From NCBI GenBank assembly GCA_903881585.1, contig CAIRTW010000273.1:1-60991 (forward strand): a stretch of DNA of 60,991 nucleotides, read 5' to 3'. Under the pieces are notes generated by a model, which did no database searches, had not been told where the DNA came from, and was given only the letters and a program-made list of their open reading frames with translations. A program made the translations under genes and the position numbers. Of the stretch, positions 1 to 60,991 are shown piece after piece (position 1 is the stretch's first letter; each line of letters starts with the position of its first letter). This DNA comes from an uncultured Bacteroidota bacterium. GTDB lineage: Bacteria; Bacteroidota; Bacteroidia; Chitinophagales; Chitinophagaceae.

Positions 1-259
1 ATCTAGTAAAAAGCATTGAAAATGAAACTATAAAAACGCTCACATCCTTCGACTATTATATGAATAGCTTTAGTGCCGTTTTTTAATGTCTAATTGGTAT
101 TACTGCGTTTCTGGATATGATATGAAGGGCCGTAAATTTGTAATGAAGGGTGGTTTTGGTGGCATAAGCGAATTTTCGAAAGAGACACATTATTTATTTT
201 CACTAAATAATAAGAGTCTGCTAAACGGGATATAAAAAGAAGGTGGGGAAATGAGAGTG
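1..259. other. left flank without a gene
   Basis: I see no convincing gene in this stretch. It is AT-rich and ends just after the stop codon of the LytTR regulator. At 88-104 it contains GTCTAATTGGTATTACT, almost the same string that closes the interspersed repeats at 29706-29819 and 46438-46549. It may therefore be the decayed end of another copy lying downstream of a minus-strand gene. Confidence 0.5.
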
Positions 260-994
260 CTACAATCCTGTATTCAATTGTGCCAGCAGCTCATCGCGGA
301 AGTTCTTGGAAATGGGAATCTCGGTCTCGTTTATTTTCAGGAACGAGGAGTTGATGAGATCTACTTTGTCCAGGTTTACAGCATAGCTGCGGTGTACCCG
401 AAAAAAATTCTTAGCGTTTATCTTATCCAGATATTCGGGAATACTACCGCGCACCAGGAATTTTTTAGCAGCCATGTGAAAGGTAACGTACGCTCCTTCG
501 CTTTCTATGTATTGCACGTCATCGAACTTCACCTTGTGAAAATACTGTCCGTCCTTGATAAACAGGGCGCCTTTTATAAGGTAATTATCTGCACTTTTCT
601 TTTTGTCAGGCGCTTGCTGCATATTGAAGTTGCTCAGCGCAATTTCTATGGATAACAGCAGGTCCTTTTTATTGAATGGCTTCGAGAGATAGGCGTTAGG
701 CTGTACCTTTTTTGCCCTTTCCACCGTTGCCTTATCACTGTTGGCGGTAAGAAATATGATAGGTATATCGTAGTTGCTTCTTATGTGCATACCTAGATCT
801 ATTCCATCTTTATCCCCATCTATCTGAATATCCAGCAATACAAGATCAGGCGATTCTTTTTCCAGCATCAGGACGGCCGCATCATAACTTTTACATGGCT
901 TGGGCACTACATAGTTCAGCTCCTCAAGCAATTGGCGCAGGTCGCTTGCTATGATGAACTCATCTTCCACTATGCCTATTTTCGCCTCGTACAT
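260..994 (-). CDS. LytTR-family response regulator
   Basis: A response regulator that would take a phosphoryl group from a sensor kinase and bind DNA through a LytTR domain. Residues 1-125 form a receiver: acidic pocket EDE at 10-12, phospho-acceptor Asp near 55 in LLDIQID, the LTANSD switch region and the conserved Lys in LSKPF. The C-terminal third is a LytTR domain (YIESEGAYVTFH, FFRVHRSYAVNLDKVD). I chose the ATG at 994, giving MYEAKIGIVEDE, over an upstream in-frame ATG at 1021 because receivers normally start a few residues before the first beta strand. It lies 92 bp downstream of the sensor kinase gene on the same strand, so the two are probably one operon and a cognate pair. Target genes cannot be told from the sequence. 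Confidence 0.93.
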   Translation of the reverse strand: MYEAKIGIVEDEFIIASDLRQLLEELNYVVPKPCKSYDAAVLMLEKESPDLVLLDIQIDGDKDGIDLGMHIRSNYDIPIIFLTANSDKATVERAKKVQPNAYLSKPFNKKDLLLSIEIALSNFNMQQAPDKKKSADNYLIKGALFIKDGQYFHKVKFDDVQYIESEGAYVTFHMAAKKFLVRGSIPEYLDKINAKNFFRVHRSYAVNLDKVDLINSSFLKINETEIPISKNFRDELLAQLNTGL

Positions 995-1086
995 ACGATG
1001 TTTTAGTTGCAACAGGAACAAAAAATATTCCTGTAAATATAAAAATACCTTTTCCCCTTTCAGTTCGTTTTATGATTAAGGGATTG

Positions 1087-4000
1087 TTAATACACTGTTT
1101 TCTTCTTCTCATCCGGTGTAAATGAGAATTTCATACAGAACCCTTTATCGTAGTAATAACTTACGTCTCCGTTAAGCTGCTCGGTGAGCCCTGTGATCAG
1201 CCTCATTCCCATAGAGGGCAGGTCCCCGATGCCAATACCTTCTTTAAGGCCAGGCCCGTTATCCCGATATACCAGAGAATATTTTTCCCCTTCTTTACCT
1301 GATTGCAGTATTATACGTGGATCGCTGACATTGGTAAAGGCGTACTTAAAAGAATTGGTAAACAGCTCATTCAGTATCAGCCCCAGCAACACCGCCTGGT
1401 CGATCTCAACATTCATCTCGTGAATATTATTTTCCAGAATAAACTGTTTTTCATCAATAGTATATATCCCTGCTATCTGGTTGAAAATGTCTCCCGCAAA
1501 TGTCCCTAATTCCAGTGCCTCCAAAGCATCTTCCTGGTAGAGGCGCTGGTGTATCGCTGCTATGGCCATTATCCGGTTTCTCCCTTCCAGCAAGGCTCTC
1601 CTGGCTTTTTCATCATCAATTCCGCGCGATTGCATTTGCAGCAGGCTGCTGATCACCTGCAGATTGTTTTTCACGCGGTGGTGTACTTCTTTTAGCAACA
1701 CATCTTTCTGGGCAAGCGAAACTTCCAGGTCATCCGTCTTTTTCTTCAGGTCCCCTGTTCTTTCCTGCACTACTTTATCCAGGCGCTTATTCTCACGCCG
1801 CAACCTGTAAACCCGCCAGCGGTAACCTGCTATTACCATTACAACAGCAGCGATGACTACGGCAAATAAAAACCACAGGTTCAAGTAAAAGGGACGTGTA
1901 ACATTGATGTTTATGACTAACTCGTTTTTACTCCAGACCCCGTCTGCGGCCTGCGCTTTTATGTGCAGTACATGTGTATCATAAGGCAGCCTGCTGAAAC
2001 GGAGTGTACGGTCTTTTTGCACGTTCCAGCCAGTGTCTATGCCGTCTATTTTCCAGTAATAATTGGTTTGTTGCGGATTGTCGAAATTAAGCAACGCAAA
2101 CTCGAGCGTAAAAAAACGGTCCTGCGGGTTGAGGGTGATCGTGTTGCCGGCGACCAGCGATGCTCTCTTATCCTCCAGCTTGTTGGTCTCGCCATTGAAC
2201 TGCAAAAATGAAGTGATCGCTAAATTTGACCTGCTTTTTTTGTCGGAAGTATCTGCTAAGAAATTGCGCGGGTCTATTACAGTAATGCCATTCAGCGAAC
2301 CAAAATAGATGAGGCCGGAATCATCTTTATAATGCGATACGCGGTTGAATTCGTTATTGGTAATGCCATCGTCCTCCGTATATGTTTTCACTACTCCCGT
2401 AGCCTTATTCATTTTCATTATTCCATAGTCGCTGCTCATCCATACGTTGCCGTAATCATCATCATACACTGCATATATATTGTTATTGCTCAGCCCATCT
2501 GCCTGTGTATAGAGCTTACTGATCTTGTTTGCCCTATCCCATCTTATAAGGCCACTTTCAGTTGCCAGCCAGTATATGCCATTGGCATCCTGTATAAAAT
2601 GCTGAAATTGAGTGGCCGGGAGATAGTGGCTTCCTGTGTCTGCTGCCGAGTAACGGGCGGTGATGCCTTTGGCGGCATCCATTGCATACAGTCCGGTATT
2701 AGTACACATCCATACCTGGCCATTACGGTCTGGCGTTATACATAACACCAGCGAGGCAGATAACTCTTCAAAATCATTGTATTGTGTATATGGCGCAAAA
2801 GCCAGGGTATTTTCATTAAACCACCGAAGGCCGGGATTGTAACCGAGGATGCACTTTCCTTTTGCATATTCGTAAACACACCAGCAATCTCCAATCATTG
2901 AAGCAGGCTTCTTGAATTTGGTCACCTTTCCTTTCCCGTCAACAATACATTCATCACCGGCCATTATACCACCGGATATTTTTTTCGCCGGATAGTAATA
3001 TCCTTGGTCCAGTAATTTCGACTTCCCGGTCGCTTTATCGATACAAAACAAACCTCCAAATTCATTGCTCACATAAAGTTTACCGTTCCATTCAATAATC
3101 CCCCGGCATGCATTTATGGCCCCAATCCCTTTTTTGCCATTGTAATACTGCCGAAATTGGTTTTTTCTCAGGGTCAGTTGGTACAAACCATACCCGGTTG
3201 ATATCCATGTGCGGTCTTTACTGCCGGGTATCAGGCTGATCCTCTCATCGAAGCCCGGAATTTTCTCTTCCCGGAAATCGCGCAGTACACCAGTTCCAGG
3301 AATGAATATTTTATAGTCATAGAAAACAGCTGCTCCGTTATTGATGGTGGCAATAGGATTTGGGTCTGACAGCCGGGGAGGAAATACGCCGCTCACGTTT
3401 TTTATTTCCAGGTCTGGAGATATGTAGTATAAAACAGCCCGTTCCTTGGTCACAATATATATACCGTGCTCATCTGCCTCATAAACTACCGAAGAAGGTA
3501 CAGGGGGAGCGTTTACAGTTTTTACTATTTTGCCCCTGATATCTGCTTTCGACAAATCATTATTGCTGTTTGCAATATAGAAGGATTTTGTCTGCGGGTC
3601 ACAGCCAATTAACGTATATCCCCCAGGAATTTTCCAGGTTGTTAATCCCTTTTTCGGATGCCATACATAGAACTGGTTTTCCACCGTGCGGCACACTAAA
3701 CTACTGTCTGCCAAAATGAACATGTCCCATATCGTGCCTTTAATGTTACCAAGTACATCCGACATCGGTATCACCTTTCCGGTGAGCGGATTGAAGATGC
3801 AATCATGTTTTTTTGCCCTTGAAACGAGCCATAAATTCCCGTTGGCATCTTCTGCGACCTGTTGTATATCATCGAACGCCGGATTTCGCACAGCGTAATA
3901 AGTAACAAATTTGTAGCCGTCAAAACGGCTTAGCCCCTGTGGCGTAGCAGCCCAGATGAAACCCGCACGGTCTTGGTATGTAGAGGTTACCTGACGGTGG

Positions 4001-4155
4001 GGAAGACCGTCTTTCACATCCCAGTGCTTCAGCCCAATGACATACTCCTGCGCATGAAGCAGGGTGCAGCCTAAAACCAAAAGTGAAGTAAGTAGTTTTT
4101 TCAAGCAGGAGCATTGAGGAGATAAATATAGCGGATTTTGTTTTGTGAGTTGCAT
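1087..4155 (-). CDS. Sensor histidine kinase with two-component propeller (Reg_prop, Y_Y_Y, HisKA_2)
   Basis: A membrane sensor kinase of about 1020 residues. A signal-like N-terminus ends near LLHAQE. It is followed by about 600 residues of propeller repeats (WDVKDGLPHRQV, GFIWAATPQGLSRFDGY, YGNVWMSSDYGIMKM), a Y_Y_Y-type beta domain (YYWKIDGIDTGW), one transmembrane helix (FYLNLWFLFAVVIAAVVMVI) and a cytoplasmic kinase. The kinase has a HisKA_2 motif, HHRVKNNLQVISSLLQMQS, and an ATPase domain with N box LNELFTNSFKYAF, G1 box DNGPGL and G2 box SMGMRLI. The periplasmic part resembles Bacteroidota sensors for polysaccharides or extracellular cues, but there is no HTH or receiver fusion. Output presumably goes to the LytTR regulator just downstream. 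The ATG at 4155 is preferred over an in-frame GTG at 4161. Confidence 0.92.
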   Translation of the reverse strand: MQLTKQNPLYLSPQCSCLKKLLTSLLVLGCTLLHAQEYVIGLKHWDVKDGLPHRQVTSTYQDRAGFIWAATPQGLSRFDGYKFVTYYAVRNPAFDDIQQVAEDANGNLWLVSRAKKHDCIFNPLTGKVIPMSDVLGNIKGTIWDMFILADSSLVCRTVENQFYVWHPKKGLTTWKIPGGYTLIGCDPQTKSFYIANSNNDLSKADIRGKIVKTVNAPPVPSSVVYEADEHGIYIVTKERAVLYYISPDLEIKNVSGVFPPRLSDPNPIATINNGAAVFYDYKIFIPGTGVLRDFREEKIPGFDERISLIPGSKDRTWISTGYGLYQLTLRKNQFRQYYNGKKGIGAINACRGIIEWNGKLYVSNEFGGLFCIDKATGKSKLLDQGYYYPAKKISGGIMAGDECIVDGKGKVTKFKKPASMIGDCWCVYEYAKGKCILGYNPGLRWFNENTLAFAPYTQYNDFEELSASLVLCITPDRNGQVWMCTNTGLYAMDAAKGITARYSAADTGSHYLPATQFQHFIQDANGIYWLATESGLIRWDRANKISKLYTQADGLSNNNIYAVYDDDYGNVWMSSDYGIMKMNKATGVVKTYTEDDGITNNEFNRVSHYKDDSGLIYFGSLNGITVIDPRNFLADTSDKKSRSNLAITSFLQFNGETNKLEDKRASLVAGNTITLNPQDRFFTLEFALLNFDNPQQTNYYWKIDGIDTGWNVQKDRTLRFSRLPYDTHVLHIKAQAADGVWSKNELVININVTRPFYLNLWFLFAVVIAAVVMVIAGYRWRVYRLRRENKRLDKVVQERTGDLKKKTDDLEVSLAQKDVLLKEVHHRVKNNLQVISSLLQMQSRGIDDEKARRALLEGRNRIMAIAAIHQRLYQEDALEALELGTFAGDIFNQIAGIYTIDEKQFILENNIHEMNVEIDQAVLLGLILNELFTNSFKYAFTNVSDPRIILQSGKEGEKYSLVYRDNGPGLKEGIGIGDLPSMGMRLITGLTEQLNGDVSYYYDKGFCMKFSFTPDEKKKTVY

Positions 4156-4167
4156 TACCACCTTGGC

Positions 4168-4197
4168 AAAAAAAATCCCGCATCAATGATGCGGGAT
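4168..4197 (-). terminator. Intrinsic terminator of rpoD
   Basis: ATCCCGCATCA at 4175-4185 is followed after one base by its exact reverse complement at 4187-4197. On the minus strand the hairpin runs into eight consecutive T (the A run 4168-4175). It lies just after the rpoD stop codon and ends before the start of the sensor kinase gene, so it separates the two units. Confidence 0.85.
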
Positions 4198-4220
4198 TAA
4201 AATATTATTTTGAAAAGGAA

Positions 4221-5090
4221 TTAGTTACCCAGGTAAGTTTTCAGCAGCTGGCAACGGCTGGCCGTGCGCAGCTTGGTGATCGCTTTATCCTTTATCTGGC
4301 GTACACGCTCACGGGTAAGTGAGAATTTCTCGCCGATATCTTCCAGGCTCATGGGGTTGGCCACGCCTATGCCGAAGTATAATTTTATTACGTCGCGCTG
4401 GCGGTCTGTAAGTGTGCTTAAAGAACGCTCTATTTCGCAACGGAGTGATTCGCCATGGTAAAGCTCAGCATCAGCAGCATCCGAATTTGGATTCTCCAGT
4501 ATGTCCAGCAGGGTATTGTCTTCGCTGTCCACAAATGGTGCATCAACAGATACGTGTCTTGCGGCTACGCCCAGTGTTGTTTCCACTTCTTCGGTGCCTA
4601 TTTCCAGCAGTTCTGCAAGCTCTTCTGTAGATGGTTCGCGCTCATACTCTTGTTCGAGCTGGGAATATGCTTTGCTTATTTTATTAGAAAGGCCAACTTT
4701 GTTTAATGGCAGGCGCACGATACGCGATTGTTCGGCAAGTGCCTGCAATATAGACTGGCGTATCCACCACACCGCATAAGATATGAATTTAAAGCCACGC
4801 GTTTCATCAAAGCGCTGTGCTGCCTTGATAAGGCCGAGGTTACCTTCGTTGATAAGATCGCTCAAAGAGAGGCCCTGGTTCTGGTATTGCTTTGCAACGG
4901 ATACAACGAAGCGCAGATTAGCTTTTGTGAGCTTCTCCAGTGCGCGTTGATCGCCCTGTTTGATTCGGATCGCGAGCTGCACTTCTTCTTCCGGCGTAAT
5001 AAGATCTACCTTGCCTATTTCCTGCAGGTATTTTTCAAGGGATTGGCTTTCACGGTTGGTAATGGATTTCGTGATCTTTAGCTGACGCAT
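4221..5090 (-). CDS. rpoD: Primary RNA polymerase sigma factor RpoD/SigA
   Basis: The housekeeping sigma factor, about 289 residues, the short form lacking region 1.1 that is usual in Bacteroidota. Region 1.2 is visible as [20 protein letters not shown]. Region 2 contains [25 protein letters not shown] and [15 protein letters not shown]. Region 3 is [13 protein letters not shown]. Region 4 has [15 protein letters not shown] and the helix-turn-helix [19 protein letters not shown]. The start [11 protein letters not shown] at 5090 matches the conserved N-terminus of this group; another in-frame ATG lies two codons upstream. The upstream region holds a short GT dinucleotide run and, on the minus strand, TATCATTG, a near match to the TAnnTTTG promoter box. 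This sigma factor would itself read such promoters. It is closed by the terminator at 4168-4197. Confidence 0.97.
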
Positions 5091-5347
5091 GGACATAAAC
5101 TAATAATTGTGTGTGTGTGAAATTATATAAGCTTACTGCTATAAGAATCAATGATAGGGGTATAACTACGGCAAAACTAAGGCTCTTGGCAATCAAACCC
5201 AAAAAAAATTATCATAGCGTTAACAATTATTTCTTATATGTCTGAATGTGTTTAATAAATATTCGACAGAATCAGGAATAAAATTTTGATTGTAGCTGCA
5301 TTTTTTTATTATTGCATCCAAACTGATAACAAGTGAACAGCACTGCA

Positions 5348-5731
5348 ATGAATAAAAAGAAATTAATGTACTCATTAGAATTTCCGATAAGATGCTCTCC
5401 AACTATATTGTACGAGTTTTTATCTACGCCTGTAGGCTTGCAGGAATGGTTTGCCGATAAGGTAGATCAGCGCGAACATACCTTTTTCTTCACCTGGAAT
5501 GGCAGTGTGGATACTGCGGATATACTCGAACATATAGACAACGAATTTATCAGGTACCGCTGGAATCACCAGAGCAAGGATGAATTTTTTGAATTTAGTA
5601 TAGAGCAAAGCCCGGTAACCAGCGAGACTATACTCCGGATCACTGATTTTGCAGACAAAGCAGACCAGAAAGACCAGGAGCGCCTGTGGAATTCGCAGGT
5701 GAGCGATCTGAAGCACCGCATCGGCAGCTAG
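5348..5731 (+). CDS. START-like (SRPBCC fold) protein
   Basis: A protein of 127 residues in the START/SRPBCC-like fold, of the small family common in Bacteroidota that begins KKLMYSLEFPIRCSP and continues GLQEWFADKVDQ, FFTWNGS and FIRYRWN. The fold has a hydrophobic cavity, but ligand and role are unknown. The ATG at 5348 (MNKKKLMYSLEF) is preferred over an in-frame GTG at 5333. It is divergent from rpoD and followed by a strong terminator, so it is probably a single-gene unit. Confidence 0.85.
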   Translation: MNKKKLMYSLEFPIRCSPTILYEFLSTPVGLQEWFADKVDQREHTFFFTWNGSVDTADILEHIDNEFIRYRWNHQSKDEFFEFSIEQSPVTSETILRITDFADKADQKDQERLWNSQVSDLKHRIGS

Positions 5732-5775
5732 TGTGCCGCCCCGGAGATGTTATTAATTCATTTTTCCTCTTTTAT

Positions 5776-5809
5776 AAAAGCTTGCTTCTGGTACCAGAAG
5801 CAGGCTTTT
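5776..5809 (+). terminator. Strong hairpin terminator after the START-like gene
   Basis: Left arm 5776-5792 and right arm 5793-5809 are complementary over 17 positions with a single U-G wobble. The core TGCTTCTGGTACCAGAAGCA is a perfect palindrome. The right arm ends in a short T run. It lies 44 bp after the stop codon of the START-like gene. Confidence 0.75.
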
Positions 5810-5867
5810 ACGTTCTAACAAAAGGTTAATCTCACGGCGGTGATTCACGAATCGCTGTTGTTTTATG

Positions 5868-5875
5868 TAGGTTTG
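5868..5875 (+). promoter_or_regulatory. Bacteroidota -7 box upstream of the LptF/LptG permease
   Basis: TAGGTTTG matches the Bacteroidota -7 consensus TAnnTTTG exactly and lies 20 bp before the TTG start codon. No clear TTTG -33 box is present at the usual spacing. A short palindrome GATTC-AC-GAATC at 5842-5853 lies where the -33 region would be and could be an operator; that is a guess. Confidence 0.5.
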
Positions 5876-5895
5876 CACCAGAAACGATATAAGTA

Positions 5896-7395
5896 TTGAT
5901 AAAGAAGCTCGACATATTGCTCATCCGGAGTTTCATCGGGCCATTTATTGTTACTTTTTTTGTGTCCCTGTTCGTGCTCATGATGCAGTTCTTCTGGCTG
6001 TATATGGATGAGATGATCGGCAAGGGCCTGAACATATGGATCATCGTTCAGTTGCTGGTATATATGTCCACAACACTGGTGCCGCTCGCACTGCCGCTGA
6101 GTGTGCTTCTTTCTTCTATCATGACCTTCGGCAACATGGGCGAGAATTTTGAGCTCGTAGCCATTAAGTCTTCCGGTATTTCCTTGCTTCGCTTTATGCG
6201 GCCCCTTCTTTTATTTATACTGTTTATTTCGGGCCTGGCGTTCTTGTTCAGCAATGATGTGATCCCTGTGGCCAATCTTAAAGCGCTCTCTCTTCTTTAC
6301 GACGTACGTAATTCTAAGCCGGCCCTCAACATCCGCCCGGACCAGTTCAATAGTGACATACAAGGCTACTCGATAAGAGTAGGCAGCAAGGACAAGGAAG
6401 GAAACATTATTCGCGATGTGATCATCTATGACCACACAGATATGCTGGGCAATGACAAGATCGTATTGGCCAAAGAGGGACAGATGATACCTGCGCCCGA
6501 CAAGCAGTCGCTCATATTCAGGCTGAAGGATGGCTGGCAATACCAGGAAGGGTATGACCGCGGAGCGCACAATTTCACACAAACGAGAGCCCACTTTGCC
6601 ATGTACGATAAAGTATTTGATCTCTCTGGGTTTAAGTTTACACGCGCCAACGAAGACCTGTTTAAGAACGCCTACCAGATGATGAATGTGGCGCAGCTGA
6701 AAGAGAGCATTGACAGCCTGGGCAAAGACAAGCGGAGGAGCTACAATAACATGGGCGGCTATATGGCGCCTTACATCACATATGGCAACAAGGCAAAAGA
6801 GGGAGACTCCCTGGGCAAAAAGATGAACAGGTATTCTTATGCGGCGCTCAAATACGATTCCACCTTTTTGCAGCTGGTTCCCGATTCTTTAAGAACCACT
6901 GTGATGCAAACTGTTGTTAATAACCTTCGCAGCTTCAAGTCGCTCGCTGATGCCAATTCACTGGATAAAAAACTACAGTCGGAAAACTATCTGAAACTTG
7001 CAGTAGAGCTGCACCGCAAGTTTACGCTGCCCTTTGCATGTATCCTGTTGTTCCTTATAGGCGCTCCGCTCGGGGCTATTATACGCAAGGGCGGGCTGGG
7101 TATGCCATTGGTGATAGCTGTGGTGTTTTTTATCACGTTTCATATCCTTAATATCACGGGGGAGAAACTGGTAAAAGCCGGGTCCGCAGTTCCCTGGCTG
7201 GGCATGTGGATGTCCACGATGATATTGCTGCCTGTAGCCTTCTGGCTGATCAATGCTGCCCGTAAAGACTCGAATATCTTTAATCGTGAGTTGTACGTCC
7301 GGTTTTTCAAAATCGTAGCCAGGGCATTTGGCGGCGGTTTGTATGTAGCGATAGCCGATGCAGAGGCGGGCGATCCTAAAAATAATGTTGTATAA
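5896..7395 (+). CDS. LptF/LptG family permease (YjgP/YjgQ)
   Basis: Inner-membrane permease subunit of the Lpt machine that extracts lipopolysaccharide and passes it to the periplasmic bridge. The 499 residues have the family layout: N-terminal membrane helices (LLIRSFIGPFIVTFFVSLF, YMSTTLVPLALPLSVLLSSI, LLFILFISGLAFLF), a long periplasmic beta-jellyroll region at about 130-380, then C-terminal helices (FTLPFACILLFLIGAPLGAI, LVIAVVFFITFHILNITGE). GAPLGAIIRKGG is the typical cytoplasmic loop. LptF and LptG cannot be told apart here. The reading frame begins with TTG at 5896, since no ATG precedes the first helix. The PAP2 gene follows after 11 bp, suggesting an envelope operon. Confidence 0.93.
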   Translation: MIKKLDILLIRSFIGPFIVTFFVSLFVLMMQFFWLYMDEMIGKGLNIWIIVQLLVYMSTTLVPLALPLSVLLSSIMTFGNMGENFELVAIKSSGISLLRFMRPLLLFILFISGLAFLFSNDVIPVANLKALSLLYDVRNSKPALNIRPDQFNSDIQGYSIRVGSKDKEGNIIRDVIIYDHTDMLGNDKIVLAKEGQMIPAPDKQSLIFRLKDGWQYQEGYDRGAHNFTQTRAHFAMYDKVFDLSGFKFTRANEDLFKNAYQMMNVAQLKESIDSLGKDKRRSYNNMGGYMAPYITYGNKAKEGDSLGKKMNRYSYAALKYDSTFLQLVPDSLRTTVMQTVVNNLRSFKSLADANSLDKKLQSENYLKLAVELHRKFTLPFACILLFLIGAPLGAIIRKGGLGMPLVIAVVFFITFHILNITGEKLVKAGSAVPWLGMWMSTMILLPVAFWLINAARKDSNIFNRELYVRFFKIVARAFGGGLYVAIADAEAGDPKNNVV

Positions 7396-7406
7396 ACAAG
7401 GAAACT

Positions 7407-8057
7407 TTGCTTAGAAAGCGGAATATATCATACAATCCCTGGTTCTTTTTTCCGTTCCTTGCGTGGATCGTTATAGGAGCCGTACTACAGTTACTGTTTA
7501 CTAAGGATCAGCTGTTCTTTGCTATCAATACGCATTATACCCCTTTTGCCGATGTAGTGATGTACTACACCACATGGCTGGGCGAAGGGTGGTTTATTGT
7601 GATCTTGCTTTTATTGCTATTTGCTGTTTCCCGCTTTCGCAATTTGTGGTATTTTATTACTGCCACTTTGTGCAGCCTCATACCGATGGCAATACAACAG
7701 GGCCTGAAAGAATTTTTTAAAGCGCCCCGGCCGCGGTCCTATTTTCACGACACTACCGTAATGCACTTTGTCTCAACCTGGCCCAGCCTTGTGAATAATA
7801 GTTTTCCTTCCGGCCATAGCGAGGGTGCGTTCAGTTTTTTTTGTTTTGCTTCCCTGTTATTGCCCGAAAAGTATAGAAAGTTTGGGCTGTTATTTTTCCT
7901 TGTCGGATTGTGTGTCTGTTATTCCCGCATCTACCTCACCGCACATTTTTTTGCCGATGTATATGCCGGGAGCATTATAGGCGGGGTAGTGACTACAGTG
8001 GTTTATTCTTTGATGAGCAGGTATAAGGATACACTCGAAAAAAAGAAGATTGGTTAA
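7407..8057 (+). CDS. PAP2-family membrane phosphatase
   Basis: A type 2 phosphatidic acid phosphatase-like enzyme, 216 residues with about six membrane helices. It carries all three catalytic motifs: KEFFKAPRP (K-x6-RP), FPSGH, and SRIYLTAHFFADV (SR-x5-H-x3-D). Family members dephosphorylate lipid pyrophosphates such as undecaprenyl pyrophosphate, lipid A or phosphatidic acid; the substrate here is not evident. It starts with TTG 11 bp after the LptF/LptG-like gene, so it is probably co-transcribed. An undecaprenyl-pyrophosphate or lipid A phosphatase role would fit that context but is inference. Confidence 0.93.
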   Translation: MLRKRNISYNPWFFFPFLAWIVIGAVLQLLFTKDQLFFAINTHYTPFADVVMYYTTWLGEGWFIVILLLLLFAVSRFRNLWYFITATLCSLIPMAIQQGLKEFFKAPRPRSYFHDTTVMHFVSTWPSLVNNSFPSGHSEGAFSFFCFASLLLPEKYRKFGLLFFLVGLCVCYSRIYLTAHFFADVYAGSIIGGVVTTVVYSLMSRYKDTLEKKKIG

Positions 8058-8117
8058 AAATTGTTGCTACCTTTCAAATCTGTTTTTTGCAAGCAGATGA
8101 ATAAATGTTTTTGAGGT

Positions 8118-8387
8118 TTGGATATAAAGGATAAACTGCCAGCCGGTACGAAATCAGAAGCACACAGCTATCATCTTTTTCTTGATGAAGCAGGTGACAC
8201 TGCTTTCTATAGCCTGCATAAAAAGGTGATCATAGGAACGCATGAACGGGGAGAGATCAGGTACTATAACTTTCTAAAAGAGAAGATATCAACGATTACA
8301 GACCTGTATGATTGCGAAAATAATAAAGGGTATAGTAATTACTATACCCTTGAAAAACCATTAACTGTTGAAAATATGCTTAAATAA
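8118..8387 (+). pseudogene. Internally deleted DUF3800-type gene remnant
   Basis: The 89-residue reading frame opens with TTG and begins MDIKDKLPAGTKSEAH, then YHLFLDEAGDTAFYS, which looks like the N-terminal strand and acidic motif of DUF3800 proteins (FLDEsGd). Full members have more than 200 residues. Here, after KKVIIGTH, the sequence jumps to RYYNFLKEKISTITDLYD and a tail NYYTLEKPLTVENMLK that would suit the C-terminus. I infer an internal deletion of the middle, leaving a fused relic. The -1 reading frame remains open past the stop through the downstream structured element to 8468, though this may be chance. DUF3800 is of unknown function and is often found with conserved RNAs. Confidence 0.5.
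8326..8351. repeat. Perfect 26-bp palindrome inside the DUF3800 relic
   Basis: AAGGGTATAGTAA at 8326-8338 is followed directly by its exact reverse complement at 8339-8351, with no spacer. It lies near the 3' end of the DUF3800-type reading frame. In RNA it would make a tall hairpin. No T run follows, so it is not an obvious terminator. Confidence 0.8.
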
Positions 8388-8392
8388 AAAAA

Positions 8393-8462
8393 GTGCCCGC
8401 AAATGTCCTAAGCTAGGATACCCTGCAACGACATGGAGTCGGAGTTCAAACGCAGAAGGCAC
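8393..8462 (+). ncRNA. Candidate structured RNA downstream of the DUF3800 relic
   Basis: About 70 bases with nested pairing read by eye. An outer helix pairs GTGCC (8393-8397) with GGCAC (8458-8462). A hairpin pairs TCCTA (8406-8410) with TAGGA (8414-8418). A second arm pairs CTGC (8423-8426) with GCAG (8452-8455), with CGAC (8429-8432) pairing GTCG (8438-8441) inside it. The result is a three-way junction with an almost fully base-paired frame. Conserved RNA motifs next to DUF3800 genes have been published (the DUF3800 motif series in Rfam); whether this is one of them needs a covariance search. The strand is assumed from the DUF3800 relic. Confidence 0.5.
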
Positions 8463-8581
8463 ACCATAAAAGTAATATTATTTTGCAACGTTACAAATTG
8501 ATAAAAACATCACCGTAATCTATGGTCTTATCATACATTTCCATTGATTTTTCACATAATCCATTACTCGCGTAAAGCTAC

Positions 8582-10249
8582 ATGCCCAATTACCTCAGAT
8601 ACATAATCATCATCCTGGCAGGGTCATTTCTGTTCTTCCCCTTCCTGGGGCATGTACACCTGTTCGACTGGGACGAGATAAACTTTGCTGAGTGTGCGCG
8701 TGAAATGATCGTATCGAAAGACTATCTCCGTGCGCAGATAGACTTTATGCCGTTTTGGGAGAAGCCACCCTTGTTTATATGGATGCAGGTGCTTGCCATG
8801 AAGCTATTTGGGGTAGGGGAGTTTGCGGCACGTTTCCCTAATGCGCTGGTTGGTGTCACAACATTGGTTACGTTGTACTATGCGGGAAAAAGGGTGGTAA
8901 ATGAAAAGGCAGCTGCATGGTGGGCGCTATTGTATGCCGCCACCTGGTTGCCTCATTTTTACTTCAAATCAGGTATCATAGACCCATCTTTTAATTTGTT
9001 CATTTTTCTTGCGTTTTTCCAGGTCTACCTGCTGCGTTTTTCAGAGCGTAAACTATTGCATGCTGTGCTTGCCGGGTTGCTATTAGGGCTGGCAGTACTC
9101 ACGAAGGGGCCTGTCGCCATTTTAATAGCCCTGCTGGCGTTTGCGGTCTATCTCATAATTAGCAAGGGGCTGAATGGCTACAAACTGAAGCATCTCGTTG
9201 TTATTGCTGTTTGCACCCTTATACCCGTAGCGCTATGGCTAGGCGCTACAGTGGCTGCAAATGGATTGGAGTACGGTAAGTGGTTCGTCTCAGAGTTTAT
9301 CACCTACCAGGTGCGCCTGTTCAGCACGGAAGATGCGGATCACGGCGGCCCGTTTTATTACCATTTCATTGTGTTGCTGCTTGGCTGCTTTCCTGCATCT
9401 ATGTTCCTGTTCCAGTACACTAAACGCCGCCATCCGGAGGGGCATGAAGGGGAGTTTACGAAATGGATGTGGATACTGTTTTGGGTAGTGCTTATCCTGT
9501 TTTCCATTGTTAAAACCAAGATCGTTCATTATTCTTCCCTTTGTTATTTCCCGCTCACCTTTCTTGCTGCACTGCAGTTGTATCGGTTAAGCGACGGGCA
9601 CGTGCGTCTTAAAAAAGGCATGAAGCCCATGATCCTTGTCATCGGATCACTGGTAGCGTTTCTTATTGCCGCTTTGCCTGTTGTTGGAATATACAAGGAA
9701 AAACTGATACCGTATATCAATGATCCGTTTGCGGTGGGCAACCTGGGCGCAAATGTGCCGTGGAGCTATATGGAATGTCTTTGGGGCGTGGTATATCTTG
9801 CGGGCATATGGGCTGCCTGTTTTCTGATGGGCAAAAATTTCAAGAGAGGTATGTTGCTGCTTTGTGCAGTACAGATCATTATCATACAGGTCACAGTTAT
9901 TCACTTCACTCCCAAGATAGAAGCCTACACCCAACGGGCTGCAATAGAATACTACAAGAGTTTTGAAGGCAAGGATGTCTATGTGCATTCACTAGGGTAT
10001 AAAAGCTACGCAACCTTGTTTTATACCCAGAAGTTGCCCGATACTAATCCCAACTACCGCAGCACGCGTGTGGATAAAAATGGCAAAGACGTGCAGCCGA
10101 TAGCCAATGAGCCGTGGCTGCTGAATGGGGCAGTAGATAAGCCTACCTATTTCATTTGCAAAATACAGGACAGCGCGAAGTTTGCCGCTCTGCCGCAACT
10201 TACTGAAACGGGCGGCAGCAACGGATTTGTTTTCTTTAAAAGGAAGTGA
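8582..10249 (+). CDS. GT39 / ArnT-like membrane glycosyltransferase
   Basis: An integral membrane glycosyltransferase of 555 residues that would use a polyprenyl-phosphate sugar donor. The N-terminus has the luminal DE motif after the first helix (HLFDWDEINFAECAREM) and the conserved EKPPLFIWMQ of ArnT/PMT proteins. About ten hydrophobic helices follow, for example PHFYFKSGIIDPSFNLFIFL and VALWLGATVAANGLEY, then a soluble C-terminal domain of about 120 residues. ArnT adds aminoarabinose to lipid A; relatives glycosylate proteins or other lipids, so the acceptor is open. The ATG at 8582 precedes a clear first membrane segment. The gene is closed by the hairpin at 10289-10321. Confidence 0.9.
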   Translation: MPNYLRYIIIILAGSFLFFPFLGHVHLFDWDEINFAECAREMIVSKDYLRAQIDFMPFWEKPPLFIWMQVLAMKLFGVGEFAARFPNALVGVTTLVTLYYAGKRVVNEKAAAWWALLYAATWLPHFYFKSGIIDPSFNLFIFLAFFQVYLLRFSERKLLHAVLAGLLLGLAVLTKGPVAILIALLAFAVYLIISKGLNGYKLKHLVVIAVCTLIPVALWLGATVAANGLEYGKWFVSEFITYQVRLFSTEDADHGGPFYYHFIVLLLGCFPASMFLFQYTKRRHPEGHEGEFTKWMWILFWVVLILFSIVKTKIVHYSSLCYFPLTFLAALQLYRLSDGHVRLKKGMKPMILVIGSLVAFLIAALPVVGIYKEKLIPYINDPFAVGNLGANVPWSYMECLWGVVYLAGIWAACFLMGKNFKRGMLLLCAVQIIIIQVTVIHFTPKIEAYTQRAAIEYYKSFEGKDVYVHSLGYKSYATLFYTQKLPDTNPNYRSTRVDKNGKDVQPIANEPWLLNGAVDKPTYFICKIQDSAKFAALPQLTETGGSNGFVFFKRK

Positions 10250-10288
10250 TAATAGTTAGTGCGTTTGATAGCTGAGGATGATGCGCTC

Positions 10289-10321
10289 AGATTTGTCAAC
10301 TTTTTAAAAGTTGACAAATCT
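10289..10321. terminator. Bidirectional hairpin between convergent genes
   Basis: AGATTTGTCAACTTTT at 10289-10304 is matched by AAAAGTTGACAAATCT at 10306-10321 with a one-base spacer. It sits between the GT39 gene and the convergent adenylate cyclase. A hairpin with the same body but C-G in place of a T-A pair lies at 46323-46353, also between convergent genes. Confidence 0.75.
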
Positions 10322-10350
10322 CGTTACCAAACACAGAAAAAATGGAACAG

Positions 10351-12171
10351 CTACTCCACAAAATACATTTTCATCACCCCCTTATTTTTCGCGTCGATCT
10401 CGCCGCGGTAGCTGCAATGAAACTCGTCTTTTACGAGTTCGTAGGTTGTCTGTGAAATGTTGATCCTGCCCGGTTCACTTTTTTCTTCCATACGGGCCGC
10501 AGTGTTCACGGTATCGCCCCAGATATCATAAGCGAATTTGATGACGCCCACTATACCTGCTACCACGTTTCCGCTATGTATGCCTATACGCACTTCAAAA
10601 GTTCTTTCGCCCATTTTCTTTTTCCGCTCCGCCATAAAATTGGCAATTTCTCTCGCCGCATTTACCATTGCAGTCGCATGTTTCGGATTAGCGATTGGCA
10701 GGCCCGAGGTGGCGAGATAGGCATCGCCCACCGTCTTTATTTTTTCGATTTTATTTTTCCGTATGATCTCGTCAAAAGCCTTGAAGCAGGTGTGCAGCTC
10801 ATCTACCAGCTGCTGTGGTGTCATGTTTTCAGCGGCTTTTGTGAAGCCTACAAAATCGGTGAACATTACCGTTACATTCTCAAAATATTTTGCAGCTGCT
10901 GTACCTGTTTCCTTTAATTCCTCGGCTACTCCCGCTGGCAATATGTTTAGCAGCAGGTCGTCACTTCTTTTCTTTTCGCCCGAAAGCAACTTATTTGATC
11001 TTTTCTGAAGATTGTAATTCCGTAGCACAAACAATATTACAAGCAGCAGCAGTGCAATGCCGGCAATGAAAAATATGCGCTCATTATGCTTTTGGGCAAG
11101 CTCCAGGTTTTTCAGGTCTTGTTCCCGTTTCCGCTCCAGCTCTATTATTTTTATCTTGTTCGCGCTCCCGAAAACCGAGTCGTGCATAGTAACGTATTGC
11201 TGGTAGCTTTCCAATGCACCGATATAGTCACCGGTCATTTTCTGCACTTCAGAAAGATTGAGCGAATAAGTTTGTAAATAATCCAGGTCGCCTATTTCTT
11301 TGGCTAAGGCAACAGCTCTGCTCAGATACTCCAGCGCTTTATTCAGTTTCTCTTTTTTTTCATTGGCAGTCTGTGCAACAATGGTATCCCGCGCCATGGC
11401 AAGATAACAAGCGCCAATATTTCCCACATTTGCGATCAGGTCATTTTTATCACCGAGCTCTTCAAATATTTTGATCGCCCTCAGGCCATACTCCAATGCT
11501 TTCGGATAATTGTGCAGGCTGGTATAGGAACTGCTGATGTTGCCGAGATCGGATGCAATGCCATGCCTGTCGTTTAATTCTTCGCAGAGCTTCAGCGCTC
11601 TCATACTATATTCCAGGTTCTTGGCGTAGTTATTCAGGTTATTATAGGTGTTGCCAATGTTTCCCAACGTGATGGCCAGGCCGTCCTTTGCACCAAGTTC
11701 CTCGAATATTTTTTGCGCCCTTGAATAGTAGTCGAGGGCTGATGTATAATTTTCCTGGTTGTTGTATATGTTGGCAATATTCCCATAGTTTCCTGCAATA
11801 CTTTTTTTGTCTCCCAGCTCCTCATTTAGCTTTAAAGACTTCAGGGCATAATCCAGGGCCTTTGGATAGTCTGAGCGCGACATATAATTTACGCCCAGCA
11901 TCCCGTAGGCTGTTGCTATGCCTTTTTTCCATTCGAGTTTGTCGGCCAGGGCCAGGGCAGACTCTCCGTACAATATTCCGTGAGCGGGATCTATGTTTAC
12001 ATAAGCATAACACAGTGCATTGCGCAGTTTTACATTGTTCGTGTCCTCTTTTCCATTTGGCAGTTCTTTGATCAGTGAGTCTATCAACGGTTGCCCATGC
12101 AGGCGTGCGGCGCAGGGCAGTGCACAGAATACACATAGTGATAAGATGACCCACTTTATACGCATCGCCAT
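10351..12171 (-). CDS. TPR-containing membrane adenylate cyclase, copy 1
   Basis: A class III nucleotidyl cyclase behind a sensor-like region. Order: signal peptide (WVILSLCVFCALPCAARLHG); about six TPR repeats with the pattern YPKALDYALKSLKLNEELGD; a linker; one membrane helix (IFFIAGIALLLLVILFVL); the helical linker KRSDDLLLNILPAGVAEEL; and the catalytic domain. Metal-binding Asp residues are in MFTDFVGFTK and TVGDAYLA. The adenine-selecting Lys (KIKTVGDAY) and Asp (YDIWGDTVN) and the transition-state Asn/Arg (NTAARM) are all present, which favours ATP and cAMP over GTP. The TPRs would lie in the periplasm and might bind a protein partner. I prefer the ATG at 12171; another lies at 12165. 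The paralogue follows upstream with 32 bp between them, so they may share a transcript. Confidence 0.9.
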   Translation of the reverse strand: MAMRIKWVILSLCVFCALPCAARLHGQPLIDSLIKELPNGKEDTNNVKLRNALCYAYVNIDPAHGILYGESALALADKLEWKKGIATAYGMLGVNYMSRSDYPKALDYALKSLKLNEELGDKKSIAGNYGNIANIYNNQENYTSALDYYSRAQKIFEELGAKDGLAITLGNIGNTYNNLNNYAKNLEYSMRALKLCEELNDRHGIASDLGNISSSYTSLHNYPKALEYGLRAIKIFEELGDKNDLIANVGNIGACYLAMARDTIVAQTANEKKEKLNKALEYLSRAVALAKEIGDLDYLQTYSLNLSEVQKMTGDYIGALESYQQYVTMHDSVFGSANKIKIIELERKREQDLKNLELAQKHNERIFFIAGIALLLLVILFVLRNYNLQKRSNKLLSGEKKRSDDLLLNILPAGVAEELKETGTAAAKYFENVTVMFTDFVGFTKAAENMTPQQLVDELHTCFKAFDEIIRKNKIEKIKTVGDAYLATSGLPIANPKHATAMVNAAREIANFMAERKKKMGERTFEVRIGIHSGNVVAGIVGVIKFAYDIWGDTVNTAARMEEKSEPGRINISQTTYELVKDEFHCSYRGEIDAKNKGVMKMYFVE

Positions 12172-12203
12172 GCTCTTGTTATAATACAATTTACGACATT
12201 ATT

Positions 12204-14030
12204 TCAGCTGGCAAAATACATTTTCAGAACACCTTTGTTCTTTGCTCCGATCTCACCGCGGTAAACACAGCTGAACTCGTCTTTAACTAATTCATAGGTG
12301 GTCTGCGATATATTCACTTTCCCGGCCTCACCATGCTCTTCCATGCGCGCGGCGGTATTTACAGTGTCGCCCCATATGTCGTACGCAAATTTTATCGCGC
12401 CAACAATACCGGCCACTACATTACCACTATGTATGCCGATACGAACTTCAAAAGTATTGCTTCCCAGGCGTTGTTTCCGTTCCTTCATGAAAGCCGATAT
12501 CTCCAGTGCGGCATCCACCATTGTAGCCGCATGTTCAGGGTCAGCTATCGGCAAGCCGGAAACAGCAAGGTAAGCATCGCCCACAGTTTTTATTTTTTCA
12601 ATGTTGTGGCTACGGATGATGTCATCAAAGGCTACGAAGCAGGCGTGCAGTTCATCAACCAGTTGCTGCGGACTCATTTTTTCCCCGGCTTTTGTAAAGT
12701 CAACAAAGTCGGTGAACATAACTGTTACATTATCAAAATACTTAGCCGCGGCAGCGCCTGTTTCTTTCAGTTCCTCTGCTACTTCGGCCGGCAGTATATT
12801 GAGCAGCAGATCATCAGAACGCTTCTTTTCTTTCGTGAGCAGCTGGTTGTTTTTTTTCTGGATGTTGGAATTGCGCAGCACAATGATGATCACCAGCAAC
12901 AGTAGCGCTATGCCAGCTATCAGGAACACTTTTTCATTCTTATTCTTTGCCACTGCCAGCTGCGCCAGTTTCAGGTCCCGGTCCTTAAGCTCCAGGTCGT
13001 GCTGGTGTTCGGTTTGTTTTATCCTGAAGTCATTCGCAGATGAATAGACAGAATCATTCATTGTGCTGTACTGCCTATAGCTTGCCAGAGCCTCTTTATA
13101 GTTGCCCGCCAGCAGGTAGGCATCTGAAAGGTATTGGCTGAACTCAATGATATTATCCAGCTGTTTTATCTTCCGGCTGGCTTCTATTGCATTGGTCAGA
13201 TAGTTTATTGCCAGCCTCAGTGTCTCGGTTTTACTGCTGCGCGATTTACTTCCTGTATCCTTTGCTATTGCCAGGTAAGCCTCTCCGGTATTGCCCATGG
13301 CTATTGCCGTGCTGTATTTATCGCCTTGCTCTTCAAAGGCTTTCAATGCCTTAGAATCATATTCCAGTGCTTTTTTGTAATCTTTTTTGTGCATATAGGC
13401 ATCTCCTATATTGCACATCTGGATAGCTATTCCATTATGGTTACCGATCTCTTCTGATATTTTTAGCGCTCTCAGATCGTATTCTATTGCTTTATCATAG
13501 TCTCCTTGCGAAAAATAGAAAATGCCCAGGTTGGAAAGGTTGGATGACAATCCATCCTTATCCCCGTTCTGCTCAAATATCTTTAGCGCATTGAGGTTGT
13601 ACTCCAGGGCCTTAGGGTAGTTCTTTTCATATTGATATACTGTGGCAATGCTTCTCAGGCTATTGGCCATGCCGCGTTTGTCGCCGGTCTCTTCAAATTT
13701 TTTCAGGGCCTTAAGGTCATAGTCAAAAGCGTTGGGATAATCTGATTTGTACTGGTAATTATTGCCGATGGTGCTATATCCAAGTGCAATACCCTTTCCC
13801 CACTTTATGTCGTTGGCCAGTGCCAGTGCCTGCAAACCATAGCTGATCCCGCTATCCGGATTGATGATCCGGTAATCAGATGAGATATCGTGCAGTATCC
13901 GCACACGTTCGGTATCACTTTTTTCAGAGAGAACGGCTTTGATCAGGGAGTCAATTTCCTCCTGCCCCCGCTTTTGTGCGTGCAGCCGGATAGATATTAG
14001 TAAGAGTAAAAATCCGATCAGTCTTCTCAA
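12204..14030 (-). CDS. TPR-containing membrane adenylate cyclase, copy 2
   Basis: Same architecture as its neighbour: signal peptide (LIGFLLLLISIRLHAQ), TPR repeats (YPKALEYNLNALKIFEQNGD), one membrane helix (VFLIAGIALLLLVIIIVLRN), linker KRSDDLLLNILPAEVAEEL and a class III cyclase domain. Catalytic Asp residues (MFTDFVDFTKA, TVGDAYLAVSG), adenine-pocket Lys and Asp (KIKTVGDAY, YDIWGDTVN) and NTAARM are intact. The cyclase halves of the two copies are nearly identical while the TPR halves differ more, as expected if a duplicated enzyme now responds to different inputs. The frame opens with TTG at 14030; no ATG precedes the signal peptide. The gene is upstream of copy 1 on the same strand. Confidence 0.9.
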   Translation of the reverse strand: MRRLIGFLLLLISIRLHAQKRGQEEIDSLIKAVLSEKSDTERVRILHDISSDYRIINPDSGISYGLQALALANDIKWGKGIALGYSTIGNNYQYKSDYPNAFDYDLKALKKFEETGDKRGMANSLRSIATVYQYEKNYPKALEYNLNALKIFEQNGDKDGLSSNLSNLGIFYFSQGDYDKAIEYDLRALKISEEIGNHNGIAIQMCNIGDAYMHKKDYKKALEYDSKALKAFEEQGDKYSTAIAMGNTGEAYLAIAKDTGSKSRSSKTETLRLAINYLTNAIEASRKIKQLDNIIEFSQYLSDAYLLAGNYKEALASYRQYSTMNDSVYSSANDFRIKQTEHQHDLELKDRDLKLAQLAVAKNKNEKVFLIAGIALLLLVIIIVLRNSNIQKKNNQLLTKEKKRSDDLLLNILPAEVAEELKETGAAAAKYFDNVTVMFTDFVDFTKAGEKMSPQQLVDELHACFVAFDDIIRSHNIEKIKTVGDAYLAVSGLPIADPEHAATMVDAALEISAFMKERKQRLGSNTFEVRIGIHSGNVVAGIVGAIKFAYDIWGDTVNTAARMEEHGEAGKVNISQTTYELVKDEFSCVYRGEIGAKNKGVLKMYFAS

Positions 14031-14176
14031 ACGTATCTTTTATTAAAGTACAATAAAACGGACTTTAGTTTGATTCTGGATATTTTCCAACAAAGTTAAT
14101 TTTTATTTATTTATAATAAATCGGTAAAATTATTTTTATATCACTACATTTATGTTGTATACCAGCTGTTTTGAAT

Positions 14177-14758
14177 ATGCAATTTAACAAGGTCAAAAAG
14201 TTCATACTGGGTAAGCTCAAAAAAGAATTACCTAAGAACCTTACTTATCATAGTTTGGGGCACATAAAAGATGTTTATAAAGCTGCCGAGAACCTGGCGA
14301 TGCTTCAAAAGGTAGAAGGCGACGATCTTACGTTGCTGTTAACTGCCGTTTTGTTTCATGACTCAGGTTTCCTGAAGCAGCAGAAAGAACATGAGCGCGT
14401 AGGTTGCGATATAGCCAGGGAGTACTTGCCTGAATATGACTATGCGCCAGAACAGGTGGAGCAGATATGCGGCATGATCATGGCCACACAGATACCACAG
14501 ACACCTCATAATAAGCTGGAACAGATAATTTGCGACGCCGATCTCGATTATCTTGGCAGAGATGACTTCTTCACCATCGGTAATAAACTCTACGATGAGC
14601 TGTGCATGTATGGCATCATCAATACGGAGCTGGAATGGAACAAGCTTCAGGTGCGTTTCCTTGAAAAACACCGCTACTTTACCCCCGTTGCAAAAAAACT
14701 CAGGAAAGAAAAGAAAGCGGCGAATCTTGCTCTTGTAAAATCAAAAATCAAAAAGTAA
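14177..14758 (+). CDS. HD-domain phosphohydrolase
   Basis: A small metal-dependent HD-superfamily protein, about 193 residues. The metal-ligand set is visible: His in LTYHSLGHIKDV, the HD pair in LFHDSGFL and a distal Asp in CDADLDYLGR. Proteins of this size include nucleotidases and phosphodiesterases of the YedJ/YpgQ kind. A role in cyclic nucleotide or nucleotide turnover beside the adenylate cyclases is possible, but only position suggests it. ATG 14177 is chosen; a TTG lies two codons upstream. It is divergent from cyclase copy 2, with an AT-rich intergenic region. Confidence 0.82.
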   Translation: MQFNKVKKFILGKLKKELPKNLTYHSLGHIKDVYKAAENLAMLQKVEGDDLTLLLTAVLFHDSGFLKQQKEHERVGCDIAREYLPEYDYAPEQVEQICGMIMATQIPQTPHNKLEQIICDADLDYLGRDDFFTIGNKLYDELCMYGIINTELEWNKLQVRFLEKHRYFTPVAKKLRKEKKAANLALVKSKIKK

Positions 14759-14993
14759 CTCCTAAGAAAAATAGCCGAAGATTTGCAATACCTCCAAATT
14801 CGCAGGATAGGCGGTGATATAGCTTTGTCCGCTGCTCTCGGAATGGATTTTACCAGCAATGTATTGCCGCACACAAATGCCGTAGTTTTTGGGCTGCATT
14901 AACTAATTTTACCCAAAATTTTGAAGATTCAAAAGGACTTCAAATCGAACGGGCCGTTTCTTTTGATCAACTAATTTATTAATACTCAAAAAC

Positions 14994-16274
14994 ATGCAAC
15001 GCGACACCGCCATATTCAACCTGATAAACGAGGAGCTGCTGCGCCAGCGCCGTGGACTGGAACTTATAGCTTCTGAAAACTTTACCAGCTTGCAGGTGAT
15101 GCAGGCCATGGGGGGGGTGATGACGAATAAATATGCAGAGGGTTATCCCGGAAGGCGCTACTATGGCGGCTGCGAGGTGGTGGATATCAGTGAGCAACTG
15201 GCTATTGACCGGGCCAAAGAAATGTTCAATGTAGGTTATGCTAATGTGCAGCCACACAGCGGCTCACAGGCCAATGCTTCCGTCATGCTTGCTGTGCTGC
15301 AGCCGGGAGATACTATCCTGGGGCTGGACCTGAGCATGGGCGGCCACCTTACGCATGGTTCGCCGGTAAGTTTTTCAGGCAAACTGTACAAGGCAGTCCA
15401 TTACGGGGTGGGCAAAGAGACCGGCCTTGTGGACTATGATGATATGGAGCGCAAGGCGATGGAGCACAAGCCCAGGCTGCTTATCTGCGGGGCATCAGCC
15501 TACAGCCGCGATTGGGACTACGCCCGCATCCGCGCGATAGCGGATAAAGTTGGTGCGCTGGTAATGGCAGATATTGCCCACCCGGCAGGTCTTATAGTAA
15601 AAGGGCTGCTCAATAGCCCCTTCGCTCACTGCCACTTTGTAACGACTACTACACACAAGACACTGCGCGGCCCGCGCGGCGGCCTCATTCTCATGAAGGA
15701 TGACTTTGAAAACCCGATGGGCATCAAAGGCCCCAAGGGAGAGATTCGTATGATGAGCCAGCTGATAGATCTGGCAGTATTTCCGGGTTCACAGGGCGGT
15801 CCGCTGGAGCATGTGATCGCAGCCAAGGCGGTGGCCTTTTACGAGATACTGGATGATGACTTCCTGGACTATGCAAAACAGATCATTGCCAACGCACAGG
15901 CAATGGCCGGCGCATTTACGGAGAAGGGTTATAATATAGTTTCGGGCGGTACAGACAATCACCTCATGCTGATCGACCTGCGCAACAAAAACATCAGCGG
16001 CAAGAAAGCCGAGAATACATTGGTACATGCCGACATCACCATCAATAAGAACATGGTGCCTTTCGATGATAAATCTCCTTTTGTAACATCCGGTATCCGT
16101 GTTGGCGTTTCTGCTATGACCACGCGCGGCCTCAAAGAAAAGGACATGCCCACAATAGTAAACTGGCTGGACCGTGTGCTGATGGCCCCGGACGATGAAG
16201 TGATAATAAAGACAGTAAAGGGCGAAGTGAATGAATTTATTACGGGCTTCCCGTTATACCCCGAGCTGGGATAG
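14994..16274 (+). CDS. glyA: Serine hydroxymethyltransferase
   Basis: PLP enzyme that interconverts serine and glycine while charging tetrahydrofolate with a one-carbon unit. The 426 residues cover the full family: N-terminal [25 protein letters not shown], the [11 protein letters not shown] segment, the PLP lysine in [28 protein letters not shown], and the C-terminal [14 protein letters not shown]. The start ATG gives [18 protein letters not shown] as in homologues. About 235 bp precede it without another gene. No hairpin terminator is obvious downstream. Confidence 0.98.
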
Positions 16275-16311
16275 AAAATATATTTTTTCAAAAACCAAAC
16301 ACCGACGCTCA

Positions 16312-16331
16312 TTTTTACGTCTATATAGGTA
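16312..16331 (+). repeat. 20-bp repeat shared with 58220-58239
   Basis: TTTTTACGTCTATATAGGTA here and TTTTTACGTCTATATAAGTA at 58220-58239 differ at one base. Each begins about 40 bp after a plus-strand stop codon. They could be remnants of an interspersed repeat or a shared regulatory site; the match is only slightly beyond chance for AT-rich sequence. Confidence 0.4.
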
Positions 16332-16468
16332 TGGATACCTATCAACTAAATGCCGTCACTTATCAGAAGATAAAAGCCAGGCTATGTTATTATCGTAAAG
16401 CATACCGCAAGCTCATCTTCTCTGCAAGAATTGTATTGCTGATCATTCGCCTGAAGTATTATTTGTGA
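16331..16468 (+). CDS. Possible small basic protein (45 residues)
   Basis: An ATG at 16331 opens a 45-codon frame, MDTYQLNAVTYQKIKARL..., rich in Lys, Arg and Tyr, with a hydrophobic stretch IVLLIIRLKYYL at the end. I do not recognise it. There is no clear ribosome binding site and the gap between glyA and trmH is only 254 bp, so it may be chance. Confidence 0.25.
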   Translation: MDTYQLNAVTYQKIKARLCYYRKAYRKLIFSARIVLLIIRLKYYL

Positions 16469-16529
16469 CGGGTGGTGAAGCCAGCTGTTGTAGACGAAGC
16501 ATTGCAACGTCTCCCGCTCACATAGAATA

Positions 16530-17141
16530 TCATGCGTCCTCGCCGGGCAACTCACTATCATACATGCCCCACTTCTTTGCAAGGCTGTTCCACTCAGCCG
16601 CGGGCAGTTGTGCGCTGCCATTATAACCGCCGGCCAGCTGCCTTTGCCGTAATGCCTCATAAAGTGTAATGGCGCAGGCTACCGATATGTTCAGAGATTG
16701 CACCATGCCCACTTGCGGAATGATAAAATTACCATCGCAATAACGGAGACATTCTTCGGTAACGCCTGCATGTTCATTGCCAAATACTAGCGCAACACGT
16801 TGGGTAAGGTCCAGCTCGTAGAGCGAATGAGATTCAACGCCCAGATGCGTAGCGAAAACTTTGTCGCAATGTTTTTTAACGGCTTCCATGCACTCTTTTG
16901 TATTATCATACTGGTGTATGGTGAGCCATCCCGCCGCGCTAGCGGAGCTTTTTTTGCCAAACCGTTTATGCCGGGACATGATGGTAGTAAGCACAAACAG
17001 GTCTTGCACACCCACCGCATCGCAGGTGCGCATCACCGCCGATATATTGTGCGGGTCATGTACATTTTCCATTACCACCACCAGGCCGTTTTGCCTGTGG
17101 TTCAGCACCCTTTTTATTTTCTCTTCCCTTTCAGGGGTCAT
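16530..17141 (-). CDS. trmH: tRNA (guanosine-18-2'-O)-methyltransferase TrmH
   Basis: SPOUT-fold methyltransferase that methylates the 2'-OH of G18 in the tRNA D-loop. The 203 residues align well with TrmH: MTPEREEKIKRVLNHRQ at the N-terminus, motif 1 HNISAVMRTCDAVGV with the catalytic Arg, motif 2 LVFGNEHAGVTEE, and motif 3 IPQVGMVQSLNISVACA, the S-adenosylmethionine knot. GMVQSLNVSVA is characteristic of TrmH rather than RlmB. It lies 10 bp downstream of the phosphopantetheinyl transferase gene on the same strand, probably co-transcribed. Confidence 0.93.
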   Translation of the reverse strand: MTPEREEKIKRVLNHRQNGLVVVMENVHDPHNISAVMRTCDAVGVQDLFVLTTIMSRHKRFGKKSSASAAGWLTIHQYDNTKECMEAVKKHCDKVFATHLGVESHSLYELDLTQRVALVFGNEHAGVTEECLRYCDGNFIIPQVGMVQSLNISVACAITLYEALRQRQLAGGYNGSAQLPAAEWNSLAKKWGMYDSELPGEDA

Positions 17142-17151
17142 AAATTCTATA

Positions 17152-17805
17152 TTAAGCCAGTAATGTATTTAGATCGATCTCTGCTATGCTAACCTCCATT
17201 TTCTTGTCTGTAGCAATGCATGCCGCATATCCTTCTTTAATAACCACATCTTGCAGATACCACCGCACACCACCTGATATAACCGTATCCTCGCAAACAT
17301 CAATTTCATTCAGCGGCTGAAAGATCCCTTTGCCTATGGCCTTTATGCAGGCTTCTTTTCTCACCCACGTTCTGCAAAATTCGGCATTCATATTTTCACT
17401 GCTGGTAATTCTATCCCATTCCTGCCCGCTAAAGTAGTCGCGCATACCCAGTATATCCCGTTCTTCTTCTTTTTCTATATCCACACCTATATGAGCGCCC
17501 TGACCACCTGCACAAAAAACGACACTGCCCGAATGGGACAAATTATAGTCAAAATTAGTATTTGCAAAATAAGGCTTTCCCCAGCTATTAACCCCTTGTG
17601 CATCTGCAAATAAACTGTGCTCCAGGTTATGGGCGGCCAATAACCTATAAAGCAATAATTTGCCAGCTATCTTCCGGTATTGCTGTATAGATGGGTCACT
17701 GGCGAATGTTTTTTCTTTGCTGATACTGTTGACAGCAGCCAGTAGCCTCTTGTGTATCTCCTCGTCCTGTATGCCGCCAATATCTGTAAAATAACCCGTT
17801 ATCAT
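17152..17805 (-). CDS. 4'-phosphopantetheinyl transferase (Sfp type)
   Basis: Enzyme that attaches the phosphopantetheine arm of coenzyme A to a serine in acyl or peptidyl carrier proteins. The 217 residues show the family motifs: NYNLSHSG-like NFDYNLSHSGSVVFCA, the Mg-binding HIGVDIEKEEER, and the helix FCRTWVRKEACIKAIGKG with the W-x3-KEA signature. Sfp-type enzymes are broad and typically serve NRPS/PKS systems. The NRPS-like gene with a carrier domain starts 321 bp away on the opposite strand, which makes it the likely client. AcpP could be an additional substrate. Confidence 0.92.
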   Translation of the reverse strand: MITGYFTDIGGIQDEEIHKRLLAAVNSISKEKTFASDPSIQQYRKIAGKLLLYRLLAAHNLEHSLFADAQGVNSWGKPYFANTNFDYNLSHSGSVVFCAGGQGAHIGVDIEKEEERDILGMRDYFSGQEWDRITSSENMNAEFCRTWVRKEACIKAIGKGIFQPLNEIDVCEDTVISGGVRWYLQDVVIKEGYAACIATDKKMEVSIAEIDLNTLLA

Positions 17806-17893
17806 GCCGCGATAAAATAACTAAAATAACTGGAGACCTGAATTTATTTTCTCCGATTTTAGCGACAAAGGTAGAATAGATACCATATTCACC

Positions 17894-17920
17894 AAGAGAC
17901 GTTGCACTGCAACGTCTCTT
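17894..17920. repeat. REP-type palindrome (remote copy)
   Basis: AAGAGACGTTGCA at 17894-17906, one central C, then the exact complement at 17908-17920. This is the palindrome family found around and inside the transposase gene at 50264-51004, here about 32 kb away in the gap between the phosphopantetheinyl transferase and NRPS-like genes. The rest of the 17806-18125 gap shows no gene. Confidence 0.85.
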
Positions 17921-18125
17921 GCATATCAAAAACCGATAACAAAGTAAATGCCTGCATGGCGGCAAGATTAATGTGCCGGTATCATCATCAAATTTTCCTT
18001 ACAAATATCTAAGGCATGAATTTCGTATGGATTCTTACCCGTATGGGAAAGAAAATATTTCAGGAGGATTATAATTGTTGTAATTTTCGCTTAAATAAAA
18101 ACAAAGCATCCCGGCAGCAGTAAAT

Positions 18126-21100
18126 ATGAATCCCAGCATTGTACTTGGAGTTTCCCGCCCCGACTTTTTGCATGAAGAAACACTTGCAGACATCTTTCGG
18201 ATGTCCGCAAAGAATTTCTCAGGGAATACCGCGCTCATTTTCGGAGATAAGTCAGTTACTTATGCCGAACTGGACCGCTGGAGCGATGCCATGGCCGATC
18301 ACTTGTACCAGAATGGTATTATGCCCGGCGACCCCGTTGGCCTGTGGTGGCCGCGTGGCCTGGAGTTGCATGTAGCCATATTGGGTATTGTAAAAGCAGG
18401 CGCATCCTACGTGCCGCTGGACCGTGAAATGCCTGCCGAGCGCGTAGAGACGGTGCTCACAGAAGTAGGTGCAAAGGGATATATCAGCCAGGATAAGCTT
18501 GCCATTGACTGCCCGATGTTCTCAGTGGTACCGCAGCCAGGAAAGGTTGCTGTAATACCCATTACTCTGGGGGCGAAGCCAGATAACTGGGCTTATGTAT
18601 TATATACATCAGGCAGCACAGGCAAGCCTAAAGGCATACCTATAGCACATAGGCAGATATGCCATTTTGTGCGTGCAGAGCAGTCTGTGCTCGAAGTGCG
18701 CAGTACCGACCGGGTTTACCAGGGCTTTTCTGTGTCTTTCGATATGTGGTGCGAGGAAGTATGGATAAGCTACTTCGCCGGCGCCACATTATGGGTAGCC
18801 GATGCCACAACTGCAAAATCTATAGATGAGCTTGCCGATATATTGCGGCAGCAACATATTACGGTGCTGCATGCTGTGCCCAGCCTGCTGGCAGTTATGG
18901 AAGATGATATTTCATCCGCCCTGCGAATTGTAAATGCCGGGGGCGAGGCTTGTACCACACAGGTGCTTTCGAGATGGTCTATTCCCTCCCGCAGGTTTTA
19001 CAACAGTTACGGACCTACGGAAACTACCGTAACCGCTACGCTGATAGCGCTGAAGCCGGGCGACCCGATAACGATAGGCATACCGCTGCCCAATTATAAC
19101 CTGGCCGTTGTTGATGAAAAACTAAACATATTGCCTATGGGCGAGCGGGGTGAGCTGGTAGTAACAGGGCCCGGTCTATCCAGAGGATACATAAATCTGC
19201 CCGAGCTAACAGCACAAAAATTTGTGCCAAAGCCTGATGCATTGTCTGCCTTGCCGGGTGATGTAATGTACAAGACCGGTGATGCCGCCGTCATTAATCC
19301 AGATGGCAGTATTGACTTCCAGGGACGCTTTGATGACCAGGTGAAACTGCGCGGCTATCGCATTGAGCTTGGAGAAATAGAAAATCAGTTAAGCAATCTT
19401 ACAGATATAACTGCGGCGGCAGTAGCCGTAAAAAAAGACGCAAATGGACAAGACCACCTCGCAGGCTATATAGTGTGCGATGATCCGGTGACCATGAACC
19501 AGCAGCATATACGCGAGGAGCTGGCAAAGGTGCTGCCCGCATACATGATACCCAGCGTCATCATGCAGCTCTCCGAAATGCCGCGCCTGCCCAGCGGCAA
19601 AATAAACAGGAAGGCGCTCCCCATACCAGCCATGCTGCTGGAAAATGCCGGCGCTATTACCAACGAAGTAATAGATCTGGATGCGCCCATAGAAGAGCGG
19701 GTAGTCGCTGCATTGCGCAAATTTTTCCCTAACCGCAACATTGATCTTTCACAGGATTTCTTTACAGACCTTGGCGGTCACTCCCTGTTGGCCGCAGCCT
19801 TTGTATCAAAGCTACGGCGTGAGGCGGGCATACCCCAGGCCGCACTGAAGGACATATATCTTATCCGCCCGCTCAATAAGCTGGTGGAATACTGGCAGTC
19901 GAAACCCGCGGCGGAGATGAAGGCCAAGCGTGTCTTTAATGAAGTGCCCAAGAGGCGGTTTTTACTTTGCGGTATCGCACAGACCTTTTCCCTGCTGATG
20001 GTGTATGGCCTTTTTGCGGTGCAGATATTTTTTCCCTACTTAGGTTACTACTATGTTGCGGAGGAGACAAAGAATACACCTTATGCGGTAACCACTGCAT
20101 TATGCCTGTTTTGCCTCATTCCACCATTGTTTGCGGCATTCACTATAGGCGTCAAGTGGCTGGTGATCGGCAAGATGAAGGAAGGTGATTATCCGCTATG
20201 GGGCAGTTATTATTTCAGGTGGTGGTTTGTGAAGACCATGCAGCGGCTGCTGCCCGCTCAGTTTCTGAATGGCACCCCTTTGTACCCAGGCTACCTGAGC
20301 CGTATGGGCGTAAAAGTGGCCAAGGACGCGCAACTGGGCGCTGTGACCATAGGTGCAGAAGACCTCGTAACCATAGGCGAAGACGTAAGCATCAGCTCCC
20401 GCGTCACCATCAATAATGCCTATGTAGAAGATGGTATGCTGAAACTGCGGCGCGTAACCCTGGGCGATCATGCCTATATAGGCAGTGGCGCAATACTGGG
20501 CGGCGGCGCTACAGTAGAAGCTTGGGGCGAGCTGCAGGATCTTAGCTACCTGCAGGAAGGTAAGACCATTGCCAGTGGCGAGGTTTGGCAGGGGAGTCCC
20601 GCAGCGCTTAAAGAAAAGAAAGCAATAGAAGACCTGCCACAGCCGCTGTTTGTATCAGCTGCACGGCGGAGAAAGTATTCGCTGATTTTCACTTTGTCGC
20701 TCCTTATTTTTCCGTTCGTTATCCTGTTGCCGCTGTTGCCCACCATTATCATTATCCACAACATAGATAATTCCACACCCGACTACGACTTTAGTTACCT
20801 GGTCATTACGCCATCGCTGGCGCTGAGCTACATCATTGTCTTTGCCGTTGTTACAGTTATCCTTACGCGCCTGCTGCAATGGGGCATAAAGCCCGGCAAG
20901 TACCCCATCTACAGCATGTTCTACGTGCGCAAGTGGTTTGCAGACCAGCTCATGTCTTTGTCGCTCATCGTGCTGCACCCCATTTATGCCACGGTATATA
21001 TATCCCTGTTGTTCCGTGCGCTGGGCGCCAAGGTGGGCAAGAATACCGAGATATCTACCGCCAGCAGTGTTACGCATCCGTTGCTTACCATAGGCAAGGG

Positions 21101-22067
21101 TGCATTTGTGGCCGATGCGGTGACGCTGGGCGAATCGGACGTACGCGGCCAGCAGCTCATCCTCGATAACACCGTTATAGGCAATAACAGCTTTGTAGGC
21201 AACAGTGCGCTGATACCACAAGGCTATCAGCTGCCGGGCCGTATGCTCATAGGCGTGCTGTCCGTACCGCCTAGTAAGGAACAACTGGAAGGTGAGACCG
21301 CCAAAGATTGGTTCGGCTCTCCGTCCATTGCATTGCCACGACGCCAGGCCAGCCGCACATTTGCTACTGAGCTTACAGCAAGGCCTTCGGCTACAAGGGT
21401 GCTTGCGCGCAGTGTAGTAGAGTTCATCCGCATACTCATACCCGAAACAGTGATCCTTATATGTAGCATCCTGTTCATCGCCTATGCACATGATCTGCTG
21501 GTAGCAGCGCCGTGGTGGATGATCATCATACAGCTTCCTTTCTATTACCTGTTTTTCATGGGCTTGCCGGCATTTATTGTAACTGCCGCGCTGAAGTGGC
21601 TCACCATAGGCATCTACAAGCCCGACCAAAAACCCATGTGGACCTCCAAAGTATGGCGCAGTGAAGCCATCACCTCCACCTACGAAGCGCTGTCCGTGCC
21701 ATTCCTCCTCGACTTCATGCGGGGTACACCATGGCTACCCCTGATACTGCGTGTACTGGGCCTGAAAACAGGTAAGCGCGTATGGATGAACACCACCGAT
21801 GTTACCGAGTATGACATGGTGCACATAGGCGATGACACCGCCCTCAACGAAGACTGCGGCCCGCAGACCCACCTCTTCGAAGACCGCGTAATGAAAGTAG
21901 GTCCTATAAAAATAGGCAAGCGCTGCAGCATAGGCGCCGGCACCATCATCCTCTACGACAGCGAAATAGGTGATAATGTAAACGTAGATCCCCTCTCACT
22001 CGTAATGAAAGGCGAAAATCTGCAACCCAACTCCAGCTGGGGCGGCAGCCCGGTGCGGCCGGCGTAA
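18126..22067 (+). CDS. Pls-like membrane NRPS: adenylation, carrier, six TM helices, three LbH domains
   Basis: A 1313-residue single-module synthetase. An adenylation domain fills about 20-505: A3 YTSGSTGKPKG near 160, A5 NSYGPTETT near 295, A7 YKTGD near 381, A8 GRFDDQVKLRGYRIELGE near 400, A10 LPSGKINRKALP near 490. A carrier domain has the phosphopantetheine Ser in DLGGHSLLAA near 552. Then come helix pairs at about 615-690, 852-920 and 1105-1160, each followed by a hexapeptide left-handed beta-helix domain (LGDHAYIGSGAILGGG; LDNTVIGNNSFVGNSAL; IGKRCSIGAGTIILYDS). This is the layout and nearly the length of Streptomyces poly-epsilon-lysine synthetase Pls, whose three tandem soluble domains catalyse polymer elongation. 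There is no condensation or thioesterase domain. The pocket region reads FDMWCEEVW; I do not predict the amino acid. The divergent phosphopantetheinyl transferase is the likely activator. Confidence 0.9.
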   Translation: MNPSIVLGVSRPDFLHEETLADIFRMSAKNFSGNTALIFGDKSVTYAELDRWSDAMADHLYQNGIMPGDPVGLWWPRGLELHVAILGIVKAGASYVPLDREMPAERVETVLTEVGAKGYISQDKLAIDCPMFSVVPQPGKVAVIPITLGAKPDNWAYVLYTSGSTGKPKGIPIAHRQICHFVRAEQSVLEVRSTDRVYQGFSVSFDMWCEEVWISYFAGATLWVADATTAKSIDELADILRQQHITVLHAVPSLLAVMEDDISSALRIVNAGGEACTTQVLSRWSIPSRRFYNSYGPTETTVTATLIALKPGDPITIGIPLPNYNLAVVDEKLNILPMGERGELVVTGPGLSRGYINLPELTAQKFVPKPDALSALPGDVMYKTGDAAVINPDGSIDFQGRFDDQVKLRGYRIELGEIENQLSNLTDITAAAVAVKKDANGQDHLAGYIVCDDPVTMNQQHIREELAKVLPAYMIPSVIMQLSEMPRLPSGKINRKALPIPAMLLENAGAITNEVIDLDAPIEERVVAALRKFFPNRNIDLSQDFFTDLGGHSLLAAAFVSKLRREAGIPQAALKDIYLIRPLNKLVEYWQSKPAAEMKAKRVFNEVPKRRFLLCGIAQTFSLLMVYGLFAVQIFFPYLGYYYVAEETKNTPYAVTTALCLFCLIPPLFAAFTIGVKWLVIGKMKEGDYPLWGSYYFRWWFVKTMQRLLPAQFLNGTPLYPGYLSRMGVKVAKDAQLGAVTIGAEDLVTIGEDVSISSRVTINNAYVEDGMLKLRRVTLGDHAYIGSGAILGGGATVEAWGELQDLSYLQEGKTIASGEVWQGSPAALKEKKAIEDLPQPLFVSAARRRKYSLIFTLSLLIFPFVILLPLLPTIIIIHNIDNSTPDYDFSYLVITPSLALSYIIVFAVVTVILTRLLQWGIKPGKYPIYSMFYVRKWFADQLMSLSLIVLHPIYATVYISLLFRALGAKVGKNTEISTASSVTHPLLTIGKGAFVADAVTLGESDVRGQQLILDNTVIGNNSFVGNSALIPQGYQLPGRMLIGVLSVPPSKEQLEGETAKDWFGSPSIALPRRQASRTFATELTARPSATRVLARSVVEFIRILIPETVILICSILFIAYAHDLLVAAPWWMIIIQLPFYYLFFMGLPAFIVTAALKWLTIGIYKPDQKPMWTSKVWRSEAITSTYEALSVPFLLDFMRGTPWLPLILRVLGLKTGKRVWMNTTDVTEYDMVHIGDDTALNEDCGPQTHLFEDRVMKVGPIKIGKRCSIGAGTIILYDSEIGDNVNVDPLSLVMKGENLQPNSSWGGSPVRPA

Positions 22068-22145
22068 ACTTTGAGGTCGAAGCAATAGCCGGAGTAGTTT
22101 TGATGTATAATATTTCTTCTGAAGAAAGTAAAACCAAATGTAGTT

Positions 22146-22667
22146 ATGCGATTATTACTGTTGGTTATGTTTCTCTTAAACTGGCACATATCAATTGCAC
22201 AAAAATCGGATACTATTGTTACACAAGCTGGCTGGCTGATAATATATGGCAGAGAAGACATAGTGTTCATGCCTGTTAAAGCAAGTGCGCCAACCTATGA
22301 TAATTTTTTCAAAGAGAAAACTGACACAGGCTTCAGACTAAATGACCTCGACGCCGTGTATCAATTTATTCCGTACGCAAAACCTTTTCCCATAAGGGAT
22401 ATTGTGGGAGACTCTTTGGGTAAATGCATATTTCATGACATCAATATATCTATTGTACCTGTTTCGTTTAAGTACAATACGGCGTTTGATAGTATATACA
22501 ACGCAGATTTACTAGAACAGCAATTTATGTATGCCGGACAAAAACGCCAGCTTGCTTATTTGAATTACTTTGATCATAATATTGTGTCAATGACCCGTCT
22601 ATCTTCCAAATCATTTAAATACAAACAATACCAAAGCAAAAATTTCACTTTTCATCCCGTTCGCTGA
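22146..22667 (+). CDS. Secreted protein of unknown function
   Basis: 173 residues with a clear signal peptide (LLLLVMFLLNWHISIAQ, cleavage near AQK). The mature part is AT-rich in codon use compared with the NRPS gene before it. It is rich in Tyr, Phe and Asp, with no repeat or catalytic motif that I recognise. It begins 79 bp after the NRPS-like gene and could be co-transcribed, but nothing links it to that function. Confidence 0.6.
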   Translation: MRLLLLVMFLLNWHISIAQKSDTIVTQAGWLIIYGREDIVFMPVKASAPTYDNFFKEKTDTGFRLNDLDAVYQFIPYAKPFPIRDIVGDSLGKCIFHDINISIVPVSFKYNTAFDSIYNADLLEQQFMYAGQKRQLAYLNYFDHNIVSMTRLSSKSFKYKQYQSKNFTFHPVR

Positions 22668-22696
22668 TGCTTTCCCGGGGACGATGAATATTCTAT

Positions 22697-22753
22697 CCCA
22701 GTTGCCCGTAATCTTAGCACAATAACACAATCCTTGGACCGTAGGCTGTTCCT
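22697..22753 (+). repeat. Degenerate intergenic repeat, copy A (CCCAGTTGnCC family)
   Basis: Begins CCCAGTTGCCCGTAATCTT and ends CCTTGGACCGTAGGCTG then TTCCT. Over about 57 bases it aligns with 24909-24966, with scattered substitutions. It lies between the secreted protein and the DUF5615 gene. See also the copies downstream of HepT. Confidence 0.6.
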
Positions 22754-22823
22754 ACGTCCATAGCGGGTGCCAGTCTCCGGCGGTACCGTTTACGCAATAC
22801 CTTCCTGCATCAACATAGCAGAT

Positions 22824-23162
22824 CTATAAACCGTTTTCTGAAATAACAATAACTTTCCGGCCTTCGATGTTATTCAAAACAGCTAAGACATTTGGCATTA
22901 ACGCTGTTAAACTCCGCAACGTATTCCGGAATACATCCAGTACAACGATAGTACAAGGAAGAAGTGATACATTTTGTTGGTACGGAAGGTTTTTATCAAC
23001 GATTAGCCAGCAATCGAACTTGTGCTCCTGTAACAGTTTCAACAATGCACCATTTTTAACTCCATTCCACTTCATTTCCCTGACTGTAAAGACCTCATGA
23101 GTTCCCGCCGGAAAAGCGCTTTTGAAACGAATGTCGATATTTTCGTCCAGCAAGATCTTCAT
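22824..23162 (-). CDS. DUF5615 PIN-like putative toxin
   Basis: 112 residues of the DUF5615 family, related to the Mut7-C/PIN-like nuclease fold. The start MKILLDENIDIRF is the family hallmark (LLDENL), followed by VFTVREMKWNGVKNGALLKLLQE and WLIVDKNLPYQQN, which carry the acidic residues thought to bind metal. Such genes form pairs with DUF433 proteins and are proposed as VapBC-like toxin-antitoxin modules. The ATG overlaps the stop of the DUF433 gene by 4 bp (ATGA), so the two are translationally coupled. Confidence 0.85.
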   Translation of the reverse strand: MKILLDENIDIRFKSAFPAGTHEVFTVREMKWNGVKNGALLKLLQEHKFDCWLIVDKNLPYQQNVSLLPCTIVVLDVFRNTLRSLTALMPNVLAVLNNIEGRKVIVISENGL

Positions 23163-23368
23163 GCGGCGATCTCAGATAAAAACATGGCTGCAGCTTGCTC
23201 AATCACGGCCTCTGCCTGTTCCCTGCTCACAGTCGGGAACCCATCCAGGAATTCTTCCAGCGAACTTTCCTCCAGGTGGTCAAATAAAGTTTTCACAGCC
23301 ACCCGTGTACCCTTAAAAACAGGTACACCGCCAGCTATGTCTTTATCAATAATTACGAATTCATTCAT
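23159..23368 (-). CDS. DUF433 putative antitoxin
   Basis: A small DUF433 protein, 69 residues from the ATG at 23368 (a TTG lies three codons upstream). IIDKDIAGGVPVFKGTRVAVKTLFDHLEES is the family pattern, a winged-helix-like VapB-type domain; the C-terminus is a helix likely to wrap the partner. It is the first gene of a two-gene unit with the DUF5615 protein. Antitoxin function is inferred from family pairing. Confidence 0.85.
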   Translation of the reverse strand: MNEFVIIDKDIAGGVPVFKGTRVAVKTLFDHLEESSLEEFLDGFPTVSREQAEAVIEQAAAMFLSEIAA

Positions 23369-23439
23369 AACCTTCAATTTTCTTTAGACTAAATTACGAT
23401 TTAATTGCGATATGGGCTGCAAAGTGAATACGCCATGGT

Positions 23440-23560
23440 GCATGAATTTACGCAACACTTCGTCTCCTCGGGGAGGGCCGGGGAGAGATCACTTCACCTT
23501 TTCCTTATTCACGATTCCCTTATTCACAATATGCAGCGGCCAGCCCGTCCCAGCTGGGAC
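23440..23560 (-). repeat. Interspersed repeat resembling the GT2 gene 3' end
   Basis: The stretch TTTACGCAACACTTC, then a GC-rich CTCGGGGAGGGCCGGGG block, then CCTTATTCACGAT and TTATTCACAATAT...AGCGGCC aligns base by base with 25719-25815, the 3' end and flank of the GT2 gene. The coding frame is broken here. It is either a degenerate duplicate of that gene tail or, more likely, a second copy of a repeat that supplied the tail of GT2. The remaining 23561-23618 holds no gene. Confidence 0.55.
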
Positions 23561-23618
23561 GGCAGGCCAGTCCATCCGACGTTGCGATCTTGTAAATCGG
23601 CCAGCTCAAGGCCTCCTT

Positions 23619-24599
23619 TTACTTGATAAGTAACATCTGTTTGCTTTCTTTAGCGGTGCTCGTAAGTAAGCGGCAGTAGTACAATCCAGCTGGCAGATTT
23701 TCAGCAGTTAACGTTACATGATGCTCGCCGATAGCGGCCTCACCGTCAAACACGGTAGTTACCAACTGACCAATGGTATTGTAGACCGTAACACGGGCAT
23801 GCCCGGATTGCGGCATATAAAACGATATTTCGGTTGTGTTGCTAAACGGATTCGGTGTGTTTTGGTCCAGTATTGCAGGCGCTGTCTGGTTTACATTGGA
23901 GACACCTGCCACAGCAGCGCTGGCTTTAATGATCATATCCATTCCGATATTATCACTGCTGTCCCGTATGTAGTACCAGGTTCCGCCAAATAATTGCCTC
24001 GCGGTTTGACCGGATGGATTAATGCGGCCCGGTAATACTTTATCCGGCGCGTCAGGGATAGAAGCCGACGAACCGGCAGATGACCACGATAACCAATAGG
24101 TGCCCTCAGTTAATATAGGCGCCGGACTTAAATAAAGTTTCAAAAACATGATTGGTCGGTTAGTAGATGTTAGCCCGCCATCAGCGGCAAACGTATCTAC
24201 CCTGTATATGCCTGTAAAGCCTGTGCTGTTCAAAACGTTGGTGCTCGTGTCGCCCCACACCACAGTGCCGCCGAGGCCCGGAGTGCCTTGGTATATCTGG
24301 AGATTGCAATTGAGGAACGTAGAAGTTGTACCGCTGCCGTACTGATATCCATAAACAATTACAGTATCAAAAGCCCATGTGGCGGACGGCGGTACAGTAA
24401 AAACGTCCGCCACCCAGGAGCCCTGCGCCCTGCCCATCTGCCAGCCAAAGTACTCAGTGTGCGGGGCACGGCAACTTGCCCCCGCACCATCATACCCTAC
24501 ATCTGTTGTAAAAGCGGTGTCTGCAAGGTAGGTAACCTGCGCCTTTGTAACAGATGAGATCATAATGCATACACAGAACACCGGTAGCAGCTTTTTCAT
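23619..24599 (-). CDS. Secreted protein with T9SS C-terminal sorting domain
   Basis: About 326 residues. Signal peptide MKKLLPVFCVCIMISSVTKAQ, a central beta-rich domain (WVADVFTVPPSATWAFDTV, GTYWLSWSSAGSS) of unknown function, then a type A T9SS sorting domain: ILDQNTPNPFSNTTEISFYM, VTVYNTIGQLVTTVFDG and the end LLTSTAKESKQMLLIK. The sorting domain directs export through the type IX system and usually attachment to the cell surface. ATG 24599 is chosen because it starts the signal peptide. The gene stands alone between two toxin-antitoxin pairs. Confidence 0.88.
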   Translation of the reverse strand: MKKLLPVFCVCIMISSVTKAQVTYLADTAFTTDVGYDGAGASCRAPHTEYFGWQMGRAQGSWVADVFTVPPSATWAFDTVIVYGYQYGSGTTSTFLNCNLQIYQGTPGLGGTVVWGDTSTNVLNSTGFTGIYRVDTFAADGGLTSTNRPIMFLKLYLSPAPILTEGTYWLSWSSAGSSASIPDAPDKVLPGRINPSGQTARQLFGGTWYYIRDSSDNIGMDMIIKASAAVAGVSNVNQTAPAILDQNTPNPFSNTTEISFYMPQSGHARVTVYNTIGQLVTTVFDGEAAIGEHHVTLTAENLPAGLYYCRLLTSTAKESKQMLLIK

Positions 24600-24686
24600 A
24601 ACTATATATTTTAGCAAAGTTTACAATGCAGAATAAAGGTATGACATTTCAAAAAATAAAAATGGCCATGTGTGTTCTTTCTGTCC

Positions 24687-24720
24687 CCTCCGAGTCTCCG
24701 CCCTTCGCGGGACTCGGAGG
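24687..24720. repeat. GC-rich hairpin in an intergenic region
   Basis: CCTCCGAGTC at 24687-24696 pairs with GACTCGGAGG at 24711-24720, and inside it CCGC (24698-24701) pairs with GCGG (24707-24710). The stem is about 14 bp with a five-base loop. It lies in the 393-bp gap between HepT and the T9SS protein, about 90 bp upstream of the latter. There is no T run on either side, so it is more like an interspersed repeat than a terminator. Confidence 0.65.
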
Positions 24721-24824
24721 AATCAGGGAACTGAAGCCGATGCCTGCTATTAAGTCTGCCCACATAACTAATCTACTTCTTTGTCCTCACAGTTATACAT
24801 AGTACAGCTGTAATAAAAAACGTA

Positions 24825-24966
24825 ATCCTTGGGCGTAGGCACAGGCTACCTGGTGGATGCCAGTTCCCAGTTGTCCATAGTCTGTTGAGAAAAATAACAT
24901 TTCCGTCCCCCAGTTGACCGTAGTCTTTGCAAATAAAAACATTATCGTTGGACGTAGGCTGTGCCT
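24825..24966 (+). repeat. Degenerate intergenic repeat, copies B and C
   Basis: Copy C at 24909-24966 (CCCAGTTGACCGTAGTCTTT... TTGGACGTAGGCTGTGCCT) matches copy A at 22697-22753. A rearranged copy B covers 24825-24883: CCTTGGGCGTAGGC comes first and CCCAGTTGTCCATAGTC second. The pieces are too diverged to show target-site duplications. No gene is seen between 24600 and 24992. Confidence 0.55.
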
Positions 24967-24992
24967 CACCCCTGGTGCTGCTAGCGAGACAC

Positions 24993-25337
24993 TTACTCAC
25001 TACCGCTACTCATCAATTGCCGGACTTCTTCAATTAACAGCGGAATATCTTTTACAACTGCTTTCCATATTATCGTATCATCCACCGCATCGTAAGCATG
25101 TATCACGCGGTTACGCAGGTTTACTATTTTTCGGCCATGTGAAAGAGAAATGCCCGGATTTGATTTCAATAAGTTATTTGTTGCTTCGCCTATTATTTCC
25201 AGTTCTCTTTCCACAGCGCGGCGCTTGGTAATATTCGTTGCAAATTCTTCCCAATTTCTGCGCCCTTCAAGGTGTATATCTATATTTAATGCGTCCTGTT
25301 CTATATCGTTAAATAATTTCTTTTCCTCCTCCATCAT
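24993..25337 (-). CDS. hepT: HepT-family HEPN toxin (DUF86)
   Basis: 114 residues, the RNase-like toxin of the MntA/HepT module. The HEPN motif R-x4-H-x-Y is present as RNRVIHAYDAVDD; the Tyr is the residue modified by the partner in studied systems. Surrounding family signs are FATNITKRRAVERELEIIGEA and VDDTIIWKAVVKDIP. The ATG overlaps the mntA stop by 4 bp, giving translational coupling. In characterised pairs HepT cleaves tRNA or mRNA and is silenced by AMPylation. Confidence 0.93.
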   Translation of the reverse strand: MMEEEKKLFNDIEQDALNIDIHLEGRRNWEEFATNITKRRAVERELEIIGEATNNLLKSNPGISLSHGRKIVNLRNRVIHAYDAVDDTIIWKAVVKDIPLLIEEVRQLMSSGSE

Positions 25338-25636
25338 ATCAGTTGCAATTTGTGCCGGTTAATATTTTCGACGAGGTAAGGATTTTTTAAAGTTTTTTCC
25401 GTCACAAGGTCAACACTTTTCTTTAGCAGTGCTTCGAGTGCATCCGCCAGCGCGAAGTAGTTATCAGCATAACTCACATAGTTCATTGTTTCAGGAAACT
25501 TTATGATGAAATCAATATCACTGTCCGGGGTCATAGTGCCCTTAGCTGCGCTGCCAAACAGGTAAGCACGCTCTACTCCATACTCCAGCATGAGTTTTTT
25601 TATTTGCGGCAGGTTCTGCTCCACAACTTTTTCCAT
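25334..25636 (-). CDS. mntA: MntA-family nucleotidyltransferase antitoxin
   Basis: 100-residue minimal nucleotidyltransferase. The GS-x10-D-x-D active site is complete (LFGSAAKGTMTPDSDIDF), as is a later Asp in VDLVTEKTLKNPYL. In characterised systems MntA attaches AMP units to the HEPN toxin and neutralises it. First gene of the two-gene module. An intact active site suggests a working antitoxin. Confidence 0.93.
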   Translation of the reverse strand: MEKVVEQNLPQIKKLMLEYGVERAYLFGSAAKGTMTPDSDIDFIIKFPETMNYVSYADNYFALADALEALLKKSVDLVTEKTLKNPYLVENINRHKLQLI

Positions 25637-25718
25637 GCAATAAAATTAATACGTATTATCCAGTTTGTTTGCAAATAAAACATGTAGTCGAGGCGCAGGA
25701 ACTGTAAACGATTCGCAT

Positions 25719-26702
25719 TTACGCAACACCTCCCTCTCCCTTGGAGAGGGTCGGGGTGAGGCCAACCTCCTCCTTATTCACAATCCGCTTCTTCACAATA
25801 TAAAGCGGCCTGCCCTTCACCTGGAAGAAGATACGCAGCACATACTCGCCTATAATACCAAGTGAAAAAAGTTGCACCCCGCTAAAAAGAATGATGGCAA
25901 ACAGCAGCGCAGTAAAACCTTCCGGCACCGCATGGTAGACATACTTCTTGATGATGTTGTACACGAGGTAGATCAGCGAAACTGAAATAGAGAAGAAACC
26001 AAGATTAGTGATCAGCTTTATAGGAAACTCACTGAAGTTGAAAATGCCATTGTAGGCCAGCTGCAGCAATTTTCTAAACGAATATTTAGAATCCCCCGCC
26101 ATGCGCTCATCGCGCTCATACTCATAGCCCACCTGTTTAAAACCTATCCACGTGCGCATGCCGCGTATGTATCGGCTCTCTTCAGGCATCTTGTTCAGCA
26201 CATCCACTATGCGCCGGCTCATCATGGAGAAATCGCCGCTGTCCAGCGGTATATCTACATAGGAGATCGATTTCAAAATGCGGTAGAACAAATGGTACGC
26301 TAATTTTTTTAGTGGCCCTTCCTTCCTTTTCTTCCTTACAGCATATACTACATCATTGCCCTGCTTATACAGCTCATAAAAAGTATGGAGCAATTCAGGT
26401 GGGTCTTGCAGGTCTCCGTCTATCACCATTACCGCCTCTGTGGCGGTAGTCGCAGCAAGCCCGGCTGTGAGCGCCAGGGGGTGGCCATAATTCCGGGCCA
26501 GTATCACACATTGATACCGGGCATCTGTAAGCGAAAGTGCCTGTATCTGCTCCGCTGTATTATCCTTGCTGCCGTCATCCACCAGCACTACCTCTATGCT
26601 TAGTGAAGACGAGTCGATCAGCTTATTGATACGATCAATAAGGAGAGGCAATACTTCGCTTTCATTATACAAAGGGATAACGATGGAGACCTGTGGCATC
26701 AT
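25719..26702 (-). CDS. GT2 glycosyltransferase with two C-terminal TM helices (GtrB/DPM1-like)
   Basis: Membrane-bound family 2 glycosyltransferase, 327 residues, of the kind that makes polyprenyl-phosphate sugar donors. N-terminal GT-A motifs: VIPLYNESEVLPLLIDRI, LVDDGSKDNT, and the DxD in VMVIDGDLQDPP. Two membrane helices follow (ITNLGFFSISVSLIYLVYNI, ALLFAIILFSGVQLFSLGII) and the family tail GRPLYIVKKR. The last residues, VGLTPTLSKGEGG, come from an interspersed GC-rich repeat (about 25728-25762) that overlaps the 3' end, so the natural stop was probably further upstream. Such enzymes supply GT39/GtrC-type transferases, so it might serve the one at 8582-10249; that is inference. Confidence 0.9.
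   Translation of the reverse strand: MMPQVSIVIPLYNESEVLPLLIDRINKLIDSSSLSIEVVLVDDGSKDNTAEQIQALSLTDARYQCVILARNYGHPLALTAGLAATTATEAVMVIDGDLQDPPELLHTFYELYKQGNDVVYAVRKKRKEGPLKKLAYHLFYRILKSISYVDIPLDSGDFSMMSRRIVDVLNKMPEESRYIRGMRTWIGFKQVGYEYERDERMAGDSKYSFRKLLQLAYNGIFNFSEFPIKLITNLGFFSISVSLIYLVYNIIKKYVYHAVPEGFTALLFAIILFSGVQLFSLGIIGEYVLRIFFQVKGRPLYIVKKRIVNKEEVGLTPTLSKGEGGVA
25728..25762. repeat. GC-rich interspersed repeat at the GT2 3' end
   Basis: Contains the hairpin CCCTCTCC (25732-25739) with GGAGAGGG (25743-25750) followed by TCGGGGTGAGG. Related copies: 23461-23500, 27181-27220 and, more weakly, 28381-28447. All lie at or just beyond the 3' ends of genes or in short gaps. This copy is translated as the GT2 C-terminus. 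Confidence 0.65.
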
Positions 26703-26744
26703 GGGCAGTAAATAAAACCAAAACTAATGGAAATAACGAAACTT

Positions 26745-27119
26745 TTAAGCCTTTACAGGCGCAAACGGCACATATACCCCATCCAGTTTAAACAATGCAT
26801 TGCCGTTGGAACTTAGCGAGGCATTAATACTATACCCGGTTTCATTTGGTTTCCAGGTCAGCTTCACTATGGGCTGCACTTCGGGCGTTATAAATCCCAG
26901 GAACTTCACATTACGCGCACTGCTTAGCATTAGCGGGGTATTGATCTGCGCTTGCAGCAGCTCTTTCATCATCTCCATCATGCACACGCCCGGCACCACA
27001 GGCTGCCCCGGGAAGTGTCCCTTGAAAATATCATGTTCCGCATTAAACACAACGCGGCAGCCATATTCATTTTCCCGCGCCTCAATATCGTGGCAGTTAT
27101 AAAAATCGTTTATCAGCAC
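26745..27119 (-). CDS. FabZ-like hotdog dehydratase
   Basis: A single hotdog-fold protein of 124 residues. IFKGHFPGQPVVPGVCMMEMM holds the catalytic His of FabZ/FabA dehydratases (HFPGxPVxPGV) and a downstream Glu. It is shorter than housekeeping FabZ (about 145 residues) and more like the accessory dehydratases of lipid or pigment clusters. The frame opens with GTG at 27119. It lies between kdnB and GT2 on the same strand, so a role in envelope lipid chemistry is plausible but unproven. Confidence 0.75.
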   Translation of the reverse strand: MLINDFYNCHDIEARENEYGCRVVFNAEHDIFKGHFPGQPVVPGVCMMEMMKELLQAQINTPLMLSSARNVKFLGFITPEVQPIVKLTWKPNETGYSINASLSSNGNALFKLDGVYVPFAPVKA

Positions 27120-27180
27120 AGCAAAATGTTTTTATTTGTTTAACATATCAATTCAACCCTAAGATTCAAATATCGCATTC

Positions 27181-27220
27181 CACCTCACCCTCCCCTCGGG
27201 GTAGGGCCGGGGTGGGGCTT
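27181..27220. repeat. GC-rich interspersed repeat between kdnB and the hotdog gene
   Basis: CACCTCACCC, TCCCCTCGGGG and GTAGGGCCGGGGTGGGG in order, with internal complementarity (CCCCTCGGGG). Same family as 25728-25762. It starts directly after the KdnB stop codon on the minus strand. Confidence 0.6.
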
Positions 27221-27221
27221 C

Positions 27222-28298
27222 TCACAATTTCTCATACAGCCCCCTCAGCCTGTCCCTCGTCATTATTGTTTTCCAGTCCTCGCCCAGCGCGTTCTCCCAT
27301 AGTGGCGCCATACCCAGCGACACATCTATCATCGTATCAAACTGTGCTCCACTAAGCCCCTTCGTTATGCCCTGCGGTATATCAATTTTGTTTTTCTCCA
27401 CCATTTTCCGAAAGGTATCTACTCCCCGCGGATAAAATTCATGCAGATGATTGAACACAATGCAATTGCCGATTCCATGCTTTGTTCCCAGCAGGTAACC
27501 CAGCCCATAGCTCACAGCATGTGCCACGCCCACCTGCGAATACGCAATGCTCATGCCGCCTGCATAAGACGCCATCATCAGCTGTGCATCACTTTCCGCA
27601 TCCCATTCGTTCTTATGCAGAAATACCTCCTCACAAAGTTGTTGCGCTTTCTCTCCATAAGACCGGCTGAACTCATTGATATATGTACCCTCCAGCGATT
27701 CTATGCAATGTATAAAACAATCCATGCCTGTGTAAAAGCGCTGGTTTGCCGGCGCATTCTTTGTTAGTCCGGGATCAAGAATTATTTGGTCAAACGGAGT
27801 GAAATCAGAATTCATACCCAGCTTTCGTGTTGGCCCTGTAAGCACTGTCGTTCGCGATACCTCAGCTCCCGTGCCTGATAACGTAGGCACACCCACTTTG
27901 TAAACCGCCGGCTGTTTCACAAGATCCCAGCCCTGGTAGTCCTGCGCCTTGCCGGGATTCGTCAGCATTATAGAAACTGCCTTCGCAATGTCCATAGTTG
28001 ATCCGCCACCTATGCCTATCACTCCCGAAACACTGCCATGCTTTTCTTTTATTTGTTGTGCCAGTTCGTCGATGTAAGTTGTCTTCGGCTCGTGGTCCAC
28101 ATCGGCGTCTATAAGCAGGTCATTACTTCTTAATGGTATCCGGGCTTTAAGCGCATCATCGTTTCGGAAATAGTGATCCAGCAAAAAAATCATTGGAGCA
28201 TCGTTTCTACGACGGGGCGCAATGATCTCGTCCAGCTGGTCGAAACACCCCCGGCCATAGACCACATAATCCACCATCTTAAAATTGCGAAACTTCAT
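27222..28298 (-). CDS. kdnB: KdnB-like 3-deoxy-D-manno-octulosonate 8-oxidase
   Basis: Iron-containing alcohol dehydrogenase family, 358 residues. It resembles Shewanella KdnB, which oxidises C8 of Kdo so that KdnA can transaminate it to 8-amino-Kdo (Kdo8N). Stretches that I recall as shared are VVYGRGCFDQLDE, GIGGGSTMDIAKAVSIMLTN, YQGWDLVKQPAV, TLSGTGAEVSRT, FYTGMDCFIHCIESLEGT and AHAVSYGLGYLLGTKHGIG, which contains metal-binding His residues. The GGGS motif binds NAD. No KdnA-type aminotransferase lies beside it, but kdsB, whose product activates Kdo or Kdo8N, is 1.5 kb away on the same strand. The function assignment is from remembered sequence likeness only. Confidence 0.8.
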   Translation of the reverse strand: MKFRNFKMVDYVVYGRGCFDQLDEIIAPRRRNDAPMIFLLDHYFRNDDALKARIPLRSNDLLIDADVDHEPKTTYIDELAQQIKEKHGSVSGVIGIGGGSTMDIAKAVSIMLTNPGKAQDYQGWDLVKQPAVYKVGVPTLSGTGAEVSRTTVLTGPTRKLGMNSDFTPFDQIILDPGLTKNAPANQRFYTGMDCFIHCIESLEGTYINEFSRSYGEKAQQLCEEVFLHKNEWDAESDAQLMMASYAGGMSIAYSQVGVAHAVSYGLGYLLGTKHGIGNCIVFNHLHEFYPRGVDTFRKMVEKNKIDIPQGITKGLSGAQFDTMIDVSLGMAPLWENALGEDWKTIMTRDRLRGLYEKL

Positions 28299-28380
28299 AT
28301 CAGCAGCAAACCCCTATTACAGCACAAAAATAGTATTTAGTTACTTCGGCAAAGAATATTTGTGTATGAAGGCATAGCTC

Positions 28381-28447
28381 ATTTCACCTCACCCTTTTTT
28401 CGGAGTTCTCGCCAGTAAAGAAGCGAAGCCCGCGGGGAGAGGTCTCA
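28381..28447. repeat. Diverged GC-rich repeat upstream of the acyltransferase
   Basis: Starts TTTCACCTCACCC and ends GCGGGGAGAGGTCTC, like the outer parts of the repeats at 25728 and 27181, but the centre is replaced by TTCGGAGTTCTCGCCAGTAA. It lies in the gap between the divergent kdnB and acyltransferase genes. Confidence 0.45.
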
Positions 28448-28498
28448 ATATAAATTTGTAATATTGCCGCAACGGAATTCATTCCGCAAAAGGAATCG

Positions 28499-29668
28499 AT
28501 GGACCAGAAAGTGCAGAAATCAATATACTTCCCTAATCTCAATTCCATCCGGTTTATTGCTGCCCTGTTAGTGATCATACACCACATAGAGCAATTTAAA
28601 AGCGTCTTCAATATTTATCCCAACCAGATGAATAATCCGGTTATTGGCTCATTCGGTCCGCTGGGGGTACGTCTGTTTTTTGTGCTCAGCGGGTTCCTGA
28701 TCACCTATCTTTTGTTTGCAGAAAAGGAAGTCAGCGGCACTATAAGCATAACGAAATTCTATATCAGGCGGGCACTAAGAATATGGCCGCTGTACTACCT
28801 TATTGTGCTGCTCGCATTTTTTATTGTACCTTATTTTTTTCCTGGCCTGGTTCCGCAGCATGCAGAGGTCGTACATGGCCACCCTATAGCCTGGAAAATA
28901 TTCAGCCTTTCATTGTTCATTTTCTTCCTGCCCAATTTTGCATTGGTTTACGTTGGCATTGTTCCATTTGCCTCACACCTGTGGTCTATCGGCACGGAAG
29001 AGCAATTCTATTTTATATGGCCGGTGCTCATGAAGTTCTTTAAGAACAAATTTGTGCTCCTGCTTTCAGTTGTGTTGTTTTATCTCGGCGCATCCTATGT
29101 GTTTTACCTTTTCCAGGACAGCAGTATGAACTGGATCCGCCTGCTCGGGCTTTATTGGAAAGCCTTCCCCATAGACAATATGGCCATTGGCGGTATTTTT
29201 GCCCTCATAGTGTATAGCAGCGCCCCTGCATTTATAAAGATCAAAGCCTTTATTTTCAATAGATATTTCCAGGTGCTTGTACTGGTATTGGTTTTGGTAT
29301 GTATCAGTTGTTCAGTAGGGCTGCCCGTGGAAGCCCTCAGTTATGAACTTTATGCCATTCTGTTTGGCATACTTATAGCCAATCTCGCCGCCAACGACCG
29401 CAGGATCATAAACCTCGAATACCCGTTGTTCAATTACTTAGGCAAGATATCTTACGGCCTGTACATGTATCATCCTTTAATGATCGTTGTTTGCATGAAG
29501 TGCCTTATACATTTCAACTGTTTCAACAACTACTTCCTGTATCCCACAGCTATATTAAGTACCATAGCAGTGGCGGGCTTATCCTACCGCTTCTTCGAGC
29601 AGCAGTTCATCAGGAAGAAAAAGCGTTTTTCCACAGTTATTAGTGGAGACAATACGGCCAGTGCATAG
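28499..29668 (+). CDS. Acyltransferase family 3 (OafA/YrhL-like)
   Basis: Integral membrane O-acyltransferase, 389 residues and about ten helices. The N-terminus has the conserved SIRFIAALLVIIHHIEQF (Arg and His of the active region), then GVRLFFVLSGFLITYLL and ITKFYIRRALRIWPLYYL, all typical of the family. SHLWSIGTEEQFYFIWP is another hallmark. Relatives acetylate O-antigen, peptidoglycan or exopolysaccharide; the substrate here is unknown. It is surrounded by lipopolysaccharide genes on the other strand. Confidence 0.92.
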   Translation: MDQKVQKSIYFPNLNSIRFIAALLVIIHHIEQFKSVFNIYPNQMNNPVIGSFGPLGVRLFFVLSGFLITYLLFAEKEVSGTISITKFYIRRALRIWPLYYLIVLLAFFIVPYFFPGLVPQHAEVVHGHPIAWKIFSLSLFIFFLPNFALVYVGIVPFASHLWSIGTEEQFYFIWPVLMKFFKNKFVLLLSVVLFYLGASYVFYLFQDSSMNWIRLLGLYWKAFPIDNMAIGGIFALIVYSSAPAFIKIKAFIFNRYFQVLVLVLVLVCISCSVGLPVEALSYELYAILFGILIANLAANDRRIINLEYPLFNYLGKISYGLYMYHPLMIVVCMKCLIHFNCFNNYFLYPTAILSTIAVAGLSYRFFEQQFIRKKKRFSTVISGDNTASA

Positions 29669-29705
29669 TAAAACCGCACTCATGCTGTACCTTAAAGAAT
29701 ATTCT

Positions 29706-29819
29706 ACTCGCGCTTTGCGGTCTTAAAAACAAAATAACTGGGCTGCGCCTTTGCGTCTTTGCGAGAGCTTTTTTGCGAAATGCCTTGCCGCATGATTTAG
29801 GTGTCCAATTGGTGTTACT
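29706..29819. repeat. Interspersed repeat (TTTGCGTCTTTGCGAGA family), copy 1
   Basis: About 114 bp: begins ACTCGCGCTTTGCGGTCTT, continues CTGCGCCTTTGCGTCTTTG and ends GTCCAATTGGTGTTACT. It is nearly identical to 46438-46549 and related to the units tandemly repeated at 33429-33690. It ends 2 bp from the kdsB stop codon. The copy at 46438 likewise abuts the 3' end of a minus-strand gene. Confidence 0.85.
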
Positions 29820-29821
29820 CG

Positions 29822-30559
29822 CTACGCCCACCCATTCTTCCTCATCAGCTCTTCAGCACGCACAATATCCTCCGGCATATCTATCTCCACACCCAGGTAC
29901 TGTGTAATAGCCATCCGGATGGGCACCCCATGCTCCAGGAAGCGCAGACACTCTATTTTCTCCACAGCCTCTAGTGGCGTCATCGGCCAGTTTGTAAAAT
30001 CCATCAGTGCTTTCTTCCGGAAAGCATAAACGCCAATATGTTCATAGTACGGAATATTCAACTCCACATTTCGCGGATAAGGGATCACACTCCGCGAAAA
30101 GAACAGCGCATTATTATTCAGGCCCAGCGCCACCTTCACATAATTCGGATCAATAACTAACATAGGGTCGGTAAGGAACTGCACCAGTGAAGCCACCTGT
30201 ACATCTTCGTGGTCTTTAAATAACTCCACCAACTGCGCCAGGGGGGCTTTCTGCACAAGGGGCTCATCACCTTGCACATTTACAAACACATCTGCATCCA
30301 TGCTTGCCGCTATCTCTGCTATTCGGTCAGTGCCGCTTTCATACACACCCTTGCTCTTCACCGCTTTACCACCGTGTGCCATTACTTCATTCAGTATCTC
30401 ATCGCTATCTGTTACTACCATCACCTCATCAAACAAGCCGGTACCAACAGCAGATTCATAAGTGCGCCTGATCACACTCTTGCCCATCAAAGGGGCTAGT
30501 AGTTTTGCGGGAAAGCGGGTGGCTCCAAGGCGGGCGGGTATCAATGCTATCACTTTCAT
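29822..30559 (-). CDS. kdsB: 3-deoxy-manno-octulosonate cytidylyltransferase
   Basis: CMP-Kdo synthetase, 245 residues, which activates Kdo (or Kdo8N in organisms with KdnA/B) with CTP before transfer to lipid A. Motifs: IPARLGATRFPAKLLAPL near the N-terminus, VVTDSDEI, VNVQGDEPLV and RSVIPYPRN, ending with YLGVEIDMPEDIVRAEELM. Complete, with an ATG at 30559. Its start overlaps the end of the small membrane gene upstream by 4 bp, so it belongs to the unit aroK, DUF423, membrane protein, kdsB. Confidence 0.96.
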   Translation of the reverse strand: MKVIALIPARLGATRFPAKLLAPLMGKSVIRRTYESAVGTGLFDEVMVVTDSDEILNEVMAHGGKAVKSKGVYESGTDRIAEIAASMDADVFVNVQGDEPLVQKAPLAQLVELFKDHEDVQVASLVQFLTDPMLVIDPNYVKVALGLNNNALFFSRSVIPYPRNVELNIPYYEHIGVYAFRKKALMDFTNWPMTPLEAVEKIECLRFLEHGVPIRMAITQYLGVEIDMPEDIVRAEELMRKNGWA

Positions 30560-30885
30560 AGATCTACAGGTGTATCCTGTGCGTAACTCTCTTCCCGGTC
30601 CTTTTTATGAAATATTATATAGACGATGCGCTCTATCACAAGGCTGTAAAAAAAGCAATTGACAACAAGCCCCAATGCAAAATAAAGCGAAGTCTTTGTG
30701 AGGTCTGGTAATAATACATGCGTAGGAAAACGAAGAATATTGAATAGTTCCGACAACACGCGGTCCAGGCCGCTGGTCAGCGGCTTTCGTTGATCTGCAT
30801 CATAAACAGCCGTGAACGAAAAATAAGTGAGCACAGCCAGTACAACCGAGATGAAGGAAAAAAGCCGGAAATTAATATTGCGCAT
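30556..30885 (-). CDS. Small membrane protein of unknown function
   Basis: About 109 residues from ATG 30885, chosen because it starts just after the DUF423 stop. Two or three hydrophobic segments (LFSFISVVLAVLTYFSFTAVY, LYFALGLVVNCFFYSLVI) and an acidic tail HKKDREESYAQDTPVDL. I do not recognise a family. It is translationally coupled to kdsB by a 4-bp overlap. Confidence 0.7.
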   Translation of the reverse strand: MRNINFRLFSFISVVLAVLTYFSFTAVYDADQRKPLTSGLDRVLSELFNILRFPTHVLLPDLTKTSLYFALGLVVNCFFYSLVIERIVYIIFHKKDREESYAQDTPVDL

Positions 30886-30890
30886 GTTTG

Positions 30891-31283
30891 CTATTTCTGC
30901 TTCAATATACCAATTAATAGCAAAATCCACCCTATGATAAAGAATAATCCCCCTATCGGTGTAAGGATACCCACGGGCCCCAATCCTGCACCTCCTGTAT
31001 GCAGCATCGTCATTGCATACAGTGAGCCGCTGAATAGCACGATCCCTATGATAAAGAACGTTGCAGCCTGTTTTACCTGCCTGGCGGGGAAAGAAGCTGC
31101 CAGCATACCGCTTATCAGCAATGCAAAGCTGTGGTAAAACTGGTAGCGCACACCGGTATCAAATATCGCCAGCTGATCTGCTGGCATCTGGAATTTTTCT
31201 TTAAGTGTATGAGCGCCAAATGCACCAAATATCACTGCAAGGCCGGCAAAAATTACACCCGCACTAATCGCCCGTTTATTCAT
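30891..31283 (-). CDS. DUF423 membrane protein
   Basis: 130 residues and four helices with the DUF423 (YwdK/YgdD) pattern: AGVIFAGLAVIFGAFGAHTL, then YQFYHSFALLISGML and FFIIGIVLFSGSLYAMTM. The function of the family is unknown. It overlaps the end of the shikimate kinase gene by 8 bp on the same strand. Confidence 0.9.
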   Translation of the reverse strand: MNKRAISAGVIFAGLAVIFGAFGAHTLKEKFQMPADQLAIFDTGVRYQFYHSFALLISGMLAASFPARQVKQAATFFIIGIVLFSGSLYAMTMLHTGGAGLGPVGILTPIGGLFFIIGWILLLIGILKQK

Positions 31284-31818
31284 GATTAATTATTTGCTCA
31301 AAGGTAGAAAGTGAAATGTCGGTTGTTTGTAAAATAAAATGCGCCTGCTCATAAAAACTGCGCCGCTTCTCCAGCATATCCGCTAAATAGGTGCCCAGAT
31401 CACCCCTGTTATTTAGCAGCGGCCGGGCCTCCGTTGCAGTTTCAAGATGTTTCAACAGCAGCGCAGTATCCGCCTGTAGATAGATCACCGTGCCTGCCTC
31501 CTTCATCAGCTTCATATTGTCTCCAAAACATGGTGTGCCACCACCACATGCTATAATGGTAACAGGAACTGCCGTTTTGATCATCTTCTTCAGATGCTTC
31601 TCCTCCCGCTCTCTAAATCCCTTCTCACCATAAGTAGCAAACAGGGCTGACACACTTGCCTGCTCCTGCTCAGCGATAAAAACATCCAGGTCCACAAACG
31701 GTAGGTTATACGCAGCCGCTATCTTTTCACCCCAATACGTTTTCCCCACGGCAGGCATGCCCACAAGAAAGATGTTCCTTGTGGATTTTGTAATAGTTGA
31801 TTTTGAATTTTTCGACAT
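31276..31818 (-). CDS. aroK: Shikimate kinase
   Basis: P-loop kinase of 180 residues that phosphorylates shikimate at O3 in aromatic amino acid synthesis. Walker A is FLVGMPAVGKTYWG; the shikimate-binding Asp lies in FVDLDVFI; GEKGFREREEKHL and CGGGTPC follow; the lid Arg is in EARPLL. First gene of a tight minus-strand series with DUF423, the small membrane protein and kdsB. Confidence 0.93.
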   Translation of the reverse strand: MSKNSKSTITKSTRNIFLVGMPAVGKTYWGEKIAAAYNLPFVDLDVFIAEQEQASVSALFATYGEKGFREREEKHLKKMIKTAVPVTIIACGGGTPCFGDNMKLMKEAGTVIYLQADTALLLKHLETATEARPLLNNRGDLGTYLADMLEKRRSFYEQAHFILQTTDISLSTFEQIINHE

Positions 31819-31875
31819 GATGATTTCTCCCGAACTTATTTACCCGCCGAAGCTTTAGCAAAGGAGGGCGACTAG

Positions 31876-33285
31876 CTACTTTCTACTTAAAAACTTAAAA
31901 ACCATCAGCATTCCCATCCTGGCCGCCATCTCTTTATTTTGCTGCCGGTTATAATGAAACCGGAATTCTTTTGTTTTTACCGTCTCTTTATCAGCCACAG
32001 CCATCCACACAGTACCCACAGGCACCCGCTCCGTGCCACCATCAGGCCCCAGCACGCCCGATACTGCCAGCGCATAATCCGAATCCAACACCCGCAGTGC
32101 GCCCTTCGCCATTTCGCTCACCGTCTGCTCGCTCACTGCACCATACGTTTCTATTGTTTCCGGCTTCACGCCCAGTACATTTTGTTTTACCTCATTGCTG
32201 TAAGAAACTATACTGCCGTTAAAATATTTTGAGGATCCATTCACCTGCGTTATAAGGTGCCCTATGAAGCCCCCCGTGCAGCTTTCCGCCAGCCCCAGCA
32301 TTTTTCCGTTTGCCAGCAGCGCATCGCCTATTATCTTTTCCATGGGGTAGTCATCGCGGGCTACCACAATATCCCCAAGCAGCGCAGCCATTTCACCCTG
32401 CCTCATTTCCAGTTCGCTTGCCAGCAATTCTTTATCCCTGCTCCTGCCGGTGAGGCGTAGTTTCACCATGCCCGCATCCGGCAGGTACGCCAGTTTTATA
32501 TGCGCCGGCAACGCCTCTTCCAAAGCCTGTATTTTCTCGGCAATAAAGCTCTCTCCCTCCCCTGCAGTCACTATTGTCCGGTGCAACAGCGCATCACTGA
32601 AAAACTGCTCCCGCAGCCTCGGCAGCACCTCATCCTGCATAATCGAGATCATCTCAAACGGCACCCCCGGCATCGCAATGATTACTTTCTCTTTAGGTGT
32701 GTCATCGTGAGCGTTGCCGAACGACCCGCTCTCTTTGTCGCTCTTATCAGCGTGCTCCGTGAGCGTTTCATTAAAAGTATAATTGAACGGCTCCCGAACT
32801 GCCGACTTTATATTTTCATCCTTGGAGTTTGGAGTTTGGGATTTGAAATTTGGAATTTCCCACATCATTCCCGGCGCAGTCCCCATTCTATTAAACAGCA
32901 CCGTGCAGTTTTCCGGCACCTCCGCCTGCTTCATATTCCGCTCCAGGAAAGGGCGGTTTCTTTTTGTGAAAATGTCTTTAAGGTGCGCAAGAACCCGCTC
33001 ATTCACCACCAGCTTACCCCCAAAATACTCGGCCAGCAGCGGCTTGGTAATATCATCCGATGTTGGCCCCAGCCCGCCTGTTATCAGCACAATGGTGGCC
33101 CCTGCTATCTCCTCATCCAGCGCCTTGATTATCGAAGCCTTGCTATCGCCTACAGCTACGCGCCGCACCACATCTATCCCCAGCTCATTCAGGTGCCGGG
33201 CTATCCATGCCGAATTAGTATCTATCGTCTGACCAATCAATAACTCATCCCCTATAGTTATGATTACTGCTGCTATATTGCTCAT
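31876..33285 (-). CDS. cinA: CinA-family protein with an in-frame insertion
   Basis: CinA joins an N-terminal MoCF/COG1058 domain to a C-terminal nicotinamide-nucleotide amidohydrolase (PncC) domain. Seen: VIITIGDELLIGQTIDTNS, TGGLGPTSDDITK, MGTAPGMMWE and AMPGVPFEM in the first half; GLAESCTGGFIGHLI and ALAVSGVLGPDGG in the second. The protein has 469 residues from ATG 33285, against about 415 expected. Residues 145-200, between WEI and VIIAMPG, are low-complexity and polar and are absent from the family. Their DNA (32686-32853) carries repeat sequence found elsewhere in the window. The reading frame is kept, so both domains may still work. The gene may act in NAD recycling. Confidence 0.92.
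   Translation of the reverse strand: MSNIAAVIITIGDELLIGQTIDTNSAWIARHLNELGIDVVRRVAVGDSKASIIKALDEEIAGATIVLITGGLGPTSDDITKPLLAEYFGGKLVVNERVLAHLKDIFTKRNRPFLERNMKQAEVPENCTVLFNRMGTAPGMMWEIPNFKSQTPNSKDENIKSAVREPFNYTFNETLTEHADKSDKESGSFGNAHDDTPKEKVIIAMPGVPFEMISIMQDEVLPRLREQFFSDALLHRTIVTAGEGESFIAEKIQALEEALPAHIKLAYLPDAGMVKLRLTGRSRDKELLASELEMRQGEMAALLGDIVVARDDYPMEKIIGDALLANGKMLGLAESCTGGFIGHLITQVNGSSKYFNGSIVSYSNEVKQNVLGVKPETIETYGAVSEQTVSEMAKGALRVLDSDYALAVSGVLGPDGGTERVPVGTVWMAVADKETVKTKEFRFHYNRQQNKEMAARMGMLMVFKFLSRK
32686..32853. repeat. Repeat-derived insertion inside cinA
   Basis: This 168-bp piece (a multiple of three) interrupts an otherwise conserved CinA. At 32701-32725 it holds GTCATCGTGAGCGTTGCCGA then ACGAC, the same motif as the intergenic copy at 38069-38093 and relatives at 34141 and 34331. 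Its other end is a purine-pyrimidine skewed run, TTGGAGTTTGGAGTTTGGG. Confidence 0.7.
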
Positions 33286-33330
33286 GATTCTTTTTTTCAA
33301 TCCTTATTTTAAGTCAAAAAATGAGCCGGT

Positions 33331-33405
33331 AACACCTCCCCTCCTGTTTTTAGGAGGGGCATGCCGAAAAGCATAGCGAAGCAGTGCTTTTCGGCTGGGG
33401 TGGTT
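33331..33405. repeat. Double-hairpin repeat unit upstream of cinA
   Basis: CCCCTCCT (33338-33345) pairs with AGGAGGGG (33352-33359); directly after, GCCGAAAAGCA (33363-33373) pairs with TGCTTTTCGGC (33385-33395). The flanks AACACC and GGTGGTT can close the whole into a cruciform. The outline CACCTCCCC...GGGGTGG resembles the GC-rich repeats at 25728 and 27181. Confidence 0.65.
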
Positions 33406-33428
33406 GACTCGCGCCCCACAGGTAACTC

Positions 33429-33690
33429 AAACTCGCGCTTCGCGGTCTTAAAAACGAAATGAGTGAATTGCGAGCTTTGCGGCCTTTGCGTGAAACCCTT
33501 TATCCCTCGCGTCAAACTCGCGCTTGGCGGCCTTAAAAACGAAATGAGTGAATTGCGCGCGTTGCGGCCTTTGCGTGAAACCCTTTATCCCTCGCGTCAA
33601 ACTCTCGCTTGGCGGCCTTAAAAACGAAATGAGTGAATTGCGAGCTTTGAGGCTTTGCGAGAAACTCATTTACGCCTTGCGAGACCGTTA
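33429..33690. repeat. Three tandem 85-bp repeats
   Basis: The string GAAATGAGTGAATTGCG occurs at 33456, 33541 and 33626, exactly 85 bp apart. Units share CTTAAAAACGAAATGAG, GCGGCCTTTGCGTGAAACC and CTTTATCCCTCGCGT. The first two are almost identical and the third is diverged. They are related to the single-copy repeats at 29706 and 46438. The last unit runs into the 3' end of the thioesterase gene. Short open frames inside the array are products of the repeat, not genes. Confidence 0.9.
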
Positions 33691-34110
33691 TCCCTCGCGT
33701 GAAACAAAAAACGGCGCCAGCCTTGTATGCAACTCCTCCGGCATACTCGTCTTCTTCTTTTCCTTCGGGTCAAAGAACACCAGCGTAGTCACCCCCTTAT
33801 TCAGCAACTGCCCCGCCTCATTATACAACTCCGAATGAAACTGTATCCTCGACCCCTCTGGCAGTTCTTTCAGTATCGTCTTCACCGTTATCAGGTCATC
33901 ATACAGCGCCGGCCTGAAGTACAGCGAATTCAGCTCAGCCACCGGCATCATAGTGCCCATCTTCTCCAGTTGCCGGTACGTAAACCCCAGCTGCCTGATC
34001 GCCTCCGCCCTGCCCACCTCATAATACAACGCATAATTTCCATAGTACAAGTACCCCATCTGGTCCGTCTCCCCATAGCGTACCCTTATTTGTGTTTCGT
34101 TGCTATACAT
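33688..34110 (-). CDS. Acyl-CoA thioesterase, YbgC/4HBT family
   Basis: Single hotdog thioesterase, 140 residues. VRYGETDQMGYLYYGNYALYYEVGR holds the catalytic Asp and the conserved G-N-Y of the 4HBT group; later RIQFHSELYNEAGQLLNKG and TTLVFFD are typical. Substrate likely an acyl-CoA. ATG 34110 is chosen over a TTG three codons upstream. The last codons (FFVSREG) are formed by the edge of the tandem repeat at 33429-33690. Confidence 0.88.
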   Translation of the reverse strand: MYSNETQIRVRYGETDQMGYLYYGNYALYYEVGRAEAIRQLGFTYRQLEKMGTMMPVAELNSLYFRPALYDDLITVKTILKELPEGSRIQFHSELYNEAGQLLNKGVTTLVFFDPKEKKKTSMPEELHTRLAPFFVSREG

Positions 34111-34522
34111 ACCACCCAAAAGTAAAACAAATAATCACATCACATCATGGTGAACGCGGTCGAACAACAATGGTAGGGGCAATCCCTTGCGGTTGCCCCA
34201 ACACACGGGTAATTTGTAACACAAACAACATCAAAAAAAGTTATTGTCCCAGCTTATTGCTACTATTTAGCTTCAGTGGCTATGGCACACTTGTACAGAT
34301 CATTTCTATTCAGCAAGCTCAATTATTGATTGTCATGGTGAGCCCCGCCGAACCATGACAGCTGAGCACAGGCACTTTGGTAAATCAAGGCAGTAATGCA
34401 ATGGTAACATACAAAAACCGCGTTAGCGGTCATAGCTTTGTAGCCGAATCCCTCCATATACGCATACGCGCACCGATTTATCGGTGCAACAATCTCAAAA
34501 CCGGATTTTATGACAATGTAGA
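34111..34522. other. Gene-free region with interspersed repeat pieces
   Basis: No gene seen. It holds two motifs related to the cinA insertion: CATCATGGTGAACGCGGTCG at 34143-34162 and TGTCATGGTGAGCCCCGCCG at 34331-34350. Between them is a hairpin-prone GGGGCAATCCCTTGCGGTTG then CCCC at 34176-34199. At 34470-34487 GCACCGAT and ATCGGTGC face each other across TT, a hairpin 36 bp beyond the XRE stop codon that could end that transcript, though no T run follows. Confidence 0.55.
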
Positions 34523-34876
34523 TTAAGCACCCTTCTTCTTCAACAAGGATTCTAAATTCGCATTTTTCTTGCGCTCCTCTGCTAACAAATTTTCGTAAAG
34601 CTGTATGATTTTATCAACAGGATTGAACTCATAGTTAACTACATTTCCACCTTGTTGATTATTGCTATATACATATGGTGCATCCGGCATTTGTTTAATG
34701 AACTCAACATCATAATCTAGTACATCTGCAATTTTTTTCAAAACGGTATCACTGATGTGTTCAGAATTTTCTATTAACGAATAATTCTGCTGTGTCATTT
34801 TTAATTGCTTTGCCATATCGCCTTGTTTCATGCCTCTATAGCCTCTTAAGCGCGATACATTCCTGCCAATATGCAT
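34523..34876 (-). CDS. XRE-family transcriptional regulator
   Basis: About 117 residues from ATG 34876. An N-terminal Cro/CI helix-turn-helix (RNVSRLRGYRGMKQGDMAKQ, then MTQQNYSLIENSEHISDTVLKKIADVL) is followed by a linker and a coiled-coil-like tail (IQLYENLLAEERKKNANLESLL) that may mediate dimerisation. Two CTTGTA-based operators lie directly over its promoter, so autorepression is likely. It is divergent from the large secreted protein at 35208. Other targets are unknown. Confidence 0.88.
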   Translation of the reverse strand: MHIGRNVSRLRGYRGMKQGDMAKQLKMTQQNYSLIENSEHISDTVLKKIADVLDYDVEFIKQMPDAPYVYSNNQQGGNVVNYEFNPVDKIIQLYENLLAEERKKNANLESLLKKKGA

Positions 34877-34891
34877 ATCTTGATATTTTGA

Positions 34892-34926
34892 CTTGTAAAA
34901 TACAAGTATTTCCTTGTAAAACACAA
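34892..34926 (-). promoter_or_regulatory. Two XRE operators, 21 bp apart
   Basis: CTTGTA-AAA-TACAAG at 34892-34906 is a perfect palindrome. A second, imperfect one, CTTGTA-AAA-CACAAA, starts at 34913, exactly 21 bp (two helical turns) away, so both present the same face of DNA. They lie between the start codon and the -7 box of the XRE gene and the second touches that box, as expected for a self-repressing regulator. Confidence 0.7.
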
Positions 34927-34950
34927 ACCTAAATACTTTAAATAAACAAA
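34924..34950 (-). promoter_or_regulatory. Promoter of the XRE gene
   Basis: On the minus strand TAGGTTTG (34931 to 34924) matches the -7 consensus TAnnTTTG, and TTTG (34950 to 34947) could be the -33 box. The spacing of 15 bp is shorter than the usual 19-21. The predicted transcription start falls inside the operator pair. The rest of the gap to 35207 shows nothing else clear. Confidence 0.55.
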
Positions 34951-35207
34951 GTTGAACTATTTCTTTGCAGAGATATTCAGTTTAGTGTTAATCGCAGTAA
35001 TGAGATAATACTTGCTTCTGAATCTCCTGTATTCCGCACCTGTAAATGATAACAATGTGATATGGGGAAAACACCCTTATTATTTGGGTGAAATTCAGGA
35101 GAAAGGGATTGGTTATATGAAGCAATTTTGTGTAATTGGCATACGGGATTAATTATTCAAAACAGGAAAGCCGAAAACTGGATAGAGTAGGCGATAAAAT
35201 ATTTTTT

Positions 35208-37724
35208 ATGAGGCACATATCACTTCTTTTACTTACCCTATTTTTTATAGCCATTAGCTGCAAAACCATTCATGCACAAACATGGACCACTATTGGAAGT
35301 GCTGGGTTTTCCATAGGTCAAGAACAAAGTAATTCTATAGCGATTGATAAAAATGGCACTCCTTATGTGGTTTATCAGGATATAACAAATGGTATGAAAG
35401 CTACTGTAAAGAAATATAATGGAAGTAGTTGGGTAACAGTTGGTGGCGGTCCTTGTTCAGATAGTGAAGCGGACTACACAAGCATTGCAATAGATACTGC
35501 AGGCATACCCTATGTTGTTTATGTAGATTATGCCCATAATTATTTTGCTACTGTCATGAAATTCAATGGCACAAGCTGGATAGCTGTCGGAGGAGCTGGT
35601 TTTTCCATAGGAGCTGCATGGACGCCTTCTATAGCTATAGACAAAAGTGGAACTCCATATGTTGCTTACTGTGAAACACCCGCTGGTTTAGGTTATGCTG
35701 GAAGCGGACCAGTTACTGTTATGAAATATAGTAGTGGTAGTTGGGGGGCAGTTGGAAGTACAGAATTTTCTGCGGGTACCGCATTATTTACATCAATTGC
35801 GATTGACACAGGAGGTGTACCCTTTGTGGCTTATATGGACTATATTAATAGTCAATATGCTACTGTGATGAAATTTGACGGAAGTAGTTGGACGAGTGTC
35901 GGAAGTCCTGGCTTTTCAGGATCAACAGCAGCTTTTATATCTCTCGCAATCGATAAAAATGATATTCCATATGTCGCATATAGCGGCGATGGTCCTGATC
36001 CTGGCCCGGTTACTGTTTGGAAATTTAATGGTACTACATGGGTCACTGTCGGTACATCTGGTTTCTCCGGTGTAAATGCCAGTTATACTTCTATTGCAAT
36101 AAACAATTGTGGCACACCGTATGTAGCTTACGAACCACTTTCCGGACCGCCTTTTGGAGCAGTTGTTATGACATTCGATGGAACCGATTGGGTAAACGCG
36201 GGCAGTGGTAGCCTTTCGGCAACATGGGCTCACAATACCTCAATTACTATAGATAATACGGGTAGCCCTGTTGTCACTTATTCTGATGGAGGTACTGCAA
36301 TTGCTGGACAAGCAACCGTTATGAAAATGAAAATTAACCCCATCCTAGGAGTTACAAACGTGTGTGAGGGACTTGCAACAGAATTAAGCGATCCCACCGC
36401 CGGTGGTGTATGGAGCAGTAGTAATCTAAGCATAGCTACTATTGGCTCGATCACCGGAGTAGTAACTTCATCAGTCTCTGGTACTGATACTATAAATTAT
36501 GAAGCCTTCTGTATAACAACTTTTATCGTAGTAACTGTAAATCCTGCGCCTTTGGTAATAATAGGCACAACTGATGCATGCGCCGGTACCACAATTGCTT
36601 TGAGTGATGCAACTACAGGCGGAACTTGGAGCATTGGCACAATTGCTCATGCAACTGTTGGTTTGTCCTCGGGCCTAGTCACCGGTGTTGCTGCCGGCAC
36701 TTCAAACATTACTTATAAATTATCATCAACAGGCTGCGAAACTACGACGATTGTTACAATTGATCCATCGCCATCTGCCATAACAGGTACTACTCGTATG
36801 TGTAACGGCTCCGGCACAACCCTCAGTGATGCCACAACCGGCGGCACATGGAGCAGCGGCACTTCCGGTGTTGCTATTATCGGTTCATTAGGCGACGTTG
36901 CAAGTGTATCATTAGGCACCGCTATTATTAGCTATACCCTGGCTACCGGCTGTGGTATTACGACTGTCGTAACCGTGGAGGCGCTTCCGCTACCGGCATT
37001 GCTCAGCGGATCATCGTCTGTATGCGTTGGAGCGGCCACACCATTTACAGCTAGCGTTTCCGGCGGTACATGGAGCAGTGCCAATTCAAATGCAACCGCC
37101 AACATCACTACAGGAAATATTACTGGCATTGCTGCTGGTGTTGATACTGTTATTTATACCGTTACAAACGCCTGTGGCGATACCACTACTTCAAAAGTTG
37201 TAACTATTAATCCGCTTCCGGCTTCTATCAGTGGCTCCCTGAATGTTTGTATTGGAGCAACAACAAGTTTAAATGATGCCAGTACAAGCGGCACATGGAG
37301 TAGTGGCAGTACAGGCACTGCAACCGTTGGCTTTGCTTCCGGTACAGTTACGGGTATAGCTGCCGGGGCAGCAACTATTACTTATACATTACCCACTGGC
37401 TGCATCACAACTGCAGCAGTAACCGTAATTAATTGTAGCCTAGGTGTTAGCCAGGCATCAGGAGGCTCCGAAGTGAATATATTCCCTAACCCCAATAAAG
37501 GTGAGTTTACTGTTAGGGGCACAATAGCTACGGTAGGCAATGAAACAGAATTCATAGAGATAGCAAACATGCTCGGTCAGGTTATTTATAAAAGCAAAAT
37601 CACAGTAATCAATGGAGAAATAAATACACAGGTATCTCTAAGCAAAACATTGGCAAGCGGAATGTATATACTTAACTTAGTCGGCAGTGATGGAAGTAAA
37701 GTGTTTCATTTTGAGATTGATTAA
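35208..37724 (+). CDS. Secreted seven-repeat propeller and Ig-like protein with T9SS sorting domain
   Basis: 838 residues from ATG 35208, which opens a signal peptide (MRHISLLLLTLFFIAIS, ending CKTIHAQ). Then come seven repeats of about 50 residues with the pattern VG.xGFS...SIAID..GTPYVAY...TVMKFNGTSW, the number expected for a seven-bladed beta-propeller. After that are five repeats of a bacterial Ig-like (BIG2-type) kind (TTGGTWSSGTSGVAIIG, VTGIAAGAATITYTLPTG). The end is a type A T9SS domain (VNIFPNPNKGEFTV, IANMLGQVIYKSK, LASGMYILNLVG). It is a surface or released protein, perhaps adhesive; no catalytic motif is seen. The IAISC could be read as a lipobox, but AQ cleavage followed by T9SS export is more likely. 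It lies divergently from the XRE gene. Confidence 0.9.
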   Translation: MRHISLLLLTLFFIAISCKTIHAQTWTTIGSAGFSIGQEQSNSIAIDKNGTPYVVYQDITNGMKATVKKYNGSSWVTVGGGPCSDSEADYTSIAIDTAGIPYVVYVDYAHNYFATVMKFNGTSWIAVGGAGFSIGAAWTPSIAIDKSGTPYVAYCETPAGLGYAGSGPVTVMKYSSGSWGAVGSTEFSAGTALFTSIAIDTGGVPFVAYMDYINSQYATVMKFDGSSWTSVGSPGFSGSTAAFISLAIDKNDIPYVAYSGDGPDPGPVTVWKFNGTTWVTVGTSGFSGVNASYTSIAINNCGTPYVAYEPLSGPPFGAVVMTFDGTDWVNAGSGSLSATWAHNTSITIDNTGSPVVTYSDGGTAIAGQATVMKMKINPILGVTNVCEGLATELSDPTAGGVWSSSNLSIATIGSITGVVTSSVSGTDTINYEAFCITTFIVVTVNPAPLVIIGTTDACAGTTIALSDATTGGTWSIGTIAHATVGLSSGLVTGVAAGTSNITYKLSSTGCETTTIVTIDPSPSAITGTTRMCNGSGTTLSDATTGGTWSSGTSGVAIIGSLGDVASVSLGTAIISYTLATGCGITTVVTVEALPLPALLSGSSSVCVGAATPFTASVSGGTWSSANSNATANITTGNITGIAAGVDTVIYTVTNACGDTTTSKVVTINPLPASISGSLNVCIGATTSLNDASTSGTWSSGSTGTATVGFASGTVTGIAAGAATITYTLPTGCITTAAVTVINCSLGVSQASGGSEVNIFPNPNKGEFTVRGTIATVGNETEFIEIANMLGQVIYKSKITVINGEINTQVSLSKTLASGMYILNLVGSDGSKVFHFEID

Positions 37725-38275
37725 TTCTACATAACACCGGATGATGTAGCTTAAAATGTGGTCGTTCAGCACAGGCTTATGTTTACCATGGTAAAGACCC
37801 TAGATGACCATAGTGTGTAAACGGGGCGTAAGGATAACTAAAATACGACCGTTCAGCTAGGTCCGCCCATCGCGTTCGACGGTAAATTCTTTGACTGTAG
37901 CATTTGATGCACCATAGTTTTTCCCTTCACCCCCATAAACAATTCGTCTTGGCTCGTATTCCTTTTTTAAAGACCTTTGTGTCAGATTTAACCGTTTTCT
38001 CCAACACCGGTTATTCTCCTCCAGTCCTGCTATTTCAGCAGGCATGATAGTTAATCACATAAATGATTGTCATCGTGAGCGTAGCCGAACGACAGACAGT
38101 GGGGCATAATGGGGCATTTTGGGTATTAATGGGAAATGTAAAATATTTTAAATAAATAGACTAAGCGCAGCCACAGCAAAGGATTACAAAGGATTTTCGC
38201 TCCAGACAAAATGCCCCATATACGCACCATAAAAATATCTGGCATATGGGGTATCACCACAAAACCTCAACCCGA
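37725..38275. other. Long intergenic region with short repeats and palindromes
   Basis: No convincing gene in about 550 bp. Seen: a perfect palindrome TTTACCATGGTAAA at 37782-37795; a near-repeat AAAATGTGGTCGTTCAGC at 37754 and AAAATACGACCGTTCAGC at 37841; the repeat motif TGTCATCGTGAGCGTAGCCG at 38069-38088, shared with the cinA insertion; and facing CCCCATAT (38214-38221) and ATATGGGG (38244-38251) just upstream of the toxin-antitoxin promoter. Confidence 0.5.
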
Positions 38276-38306
38276 TTTAAACTTGCAGATAATTTCCTTA
38301 ACTTTG
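38276..38306 (+). promoter_or_regulatory. Promoter of the ART-like pair, possibly leaderless
   Basis: TTTA (38276-38279), a 19-bp spacer, then TAACTTTG (38299-38306), an exact match to TAnnTTTG. A start of transcription about 7 bp after the box falls at or next to the ATG at 38314, so the message may have little or no leader. Confidence 0.6.
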
Positions 38307-38313
38307 TTTTATC

Positions 38314-38499
38314 ATGACAACACTATCAGAAAAAGAAATAAACAGCTTCCTCAAAATCCTGGAGAAAGATAAGAAAGCCGCTGCCAAGCATACTAAGGAA
38401 GAAGCCGAGGCAGCTTTAAAAAGAATAGGCATCCTCACGAAAAAAGGGAATGTTGCGTACCCCTATAAAGGTCTTTTTGTTAAAAAGGCAAAAGCATGA
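38314..38499 (+). CDS. Small helical protein, candidate antitoxin
   Basis: 61 residues, highly charged: SEKEINSFLKILEKDKKAAA then KHTKEEAEAALKRIGILTKK, predicted mostly alpha-helical, with a C-terminal KKGNVAYPYKGLFVKKAKA tail. I do not recognise a named family. Its stop overlaps the ATG of the next gene by 4 bp (ATGA at 38496-38499), so translation is coupled. Size, charge, order and overlap are those of an antitoxin before its toxin; this is inference. Confidence 0.7.
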   Translation: MTTLSEKEINSFLKILEKDKKAAAKHTKEEAEAALKRIGILTKKGNVAYPYKGLFVKKAKA

Positions 38500-39062
38500 T
38501 CATTGGCTTTCATGGATGTGATCTGTCTATTAGAAACCAACTGGTAAATAAAAGGCTATCCTTTAAAAAGAGTGAGAACAATTACGACTGGTTAGGGCAC
38601 GGTATGTATTTCTGGGATAATGACCCAGAAAGAGCGTTGGAGTTTGCCCGGTTCAAAAAATCACTTCCACAGAAAGACAAAAATAGTATTAAAACCCCGG
38701 CAGTTGTAGGTGCGGCGATTGACATGGGTCTTTGCCTCGACCTTGTGAATTCAAATTCTATTAAGCTATTGAAAAGCGCCTATGAACTATTGGTTTGGGA
38801 TATTGAACAACATAACCAGGTCCTCCAAAAAAACAAGCCGTTAAAAGGCGGCGAGGACCTTATATTTCGCTACCTGGATTGTGCTGTAATTGAAACGCTT
38901 CATAGTAACCGTATACAAAACAACCTGCCCCCTTTCGACTCAGTGAGAGGCGTATTCTGGGAGGGCAAAGACCTTTACGAAAATGCAGGTTTTAAAGAAA
39001 AGAACCACATCCAGATATGCATCCGCAACCCAGACTGCATCAAAGGCTTTTTCATCCCCTGA
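38496..39062 (+). CDS. PARP/ART-fold-like protein, candidate toxin
   Basis: 188 residues. The N-terminus IIGFHGCDLSIRNQLVNKRL and then DWLGHGMYFWDNDPERALEFA reads like the ADP-ribosyltransferase core: an H-G at the end of the first strand and G-x-G-x-YF before a helix, as in PARP (HGS... GKGIYF). The third catalytic place, normally Glu before the last strands, may be the Gln in NHIQICIRNPDCI. In between, VVGAAIDMGLCLDL is a conserved-looking beta strand. No signal peptide or membrane helix, so it is cytoplasmic. It follows the 61-residue gene with a 4-bp overlap. I read the pair as a toxin-antitoxin module; the target is unknown. Confidence 0.65.
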   Translation: MIIGFHGCDLSIRNQLVNKRLSFKKSENNYDWLGHGMYFWDNDPERALEFARFKKSLPQKDKNSIKTPAVVGAAIDMGLCLDLVNSNSIKLLKSAYELLVWDIEQHNQVLQKNKPLKGGEDLIFRYLDCAVIETLHSNRIQNNLPPFDSVRGVFWEGKDLYENAGFKEKNHIQICIRNPDCIKGFFIP

Positions 39063-39171
39063 AGAAACGCAGGTATGGTTCTCAATCTTCCGATAAAAAA
39101 CAATATAGCTCAATTTATCTCAATCATTGAAAATAGCAGAGGTGCTAAATGCTTGACTCCCCGGAACAAGG

Positions 39172-39189
39172 TCCCGCTATTTAGCGGGA
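39172..39189. terminator. Hairpin between the ART-like and SDR genes
   Basis: TCCCGCTA (39172-39179), two T, then TAGCGGGA (39182-39189). It lies between convergent genes and could stop transcription from both sides, although T runs are weak on either strand. Confidence 0.5.
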
Positions 39190-39201
39190 GGGGACAAGGG
39201 T

Positions 39202-39984
39202 TTACGGTTTGGGGGGTACCCTCTCCGCCTCCTTAATAGCATAAAAGCTATTCGCCTGCGTAAGGCAGGTAACGGTAATGTCATTAATACACACATGCGC
39301 CGGCAACGATGCACAATACCAGGCAATATCGGCTATATCCTCAGCCTGCAGCGCCTTTACGCCCGCATACACACCCTTGGCCCGCTCAGCATCACCATGA
39401 AACCGAACGGTCGAAAATTCAGTTTCGGCCATACCCGGATTAATGGCAGTTACCTTTATCCCATAGGGCAGCAGGTCTATGCGCATGGCTTGGTTCAACG
39501 CGTCCACAGCAAACTTTGTGGCACAGTAAACATTGCCATTCTTATATACAGTCTTGCCCGCAGTTGAGCCTATGTTTATGATATGCCCCGATGCCCGGCT
39601 GCGCATCATGGGTGTTATCTGGCGGGTCACATATAGCAGGCCCTTGATGTTGGTGTCGATCATTGTTTCCCAGTCATCAATATCACCCTCATCAATTGTA
39701 GCCAGGCCAGATGCAAGGCCAGCGTTATTCACCAATATATCTATATGAGAAACCTGAGTTTTCAAAGTCGTCATTGCCGCCTCCACCTGCGCCCGCTCCC
39801 GGATGTCAAACGCCAGCGTGATCACCTTTGCGCTGTATGCTTTTTCAAGCTCGGCTTTCACTTCCGCAAGTCGATCTTCCCTGCGGCCGGTGATGCAAAC
39901 AGTGTAACCTTCTTTGGCAAAGCGTGTAGCGATCGCCCTTCCAAAACCAGACGTAGCGCCCGTAACCAGTATTATCTTCTCCAT
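39202..39984 (-). CDS. SDR-family NADP-dependent 3-hydroxy acid dehydrogenase (YdfG-like)
   Basis: Classical short-chain dehydrogenase, 260 residues. Cofactor motif TGATSGFGRAIA with the Arg-containing TGRREDRL that suggests NADPH; NNAGLASG; the catalytic Ser in NIGSTAGKTVY and Tyr-Lys in VYCATKFAV. KAYSAKVITLAFDIRER and the C-terminal INDITVTCLTQANSFY are like YdfG, which oxidises L-allo-threonine, serine and related hydroxy acids. Monocistronic by appearance. Confidence 0.88.
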   Translation of the reverse strand: MEKIILVTGATSGFGRAIATRFAKEGYTVCITGRREDRLAEVKAELEKAYSAKVITLAFDIRERAQVEAAMTTLKTQVSHIDILVNNAGLASGLATIDEGDIDDWETMIDTNIKGLLYVTRQITPMMRSRASGHIINIGSTAGKTVYKNGNVYCATKFAVDALNQAMRIDLLPYGIKVTAINPGMAETEFSTVRFHGDAERAKGVYAGVKALQAEDIADIAWYCASLPAHVCINDITVTCLTQANSFYAIKEAERVPPKP

Positions 39985-40016
39985 TTTAGTGAATATTGGC
40001 AGTAAAGATATGAAAA

Positions 40017-40045
40017 CAAAAAACGGGCGCCATTGCTACGCCCGT
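40017..40045 (-). terminator. Intrinsic terminator of the GH3-family gene
   Basis: ACGGGCG (40023-40029) pairs with CGCCCGT (40039-40045) around a nine-base loop. On the minus strand it is followed by a run of T broken by one G (the A-rich stretch 40011-40022). It lies 24 bp beyond the GH3 stop codon. Confidence 0.75.
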
Positions 40046-40069
40046 CTTTAAATAGAATTATTTTGATGC

Positions 40070-41626
40070 CTAAGCCGAGACTGCATGCCTTATGTTCTTC
40101 TTATCCAGGTATGCCTCCCAGTCTGCCAACTGTGCCCCCTTCAGCACCCGTGGAAACTTGCTCATCGCCCCTTCCTTCCCTTTCGATCGCAGGTACCCGA
40201 TGAATGTACTCTCTGGCAGTATCTCCACGAATATGTCCTTCAGTGCCGACGTACGTTCTACTTCATAGTCATCATTGAGTTTACCAAGCGTCTCGTCAAG
40301 CAACACCTTCAGTTGGTTTGCATCAACATTTGGATTGTCGCACCCTATATACCACTGGTGGGCAAACAGCCCATCATGCTTCAATCCCGCCACTGCAAAT
40401 TCCCTTATGGTGATATTCAGCTTCCTGGAAACGATCTCCACAGCCTTGTTCATATTGTCCACCGACATATGCTCGCCGCACAGGCTCAGGAACTGCTTGG
40501 TGCGGCCCACTATGGCTATCTCATGCTCTGCCGCATCGGTAAAGCGCACTACATCGCCTATCAGGTAACGCCATGCGCCAGCGCAGGTGCTCAGCACCAC
40601 GGCATATTCCACCCCCTCCTGCACCTCACTCACTTTATATATATCCGGGTTGGGTTTAGGGCTGCCTTCTTCATCGAAGTTGTGCTCATTAAAGGGTATG
40701 AACTCAAAAAATATACCTGCATTCAATACCAGTTTGATACCCGCATCCGGCCTTGCCTGGAACCCGAAGGAACCTTCGGAAGCCATATAGGTCTCAATGA
40801 ACGTAACCTTTTTCTTGCCCCAGAGCTTTTTAAAGCTCTCCCGGTACGGCTCCATAGATACCCCGCCATGAATGTAAACGCTCAGGTTAGGCCATATCTC
40901 GTGTATGTTTTTTACTTTATGATGCTTTATCACCCGCTCCAATACGATCTGCACCCATGCTGGCACACCGCATATAGTACCCACATCCCACTGGTCCGCC
41001 TTTTCCACGATCAGCTTTATGCGGTCTTCCCATTTCGGACGTTTGGATATGCGTTGACCCGGCTTGTACAGCAGGGAAGACATCCACCTGGGCATGTTCT
41101 TTGCACTGATGCCGCTCATATCGCCTTCATAGTATTCACCCTTCTCAAACAAGGAGGTGGTCCCGCCCAGCATCAGTATTCCTTTTTCAAAAGCCACTGG
41201 CGGAATTTTGAAATTGGCCATGCTATAAAGCTGCTTAAATCCCACCTTCTTTATCGACTTTATCATATCCTGGGTCACAGGTATATGCTTGCTCGCCGAT
41301 TCAGATGTGCCGGAGCTCAGTGCGAAGTATTTCACCTTACCCGGCCAGGTCACATTTTCTTCCCCTTCCTGGCAGCGGTGCCACCATTTGTCGTGTATAT
41401 CCGTATAAGTATGCACGGGCACCCGCTCCCTGAAAGCTTTCATGAAGTCGATCTCCTTGCTCAGTATATCGCCAAACCCATAATGTTTCCCGAAAGCGGT
41501 GTATTGGCCACGCTCCAGCAATTGGCGCAGTACGTGGCGTTGGTATGTTTGTGGTGTCGCCACCGGTAAATTGAACTGTTTCCGAAGCTGTAACGAACGA
41601 GATATCAGATTCCCTAACAATGCCAT
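40070..41626 (-). CDS. GH3-family acyl-adenylate enzyme
   Basis: 518 residues of the GH3 auxin-responsive family, ANL-type enzymes that activate a carboxylate with ATP and, in plants, join it to an amino acid. The phosphate loop is YFALSSGTSESASKHIPVT; other marks are TFIETYMASEGSFGFQ, YRYLIGDVVRFT-like WRYLIGDVVRFTD, and FLSLCGEHMSVDNMNKAVE. Bacterial members have unknown substrates; auxin conjugation should not be assumed. It has its own terminator and is followed on the same strand by the SDR gene. Confidence 0.9.
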   Translation of the reverse strand: MALLGNLISRSLQLRKQFNLPVATPQTYQRHVLRQLLERGQYTAFGKHYGFGDILSKEIDFMKAFRERVPVHTYTDIHDKWWHRCQEGEENVTWPGKVKYFALSSGTSESASKHIPVTQDMIKSIKKVGFKQLYSMANFKIPPVAFEKGILMLGGTTSLFEKGEYYEGDMSGISAKNMPRWMSSLLYKPGQRISKRPKWEDRIKLIVEKADQWDVGTICGVPAWVQIVLERVIKHHKVKNIHEIWPNLSVYIHGGVSMEPYRESFKKLWGKKKVTFIETYMASEGSFGFQARPDAGIKLVLNAGIFFEFIPFNEHNFDEEGSPKPNPDIYKVSEVQEGVEYAVVLSTCAGAWRYLIGDVVRFTDAAEHEIAIVGRTKQFLSLCGEHMSVDNMNKAVEIVSRKLNITIREFAVAGLKHDGLFAHQWYIGCDNPNVDANQLKVLLDETLGKLNDDYEVERTSALKDIFVEILPESTFIGYLRSKGKEGAMSKFPRVLKGAQLADWEAYLDKKNIRHAVSA

Positions 41627-41803
41627 TGATACTCCTTGATTATTTGTAATTTAAACGGCAAATTTACATTTTCCTCTGTTAAAGTGGTGGTAAGTTAAAT
41701 AATTAAATGTGCCGGGCCACGCACTCAGTATTTGACGTTCACTCATTACTTCACCTTTTTTGTTTCACAGAATAGCTATAAACTTGCACCAGATTCTATT
41801 TTT

Positions 41804-41986
41804 ATGTTGAACTGGAGAACCATGGTGGGGGTTATTTTGCTGGGTGTTGGCATCGTTGTCTTATACACGATCATGACTCATCATGTAAAGTCCAACCCGT
41901 TGGGCGCAGAGGCTGGCTGTGTCATTTGGATTGGTGTAGGTATATTCCTGATAGTAAAAGGCATGAACGGTAATAAGACAAGTTAA
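41804..41986 (+). CDS. Small two-helix membrane protein
   Basis: 60 residues from ATG 41804 (MLNWRTMVGVILLGVGIVVL), with a second hydrophobic segment AGCVIWIGVGIFLIVKGMNG. An upstream extension is open but lacks a good start. Family not recognised. It precedes dut by about 100 bp. Confidence 0.55.
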   Translation: MLNWRTMVGVILLGVGIVVLYTIMTHHVKSNPLGAEAGCVIWIGVGIFLIVKGMNGNKTS

Positions 41987-42072
41987 AAGCTATCTGCCAT
42001 GGCATAATTTTTCAAGAAATGAAAGTTTATTGCAAATTGTACTTTGTTCCGCAGCTTTAAGTCATCTTCACT

Positions 42073-42080
42073 TACCTTTG
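42073..42080 (+). promoter_or_regulatory. -7 promoter box of dut
   Basis: TACCTTTG matches TAnnTTTG exactly and lies 11 bp before the dut ATG. A TTTG at 42043-42046 is 26 bp upstream, longer than the usual 19-21 bp spacing. The leader would be only a few bases long. Confidence 0.5.
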
Positions 42081-42091
42081 CGCCCACAATA

Positions 42092-42529
42092 ATGACAAAA
42101 GTCCAGATCATAAATAAATCGCCGCACGAGCTGCCTGCTTACCAGACAGAGGGGGCAAGCGGAATGGATATCCGGGCGTGGCTGCCGCAAGCGGTTACCC
42201 TGCAGCCCATGGAGCGTAAGCTGATTCCAACAGGATTATATATTGCATTGCCCCGTGGCCTTGAAGCACAAATACGCCCGCGTAGTGGCCTGGCGATAAA
42301 AAAGGGCCTTACGCTTATCAATACTCCCGGCACAATAGACAGTGATTACCGTGGAGAGATAATGGTGCCGATGGTAAACCTTTCCGGCGAAGAACAACAT
42401 ATAGCAGACGGCGAGCGTATAGCACAAATGATTGTGGCTAAGTATGAAAAAGTGGAATGGGAAAATACGGAATTGCTGGAAGACACTGCCCGTGGTGCCG
42501 GTGGCTTCGGACATTCAGGAGCACATTGA
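42092..42529 (+). CDS. dut: dUTP diphosphatase
   Basis: Trimeric dUTPase, about 145 residues from ATG 42092; it hydrolyses dUTP to dUMP and pyrophosphate, keeping uracil out of DNA. The five motifs are present: [34 protein letters not shown] with the catalytic Asp and Tyr, [12 protein letters not shown], and the P-loop-like C-terminus [10 protein letters not shown]. The ORF upstream of this ATG is not conserved. It is followed by the nucleotidyltransferase gene after 81 bp. Confidence 0.96.
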
Positions 42530-42610
42530 TTGTTTACAAGTAGTCGCGACGATCTACTAAAAACTATCTACTAACGACTAATACGATTGACTAACTAATA
42601 ATCACTCAAA

Positions 42611-43618
42611 ATGAACATTATTATTCCAATGGCAGGTATGGGCAAGCGTATGCGCCCGCACACATTAATGACGGCTAAGCCATTATTACCCATAGCAGGT
42701 AAGCCGGTGGTGCAGCGCCTTGTCGAAGACATATTGGCGACCTGCAACGAAAAAGTAGAAGAAATAGCATTTATCATAGGACCTTCTTTTGGTAAGGACG
42801 TAGAAAATCACCTATGCCAGGTAGCCGAAACGCTTGGTGCCAAAGGAAAGATCTGCTACCAGGAGCAGCCATTGGGTACAGCACACGCGATTCTGTGCGC
42901 AGGCGAGTTGCTCACCGGGAATGTTTTTATCGCTTTTGCAGATACGCTTTTCAAGGCCGCATTCAGCATAGACAAGGATAAGGACGCAATAGTATGGACA
43001 CAGAAAGTGGAAGACCCGCGCGCCTTTGGCGTGGTGAAGCTGAACGACAAGCAGGAAATAGAAGCCTTTGTAGAAAAACCACAGGACTTTGTATCCGACC
43101 TTGCCATCATAGGCGTTTACTACTTTAAAGACGGGGATAATCTGAAAAAAGAACTCCAGCGCCTTATTGATAACAACATAATGCTGAAGGGCGAATACCA
43201 GATCACAGATGCTATGGAGCATATGCTGAAAAATGGCCTGAAGTTCTATACCGGCCAGGTGGACGAGTGGCTGGACTGCGGTAATAAAGATGCATTTGTT
43301 TACACCAATCAGCGCATACTGGACATAAAAAACAACACTGAGAAACTGATTTCACCTACAGCCGTCATTGAGCAGTCTGTTATCATTCCTCCATGCTTCA
43401 TAGCCGATGGGGTTGTGGTGAAGAACTCCGTCATAGGTCCATACGTATCGCTGGAAAAAGGAGTGAGCATAGAAGACTCGCGTATCACAAACAGCATTAT
43501 TCAAAGTGATAGCGTTGTTAAAAATGCTTCCATCACCGCTTCAATGTTAGGGAAAAACGTAACTTACATAGAGAAGCCGAAGGAATTAAGTCTCGGCGAT
43601 TTCTCCACCCAACTATAA
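42611..43618 (+). CDS. Sugar-phosphate nucleotidyltransferase with beta-helix tail
   Basis: 335 residues. N-terminal Rossmann-like GT-A domain with the nucleotide motif IIPMAGMGKRMRPHT and catalytic KPLLPIAGKPVV, then QPLGTAHAI and FIAFADTLF with the metal-binding Asp. The C-terminal third is a hexapeptide repeat (SPTAVIEQSVIIPP, IADGVVVKNSVIGPYVSLE). Similar proteins make NDP-glucose or GDP-mannose; the exact sugar cannot be told. Its neighbours dut, TPR and DUF4292 are a common arrangement in Bacteroidota. Confidence 0.9.
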   Translation: MNIIIPMAGMGKRMRPHTLMTAKPLLPIAGKPVVQRLVEDILATCNEKVEEIAFIIGPSFGKDVENHLCQVAETLGAKGKICYQEQPLGTAHAILCAGELLTGNVFIAFADTLFKAAFSIDKDKDAIVWTQKVEDPRAFGVVKLNDKQEIEAFVEKPQDFVSDLAIIGVYYFKDGDNLKKELQRLIDNNIMLKGEYQITDAMEHMLKNGLKFYTGQVDEWLDCGNKDAFVYTNQRILDIKNNTEKLISPTAVIEQSVIIPPCFIADGVVVKNSVIGPYVSLEKGVSIEDSRITNSIIQSDSVVKNASITASMLGKNVTYIEKPKELSLGDFSTQL

Positions 43619-43682
43619 AAACGTTCACGTTGTTTGGGTTTGGAAGAGGATTGATTGGACTATAAGGTGTTAATCGTTTTGA

Positions 43683-45422
43683 ATGAAGTTACCTGTTTTT
43701 ACATACTTGTTTTTTGTGCTCTGCATTGGCGGCTTCATACCGCATGGCTATGCACAGAAAGAAAACCCCGATTCTGTTCTTAATGCAAATATGACGGCCC
43801 TCACCAAGCCGGATAATATTTACTTCGACGGCCTTAAAGCCAAAATGCAGAACGACCCCAAACAGGCGCTGGCGCTGTTTGAGCAGTTTGTTGCGCTTAG
43901 GCCGCAGGTTTCAGCTGGGTATTACGAACTGTCCAAACTATACTACAACGACAAAAAAGCAGACAAAGCCGAGGCGAATATCAAGAAAGCAATATCGATT
44001 GACCCGGGTAACAAGTGGTACAATGAACAATACGCCTCCATCCTCGCCGAAAACGGCAATTTCATTGCTGCTGCTGATATTATAGCTGCACTCTGTAAAT
44101 CGGAGCCGGATGATGAGGAATATCCCAAGATGGCAGCCGAATATTTCGAGCGGGCGAAGAAATATGACGAAGCGGTCAGATACCTGGATATGGCGCTACA
44201 GCACGATCCCGATGATGAGGAAATGCAATCACACAAAGTGCAGTTGTACCTGGAGTTGAATAACGCAGATAAAGCCGCAGAGGTGATCAGTCAACTGCTT
44301 GCCAAAGACCCTCACAACGGCCGGTACTACAAGTGGCTTGGCGATGTGTATGATATGAATAAAATGCCCAAAAAGGCCGCCGAGGTTTATGAAAGGGCTA
44401 CTAAAGCGCTGCCCGATGACCCGCAGGTGCAACTGGGCATAGCAGGCCACTACCTGAATTTGGGCGACACCGCCCGTTATGTAACCAGCATTGAAAAGGC
44501 TATTGTAAACGCCGATCTGGACGCTCAGTCGCAAATGGAACAGGTAGGGGTGTATATACAGACATTGCCAAATGACTCTGTAGTTCGTTCGCATGGTCTT
44601 AGTATGCTACAGCGCATTACCACACAGCATCCAAACGATCCGCAGGTGTTATCGGTTTACGGTGAGTTCCTTGATTGGAACGGTAAGCGCGACAGCGCAG
44701 TATTGGCATACAAAAAATCATTGGACATTAAGCCCGGTGATTTCGATACCTGGAAGAAATTGCTTGACGACTATACCGATAAACCAAGTGCAGATTCATT
44801 GGTAAAATATACGGAAAAAGCCATTCGCCTGTTTCCCAACCAGGCCATTGTAAGCTATTACAGCGCCATAGGGTACACTAACCGGAAGGATTATTCACGG
44901 GCAATTAAAGCAGTAAACCGGGCCATAGATATTCAGCCGGAAACTAACAAGGCTGCTATCGCTGATATGTATGCGTTGCTGGCAGACATTTATCATACCA
45001 CAAAGCAGGACGACCTTTCAGATAATGCTTTTGAAAAAGGGCTCAGCATCGATCCTACTAATTCAGGTATTCTGAATAACTATAGTTATTATCTCTCTGA
45101 GCGCGGTACGAAGCTAGATGAGGCTGAGAAATTGTCGAAAAGGTCCTTGGATGTACGTCCTGCGGAGCCTACCTATCTCGATACCTACGGCTGGATACTG
45201 TATAAGAAAGGTAATTACGACAAGGCAAAAGCATTTGTACAGAAAGCAATAGACCTTGCAGGCCCTAATGCCGATGCGACACTTTACGATCACCTGGGAG
45301 ATATTTATTTCAAACTGAACAATAAGGACAAAGCGGCGGAATACTGGAAAAAATCGAAAGAGAAAGGAGGGGACGATCCGCAGCTGGATAAAAAAATAAG
45401 CGAAGGGAAATTGTATGAATAG
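43683..45422 (+). CDS. Periplasmic TPR-repeat protein
   Basis: 579 residues with a signal peptide (PVFTYLFFVLCIGGFIPHGYAQ) and about ten TPR units (AGYYELSKLYYNDKKADKAE, AAEVYERATKALPDDPQVQL, YGWILYKKGNYDKAKAFVQK). Likely periplasmic scaffold. Its 3' end overlaps the DUF4292 gene by 8 bp, so the two are co-translated and may act together in the envelope. Confidence 0.9.
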   Translation: MKLPVFTYLFFVLCIGGFIPHGYAQKENPDSVLNANMTALTKPDNIYFDGLKAKMQNDPKQALALFEQFVALRPQVSAGYYELSKLYYNDKKADKAEANIKKAISIDPGNKWYNEQYASILAENGNFIAAADIIAALCKSEPDDEEYPKMAAEYFERAKKYDEAVRYLDMALQHDPDDEEMQSHKVQLYLELNNADKAAEVISQLLAKDPHNGRYYKWLGDVYDMNKMPKKAAEVYERATKALPDDPQVQLGIAGHYLNLGDTARYVTSIEKAIVNADLDAQSQMEQVGVYIQTLPNDSVVRSHGLSMLQRITTQHPNDPQVLSVYGEFLDWNGKRDSAVLAYKKSLDIKPGDFDTWKKLLDDYTDKPSADSLVKYTEKAIRLFPNQAIVSYYSAIGYTNRKDYSRAIKAVNRAIDIQPETNKAAIADMYALLADIYHTTKQDDLSDNAFEKGLSIDPTNSGILNNYSYYLSERGTKLDEAEKLSKRSLDVRPAEPTYLDTYGWILYKKGNYDKAKAFVQKAIDLAGPNADATLYDHLGDIYFKLNNKDKAAEYWKKSKEKGGDDPQLDKKISEGKLYE

Positions 45423-46305
45423 GACTATTGCAGGAGTTATATTGTTGTTTATTAGCAGTGGCCTTTCATCCTGCTCCTTTCATTGGCATGCCACGGGTAA
45501 GAACGCAAAAAATCACGACAAAGTTGCAACCGATACCAGCCAGACAGCTTTGGCACCCGCAGCAATTGCTCTGCCCGCCAAAGATACTGCCATGACAAAG
45601 GTTGCAGCAGTCGCTGCACCCGGTGCGTCCGGCCCTGAAAAGCAATTGATAGATCAGCTCACTCCCTTACTGAATGCCCGCATCGATTACAGAACATTCT
45701 CTGGGAAAGCAAAAGTTCATTTCAGTGGCCCCGATAATGACATACAATTCACAGCTCATTTCCGCATCCGCAAAGACAGTGTGATCTGGGTGAATGTAAC
45801 CTTCGATGCGTTCCCCGTAGCCAGGTTATTCATTACCAGGGATAGTTTCTTCCTGCTGAACACCAAAGACCAGGAAATAACCAGAATACCGCTAAGCCAG
45901 GCCGCCAAAATATTGCCAACTAAGGTTGACTTTACATCACTGCAAAACCTTGTAACCGGCGAGCCTTTACGAAAGGGTACAATAACCAGCGCATCGACCA
46001 GTGGCGATTCAATAGCAATAGACGTTGAAGACAGCAGTTACCTGCAGCACATTACCTTCAACAAAGCCGACAGCACCATACGCACCGGCCTGCTGCGCAC
46101 CCGCGACGCTAAAGGCCCACAGGCGGCAACCACCTACAGCAGTTATGAAATGATCAACAACCGGAAAATATCAACCTACCGCTCACTTAATGTGCAGAAA
46201 GGGACCGAGACATACATACTGGACATGAACTTCACAAAGACCGATTTTGACGAAGAGCTAACTTTCCCTTTTTCCATACCCAGCACTTATACCGAGAAGC
46301 GATAA
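45415..46305 (+). CDS. DUF4292 lipoprotein
   Basis: 296 residues. The N-terminus ends in a lipobox (LLFISSGLSSC), so it is predicted to be lipid-anchored. After a linker rich in Ala, Pro and Thr, the DUF4292 domain (IDYRTFSGKAKVHFSG, SVIWVNVTFDAFPVARLFIT) resembles the LolA/LolB-like lipoprotein-carrier fold. A role in outer-membrane lipid or lipoprotein handling is plausible. In related genomes a peptidase M23 gene often follows; here a terminator and repeat follow. Confidence 0.88.
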   Translation: MNRTIAGVILLFISSGLSSCSFHWHATGKNAKNHDKVATDTSQTALAPAAIALPAKDTAMTKVAAVAAPGASGPEKQLIDQLTPLLNARIDYRTFSGKAKVHFSGPDNDIQFTAHFRIRKDSVIWVNVTFDAFPVARLFITRDSFFLLNTKDQEITRIPLSQAAKILPTKVDFTSLQNLVTGEPLRKGTITSASTSGDSIAIDVEDSSYLQHITFNKADSTIRTGLLRTRDAKGPQAATTYSSYEMINNRKISTYRSLNVQKGTETYILDMNFTKTDFDEELTFPFSIPSTYTEKR

Positions 46306-46322
46306 AAGAGGTACTGTGCTCG

Positions 46323-46353
46323 GATTTGCCAACTTTAAAAAAGTTGGCAAATC
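46323..46353. terminator. Bidirectional hairpin between convergent genes
   Basis: GATTTGCCAACTTT at 46323-46336 and AAAGTTGGCAAATC at 46340-46353, with loop AAA. It matches the hairpin at 10289-10321 except for a T-A pair changed to C-G on both arms, which supports a conserved stem. The gap to 46437 holds nothing else. Confidence 0.75.
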
Positions 46354-46437
46354 TATGTTACGAAAAACCAACAACATACAAAGACCCCCGCAGAAATCAT
46401 ACCATTTAGACAACTAACATTTGCTTCAAAAACCCAC

Positions 46438-46549
46438 ACTCGCGCTTTGCGGTCTTAAAAACAAAATAAGTGGGCTGCGCCTTTGCGTCTTTGCGAGAGA
46501 TTTTTTGCGAAATACCTTCGCATGATTTAGCTGTCCAATTGGTATCACT
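46438..46549. repeat. Interspersed repeat (TTTGCGTCTTTGCGAGA family), copy 2
   Basis: Nearly identical to 29706-29819 over its whole length, from ACTCGCGCTTTGCGGTCTT to CCAATTGGTATCACT. It overlaps the last bases of the GNAT/FemAB-like gene and supplies its TGA stop codon at 46545-46547. Confidence 0.85.
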
Positions 46550-47777
46550 TCAGCGGGTTCCGCAGTTTCCACTTCCCGTCTTCCATGGCAGTGAAGTAGT
46601 TTGCGAACCAGTTGACCACTGCGGCGGGCACATTCATCGCTTTGAAGAAATAGTTTATTTCAACCGGTTTGGCGCCAAGGCTGGCTTTTGAGTCAAAAGA
46701 GGTTCTGCCTAGTTTCAGCTCACTCTTGTTCAGCAGCATTGTCCGCTCCAGCCCGGAAAATAAGATGTTGAAATACAATTGGTATTCATCATTAACCTCG
46801 TAATCCAACCCCACATAATATATCTCGTAGGCATCGGGTGTAACGAACGCGGTGTAAAAAGCCACAAGCTTTTTGTTATGGTAAAATCCAAAGACTTCAA
46901 AGCTGTCGTTATACAGCGTTTTCAGTTTTGTAAAATGCTCTTCGCCCAGTTGTGTTAGCGCGAACGATTGGCGTTCCACCACATTCTTATATAGGGTGTT
47001 CATTTGCCGCTGGCTTGCAGCAATATCCTTACTCCCAAGCTCCTGTACAGTAAGCTTGTCACGTAGTGCCAGTATTTTGTTAGCCCGTGTTTTATATTTC
47101 CGGCTAAGTGCAGCTGTATAGCCCGTGAGTGAGCCCCATTCGGGGTTTATGGTAAGGTTCATGGCGCTATCTGTGATAGGCGCATAGTACCCCATACCGG
47201 CAAGCCACTTCGCGCCATGGGCGGAAAGTGGAATATCTTTTAATACCAAGGCGGTAACTCGCTCATCACGGGCAATTTTTTCTGCGGCGGCCGCTATCAG
47301 TTCCGCGGCTTCTGTGTCGTTAATGACTGATTTATCATAGCTGTAACAGGGTGTTTCATTGCGTAGCGCATTTCCCGAAATAAGCGCTTTTACTTTCTTC
47401 AGGTCCAGGAAAAAGCGAATGATACCCTTAATGAACGTTCTATTGTTTTTTAGATTAAAATTCTTAGATGTGGTGGTAAACAGCTGGAAATATGCAAAAA
47501 GAATAGGGGCTTTATTTTTGTGAAAAACCACATACCTGAAATCTATGCCAGGCAACGATTGTTCCATAGCCAGCAGGTAATCGTAAGATAATTCAATTGT
47601 TGAGCTATTTATCTGGCCAAGCTCCTTTTCTATGCTTGCAATGTCTTTGCTGATACTATATCCCGGTAATTCCTTGCTTTTGACACGGCTGGTAAACAGT
47701 TTCTTAATACATGAAGTGATGAGACAATCGTCATAGGTATTGCCAACTGGTAGTGCAGCAGTATTGGAACTGTTCAT
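46545..47777 (-). CDS. FemAB/GNAT-like acyltransferase
   Basis: 410 residues from ATG 47777. An open N-terminal extension to 48059 overlaps maeB and is unlikely to be used. The C-terminal half has a GNAT-like pattern as in FemAB or BioF2 proteins: GSLTGYTAALSRKYKTRANK, EVFGFYHNKKLVAFYTAFV, YEIYYVGLDYEVNDEYQLYF and KLGRTSFDSKASLGAKP. Such proteins aminoacylate cell-wall or lipid precursors; the substrate is unknown. On the minus strand, TATTTTTG at 47799-47792 fits a -7 box just upstream. The stop codon lies in the repeat at 46438-46549. Confidence 0.72.
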   Translation of the reverse strand: MNSSNTAALPVGNTYDDCLITSCIKKLFTSRVKSKELPGYSISKDIASIEKELGQINSSTIELSYDYLLAMEQSLPGIDFRYVVFHKNKAPILFAYFQLFTTTSKNFNLKNNRTFIKGIIRFFLDLKKVKALISGNALRNETPCYSYDKSVINDTEAAELIAAAAEKIARDERVTALVLKDIPLSAHGAKWLAGMGYYAPITDSAMNLTINPEWGSLTGYTAALSRKYKTRANKILALRDKLTVQELGSKDIAASQRQMNTLYKNVVERQSFALTQLGEEHFTKLKTLYNDSFEVFGFYHNKKLVAFYTAFVTPDAYEIYYVGLDYEVNDEYQLYFNILFSGLERTMLLNKSELKLGRTSFDSKASLGAKPVEINYFFKAMNVPAAVVNWFANYFTAMEDGKWKLRNPLK

Positions 47778-47903
47778 TAGCTTATTTTGATCAAAAATAA
47801 CGGAAATTACTTTTATGCCGGTTATAGCGATATAAGGTGAATGTTCGCATGATACACTTTCTGCCCTTATTCGTACCTTAGGCAGTTCAAAGCAATACAC
47901 ACT

Positions 47904-50174
47904 ATGGCGCAATTGATAAGGAAGGAAGATGCACTCGAATATCATGAGAAGGGAAGGCCGGGGAAGATAGAGGTGGTTCCTACCAAAGAGACCAAGACGC
48001 AGCGCGACCTGGCGTTGGCATATTCTCCCGGAGTTGCCGAGCCATGTATGGAGATACACGCTAACCCGGAAGACGTATATCGCTATACCGCCAAAGGTAA
48101 CCTTGTAGCTGTTATCAGCAATGGTACTGCCGTACTGGGCCTTGGCGATATAGGGCCGCTGGCATCCAAGCCGGTGATGGAAGGCAAGGGATTGCTGTTC
48201 AAAATATACGCTGATATAGATGTCTTTGATATAGAGCTGAATGTAAGGGACATAGACGATTTTGTAAAAGTGGTAAAGGCTTTGGAACCAACTTTTGGAG
48301 GCATAAACCTGGAAGACATTAAAGCGCCGGAATGCTTCGAAATAGAAACAAGACTAAAGAAAGAACTGAGCATACCCATCATGCACGATGACCAGCATGG
48401 CACAGCTATCATTAGCGGCGCGGCGTTGCTCAACGCCATAGAGATAGTGAATAAAAAGCTCGCCGATGTGAAAATAGTGATCAGCGGGGCAGGGGCTTCA
48501 GCAATATCGTGTTGCAAAATTTACCTTGCGCTCGGTGCCAAAGTGGAGAACATGTATATGTTCGACAGCAAGGGCCTGATAACCAAGAGCCGCACCGACC
48601 TGGACCAGTACAAGCAGCAATTCGCACACGATGCACCATCAATGGACCTACAGGAAGCAATGAAGGATGCAGATGTGTTTATCGGCCTCTCTAAAAAGAA
48701 CCTGGTAACCCAGGATATGGTGAGGTCTATGGCAGAAAAGCCTATCGTTTTTGCACTTGCTAACCCAGACCCCGAGATTACCTATGAAGATGCCATCGCC
48801 GCTCGTCCGGATGTGATCATGGCCACCGGTCGCAGCGATTACCCCAACCAGGTAAATAATGTATTGGGCTTTCCATATATCTTCAGGGGGGCGCTGGATG
48901 TGCGCGCCGGCAGCATAAATGAAGAAATGAAACTGGCCGCTGTAAAGGCGCTTGCCGCCCTTGCCAAGGAACCTGTGCCGGATATTGTAAATGTGGCTTA
49001 CAACAACACTACGCTTGTGTATGGCCCCACTTATATTATCCCCAAGCCCATGGACCCGCGGCTGCTGGTGCGGGTTTCCACTGCTGTGGCGCAGGCCGCT
49101 ATGGACAGTGGCGTGGCAAGAAAACCAATTGCCGACTGGAACGAATATGAAGCCGAGCTGAACCGCCGCCTGGGTTCTGACGATAACCTGCTGAAATTTA
49201 TAATCAATAAAGCAAAGCAAAACCCGAAGCGTGTGGTGTTTGCCGAAGCTGAGAATATTAAGATACTGAAGGCCGCACAGATAGCCAAGGACGATGGGAT
49301 AGCTATTCCCATATTGCTTGGAAACAGGGAGCGGCTAAACGCAATGATCGCAGAAAATGGCCTGCACCTGGATGGGGTGGAGATCATTGATCCGCAAAGC
49401 GATAGTACTGAAGCGAAGCGCTGTGAATATGGCGCGGCATTTTTTGAAAAACGTAAACGCCGTGGCTACAACCAATATGAAGCCAAAAAAGCGATGCGCA
49501 GCAAAACGTACTATGGCTGCATGATGGTGGACAATGGCGAAGCAGATGCAGTGATCTCCGGCCTCACGCGCAAGTACCCGGATACCATAAGGCCTGCGCT
49601 GGAAATTATTGGCATGAGCCCCGGTACCAAGCGGGTGGCCGGCATGTACATCATGCTCACCAAAAAAGGCCCCCTTTTCTTTGCCGACACAACACTGAAT
49701 TTTAACCCTACTGAAGATGAACTGATAGACATAACACTTCTTACAGCCAATGTGGTCAGCAACTTCAACATAAAGCCACGTATAGCCATGCTGTCTTATT
49801 CCAATTTTGGCAGCAATATGTCGCCGGAGGCCAGCCTGGTGCGCAATGCCGTAACCCGTATCAAGGAATCACATCCCGACATGGTGATAGATGGCGAGAT
49901 GCAGCCGGGTGTTGCTTTTAATAAAGAACTGCTGCAGGAAAACTATCCGTTCTCTGACCTCGTGAACGAATCACCAAACGTGCTGATATTTCCAAACCTG
50001 GCCGCAGGTAACATAGCCTACCATCTGCTACAGGAAGTAGGTGGCGCCGAAGCTGTAGGGCCAATATTGCTGGGCCTTAGAAAGCCGGTGTATGTATTAC
50101 AACTGGGTAGCACCGTACGGCAGATCGTGAATATCATTGCCCTGTCCGTAGTGGAAACGCAGGTGAAGGGGTAG
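47904..50174 (+). CDS. maeB: NADP-dependent malic enzyme with phosphotransacetylase-like C-terminus
   Basis: 756 residues, the size of MaeB. Residues 1-430 are the malic enzyme part: [54 protein letters not shown] with metal-binding Asp residues, and a Rossmann motif [19 protein letters not shown]. Residues 430-756 resemble phosphate acetyltransferase ([46 protein letters not shown]), which in MaeB is regulatory rather than catalytic. It makes pyruvate and NADPH from malate. Divergent from the GNAT-like gene. Confidence 0.97.
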
Positions 50175-50185
50175 GCCGTATCAGG

Positions 50186-50246
50186 CGTTGCACTGCAACG
50201 TCTAACATAGAACACAAGTAGAGACGTTGCACTGCAAAGTCTCTAC
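50186..50246. repeat. REP palindromes 5' of the transposase gene
   Basis: Two copies: a short core CGTTGCACTGCAACG at 50186-50200, and a longer one at 50218-50246 beginning GTAGAGACGTTGCA and ending CTCTAC with one mismatch. They lie between maeB and the transposase gene, 18 bp before its ATG. Confidence 0.85.
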
Positions 50247-50263
50247 TTGAAAAACAAAAAAGC

Positions 50264-51004
50264 ATGTCACTATTCAAACATCAGTATAGGATCGAATCCG
50301 CCCGTTTGCAAAATTGGGATTACAGATGGAATGCTGCCTATTTCATCACTATATGCACATTGAATAAAGAACATTTCTTTGGGGAAATTGTTCCTGTCAA
50401 ATCACTGCGCCGAACAGGTGCCGCTCATCCCGAGGGAGACGTTGCAGTGCAACGTCTCTACGTAAATCCAAATGTGGGTGAAGAATACAAAATGAAACTT
50501 TCCGGAATAGGGGAAATAGCCTGGGATTGTTGGATAAAAATACCAACTCATTTTCCTTTTACAATATTAGATGCATTTACCGTAATGCCCAATCATATAC
50601 ACGGCATTCTCATCATTAACAATTCAGTGGTAGAGACGTTGCACCGCAACGTCTCCAATGCACAACCGAGTTCTCCCGACGAGCAATGCAATGAGTCCGA
50701 TTCCCGGCAGAGCATTATTGCAAAGTCAGATATTCCAACTAGATCAGCTGATAAAAGTAATCAGGAAACCAGGGTTAAAAATGAAGTAATGGCAGCAATG
50801 TCACCTAAGAAAGGGTCCCTTTCTGCTATAATGCGTTCTTATAAGTCCGCCGTAACAAAACAGGCCCATTTTATCAACCCTGGATTTGGATGGCAGGAAC
50901 GTTTTCATGATCATATAATAAGGACAGAAGAAGAGTTTAAGAAAATTCAAAATTACATTATCACCAATGCACAAAACTGGAAAGAGGATATGTTAAATAG
51001 TTAA
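50264..51004 (+). CDS. REP-associated tyrosine transposase (RAYT, Y1 family)
   Basis: 246 residues. Single-strand DNA transposase of the IS200-like Y1 superfamily that is domesticated with REP palindromes. The HUH motif is FTVMPNHIHGILII, and the catalytic Tyr is in KKIQNYIITNAQNW; other family marks are DYRWNAAYFITICTLNKEHF and GFGWQERFHDHII. In the coding frame lie two REP palindromes: 50436-50458, read as GDVAVQRLY, and 50633-50655, read as VETLHRNVS. Both sit in surface-loop positions of the fold and keep the frame. The flanks hold two copies upstream and a four-copy array downstream. The gene appears complete and possibly active. Confidence 0.92.
   Translation: MSLFKHQYRIESARLQNWDYRWNAAYFITICTLNKEHFFGEIVPVKSLRRTGAAHPEGDVAVQRLYVNPNVGEEYKMKLSGIGEIAWDCWIKIPTHFPFTILDAFTVMPNHIHGILIINNSVVETLHRNVSNAQPSSPDEQCNESDSRQSIIAKSDIPTRSADKSNQETRVKNEVMAAMSPKKGSLSAIMRSYKSAVTKQAHFINPGFGWQERFHDHIIRTEEEFKKIQNYIITNAQNWKEDMLNS
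50436..50458. repeat. REP palindrome inside the transposase gene, first copy
   Basis: GAGACGTTGCA, central G, TGCAACGTCTC: a perfect match to the palindrome consensus within the coding frame. Confidence 0.9.
50633..50655. repeat. REP palindrome inside the transposase gene, second copy
   Basis: GAGACGTTGC, then ACC, then GCAACGTCTC, in frame, just after the HUH motif region. Confidence 0.9.
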
Positions 51005-51040
51005 TAGCCTCGGATGCCAGGAATTATTATGCGAGGTTTA

Positions 51041-51230
51041 GTAGAGACGTTGCAGTGCAACGTCTCTTACACGATACATAAATACAAAGCGCCAGTAGAG
51101 ATATTGCACTGCAACGTCTCTTACACTATACATAAATACAAAGCACCAGTAGAGACTTTGCATTGCAACGTCTTATACACGATAAATAATACAAAACACC
51201 CGTAGAGACGTTGCACTGCAACGTCTAACG
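51041..51230. repeat. Tandem array of four REP palindromes, period 54 bp
   Basis: Copies start at 51041, 51095, 51149 and 51202. Each begins GTAGAGACGTTGCA (copy 2 has GAGATATTGCA, copy 3 GAGACTTTGCA) and is followed by a related spacer such as ACGATACATAAATACAAAGC. Palindrome plus spacer is the repeat unit, 54, 54 and 53 bp. The array runs from 37 bp after the transposase stop codon to 55 bp before the DUF1275 gene. Confidence 0.92.
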
Positions 51231-51285
51231 CATGATACAGAGCATTCAGCGGTGAAACACAAATCCGATCTAATCCAATCAAACT

Positions 51286-52035
51286 ATGTTCAGGCATAAA
51301 GGCAAGGCGCGCACATTTGAGCATAACTTCAGGTTAGCAACATTTTTGTCGTTTATTGCCGGGCTGGTGAATATTTGTGGTGTGCTCGCCCTCGGTGTGC
51401 TTACGACCAACGTAACCGGCCACTTTGCGTATTTTGCTGAGGGTATTGTTAAGGAGAAAGATCTGTCTGGTATTTATTTTCTGTTCTACATACTTGCTTT
51501 TTTGTTGGGTTCATTTGTCTCCAGCTTTCTTACTGAATACTTTACCAATAAGGGCAGTAACGCTCCGCACAATGCCGCGATGTTTGTAGAAATATTGTTA
51601 CTGTCTGTCCTTGGCGTTTGGGGCGATATATTTTTAGTGAATGGTGTTTCCATACCGCTGTTGGCGTGCATTCTGTTGTTTGCAATGGGCCTGCAAAATT
51701 CCCTGGTGAGTAAAATTTCAAATTCGGCTGTACGCACTACCCACCTTACCGGGTTGTTTACCGATCTCGGTATAGAATTATCACAACTGTTTTTCTATAA
51801 AGAAGAAGGGCAGCGCAAAAGGCTGCTGCGAAGTATAGGGTTGCGCGGCGGCATCATAGCGTTTTTCTTTTTGGGGTGCGTGGTGGGTGGCCTTTTGTTT
51901 GTAAAGATCAAATTCCGGATACTTATTCTGGCTGCCCTAACTCTGGTCATAGCACTTATTTATGATAACCTCCGGCTGGGCTATTATCGCATAAGGAAAC
52001 GCCTGAGTACCGGTGAAAATAAAAAGGGTGATTAG
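51286..52035 (+). CDS. DUF1275 (YoaK-like) membrane protein
   Basis: 249 residues, six membrane helices, DUF1275 family. Marks: LATFLSFIAGLVNICGVLAL, LTTNVTGHFAYFAEG, LLLSVLGVWGDIFLVNGVS, AMGLQNSLVSKIS and TTHLTGLFTDLGIELSQLF. Function of the family is not established. Its last codons lie within the stem at 52026-52052. Confidence 0.9.
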   Translation: MFRHKGKARTFEHNFRLATFLSFIAGLVNICGVLALGVLTTNVTGHFAYFAEGIVKEKDLSGIYFLFYILAFLLGSFVSSFLTEYFTNKGSNAPHNAAMFVEILLLSVLGVWGDIFLVNGVSIPLLACILLFAMGLQNSLVSKISNSAVRTTHLTGLFTDLGIELSQLFFYKEEGQRKRLLRSIGLRGGIIAFFFLGCVVGGLLFVKIKFRILILAALTLVIALIYDNLRLGYYRIRKRLSTGENKKGD

Positions 52036-52052
52036 CCAAAAGCTAATCACCC
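52026..52052 (-). terminator. Hairpin terminator of the M16 peptidase gene
   Basis: GGGTGATTAGC (52026-52036) and GCTAATCACCC (52042-52052) around CAAAA. On the minus strand it is followed by a T run (A-rich 52017-52025). It covers the end of the DUF1275 coding sequence, so the two convergent genes share it. Confidence 0.8.
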
Positions 52053-52073
52053 AAACAATTCAAGTGTACATTA

Positions 52074-54793
52074 TTATTTAAAATCCCCGGCCTTCACAAA
52101 AGAGATCTTATCCTTCGAGAGGTACTTTTTTATAGCCGTATTGATCTGTGCAGTTGTCAGTTTTTGCAGCTTGTCGTCTATATCTTTGTCCCAGTACATG
52201 GTCCGGTTAATGTACAAATACCGGTTGAGCGTACTCGCTAATTGGCCATCATCAGTGCGGCTGTTTTCGCGGTATTGCAGGAAACCTTTTTTGCTTCTTT
52301 CAGCTCATTTTCATTAATCCCGTCTTTGAGCAACTTTGCCAGTTCTTCATTCCACGCTTTTTCAAGCCTCACTTTATTGTCGGGGTTATAAATAGCATAC
52401 GAGCCGAAACTGGAAGTTTCATCAATATCTCCCACTTCCATCCATGACCCTATGCCGTAACTTATCCCTTCTTTTTGCCTTATGCGCATGGCCAGGCGCG
52501 AGTTAAGGAAGCCCCCGCCAAAGATAAAGTCGGCCATAATCATCTCCGGGTAATCCGGATTATCGTCCTTCATTTTTATCATCGTCCCGCACATCATCAT
52601 GGCATTTTTCTTATCCGGTGTCTTTATTTCTTTATTCTGGGGCATTATGTCTGTAAACTTTTCTGGTACCCGCACATAGGCCTTGGAGGCCGTCCAGTTG
52701 CCAAGTATCTTGTCCAGTTTATTCTTCACAACTGCATCGTCAAAATCTCCCACAAATGTGGCAGTGGCATTGGTCCCGTTATAGAAATCATTGTAGAAAT
52801 TTCTCACGTCTTTAATAGTCGTATTTTTTATTCCATCTTCCTCTTCGTCCACGGTCATTTGATAAGAGATATTTCCTTTTGGTTTGGGATACATAATGCG
52901 ATAGAATTCCTTGGAAGCAATACTTTGAGGCTCCGATCGCTCCTGTTCCAGCGAACTGGTATTTTCATTTTTAAGGGTGTTTAACTCATCTTCTGAGAAG
53001 GATGGTTCGCGCAGTATTTCATATACGATGTCAAGGGCTGCAGATAAATTCTGTCGTGTTGATTTGAGTGTGACAGAAACCCTTTGCTGGTAGCCAAATA
53101 CATAAATGCTGGACGACAGTTTATCCAGAGCCTCATTTATCTGTGCCATCGTTTTGTTCTTAGTGCCGCGTTTCAGCATACTTGCTGTGAGGGATGCGAT
53201 AGATGCTTTGTTTTCCAGGTCCTGCTCATTGCCAAGGCGAAAAGTAATGGTTGCTTCTACGGTATTTCCCCTCGTAGTCTTTACCAGCAGCGCATATTTT
53301 GCTCCGCCGGGTACAGTGCCCCTCGTTGTCCGTTTTTCAATGTTGGCAGGTGATGCGTCAAATGCCTCCGCTTTCGCCAGCGCTTCCTGTCCCTTGTAGT
53401 TTTTTACCAGGGCAGTTACATCCGGTGGTGTGGGTGGCGTTACGCGCACCGCATCTGTTGTCGGTATAAACTCACCTACCGTCCTGTTCGATGTGATCAG
53501 GTATTTCTTGATGATGCGGTTTACATCATCAGGCGTAACATTTTTCAGAATATCGCGATACAGGAATGCCAGGCGCCAGTCACCCTGCGCTATGTATTCG
53601 CTTAGTGTAAGGCCTATATATTCGGTATTACGGTAGGTCTCGTCAAAATCTTTCATTATTTTACTCTTCGAGCGTTCCACTTCTTCGGCTGTGACTGGCT
53701 TTGTGCTTAGCTCATCTATGGTATTGAACATCGCATCTTTCGCTTTATCCAGCGATTTGTCTTTAAGCACATCTGCATAGATGAACAGGAAGCCGGGGTC
53801 TTTCATTCCTGCATCCCAGCTCCATACTGTGGAGGCCTTTTCTGTTTTTACCATGTTTTGGTACAGGCGGCCATTTGGCTGGTTGGTAAGTACCTCGTTC
53901 AGTATGTCAAAGGCAGGGTAGTCATGGTCTGAGCCGGCAACTATGTGGTAGGCCACAGCTACACCCTGCACATCGCCCACGCGGTTCAGCGTCACACTGC
54001 GCTCACCATCTTGCGCAGGTTCTACAGTATACGTCGGGTCTATAACGCGCGCAGGGCGCGCTATACCCGCAAAATATTTCTCCACGAGTGCCAGTGTCTT
54101 TTGCTCGTCTATTTTACCGGCTACCAGCAATACTGCATTGTCGGGCTGATAATATTTTTTATAGAAGGCCTGCAGATTTTTTATCGGCACCTTTTCTATA
54201 TCCTCTTTAGATCCAATAGTGGACTTTCCATAATTATGCCATAGGTATGCAGTAGAAAGCACACGCTCCATCAGTACATTGGAAGGCCGGTTCTCACCCG
54301 ATTCAAATTCATTCCTCACTACGCTGAATTCACTCTTCAGGTCTGAGTCGGCAATAAATGAGTTCACCATCCTGTCCGATTCCAGGCTCAATCCCCAATT
54401 CAGGTTTTCATCGGTTGCCGAGAATGTTTCGAAATAATTGGTACGGTCATAAGAAGTCGTTCCGTTCGGGTTGGCGCCATGTGCGGTCAGCTCAGCCGGT
54501 ACGTGGCGATGGTTCTTTGATCCCTTGAACATCATATGCTCCAGAAGGTGTGCCATGCCGGTCTCTCCGTATCCCTCCATGCGCGATCCGACGAGATAGG
54601 TAATATTAACCGTGATCGTTGGCTTCGATGGGTCCGGGAAGAGCAGCACCTTCAGACCGTTGGGCAATTGGTACTCCGTGATTCCTTCTACCGAGGTGTT
54701 TTTTACGGCTTTTTTTGCCTGGGCTTGTGCGTTGTAACCTGTGTGCATCATTGCGGGCAGCAATAGCAGGGCCAGGCGTTTTTTCAGTTGCAT
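52074..54793 (-). CDS. M16 (insulinase-family) peptidase with a -1 frameshift near the 3' end
   Basis: Zinc peptidase with two M16 halves, 906 residues if the shift is read through. Signal peptide MQLKKRLALLLLPAMMHTGY from ATG 54793; the zinc motif HLLEH with downstream NEFESGENRP; the second half (SYGIGSWMEVGDIDETSSFG) is the inactive-type partner domain. In the zero frame translation stops at 52238 after EAKKVSCN. In the -1 frame from 52286 the protein continues GFLQYRENSRTDDGQLAS to a normal stop at 52074-52076, as in homologues. The junction sits on A AAA AAG G in the zero frame, the classic -1 slippery heptamer. The alternatives are a lost A in a homopolymer (mutation or base-call error) or programmed frameshifting. 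Confidence 0.85.
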
Positions 54794-55028
54794 AAAGATC
54801 GTTTTGTGTGAGTATAAGCATATAAAACTAGCAAAATATTTAAGTCGCAATATTTTATTCTAACATTTTTTAGCCTTAACTGCTGAAAGTCAGGTGCAGT
54901 TTTATACTGGAGTACAAGTCATGAGCTACACGGGAAGGCGGAGGCTCTCTCATACAATGTCTATATTTGCCAACCTTAATTGCAAAACAATCCCAATTTC
55001 CAATTCCTCAGGACTAATTCCGCAAAAA

Positions 55029-56249
55029 ATGAAAATAGCGATCATAGGAGCCGGTGCAGCAGGCTGTTTTGCAGCAGCCAATATTCCTTACCGGCCCGGT
55101 ATTGAGGTTGCTGTGTATGAAAAAACAGGGAAGGGCCTGCAAAAGGTAATAGCATCCGGCGGTGGCAGGTGCAATGTGACCCACGAGTGTTTTGATATAC
55201 CGGAACTGATAACCCGTTATCCGCGTGGCAGGCAGCTTTTAAAAAAATCCCTCTACCGTTTCGGCCCGAAGCAGACTATTGACTGGTTTCAACAAAGAGG
55301 AGTGACATTGAAAACGGAAGACGATGGGCGCATATTTCCAATAACTGATGACTCGCAAACAATTATAGACTGCATCTGGCAGCAGATGATGACCAATAAA
55401 GTACAGGTATATTATCATAAGTCGGTTGCGAAAATCGAAAAGTCCCCGTCTGGTGGGTGGGTATTACATTTTGCCGATACATCGGTAGTAAGTGCAGACG
55501 TAATATTGATCGCCGCTGGGGGATTTCCTAAACCGGAGCAATATAACTGGCTAAAGGCATTGGGGCACACCATTCAATCTCCCGTTCCGTCCTTATTCAC
55601 CTTCAATATGCCAAAACACCCAATAACTGAATTGATGGGTGTAAGTGTGCCGGAGGTGACCATTAAGGTCTCCGGTACTAAAATTGTTCAGCGGGGAGCG
55701 CTGCTTATTACACACTGGGGCATGAGCGGCCCTGCGGTACTAAAGACCTCCGCCATCGCTGCTCGTGAGCTGGCCGACCGTAATTATGAATTCCAGGTAA
55801 TGATAAACTGGCTGAATGATGTAACAGACACAGATATTCGCGGGATATTCGCCGGCCTGCGCAGGGAACAGGGAAAGCAATTAGTGCAAAATAAAAATCC
55901 CTTCGAGCTGCCCCGCAGATTGTGGGAATACCTGCTCGCTCAATGCGGTATAAAAGAAGATGCCCGCTGGGGCGACCTTCCAGCCACCGGACAGAATAAA
56001 CTGATGGAGCACCTGATCCGCGATGCCTATTCTGTAAAAGGCAAAACTACCTTTAAAGAGGAGTTTGTGACCTGCGGGGGCATAACACTTTCAGAGATCG
56101 ATCCGCAAACTATGCAGAGCAGGATAGTGCCCGGCCTTTTTTTCGCGGGTGAAATACTCGATGCTGATGGTGTCACCGGCGGCTACAACTTCCAGCACGC
56201 CTGGAGCAGCGCGTGGATAGCGGCGCAAAGTATAATTTCCGATAAATAG
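55029..56249 (+). CDS. NAD(P)/FAD-dependent oxidoreductase (BaiN/HI0933 family)
   Basis: About 406 residues from ATG 55029, which opens MKIAIIGAGAAGCFAAAN, the FAD-binding GxGxxG. KVIASGGGRCNVTHE, VILIAAGGFPKP, LLITHWGMSGPAVLKTS and GEILDADGVTGGYNFQHAWSSAW are the family marks. BaiN is a bile-acid-converting flavoprotein in gut clostridia; most members have unknown substrates, so the name is only a family label. The open frame before 55029 is not conserved. Confidence 0.9.
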   Translation: MKIAIIGAGAAGCFAAANIPYRPGIEVAVYEKTGKGLQKVIASGGGRCNVTHECFDIPELITRYPRGRQLLKKSLYRFGPKQTIDWFQQRGVTLKTEDDGRIFPITDDSQTIIDCIWQQMMTNKVQVYYHKSVAKIEKSPSGGWVLHFADTSVVSADVILIAAGGFPKPEQYNWLKALGHTIQSPVPSLFTFNMPKHPITELMGVSVPEVTIKVSGTKIVQRGALLITHWGMSGPAVLKTSAIAARELADRNYEFQVMINWLNDVTDTDIRGIFAGLRREQGKQLVQNKNPFELPRRLWEYLLAQCGIKEDARWGDLPATGQNKLMEHLIRDAYSVKGKTTFKEEFVTCGGITLSEIDPQTMQSRIVPGLFFAGEILDADGVTGGYNFQHAWSSAWIAAQSIISDK

Positions 56250-56284
56250 TTTATGCTGAACCGAATTTATCAAACCATAGTGAT

Positions 56285-56917
56285 ATGCTTTCAACTCAAA
56301 ATTTGAATGATCTGCCAGGCTGCCGGGAGTTAAAATCAATTTGTAAGGCAATCTCTGTTTTGGACGCAATATTGTCGCCTGAATGGGATTATCGTTACTA
56401 TTCCTATAACTGTAAGTGGGGTGAAAGCGAAGAATTTTTTGAAATGCGTAACGGATGTGGCGATCACATGTTAATTCTGTTCAGCAATGATGGTTGTGTT
56501 ATTAATGGACTTAATCATGAATTATTGGAAACCGAAAAGAGTGATCTCACTTTTAACTTGCCGGACATTTTTCAAGGATTTATTTACGGGGAACCCGTAA
56601 CTTCAATAGGTACTTCATTTTGCTTGTGGAAAATAGAATCTCAAAAATGGCAGGTGGGTAAAATAGGAAACTATGAGGACGGATCGGCTGATATGCTGCA
56701 TATTTTTGACGGCATGCCCAATACATACGTAGAATGGGCTGAGGACTATTTTGAAGGTAGCTATAAAATTGGTGGGGTATCATTGGAAACAGTAGCTAAA
56801 ATTTATCGTGGAGAATGCTTGACAAGAGAACTCGTGTTATCAATTGTAGATTCGGTAGATGATTGGAACGAGTTAGGGAGAAACCTAAAAGAAATTAATT
56901 ACCAATATGATTTCTGA
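56285..56917 (+). CDS. Conserved-looking protein of unknown function
   Basis: 210 residues, acidic, no signal peptide. Patterns such as PEWDYRYYSYNCKWGESEEF, MRNGCGDHMLILFSNDGCVI and IFDGMPNTYVEWAEDYFEGS suggest a cytoplasmic alpha/beta protein like the small proteins found near polymorphic toxins, but I cannot name a family. Codon use is AT-rich relative to the genes beside it. It follows the flavoprotein by 35 bp and may be in the same transcript. Confidence 0.7.
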   Translation: MLSTQNLNDLPGCRELKSICKAISVLDAILSPEWDYRYYSYNCKWGESEEFFEMRNGCGDHMLILFSNDGCVINGLNHELLETEKSDLTFNLPDIFQGFIYGEPVTSIGTSFCLWKIESQKWQVGKIGNYEDGSADMLHIFDGMPNTYVEWAEDYFEGSYKIGGVSLETVAKIYRGECLTRELVLSIVDSVDDWNELGRNLKEINYQYDF

Positions 56918-56985
56918 ATAGTTCCATGATTGCCATTGTATGTCAGAGCTTTTTGCTTTTGAATTTTCACTTTTGAATTTGAACT

Positions 56986-57708
56986 ATGAACATCGCACTT
57001 ATAGGATACGGCAAAATGGGCCACGCTATTGAGCAGACTGCTTTGAAACGCGGGCACAACATTGTGCAGCGCATCACGTCTGCCAATAAGCATGAAATGA
57101 ACGATGCAAATCTGAAGCTTGCAGATGTAGCCATCGAATTCACTAACCCCGCTGCCGCAAAAGATAATGTACTGCAGTGTTTGCAGGCAGGGGTAAGTGT
57201 TGTGTGCGGCACTACCGGCTGGAATGACGGGCTGGTCGAAGCAGCGCGCATAGCGAAAGAAACAGGCCGCGCTTTCCTGCATGCTTCCAACTTCAGCGTC
57301 GGCGTAAACATTTTTTTTGAGGTCAATAAGCTGCTGGCTTCACTGATGAACGGCTGCACTGATTATAATGTTTCCATCGAAGAGACCCACCACACCCAGA
57401 AAAAAGACGCACCCAGCGGCACCGGCATTACCTTGGCCGAACAGATCATAAAAGAGCTAGGCCACAAAAATCACTGGACGTTAAATGATCTAAATGATGA
57501 AGACGGGATACCAATAATCGCCCATCGCGTAGAAAACGTGCCAGGCACCCATAAGGTCACTTATTCTTCTTCTATCGACGATATTGATATTATACATACT
57601 GCCCATAACCGGGAAGGGTTTGCACTCGGTGCGGTATTGGCGGCAGAATATATTAATGGAAAAACCGGTGTTTTCTCCATGAGAGACGTTTTGTTCGGCA
57701 ACAAATAA
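56986..57708 (+). CDS. dapB: 4-hydroxy-tetrahydrodipicolinate reductase
   Basis: 240 residues. Reduces the cyclic product of DapA to tetrahydrodipicolinate on the lysine and diaminopimelate path. Motifs: NIALIGYGKMGHAIEQ for the nucleotide, VCGTTGW, SNFSVGVNIFFEVNKLL and the catalytic EETHHTQKKDAPSGTGI. C-terminus FALGAVLAAEYINGKTGVFS is typical. About 70 bp separate it from the upstream gene. Confidence 0.97.
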   Translation: MNIALIGYGKMGHAIEQTALKRGHNIVQRITSANKHEMNDANLKLADVAIEFTNPAAAKDNVLQCLQAGVSVVCGTTGWNDGLVEAARIAKETGRAFLHASNFSVGVNIFFEVNKLLASLMNGCTDYNVSIEETHHTQKKDAPSGTGITLAEQIIKELGHKNHWTLNDLNDEDGIPIIAHRVENVPGTHKVTYSSSIDDIDIIHTAHNREGFALGAVLAAEYINGKTGVFSMRDVLFGNK

Positions 57709-57776
57709 TATTCATGTGCAATAGAAGGGACGGGAATGACATTTTTGATTAAATTTGAGAAACTTAAAATAATATC

Positions 57777-58178
57777 ATGAGATCAGCCTTTTTCTCTTTG
57801 CTCACGTTAGTGTTAGTATGTGCCCTTCATTCCTGCGACCGGATCGGTGACATTTCCGGTAAATCACAGGTAGTTAAAGACAGCCTGGTGAATCTTTTCC
57901 CAACCTGGCAGTCCGCAAAGATCATCATAGGTGATAACAATACAACCATGTCGGTTGTGATCGGAGACGCCACTTTTTATAAGGCGCCAGACAATGTAAA
58001 AAAAGAAAAGGCGCAGGAACTGGGGAAAATGGTATTACGTATATGCGGGAAAGATAATTTTCTTGAAAAGGGTTACATGGTTGTAACCGCGGACATAAGT
58101 AATATTTCGGCATCGCCGTCGGATGGGATCAGCGTTCCTATTGATTTTACCGCCTTGAAAAAAATGACGGAAAAATAG
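57777..58178 (+). CDS. Putative lipoprotein
   Basis: 133 residues. The first residues (MRSAFFSLLTLVLVCALHSC) form a lipoprotein signal with lipobox ALHSC. The mature part (QSAKIIIGDNNTTMSVVIGD, YKAPDNVKKEKAQELGKMVL) is alpha/beta and unrecognised. It follows dapB by 68 bp. Confidence 0.65.
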   Translation: MRSAFFSLLTLVLVCALHSCDRIGDISGKSQVVKDSLVNLFPTWQSAKIIIGDNNTTMSVVIGDATFYKAPDNVKKEKAQELGKMVLRICGKDNFLEKGYMVVTADISNISASPSDGISVPIDFTALKKMTEK

Positions 58179-58219
58179 AATGTCAATTTATTTTGAAAAA
58201 TACCCAAGATTGCTGTGCG

Positions 58220-58239
58220 TTTTTACGTCTATATAAGTA
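58220..58239 (+). repeat. 20-bp repeat shared with 16312-16331
   Basis: TTTTTACGTCTATATAAGTA, one base different from the copy at 16312-16331. It begins 41 bp after the stop codon of the lipoprotein gene. The remainder of 58179-58434 shows no gene. Confidence 0.4.
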
Positions 58240-58434
58240 ATTCGGTATTGCTATCAGGAGTTGTTTCCGGTTTATGTAATAAAACCATATTGCATAATCA
58301 AACAAATTATATATTGATTGTCATTCCGGCTGTTAGAAAGTTAGGTTGAATTGATTAAATTTGCCAACTTTAGCTTTTTAAAATTGCTACGTGCGGCTAA
58401 TGGCCGTGATAATAAAAAATAAAAAACAGATAAC

Positions 58435-60792
58435 ATGAGAAAAAGTTTTTACCTACAAGGCTTGCTTGCATTTTGCTTCGTTCTTTTTTCTGCTGCAGCC
58501 AGGGCCACACCTGTCGATACGCTTGTGATCATCAGCAACCCTGTTAACGATACGGTTTTTGCGGGCTTCACTGCGCACTTTTCTGTTAGCGCCATTGATA
58601 CGCCTTCTCACCTGGCCAAGACATATAACTGGCAGTTTTCTAATGATGGTGGGACTACCTGGAACGATTATTCGGTATCAGACCCCGTTACAGACACATT
58701 TTCTACTATTTCGTTTACTGTGAATATTGGATCTCCCGCGGGTACTACATGGTATCGGTGTGTAGTATCCAATGATGACGGAAATGATACTTCTGCGGCT
58801 GCGGCGCTCGTTGTTCTTGCCGGCGACCCTCCGGTGATCACTTCAAATCCGCATGACACAACAATTTGTATTTCCGCCACATCGGCACATTTTTCCGTAT
58901 CAGTTGACACTCCGGTATCAATGCCCGCGTTGTCTTATACCTGGTTTGAGTCTCCCGATGGGATAACCTTTGATTCAGTAGTAAGCGCTGATTTCGACCT
59001 TGCAGATTTGTCGGGTTTAAACTCAGCCACCCTGACAATGGCAAGCGGTTACTTGCTGCTTCATGATGGCTTCAGCTATGAAGTGGTAGTGGGCACAGAC
59101 AGTGGCATGGCATTGTCATCGCCAGCTACGCTGCATATTGACCTCCCAAATGCAGGAACAATAACAGGTCCAACTGCTGTATGTCTCGGTTCTACGATCA
59201 CACTGGCTTCCGATGTGCCCGGTGGCGTTTGGTCTAATTTCCATCATGCTATTGATACCGTTGACGCTACTGGTGATGTGTATGGCATAGCTCCGGGTCA
59301 GGACACTGTATTATATACAGACTCCAATGCCTGCGGTATTGTTAGCACTCAAGCCTACGTGCATGTAGACACATCCTTAAGCAGTCTTCCGATCTCTGGC
59401 CCGGATGCTACGTGTATAGGTCGCGTAATAGATCTTATGAATCCTAACCCGGGTGGTGTTTGGAGCTCAAGTGGCGTATATGCTTACGTTAATGCATCAG
59501 GCATGGTAGATGGTGTTTCATCTGGTTTTGAACTGATTCACTATACCCTTTCTAATGCCTGTAATACCGCCGATGCCATCTACGGTGTAGAAGTTGACGC
59601 GGTTATCCCGCCAGGTACTATTTCTGGCCCTTCCACGGTTTGTTCAGGTTCGTGGGTAAGCTTCACTTCTACAGGTGAAGATGGAACATGGCTCACCAGC
59701 AACTCGTCTATCGCAATTGTTGACGGTGATGGTAATGTAACCGGCGTATCAGATGGCGTAGCCATTATCTCTTATTATTATGCTAATGCATGTGGTGTAA
59801 GTGCGGCCACCGATACATTGTTCGTTTCGGCTCCTGCCAGTGAAATTGTTGGTCTTGATAGCGTAGGTGTTGGCTTTACCCGGCTCCTTACCGATAGTTC
59901 ATTCGGCGGTGCATGGATCAGTGCCAATCCTGCCATTGCTACAGTGGATAGTGCTTCAGGCCTGGTTACCGGCGTATCGGCTGGTACCGTTAGCGTGGCG
60001 TTTACAGTTACTAATACCTGTGGCACCAGTTCCGCATCAATATTAATGCACGTTGGTATTGCTGTTGCGGGTACTATTCACGGCGCTGATACAGTTTGTG
60101 TGGGACACTCTATTTTGCTTTCTGAAACTATTGGAGGAGGCGTTTGGTCAACACTTTCTGATACCGTTGCCTCTGTTAATGATACTGGCCTTGTAAAGGG
60201 TGTTGCACCGGGTACCGGACATATCACCTATACCGTGACCAACGGTTTCGGCCCGGCCTCTGTCGTTAAGTCAATGCTTGTTCGTGATAACCATGTCGAT
60301 AGCCTTCACATTCCAAACATCTTCGCATTGGGTGGCTCTTATACCTTCGCTGGATACCCAACTGGCGGTATATGGCACAGCAGCAACACTTCCGTTGGTA
60401 ATTTCATCGGCAGCCCCGGCTTCTTTGTTATCTATGGCCACGGTACTACAACGATTACTTATACTGTTACAACGCTTTGCGGCACAGCAGATACTACTTT
60501 TGTAATTGACCTGCCGGGCTTCAATGGTGTAAATGAGGTAAATAACAGCACTTCGATCCTCAATGTATATCCTAACCCATCAACTGGTGATTTCACTATC
60601 AACCTGGCTGCTGGTTTATCTGAGCAGGCCATTGTAACGGTTACAAATATAGTAGGCCAGAAAGTAAAAGAATTTACGATCAGCACTAACGTACCTGCAG
60701 AATTGTCTCTTGACCAGCCCGATGGTGTTTATTTCATAAGCACGGCAACATCTACCGGTAAGTATTCAGCTAAGATCACTATAGCCAGGTAA
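58435..60792 (+). CDS. Large secreted Ig-like repeat protein with T9SS sorting domain
   Basis: 785 residues. Signal peptide (SFYLQGLLAFCFVLFSAAARA), then two Ig-like domains at about 25-240 (TYNWQFSNDGGTTWNDYSV, WYRCVVSNDDGNDTSA), then about six BIG2-like repeats of 75-85 residues (GVWSNFHHAIDTVDATGDVY, VATVDSASGLVTGVSAGT, SVNDTGLVKGVAPGTGHITY). The end is a type A T9SS domain (ILNVYPNPSTGDFTINLAAG, VTNIVGQKVKEFTI, YFISTATSTGKYSAKITIAR). The repeats are like those of the protein at 35208-37724 but without a propeller. Probably a surface or gliding-related adhesin; no enzyme motif. A strong terminator follows. Confidence 0.9.
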   Translation: MRKSFYLQGLLAFCFVLFSAAARATPVDTLVIISNPVNDTVFAGFTAHFSVSAIDTPSHLAKTYNWQFSNDGGTTWNDYSVSDPVTDTFSTISFTVNIGSPAGTTWYRCVVSNDDGNDTSAAAALVVLAGDPPVITSNPHDTTICISATSAHFSVSVDTPVSMPALSYTWFESPDGITFDSVVSADFDLADLSGLNSATLTMASGYLLLHDGFSYEVVVGTDSGMALSSPATLHIDLPNAGTITGPTAVCLGSTITLASDVPGGVWSNFHHAIDTVDATGDVYGIAPGQDTVLYTDSNACGIVSTQAYVHVDTSLSSLPISGPDATCIGRVIDLMNPNPGGVWSSSGVYAYVNASGMVDGVSSGFELIHYTLSNACNTADAIYGVEVDAVIPPGTISGPSTVCSGSWVSFTSTGEDGTWLTSNSSIAIVDGDGNVTGVSDGVAIISYYYANACGVSAATDTLFVSAPASEIVGLDSVGVGFTRLLTDSSFGGAWISANPAIATVDSASGLVTGVSAGTVSVAFTVTNTCGTSSASILMHVGIAVAGTIHGADTVCVGHSILLSETIGGGVWSTLSDTVASVNDTGLVKGVAPGTGHITYTVTNGFGPASVVKSMLVRDNHVDSLHIPNIFALGGSYTFAGYPTGGIWHSSNTSVGNFIGSPGFFVIYGHGTTTITYTVTTLCGTADTTFVIDLPGFNGVNEVNNSTSILNVYPNPSTGDFTINLAAGLSEQAIVTVTNIVGQKVKEFTISTNVPAELSLDQPDGVYFISTATSTGKYSAKITIAR

Positions 60793-60814
60793 GATATTTT
60801 TGATGATAGTTATT

Positions 60815-60843
60815 AAAAGGGCCGGCTTTTCGCCGGCCCTTTT
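60815..60843 (+). terminator. Strong intrinsic terminator
   Basis: AAAAGGGCCGGC (60815-60826), loop TTTTC, GCCGGCCCTTTT (60832-60843). It works on both strands. It lies 23 bp after the stop codon of the T9SS protein. Confidence 0.92.
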
Positions 60844-60902
60844 ACATACCGCAAATGCGCTGCTAACCAGGGTCTGCTTAAAAAATAAAGGGTAATGCGA
60901 AA

Positions 60903-60986
60903 AACCCCGAAAGGGGTTAGGTTTGAATAGCCCCCGATGAAATCGGGGGAGAAATAGACAGAGAAAATGACAACCCCGGAGGGGTT
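60903..60986. repeat. Cluster of GC-rich hairpins at the right edge
   Basis: Three hairpins in a row: AACCCC with GGGGTT at 60903-60918; CCCCCGAT with ATCGGGGG at 60931-60949; and AACCCC with GGGGTT at 60972-60986. Such AACCCC/GGGGTT modules separated by CCCCCGAT are a type of interspersed repeat seen in Bacteroidota genomes. The cluster may continue beyond the window. Confidence 0.75.
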
Positions 60987-60991
60987 GAATG

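Follow-up and report, generated by a model that had tools for sequence, protein, structure and literature searches.

The question raised by this locus is what the 1313-residue protein encoded by an intact frame at 18126–22067 on the plus strand of the 60,991-nucleotide stretch of DNA that we analysed (the window) is likely to synthesize, and which part of it would form the bonds. According to the original prediction, the protein is a poly(amino acid) synthetase of the Pls kind, encoded by a Bacteroidota bacterium, in which adenylation and carrier domains precede three pairs of membrane helices, each leading into a beta-helix domain. This domain order was borne out. Pfam placed AMP-binding at residues 24–355, AMP-binding_C at 417–492 and PP-binding at 535–569, together with a Hexapep match. 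Using PF00501, PF13193 and an alignment to PosA (8G97), the adenylation domain was delimited as residues 24–498 (18195–19619, plus strand), and the carrier (thiolation) domain occupies residues 520–600 (19683–19925, plus strand), with its phosphopantetheine serine, S553, in the DLGGHSLL motif of the PP-binding domain. Three hydrophobic helix pairs (approximately residues 609–682, 845–922 and 1089–1163) were visible as model helices and as hydropathy peaks, with a lesser extra peak at 944–963, and in the AlphaFold model (pLDDT 85.1, pTM 0.86) a beta-helix follows each pair. Pfam at E 0.001 detected no condensation or thioesterase domain in the synthetase; a sub-threshold LbH match was seen.

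The protein is a member of the Pls/PosA family. Residues 618–1310 match the NCBIfam model of the Pls/PosA terminal domain (TIGR02353, NRPS_term_dom) along its full length (profile 2–695 of 695) at 657 bits, relative to a cut-off of 423.1 bits, and this is the single copy over cut-off in the window genome. Across 147 genomes of the same taxonomic family the best match below cut-off reached 46.7 bits, and such sub-cut-off matches were taken to be ordinary hexapeptide proteins. As the match is full length and lies far above this hexapeptide background, a mere likeness of hexapeptide repeats, which was one of the outcomes named beforehand as fatal to the Pls-like assignment, is ruled out. We also rejected an ordinary NRPS or a DltA-type ligase, as among the best 25 of 116 NCBIfam matches only TIGR02353 and generic amino acid adenylation pass.

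With regard to the substrate, the original prediction had singled out a pocket motif, FDMWCEEVW, and had offered no prediction of the amino acid. The motif is present, with D206, M207 and E210 at code positions 1, 2 and 3, but the amino acid can now be predicted. From a one-gap alignment to PosA 8G97, in which 81 of 163 columns around the pocket are identical, we read D206, M207, E210, H249, N270, G272, S294, V302, T303 and K492 (DMEHNGSVTK), the last of these being assigned via its SGK motif. The PosA report gives that pocket as DMEHNGTVSK, and describes Asp217 and Glu221 as essential, Thr304 and Ser313 as assisting by contacting the terminal amine, chain length as being set by Met218, and pocket position 2 as Ala in lysine-type and Phe in diaminopropionate and diaminobutyrate types (PMC10522769). 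Eight of the ten positions are identical between the two pockets, whilst the remaining two are a Thr/Ser and a Ser/Thr exchange in which the hydroxyls are kept. Each feature of a PosA-type pocket (Asp217, Met218, Glu221 and hydroxyls at 304 and 313) therefore has its counterpart (D206, M207, E210, S294 and T303), and where a Pls-type pocket would have Ala the synthetase has Met207. Read in this way, the pocket makes L-ornithine the most likely substrate. Pls, which had been named as the relative, remains one in family, domain order and size, but among characterised enzymes it is PosA that has the closest pocket.

As a control, the same reading returned DMEHNGTVSK for the Acinetobacter row of the alignment, as published, and DAESIGTVVK, with the lysine-type Ala, for four actinobacterial rows. 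Four further rows had a DFE pocket, one of which adjoins genes for diaminobutyrate transaminase and aspartate kinase. Counting the window, there were 87 distinct rows from Bacteroidota, of which 83 have the code DMEHNG[ST]V[ST]K, two have one further change and two have DAESIG. Code conservation is biased, however, in the 80 loci that came from a contig search, because the search patterns cover D-M-E. Sixteen rows were fetched without this filter, from 12 of the 24 over-cut-off family genomes and from four phylum-sample carriers of other families; these gave 13 full codes, among which L115 and L120 duplicate sequences already in the set, as well as one DMEHKG and two DAESIG. The lysine-type pocket DAESIG occurs in the synthetases L111 (G529) and L123 (G069), which come from the family or class to which the window belongs, and this suggests that lysine-type enzymes are also present in Bacteroidota; the L123 frame is 1538 residues long and has additional N-terminal sequence before the adenylation domain. 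Separately, a Kitasatospora lysine-type synthetase (L110) is followed by a gene for an M1 metallopeptidase, possibly a polymer-degrading partner.

The strongest competing explanation keeps the enzyme class and changes the homopolymer, the monomer being L-lysine, 2,4-diaminobutyrate or some further cationic amino acid. PosA itself is described as modestly active with lysine and of low activity with diaminobutyrate, and an odd-pocket Bdellovibrionales homologue as active with arginine in place of the diamino acids. Overall identity of the adenylation domain also fails to single out PosA: the Acinetobacter PosA row shares 45.2 % and four lysine-pocket rows share 36–38 %, but rows with a DLED pocket share 45.2 % (Azospirillum) and 46.0 % (Rhizobium). 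As the DLED rows are as near as PosA, it is the pocket that carries the ornithine call, and such codes are degenerate. Nevertheless, Met at position 2 is as in PosA, rather than the Ala or Phe of the other types, and the hydroxyl pair that touches the delta-amine is retained, so that another monomer appears unlikely. Furthermore, ornithine is a primary metabolite, and thus the absence of adjoining supply genes fits with ornithine as the substrate.

The C-terminal half comprises three repeats on the plus strand, each consisting of a transmembrane pair and a left-handed beta-helix (LbetaH): C1 (residues 612–842, 19959–20651), C2 (residues 845–1079, 20658–21362) and C3 (residues 1080–1313, 21363–22064). 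Aligned with one another by hhalign (C1–C3, E = 1.4e-39; C2–C3, E = 1.4e-22), the three are homologous acyltransferase folds. As comparison of an 809-residue model mainly tested the carrier domain, C3 was folded alone, and gave an LbetaH acetyltransferase fold. H1249 of C3 (codon 21870–21872) aligns with His115 of LacA, and a histidine is kept there in 98 of 98 ungapped rows. At the equivalent positions histidine occurs in one of 99 rows for C1 and in 22 of 99 for C2, the latter all from one subclade. In the synthetase itself these positions are taken by A765 in C1 (placed by hhalign and the model) and by S1004 in C2 (placed by the C2–C3 alignment, at a position that is variable in relatives). 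As a point against a C3-only site, C1, despite having no such histidine, scores slightly above C3 in global-mode alignment to LacA (97.6 % versus 96.6 % probability), with C2 weakest; the subclade with a histidine in C2 is a second such point. That the histidine is invariably kept at C3 only suggests a single active site, in the third repeat, for which the candidate residue set is H1249, E1180, E1228, Q1247, D1253 and E1297. Rows of the Pls type and of the PosA type have the polar residues of C3 in common, and hence the acceptor chemistry is probably shared. The proposed residue set offers a specific mutational handle on the isopeptide-bond site across the Pls/PosA family. Kito is said to have performed mutational work on the tandem domains of Pls in 2013, which may already cover the C3 histidine. 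In a PDB search with the C-terminal region, none of the best 60 of 71 matches was named as a poly(amino acid) synthetase, these being hexapeptide-type proteins with a top score of 35.2 bits. The polymerisation domain is described in the PosA report as being without structural information (PMC10522769).

An Sfp-type gene had been predicted to lie divergently some 321 bp away. It is there, at 17152–17805 on the minus strand, separated from the synthetase by 320 bp, and encodes an intact 217 aa 4′-phosphopantetheinyl transferase of the ACPS superfamily (PF01648, 56.5 bits, cut-off 25). Sfp-type transferases are defined by GxD and WxxKExxxK motifs, and the protein carries GVDI and WVRKEACIK; no NCBIfam transferase model was over cut-off among the best 25 of 116 matches listed. 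Three ACPS-superfamily genes exist in the window genome, including this divergent neighbour, which from its family and motifs is the probable activator of the carrier. Conserved linkage of the two genes, which had been put forward as a check on the prediction, did not emerge. A profile built from the window transferase and its relatives was applied to 108 loci, the window not among them, and in only 31 did it detect a transferase close to the synthetase (12 loci were plasmid references, of which two were positive). Three arrangements occurred: 15 divergent upstream, 13 convergent downstream and three downstream on the same strand. A further 57 loci had no transferase although 2 kb or more was visible on either side, and 20 loci had too little flank. 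In several near relatives a SpoU methylase gene adjoins the synthetase with no transferase between. A transferase homologue was present somewhere in 12 of 14 tested genomes, all picked as synthetase carriers. As linkage is confined to 31 of the 108 loci and takes three forms, the notion of a fixed pair was dropped; the pairing is convenient but exchangeable.

Bacteroidota promoters have a consensus of their own, and a pattern scan with it picked out TTG-N19-TACCTTTG (17866–17895, minus strand), a promoter-like site preceding the transferase gene, as a consensus match only; the same pattern had no counterpart on the plus strand. Between the two genes there is also a perfect 25-bp palindrome with 12-bp arms and a 1-base centre, AGAGACGTTGCA-N-TGCAACGTCTCT (17895–17919, no strand assigned). 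Eight copies are present in the window at three or fewer mismatches, as opposed to zero expected, seven of which lie at 50220–51228 around an ORF without a Pfam match, the last four spaced by 53–54 bp. Its core has ten exact copies in the genome. The element looks like a dispersed palindromic repeat and, because it recurs, a role as an operon-specific operator was rejected. Further features of the window include two tandem TPR proteins at 10351–14030 (a guanylate/adenylate cyclase domain was identified in the one that was scanned, and the other looks similar in sequence); a small DUF5615 protein downstream of the synthetase at 22824–23162, a weak match slightly over cut-off; and, at 24993–25636, a HepT-like ribonuclease gene adjoining a small nucleotidyltransferase gene, an arrangement that we take to be that of an MntA-HepT-type toxin–antitoxin pair.

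Retention of the synthetase is near-universal in the genus and patchy outside it. With the window genome counted in each case, it was found in 28 of 31 genus genomes (20 of the 21 of good quality), where relatives are of intact length, in 24 of 147 family genomes (TIGR02353 over cut-off) and in six of 395 phylum genomes (protein search, E 1e-40). In a tree of the adenylation domain, built on 38 of the 101 rows, 24 Bacteroidota rows form one clade (support 100/99) that joins Acinetobacter PosA, Azospirillum and Rhizobium (97/98); a quick version of the C-terminal tree, on the same number of rows, agrees with it. The DLED-pocket rows sit with PosA, and two lysine-type Bacteroidota rows fall outside the main Bacteroidota clade. 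Bacteroidota contain a well-conserved clade that is probably of PosA type.

Near-universal presence in one genus argues for a routine biological role and against a rare antibiotic. A structural or physiological function of this kind would also suit an ornithine conjugate, with no homopolymer being made, in which the acyltransferase hands ornithine to a lipid, a polyamine or a cell-surface amine, and so would the fact that the catalytic domain is membrane bound. However, the characterised members named in the published work consulted make homopolymers, with PosA yielding 7–12 units in vitro, and the C3 polar residues are those of Pls-type and PosA-type enzymes alike; a conjugate is accordingly an improbable product. 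A relic gene, whether decayed or inactive, is scarcely credible, given the intact frame, the presence of the pocket, carrier serine and conserved C-terminal residues, and the intact-length relatives in the genus.

A gene for a GNAT acetyltransferase lies directly downstream of the synthetase, on the same strand, in 24 of the 108 loci (median gap 33 bp). Both of the GNATs scanned contain PF00583 and neither is over any NCBIfam cut-off, whilst the one searched against the PDB had no match at E 0.001. In the window genome the GNAT is a 41 % identical copy (C46:7242–7709) that is unlinked to the synthetase. The GNAT was present in 28 of 31 genus genomes (26 of the 31 having both genes) and in 13 of 14 tested synthetase carriers, four of which were already known to have it linked. 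Seven of the nine GNAT-bearing genomes among the 147 of the family also contain the synthetase (Fisher p = 3.9e-5, a value that ignores shared ancestry and derives from a query that is itself a synthetase-linked gene). Both of the GNAT-bearing genomes among the 395 of the phylum sample are synthetase carriers: one is the window genome, and in the other the linkage was already known. Conversely, the GNAT is absent from 17 of the 24 synthetase-bearing family genomes and from four of the six phylum-sample carriers, and two family genomes have it without the synthetase. Within the genus, the 99 % complete G097 lacks the synthetase and keeps the GNAT. GNAT genes also follow Sphingomonas and Phyllobacterium synthetases, and are at best remotely related to the partner described here. 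The probable role of the GNAT is N-acetylation of the polymer, either to cap it or for self-protection, which makes it a concrete lead to how such polymers are tolerated or completed by the cells that produce them.

Taken together, we consider it likely that the gene encodes a membrane-bound synthetase of the PosA type, which without ribosomes would join L-ornithine into a short cationic homopoly(amino acid), delta-linked poly-L-ornithine, with its active site in C3, activation by an Sfp-type transferase and probable acetylation by a GNAT. Phosphopantetheine would be loaded onto S553 by an Sfp-type transferase, for which the divergent neighbour is the simplest candidate; the adenylation domain, as its PosA-aligned pocket indicates, would pick and activate L-ornithine, and the carrier would hold this as a thioester. 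The C-terminal region, whose three LacA-like repeats, left-handed beta-helix acyltransferases in fold and carried by six membrane helices, probably make up an internal pseudo-trimer, would then transfer the carrier-bound ornithinyl group to the side-chain amine of the growing chain, giving delta-linked poly-L-ornithine. On the evidence of alignment and conservation, the sole full catalytic set appears to be that of C3, with H1249 as the probable general base. Finally, the GNAT, adjacent in many relatives and unlinked here, could acetylate the product. A family-wide version of this scheme is more tentative, and on balance we would not yet expect it to hold in full: that the polymerising half is a fused LacA-like pseudo-trimer from which the acetyl-CoA tryptophan and two of the three active sites have disappeared, leaving a single C3 site (H1249, E1180, E1228, Q1247 and D1253) for which a carrier-bound amino acid is the donor; that delta-poly-L-ornithine is a genus-wide core product; and that the GNAT is dedicated to acetylating the polymer.

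Genes of this kind in Bacteroidota are not new, as a non-alpha poly-amino acid (NAPAA) cluster without known match was called by antiSMASH in Hymenobacter psoromatis PAMC26554, with no product given (PMC11925752). The NAPAA class is also reported in a deadwood study, in a passage that does not name the phyla (PMC11613949), and none of five terms looked for occurs in the main text of a survey of Bacteroidetes natural products (PMC9248904). Among the titles and abstract openings listed in literature searches, none dealt with a PosA-type enzyme from Bacteroidota, with a GNAT partner or with a C3 histidine, and none gave a product or activity for any Bacteroidota member; Supplementary Table 2 of the PosA report may list Bacteroidota members. 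With the ornithine prediction, an enzyme formerly without a predicted substrate becomes a testable ornithine polymerase.

Amongst known systems, the closest by pocket is PosA, the delta-poly-L-ornithine synthetase of Acinetobacter baumannii (PDB 8G95–8G98; PMC10522769), which is the best PDB match around the pocket and shares the architecture and the C-terminal family. PosA belongs to a host of a different phylum, identity to it is 45.2 % in the adenylation domain and 36.9 % in the C-terminal region, and, unlike for the transferase-flanked synthetase of the window, neither a transferase nor a GNAT is annotated in the 12.1-kb stretch that represents the PosA-like row L100. Pls, the epsilon-poly-L-lysine synthetase of Streptomyces (adenylation domain PDB 7WEW), has in common with it the domain order, size, TIGR02353 and an adenylation-domain match, but lysine-type rows read DAESIG..K where the window synthetase reads DMEHNG..K. 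The fold of the C-terminal repeats is that of LacA, maltose O-acetyltransferases and other left-handed beta-helix acetyltransferases. Also among the Foldseek matches to the model was the N-acyltransferase LpxD, a beta-helix acyltransferase that uses a carrier-bound acyl donor, as proposed for the C terminus of the synthetase. LpxD uses a separate carrier, is a soluble homotrimer and transfers an acyl chain, whereas the synthetase, as proposed here, would transfer an amino acid.
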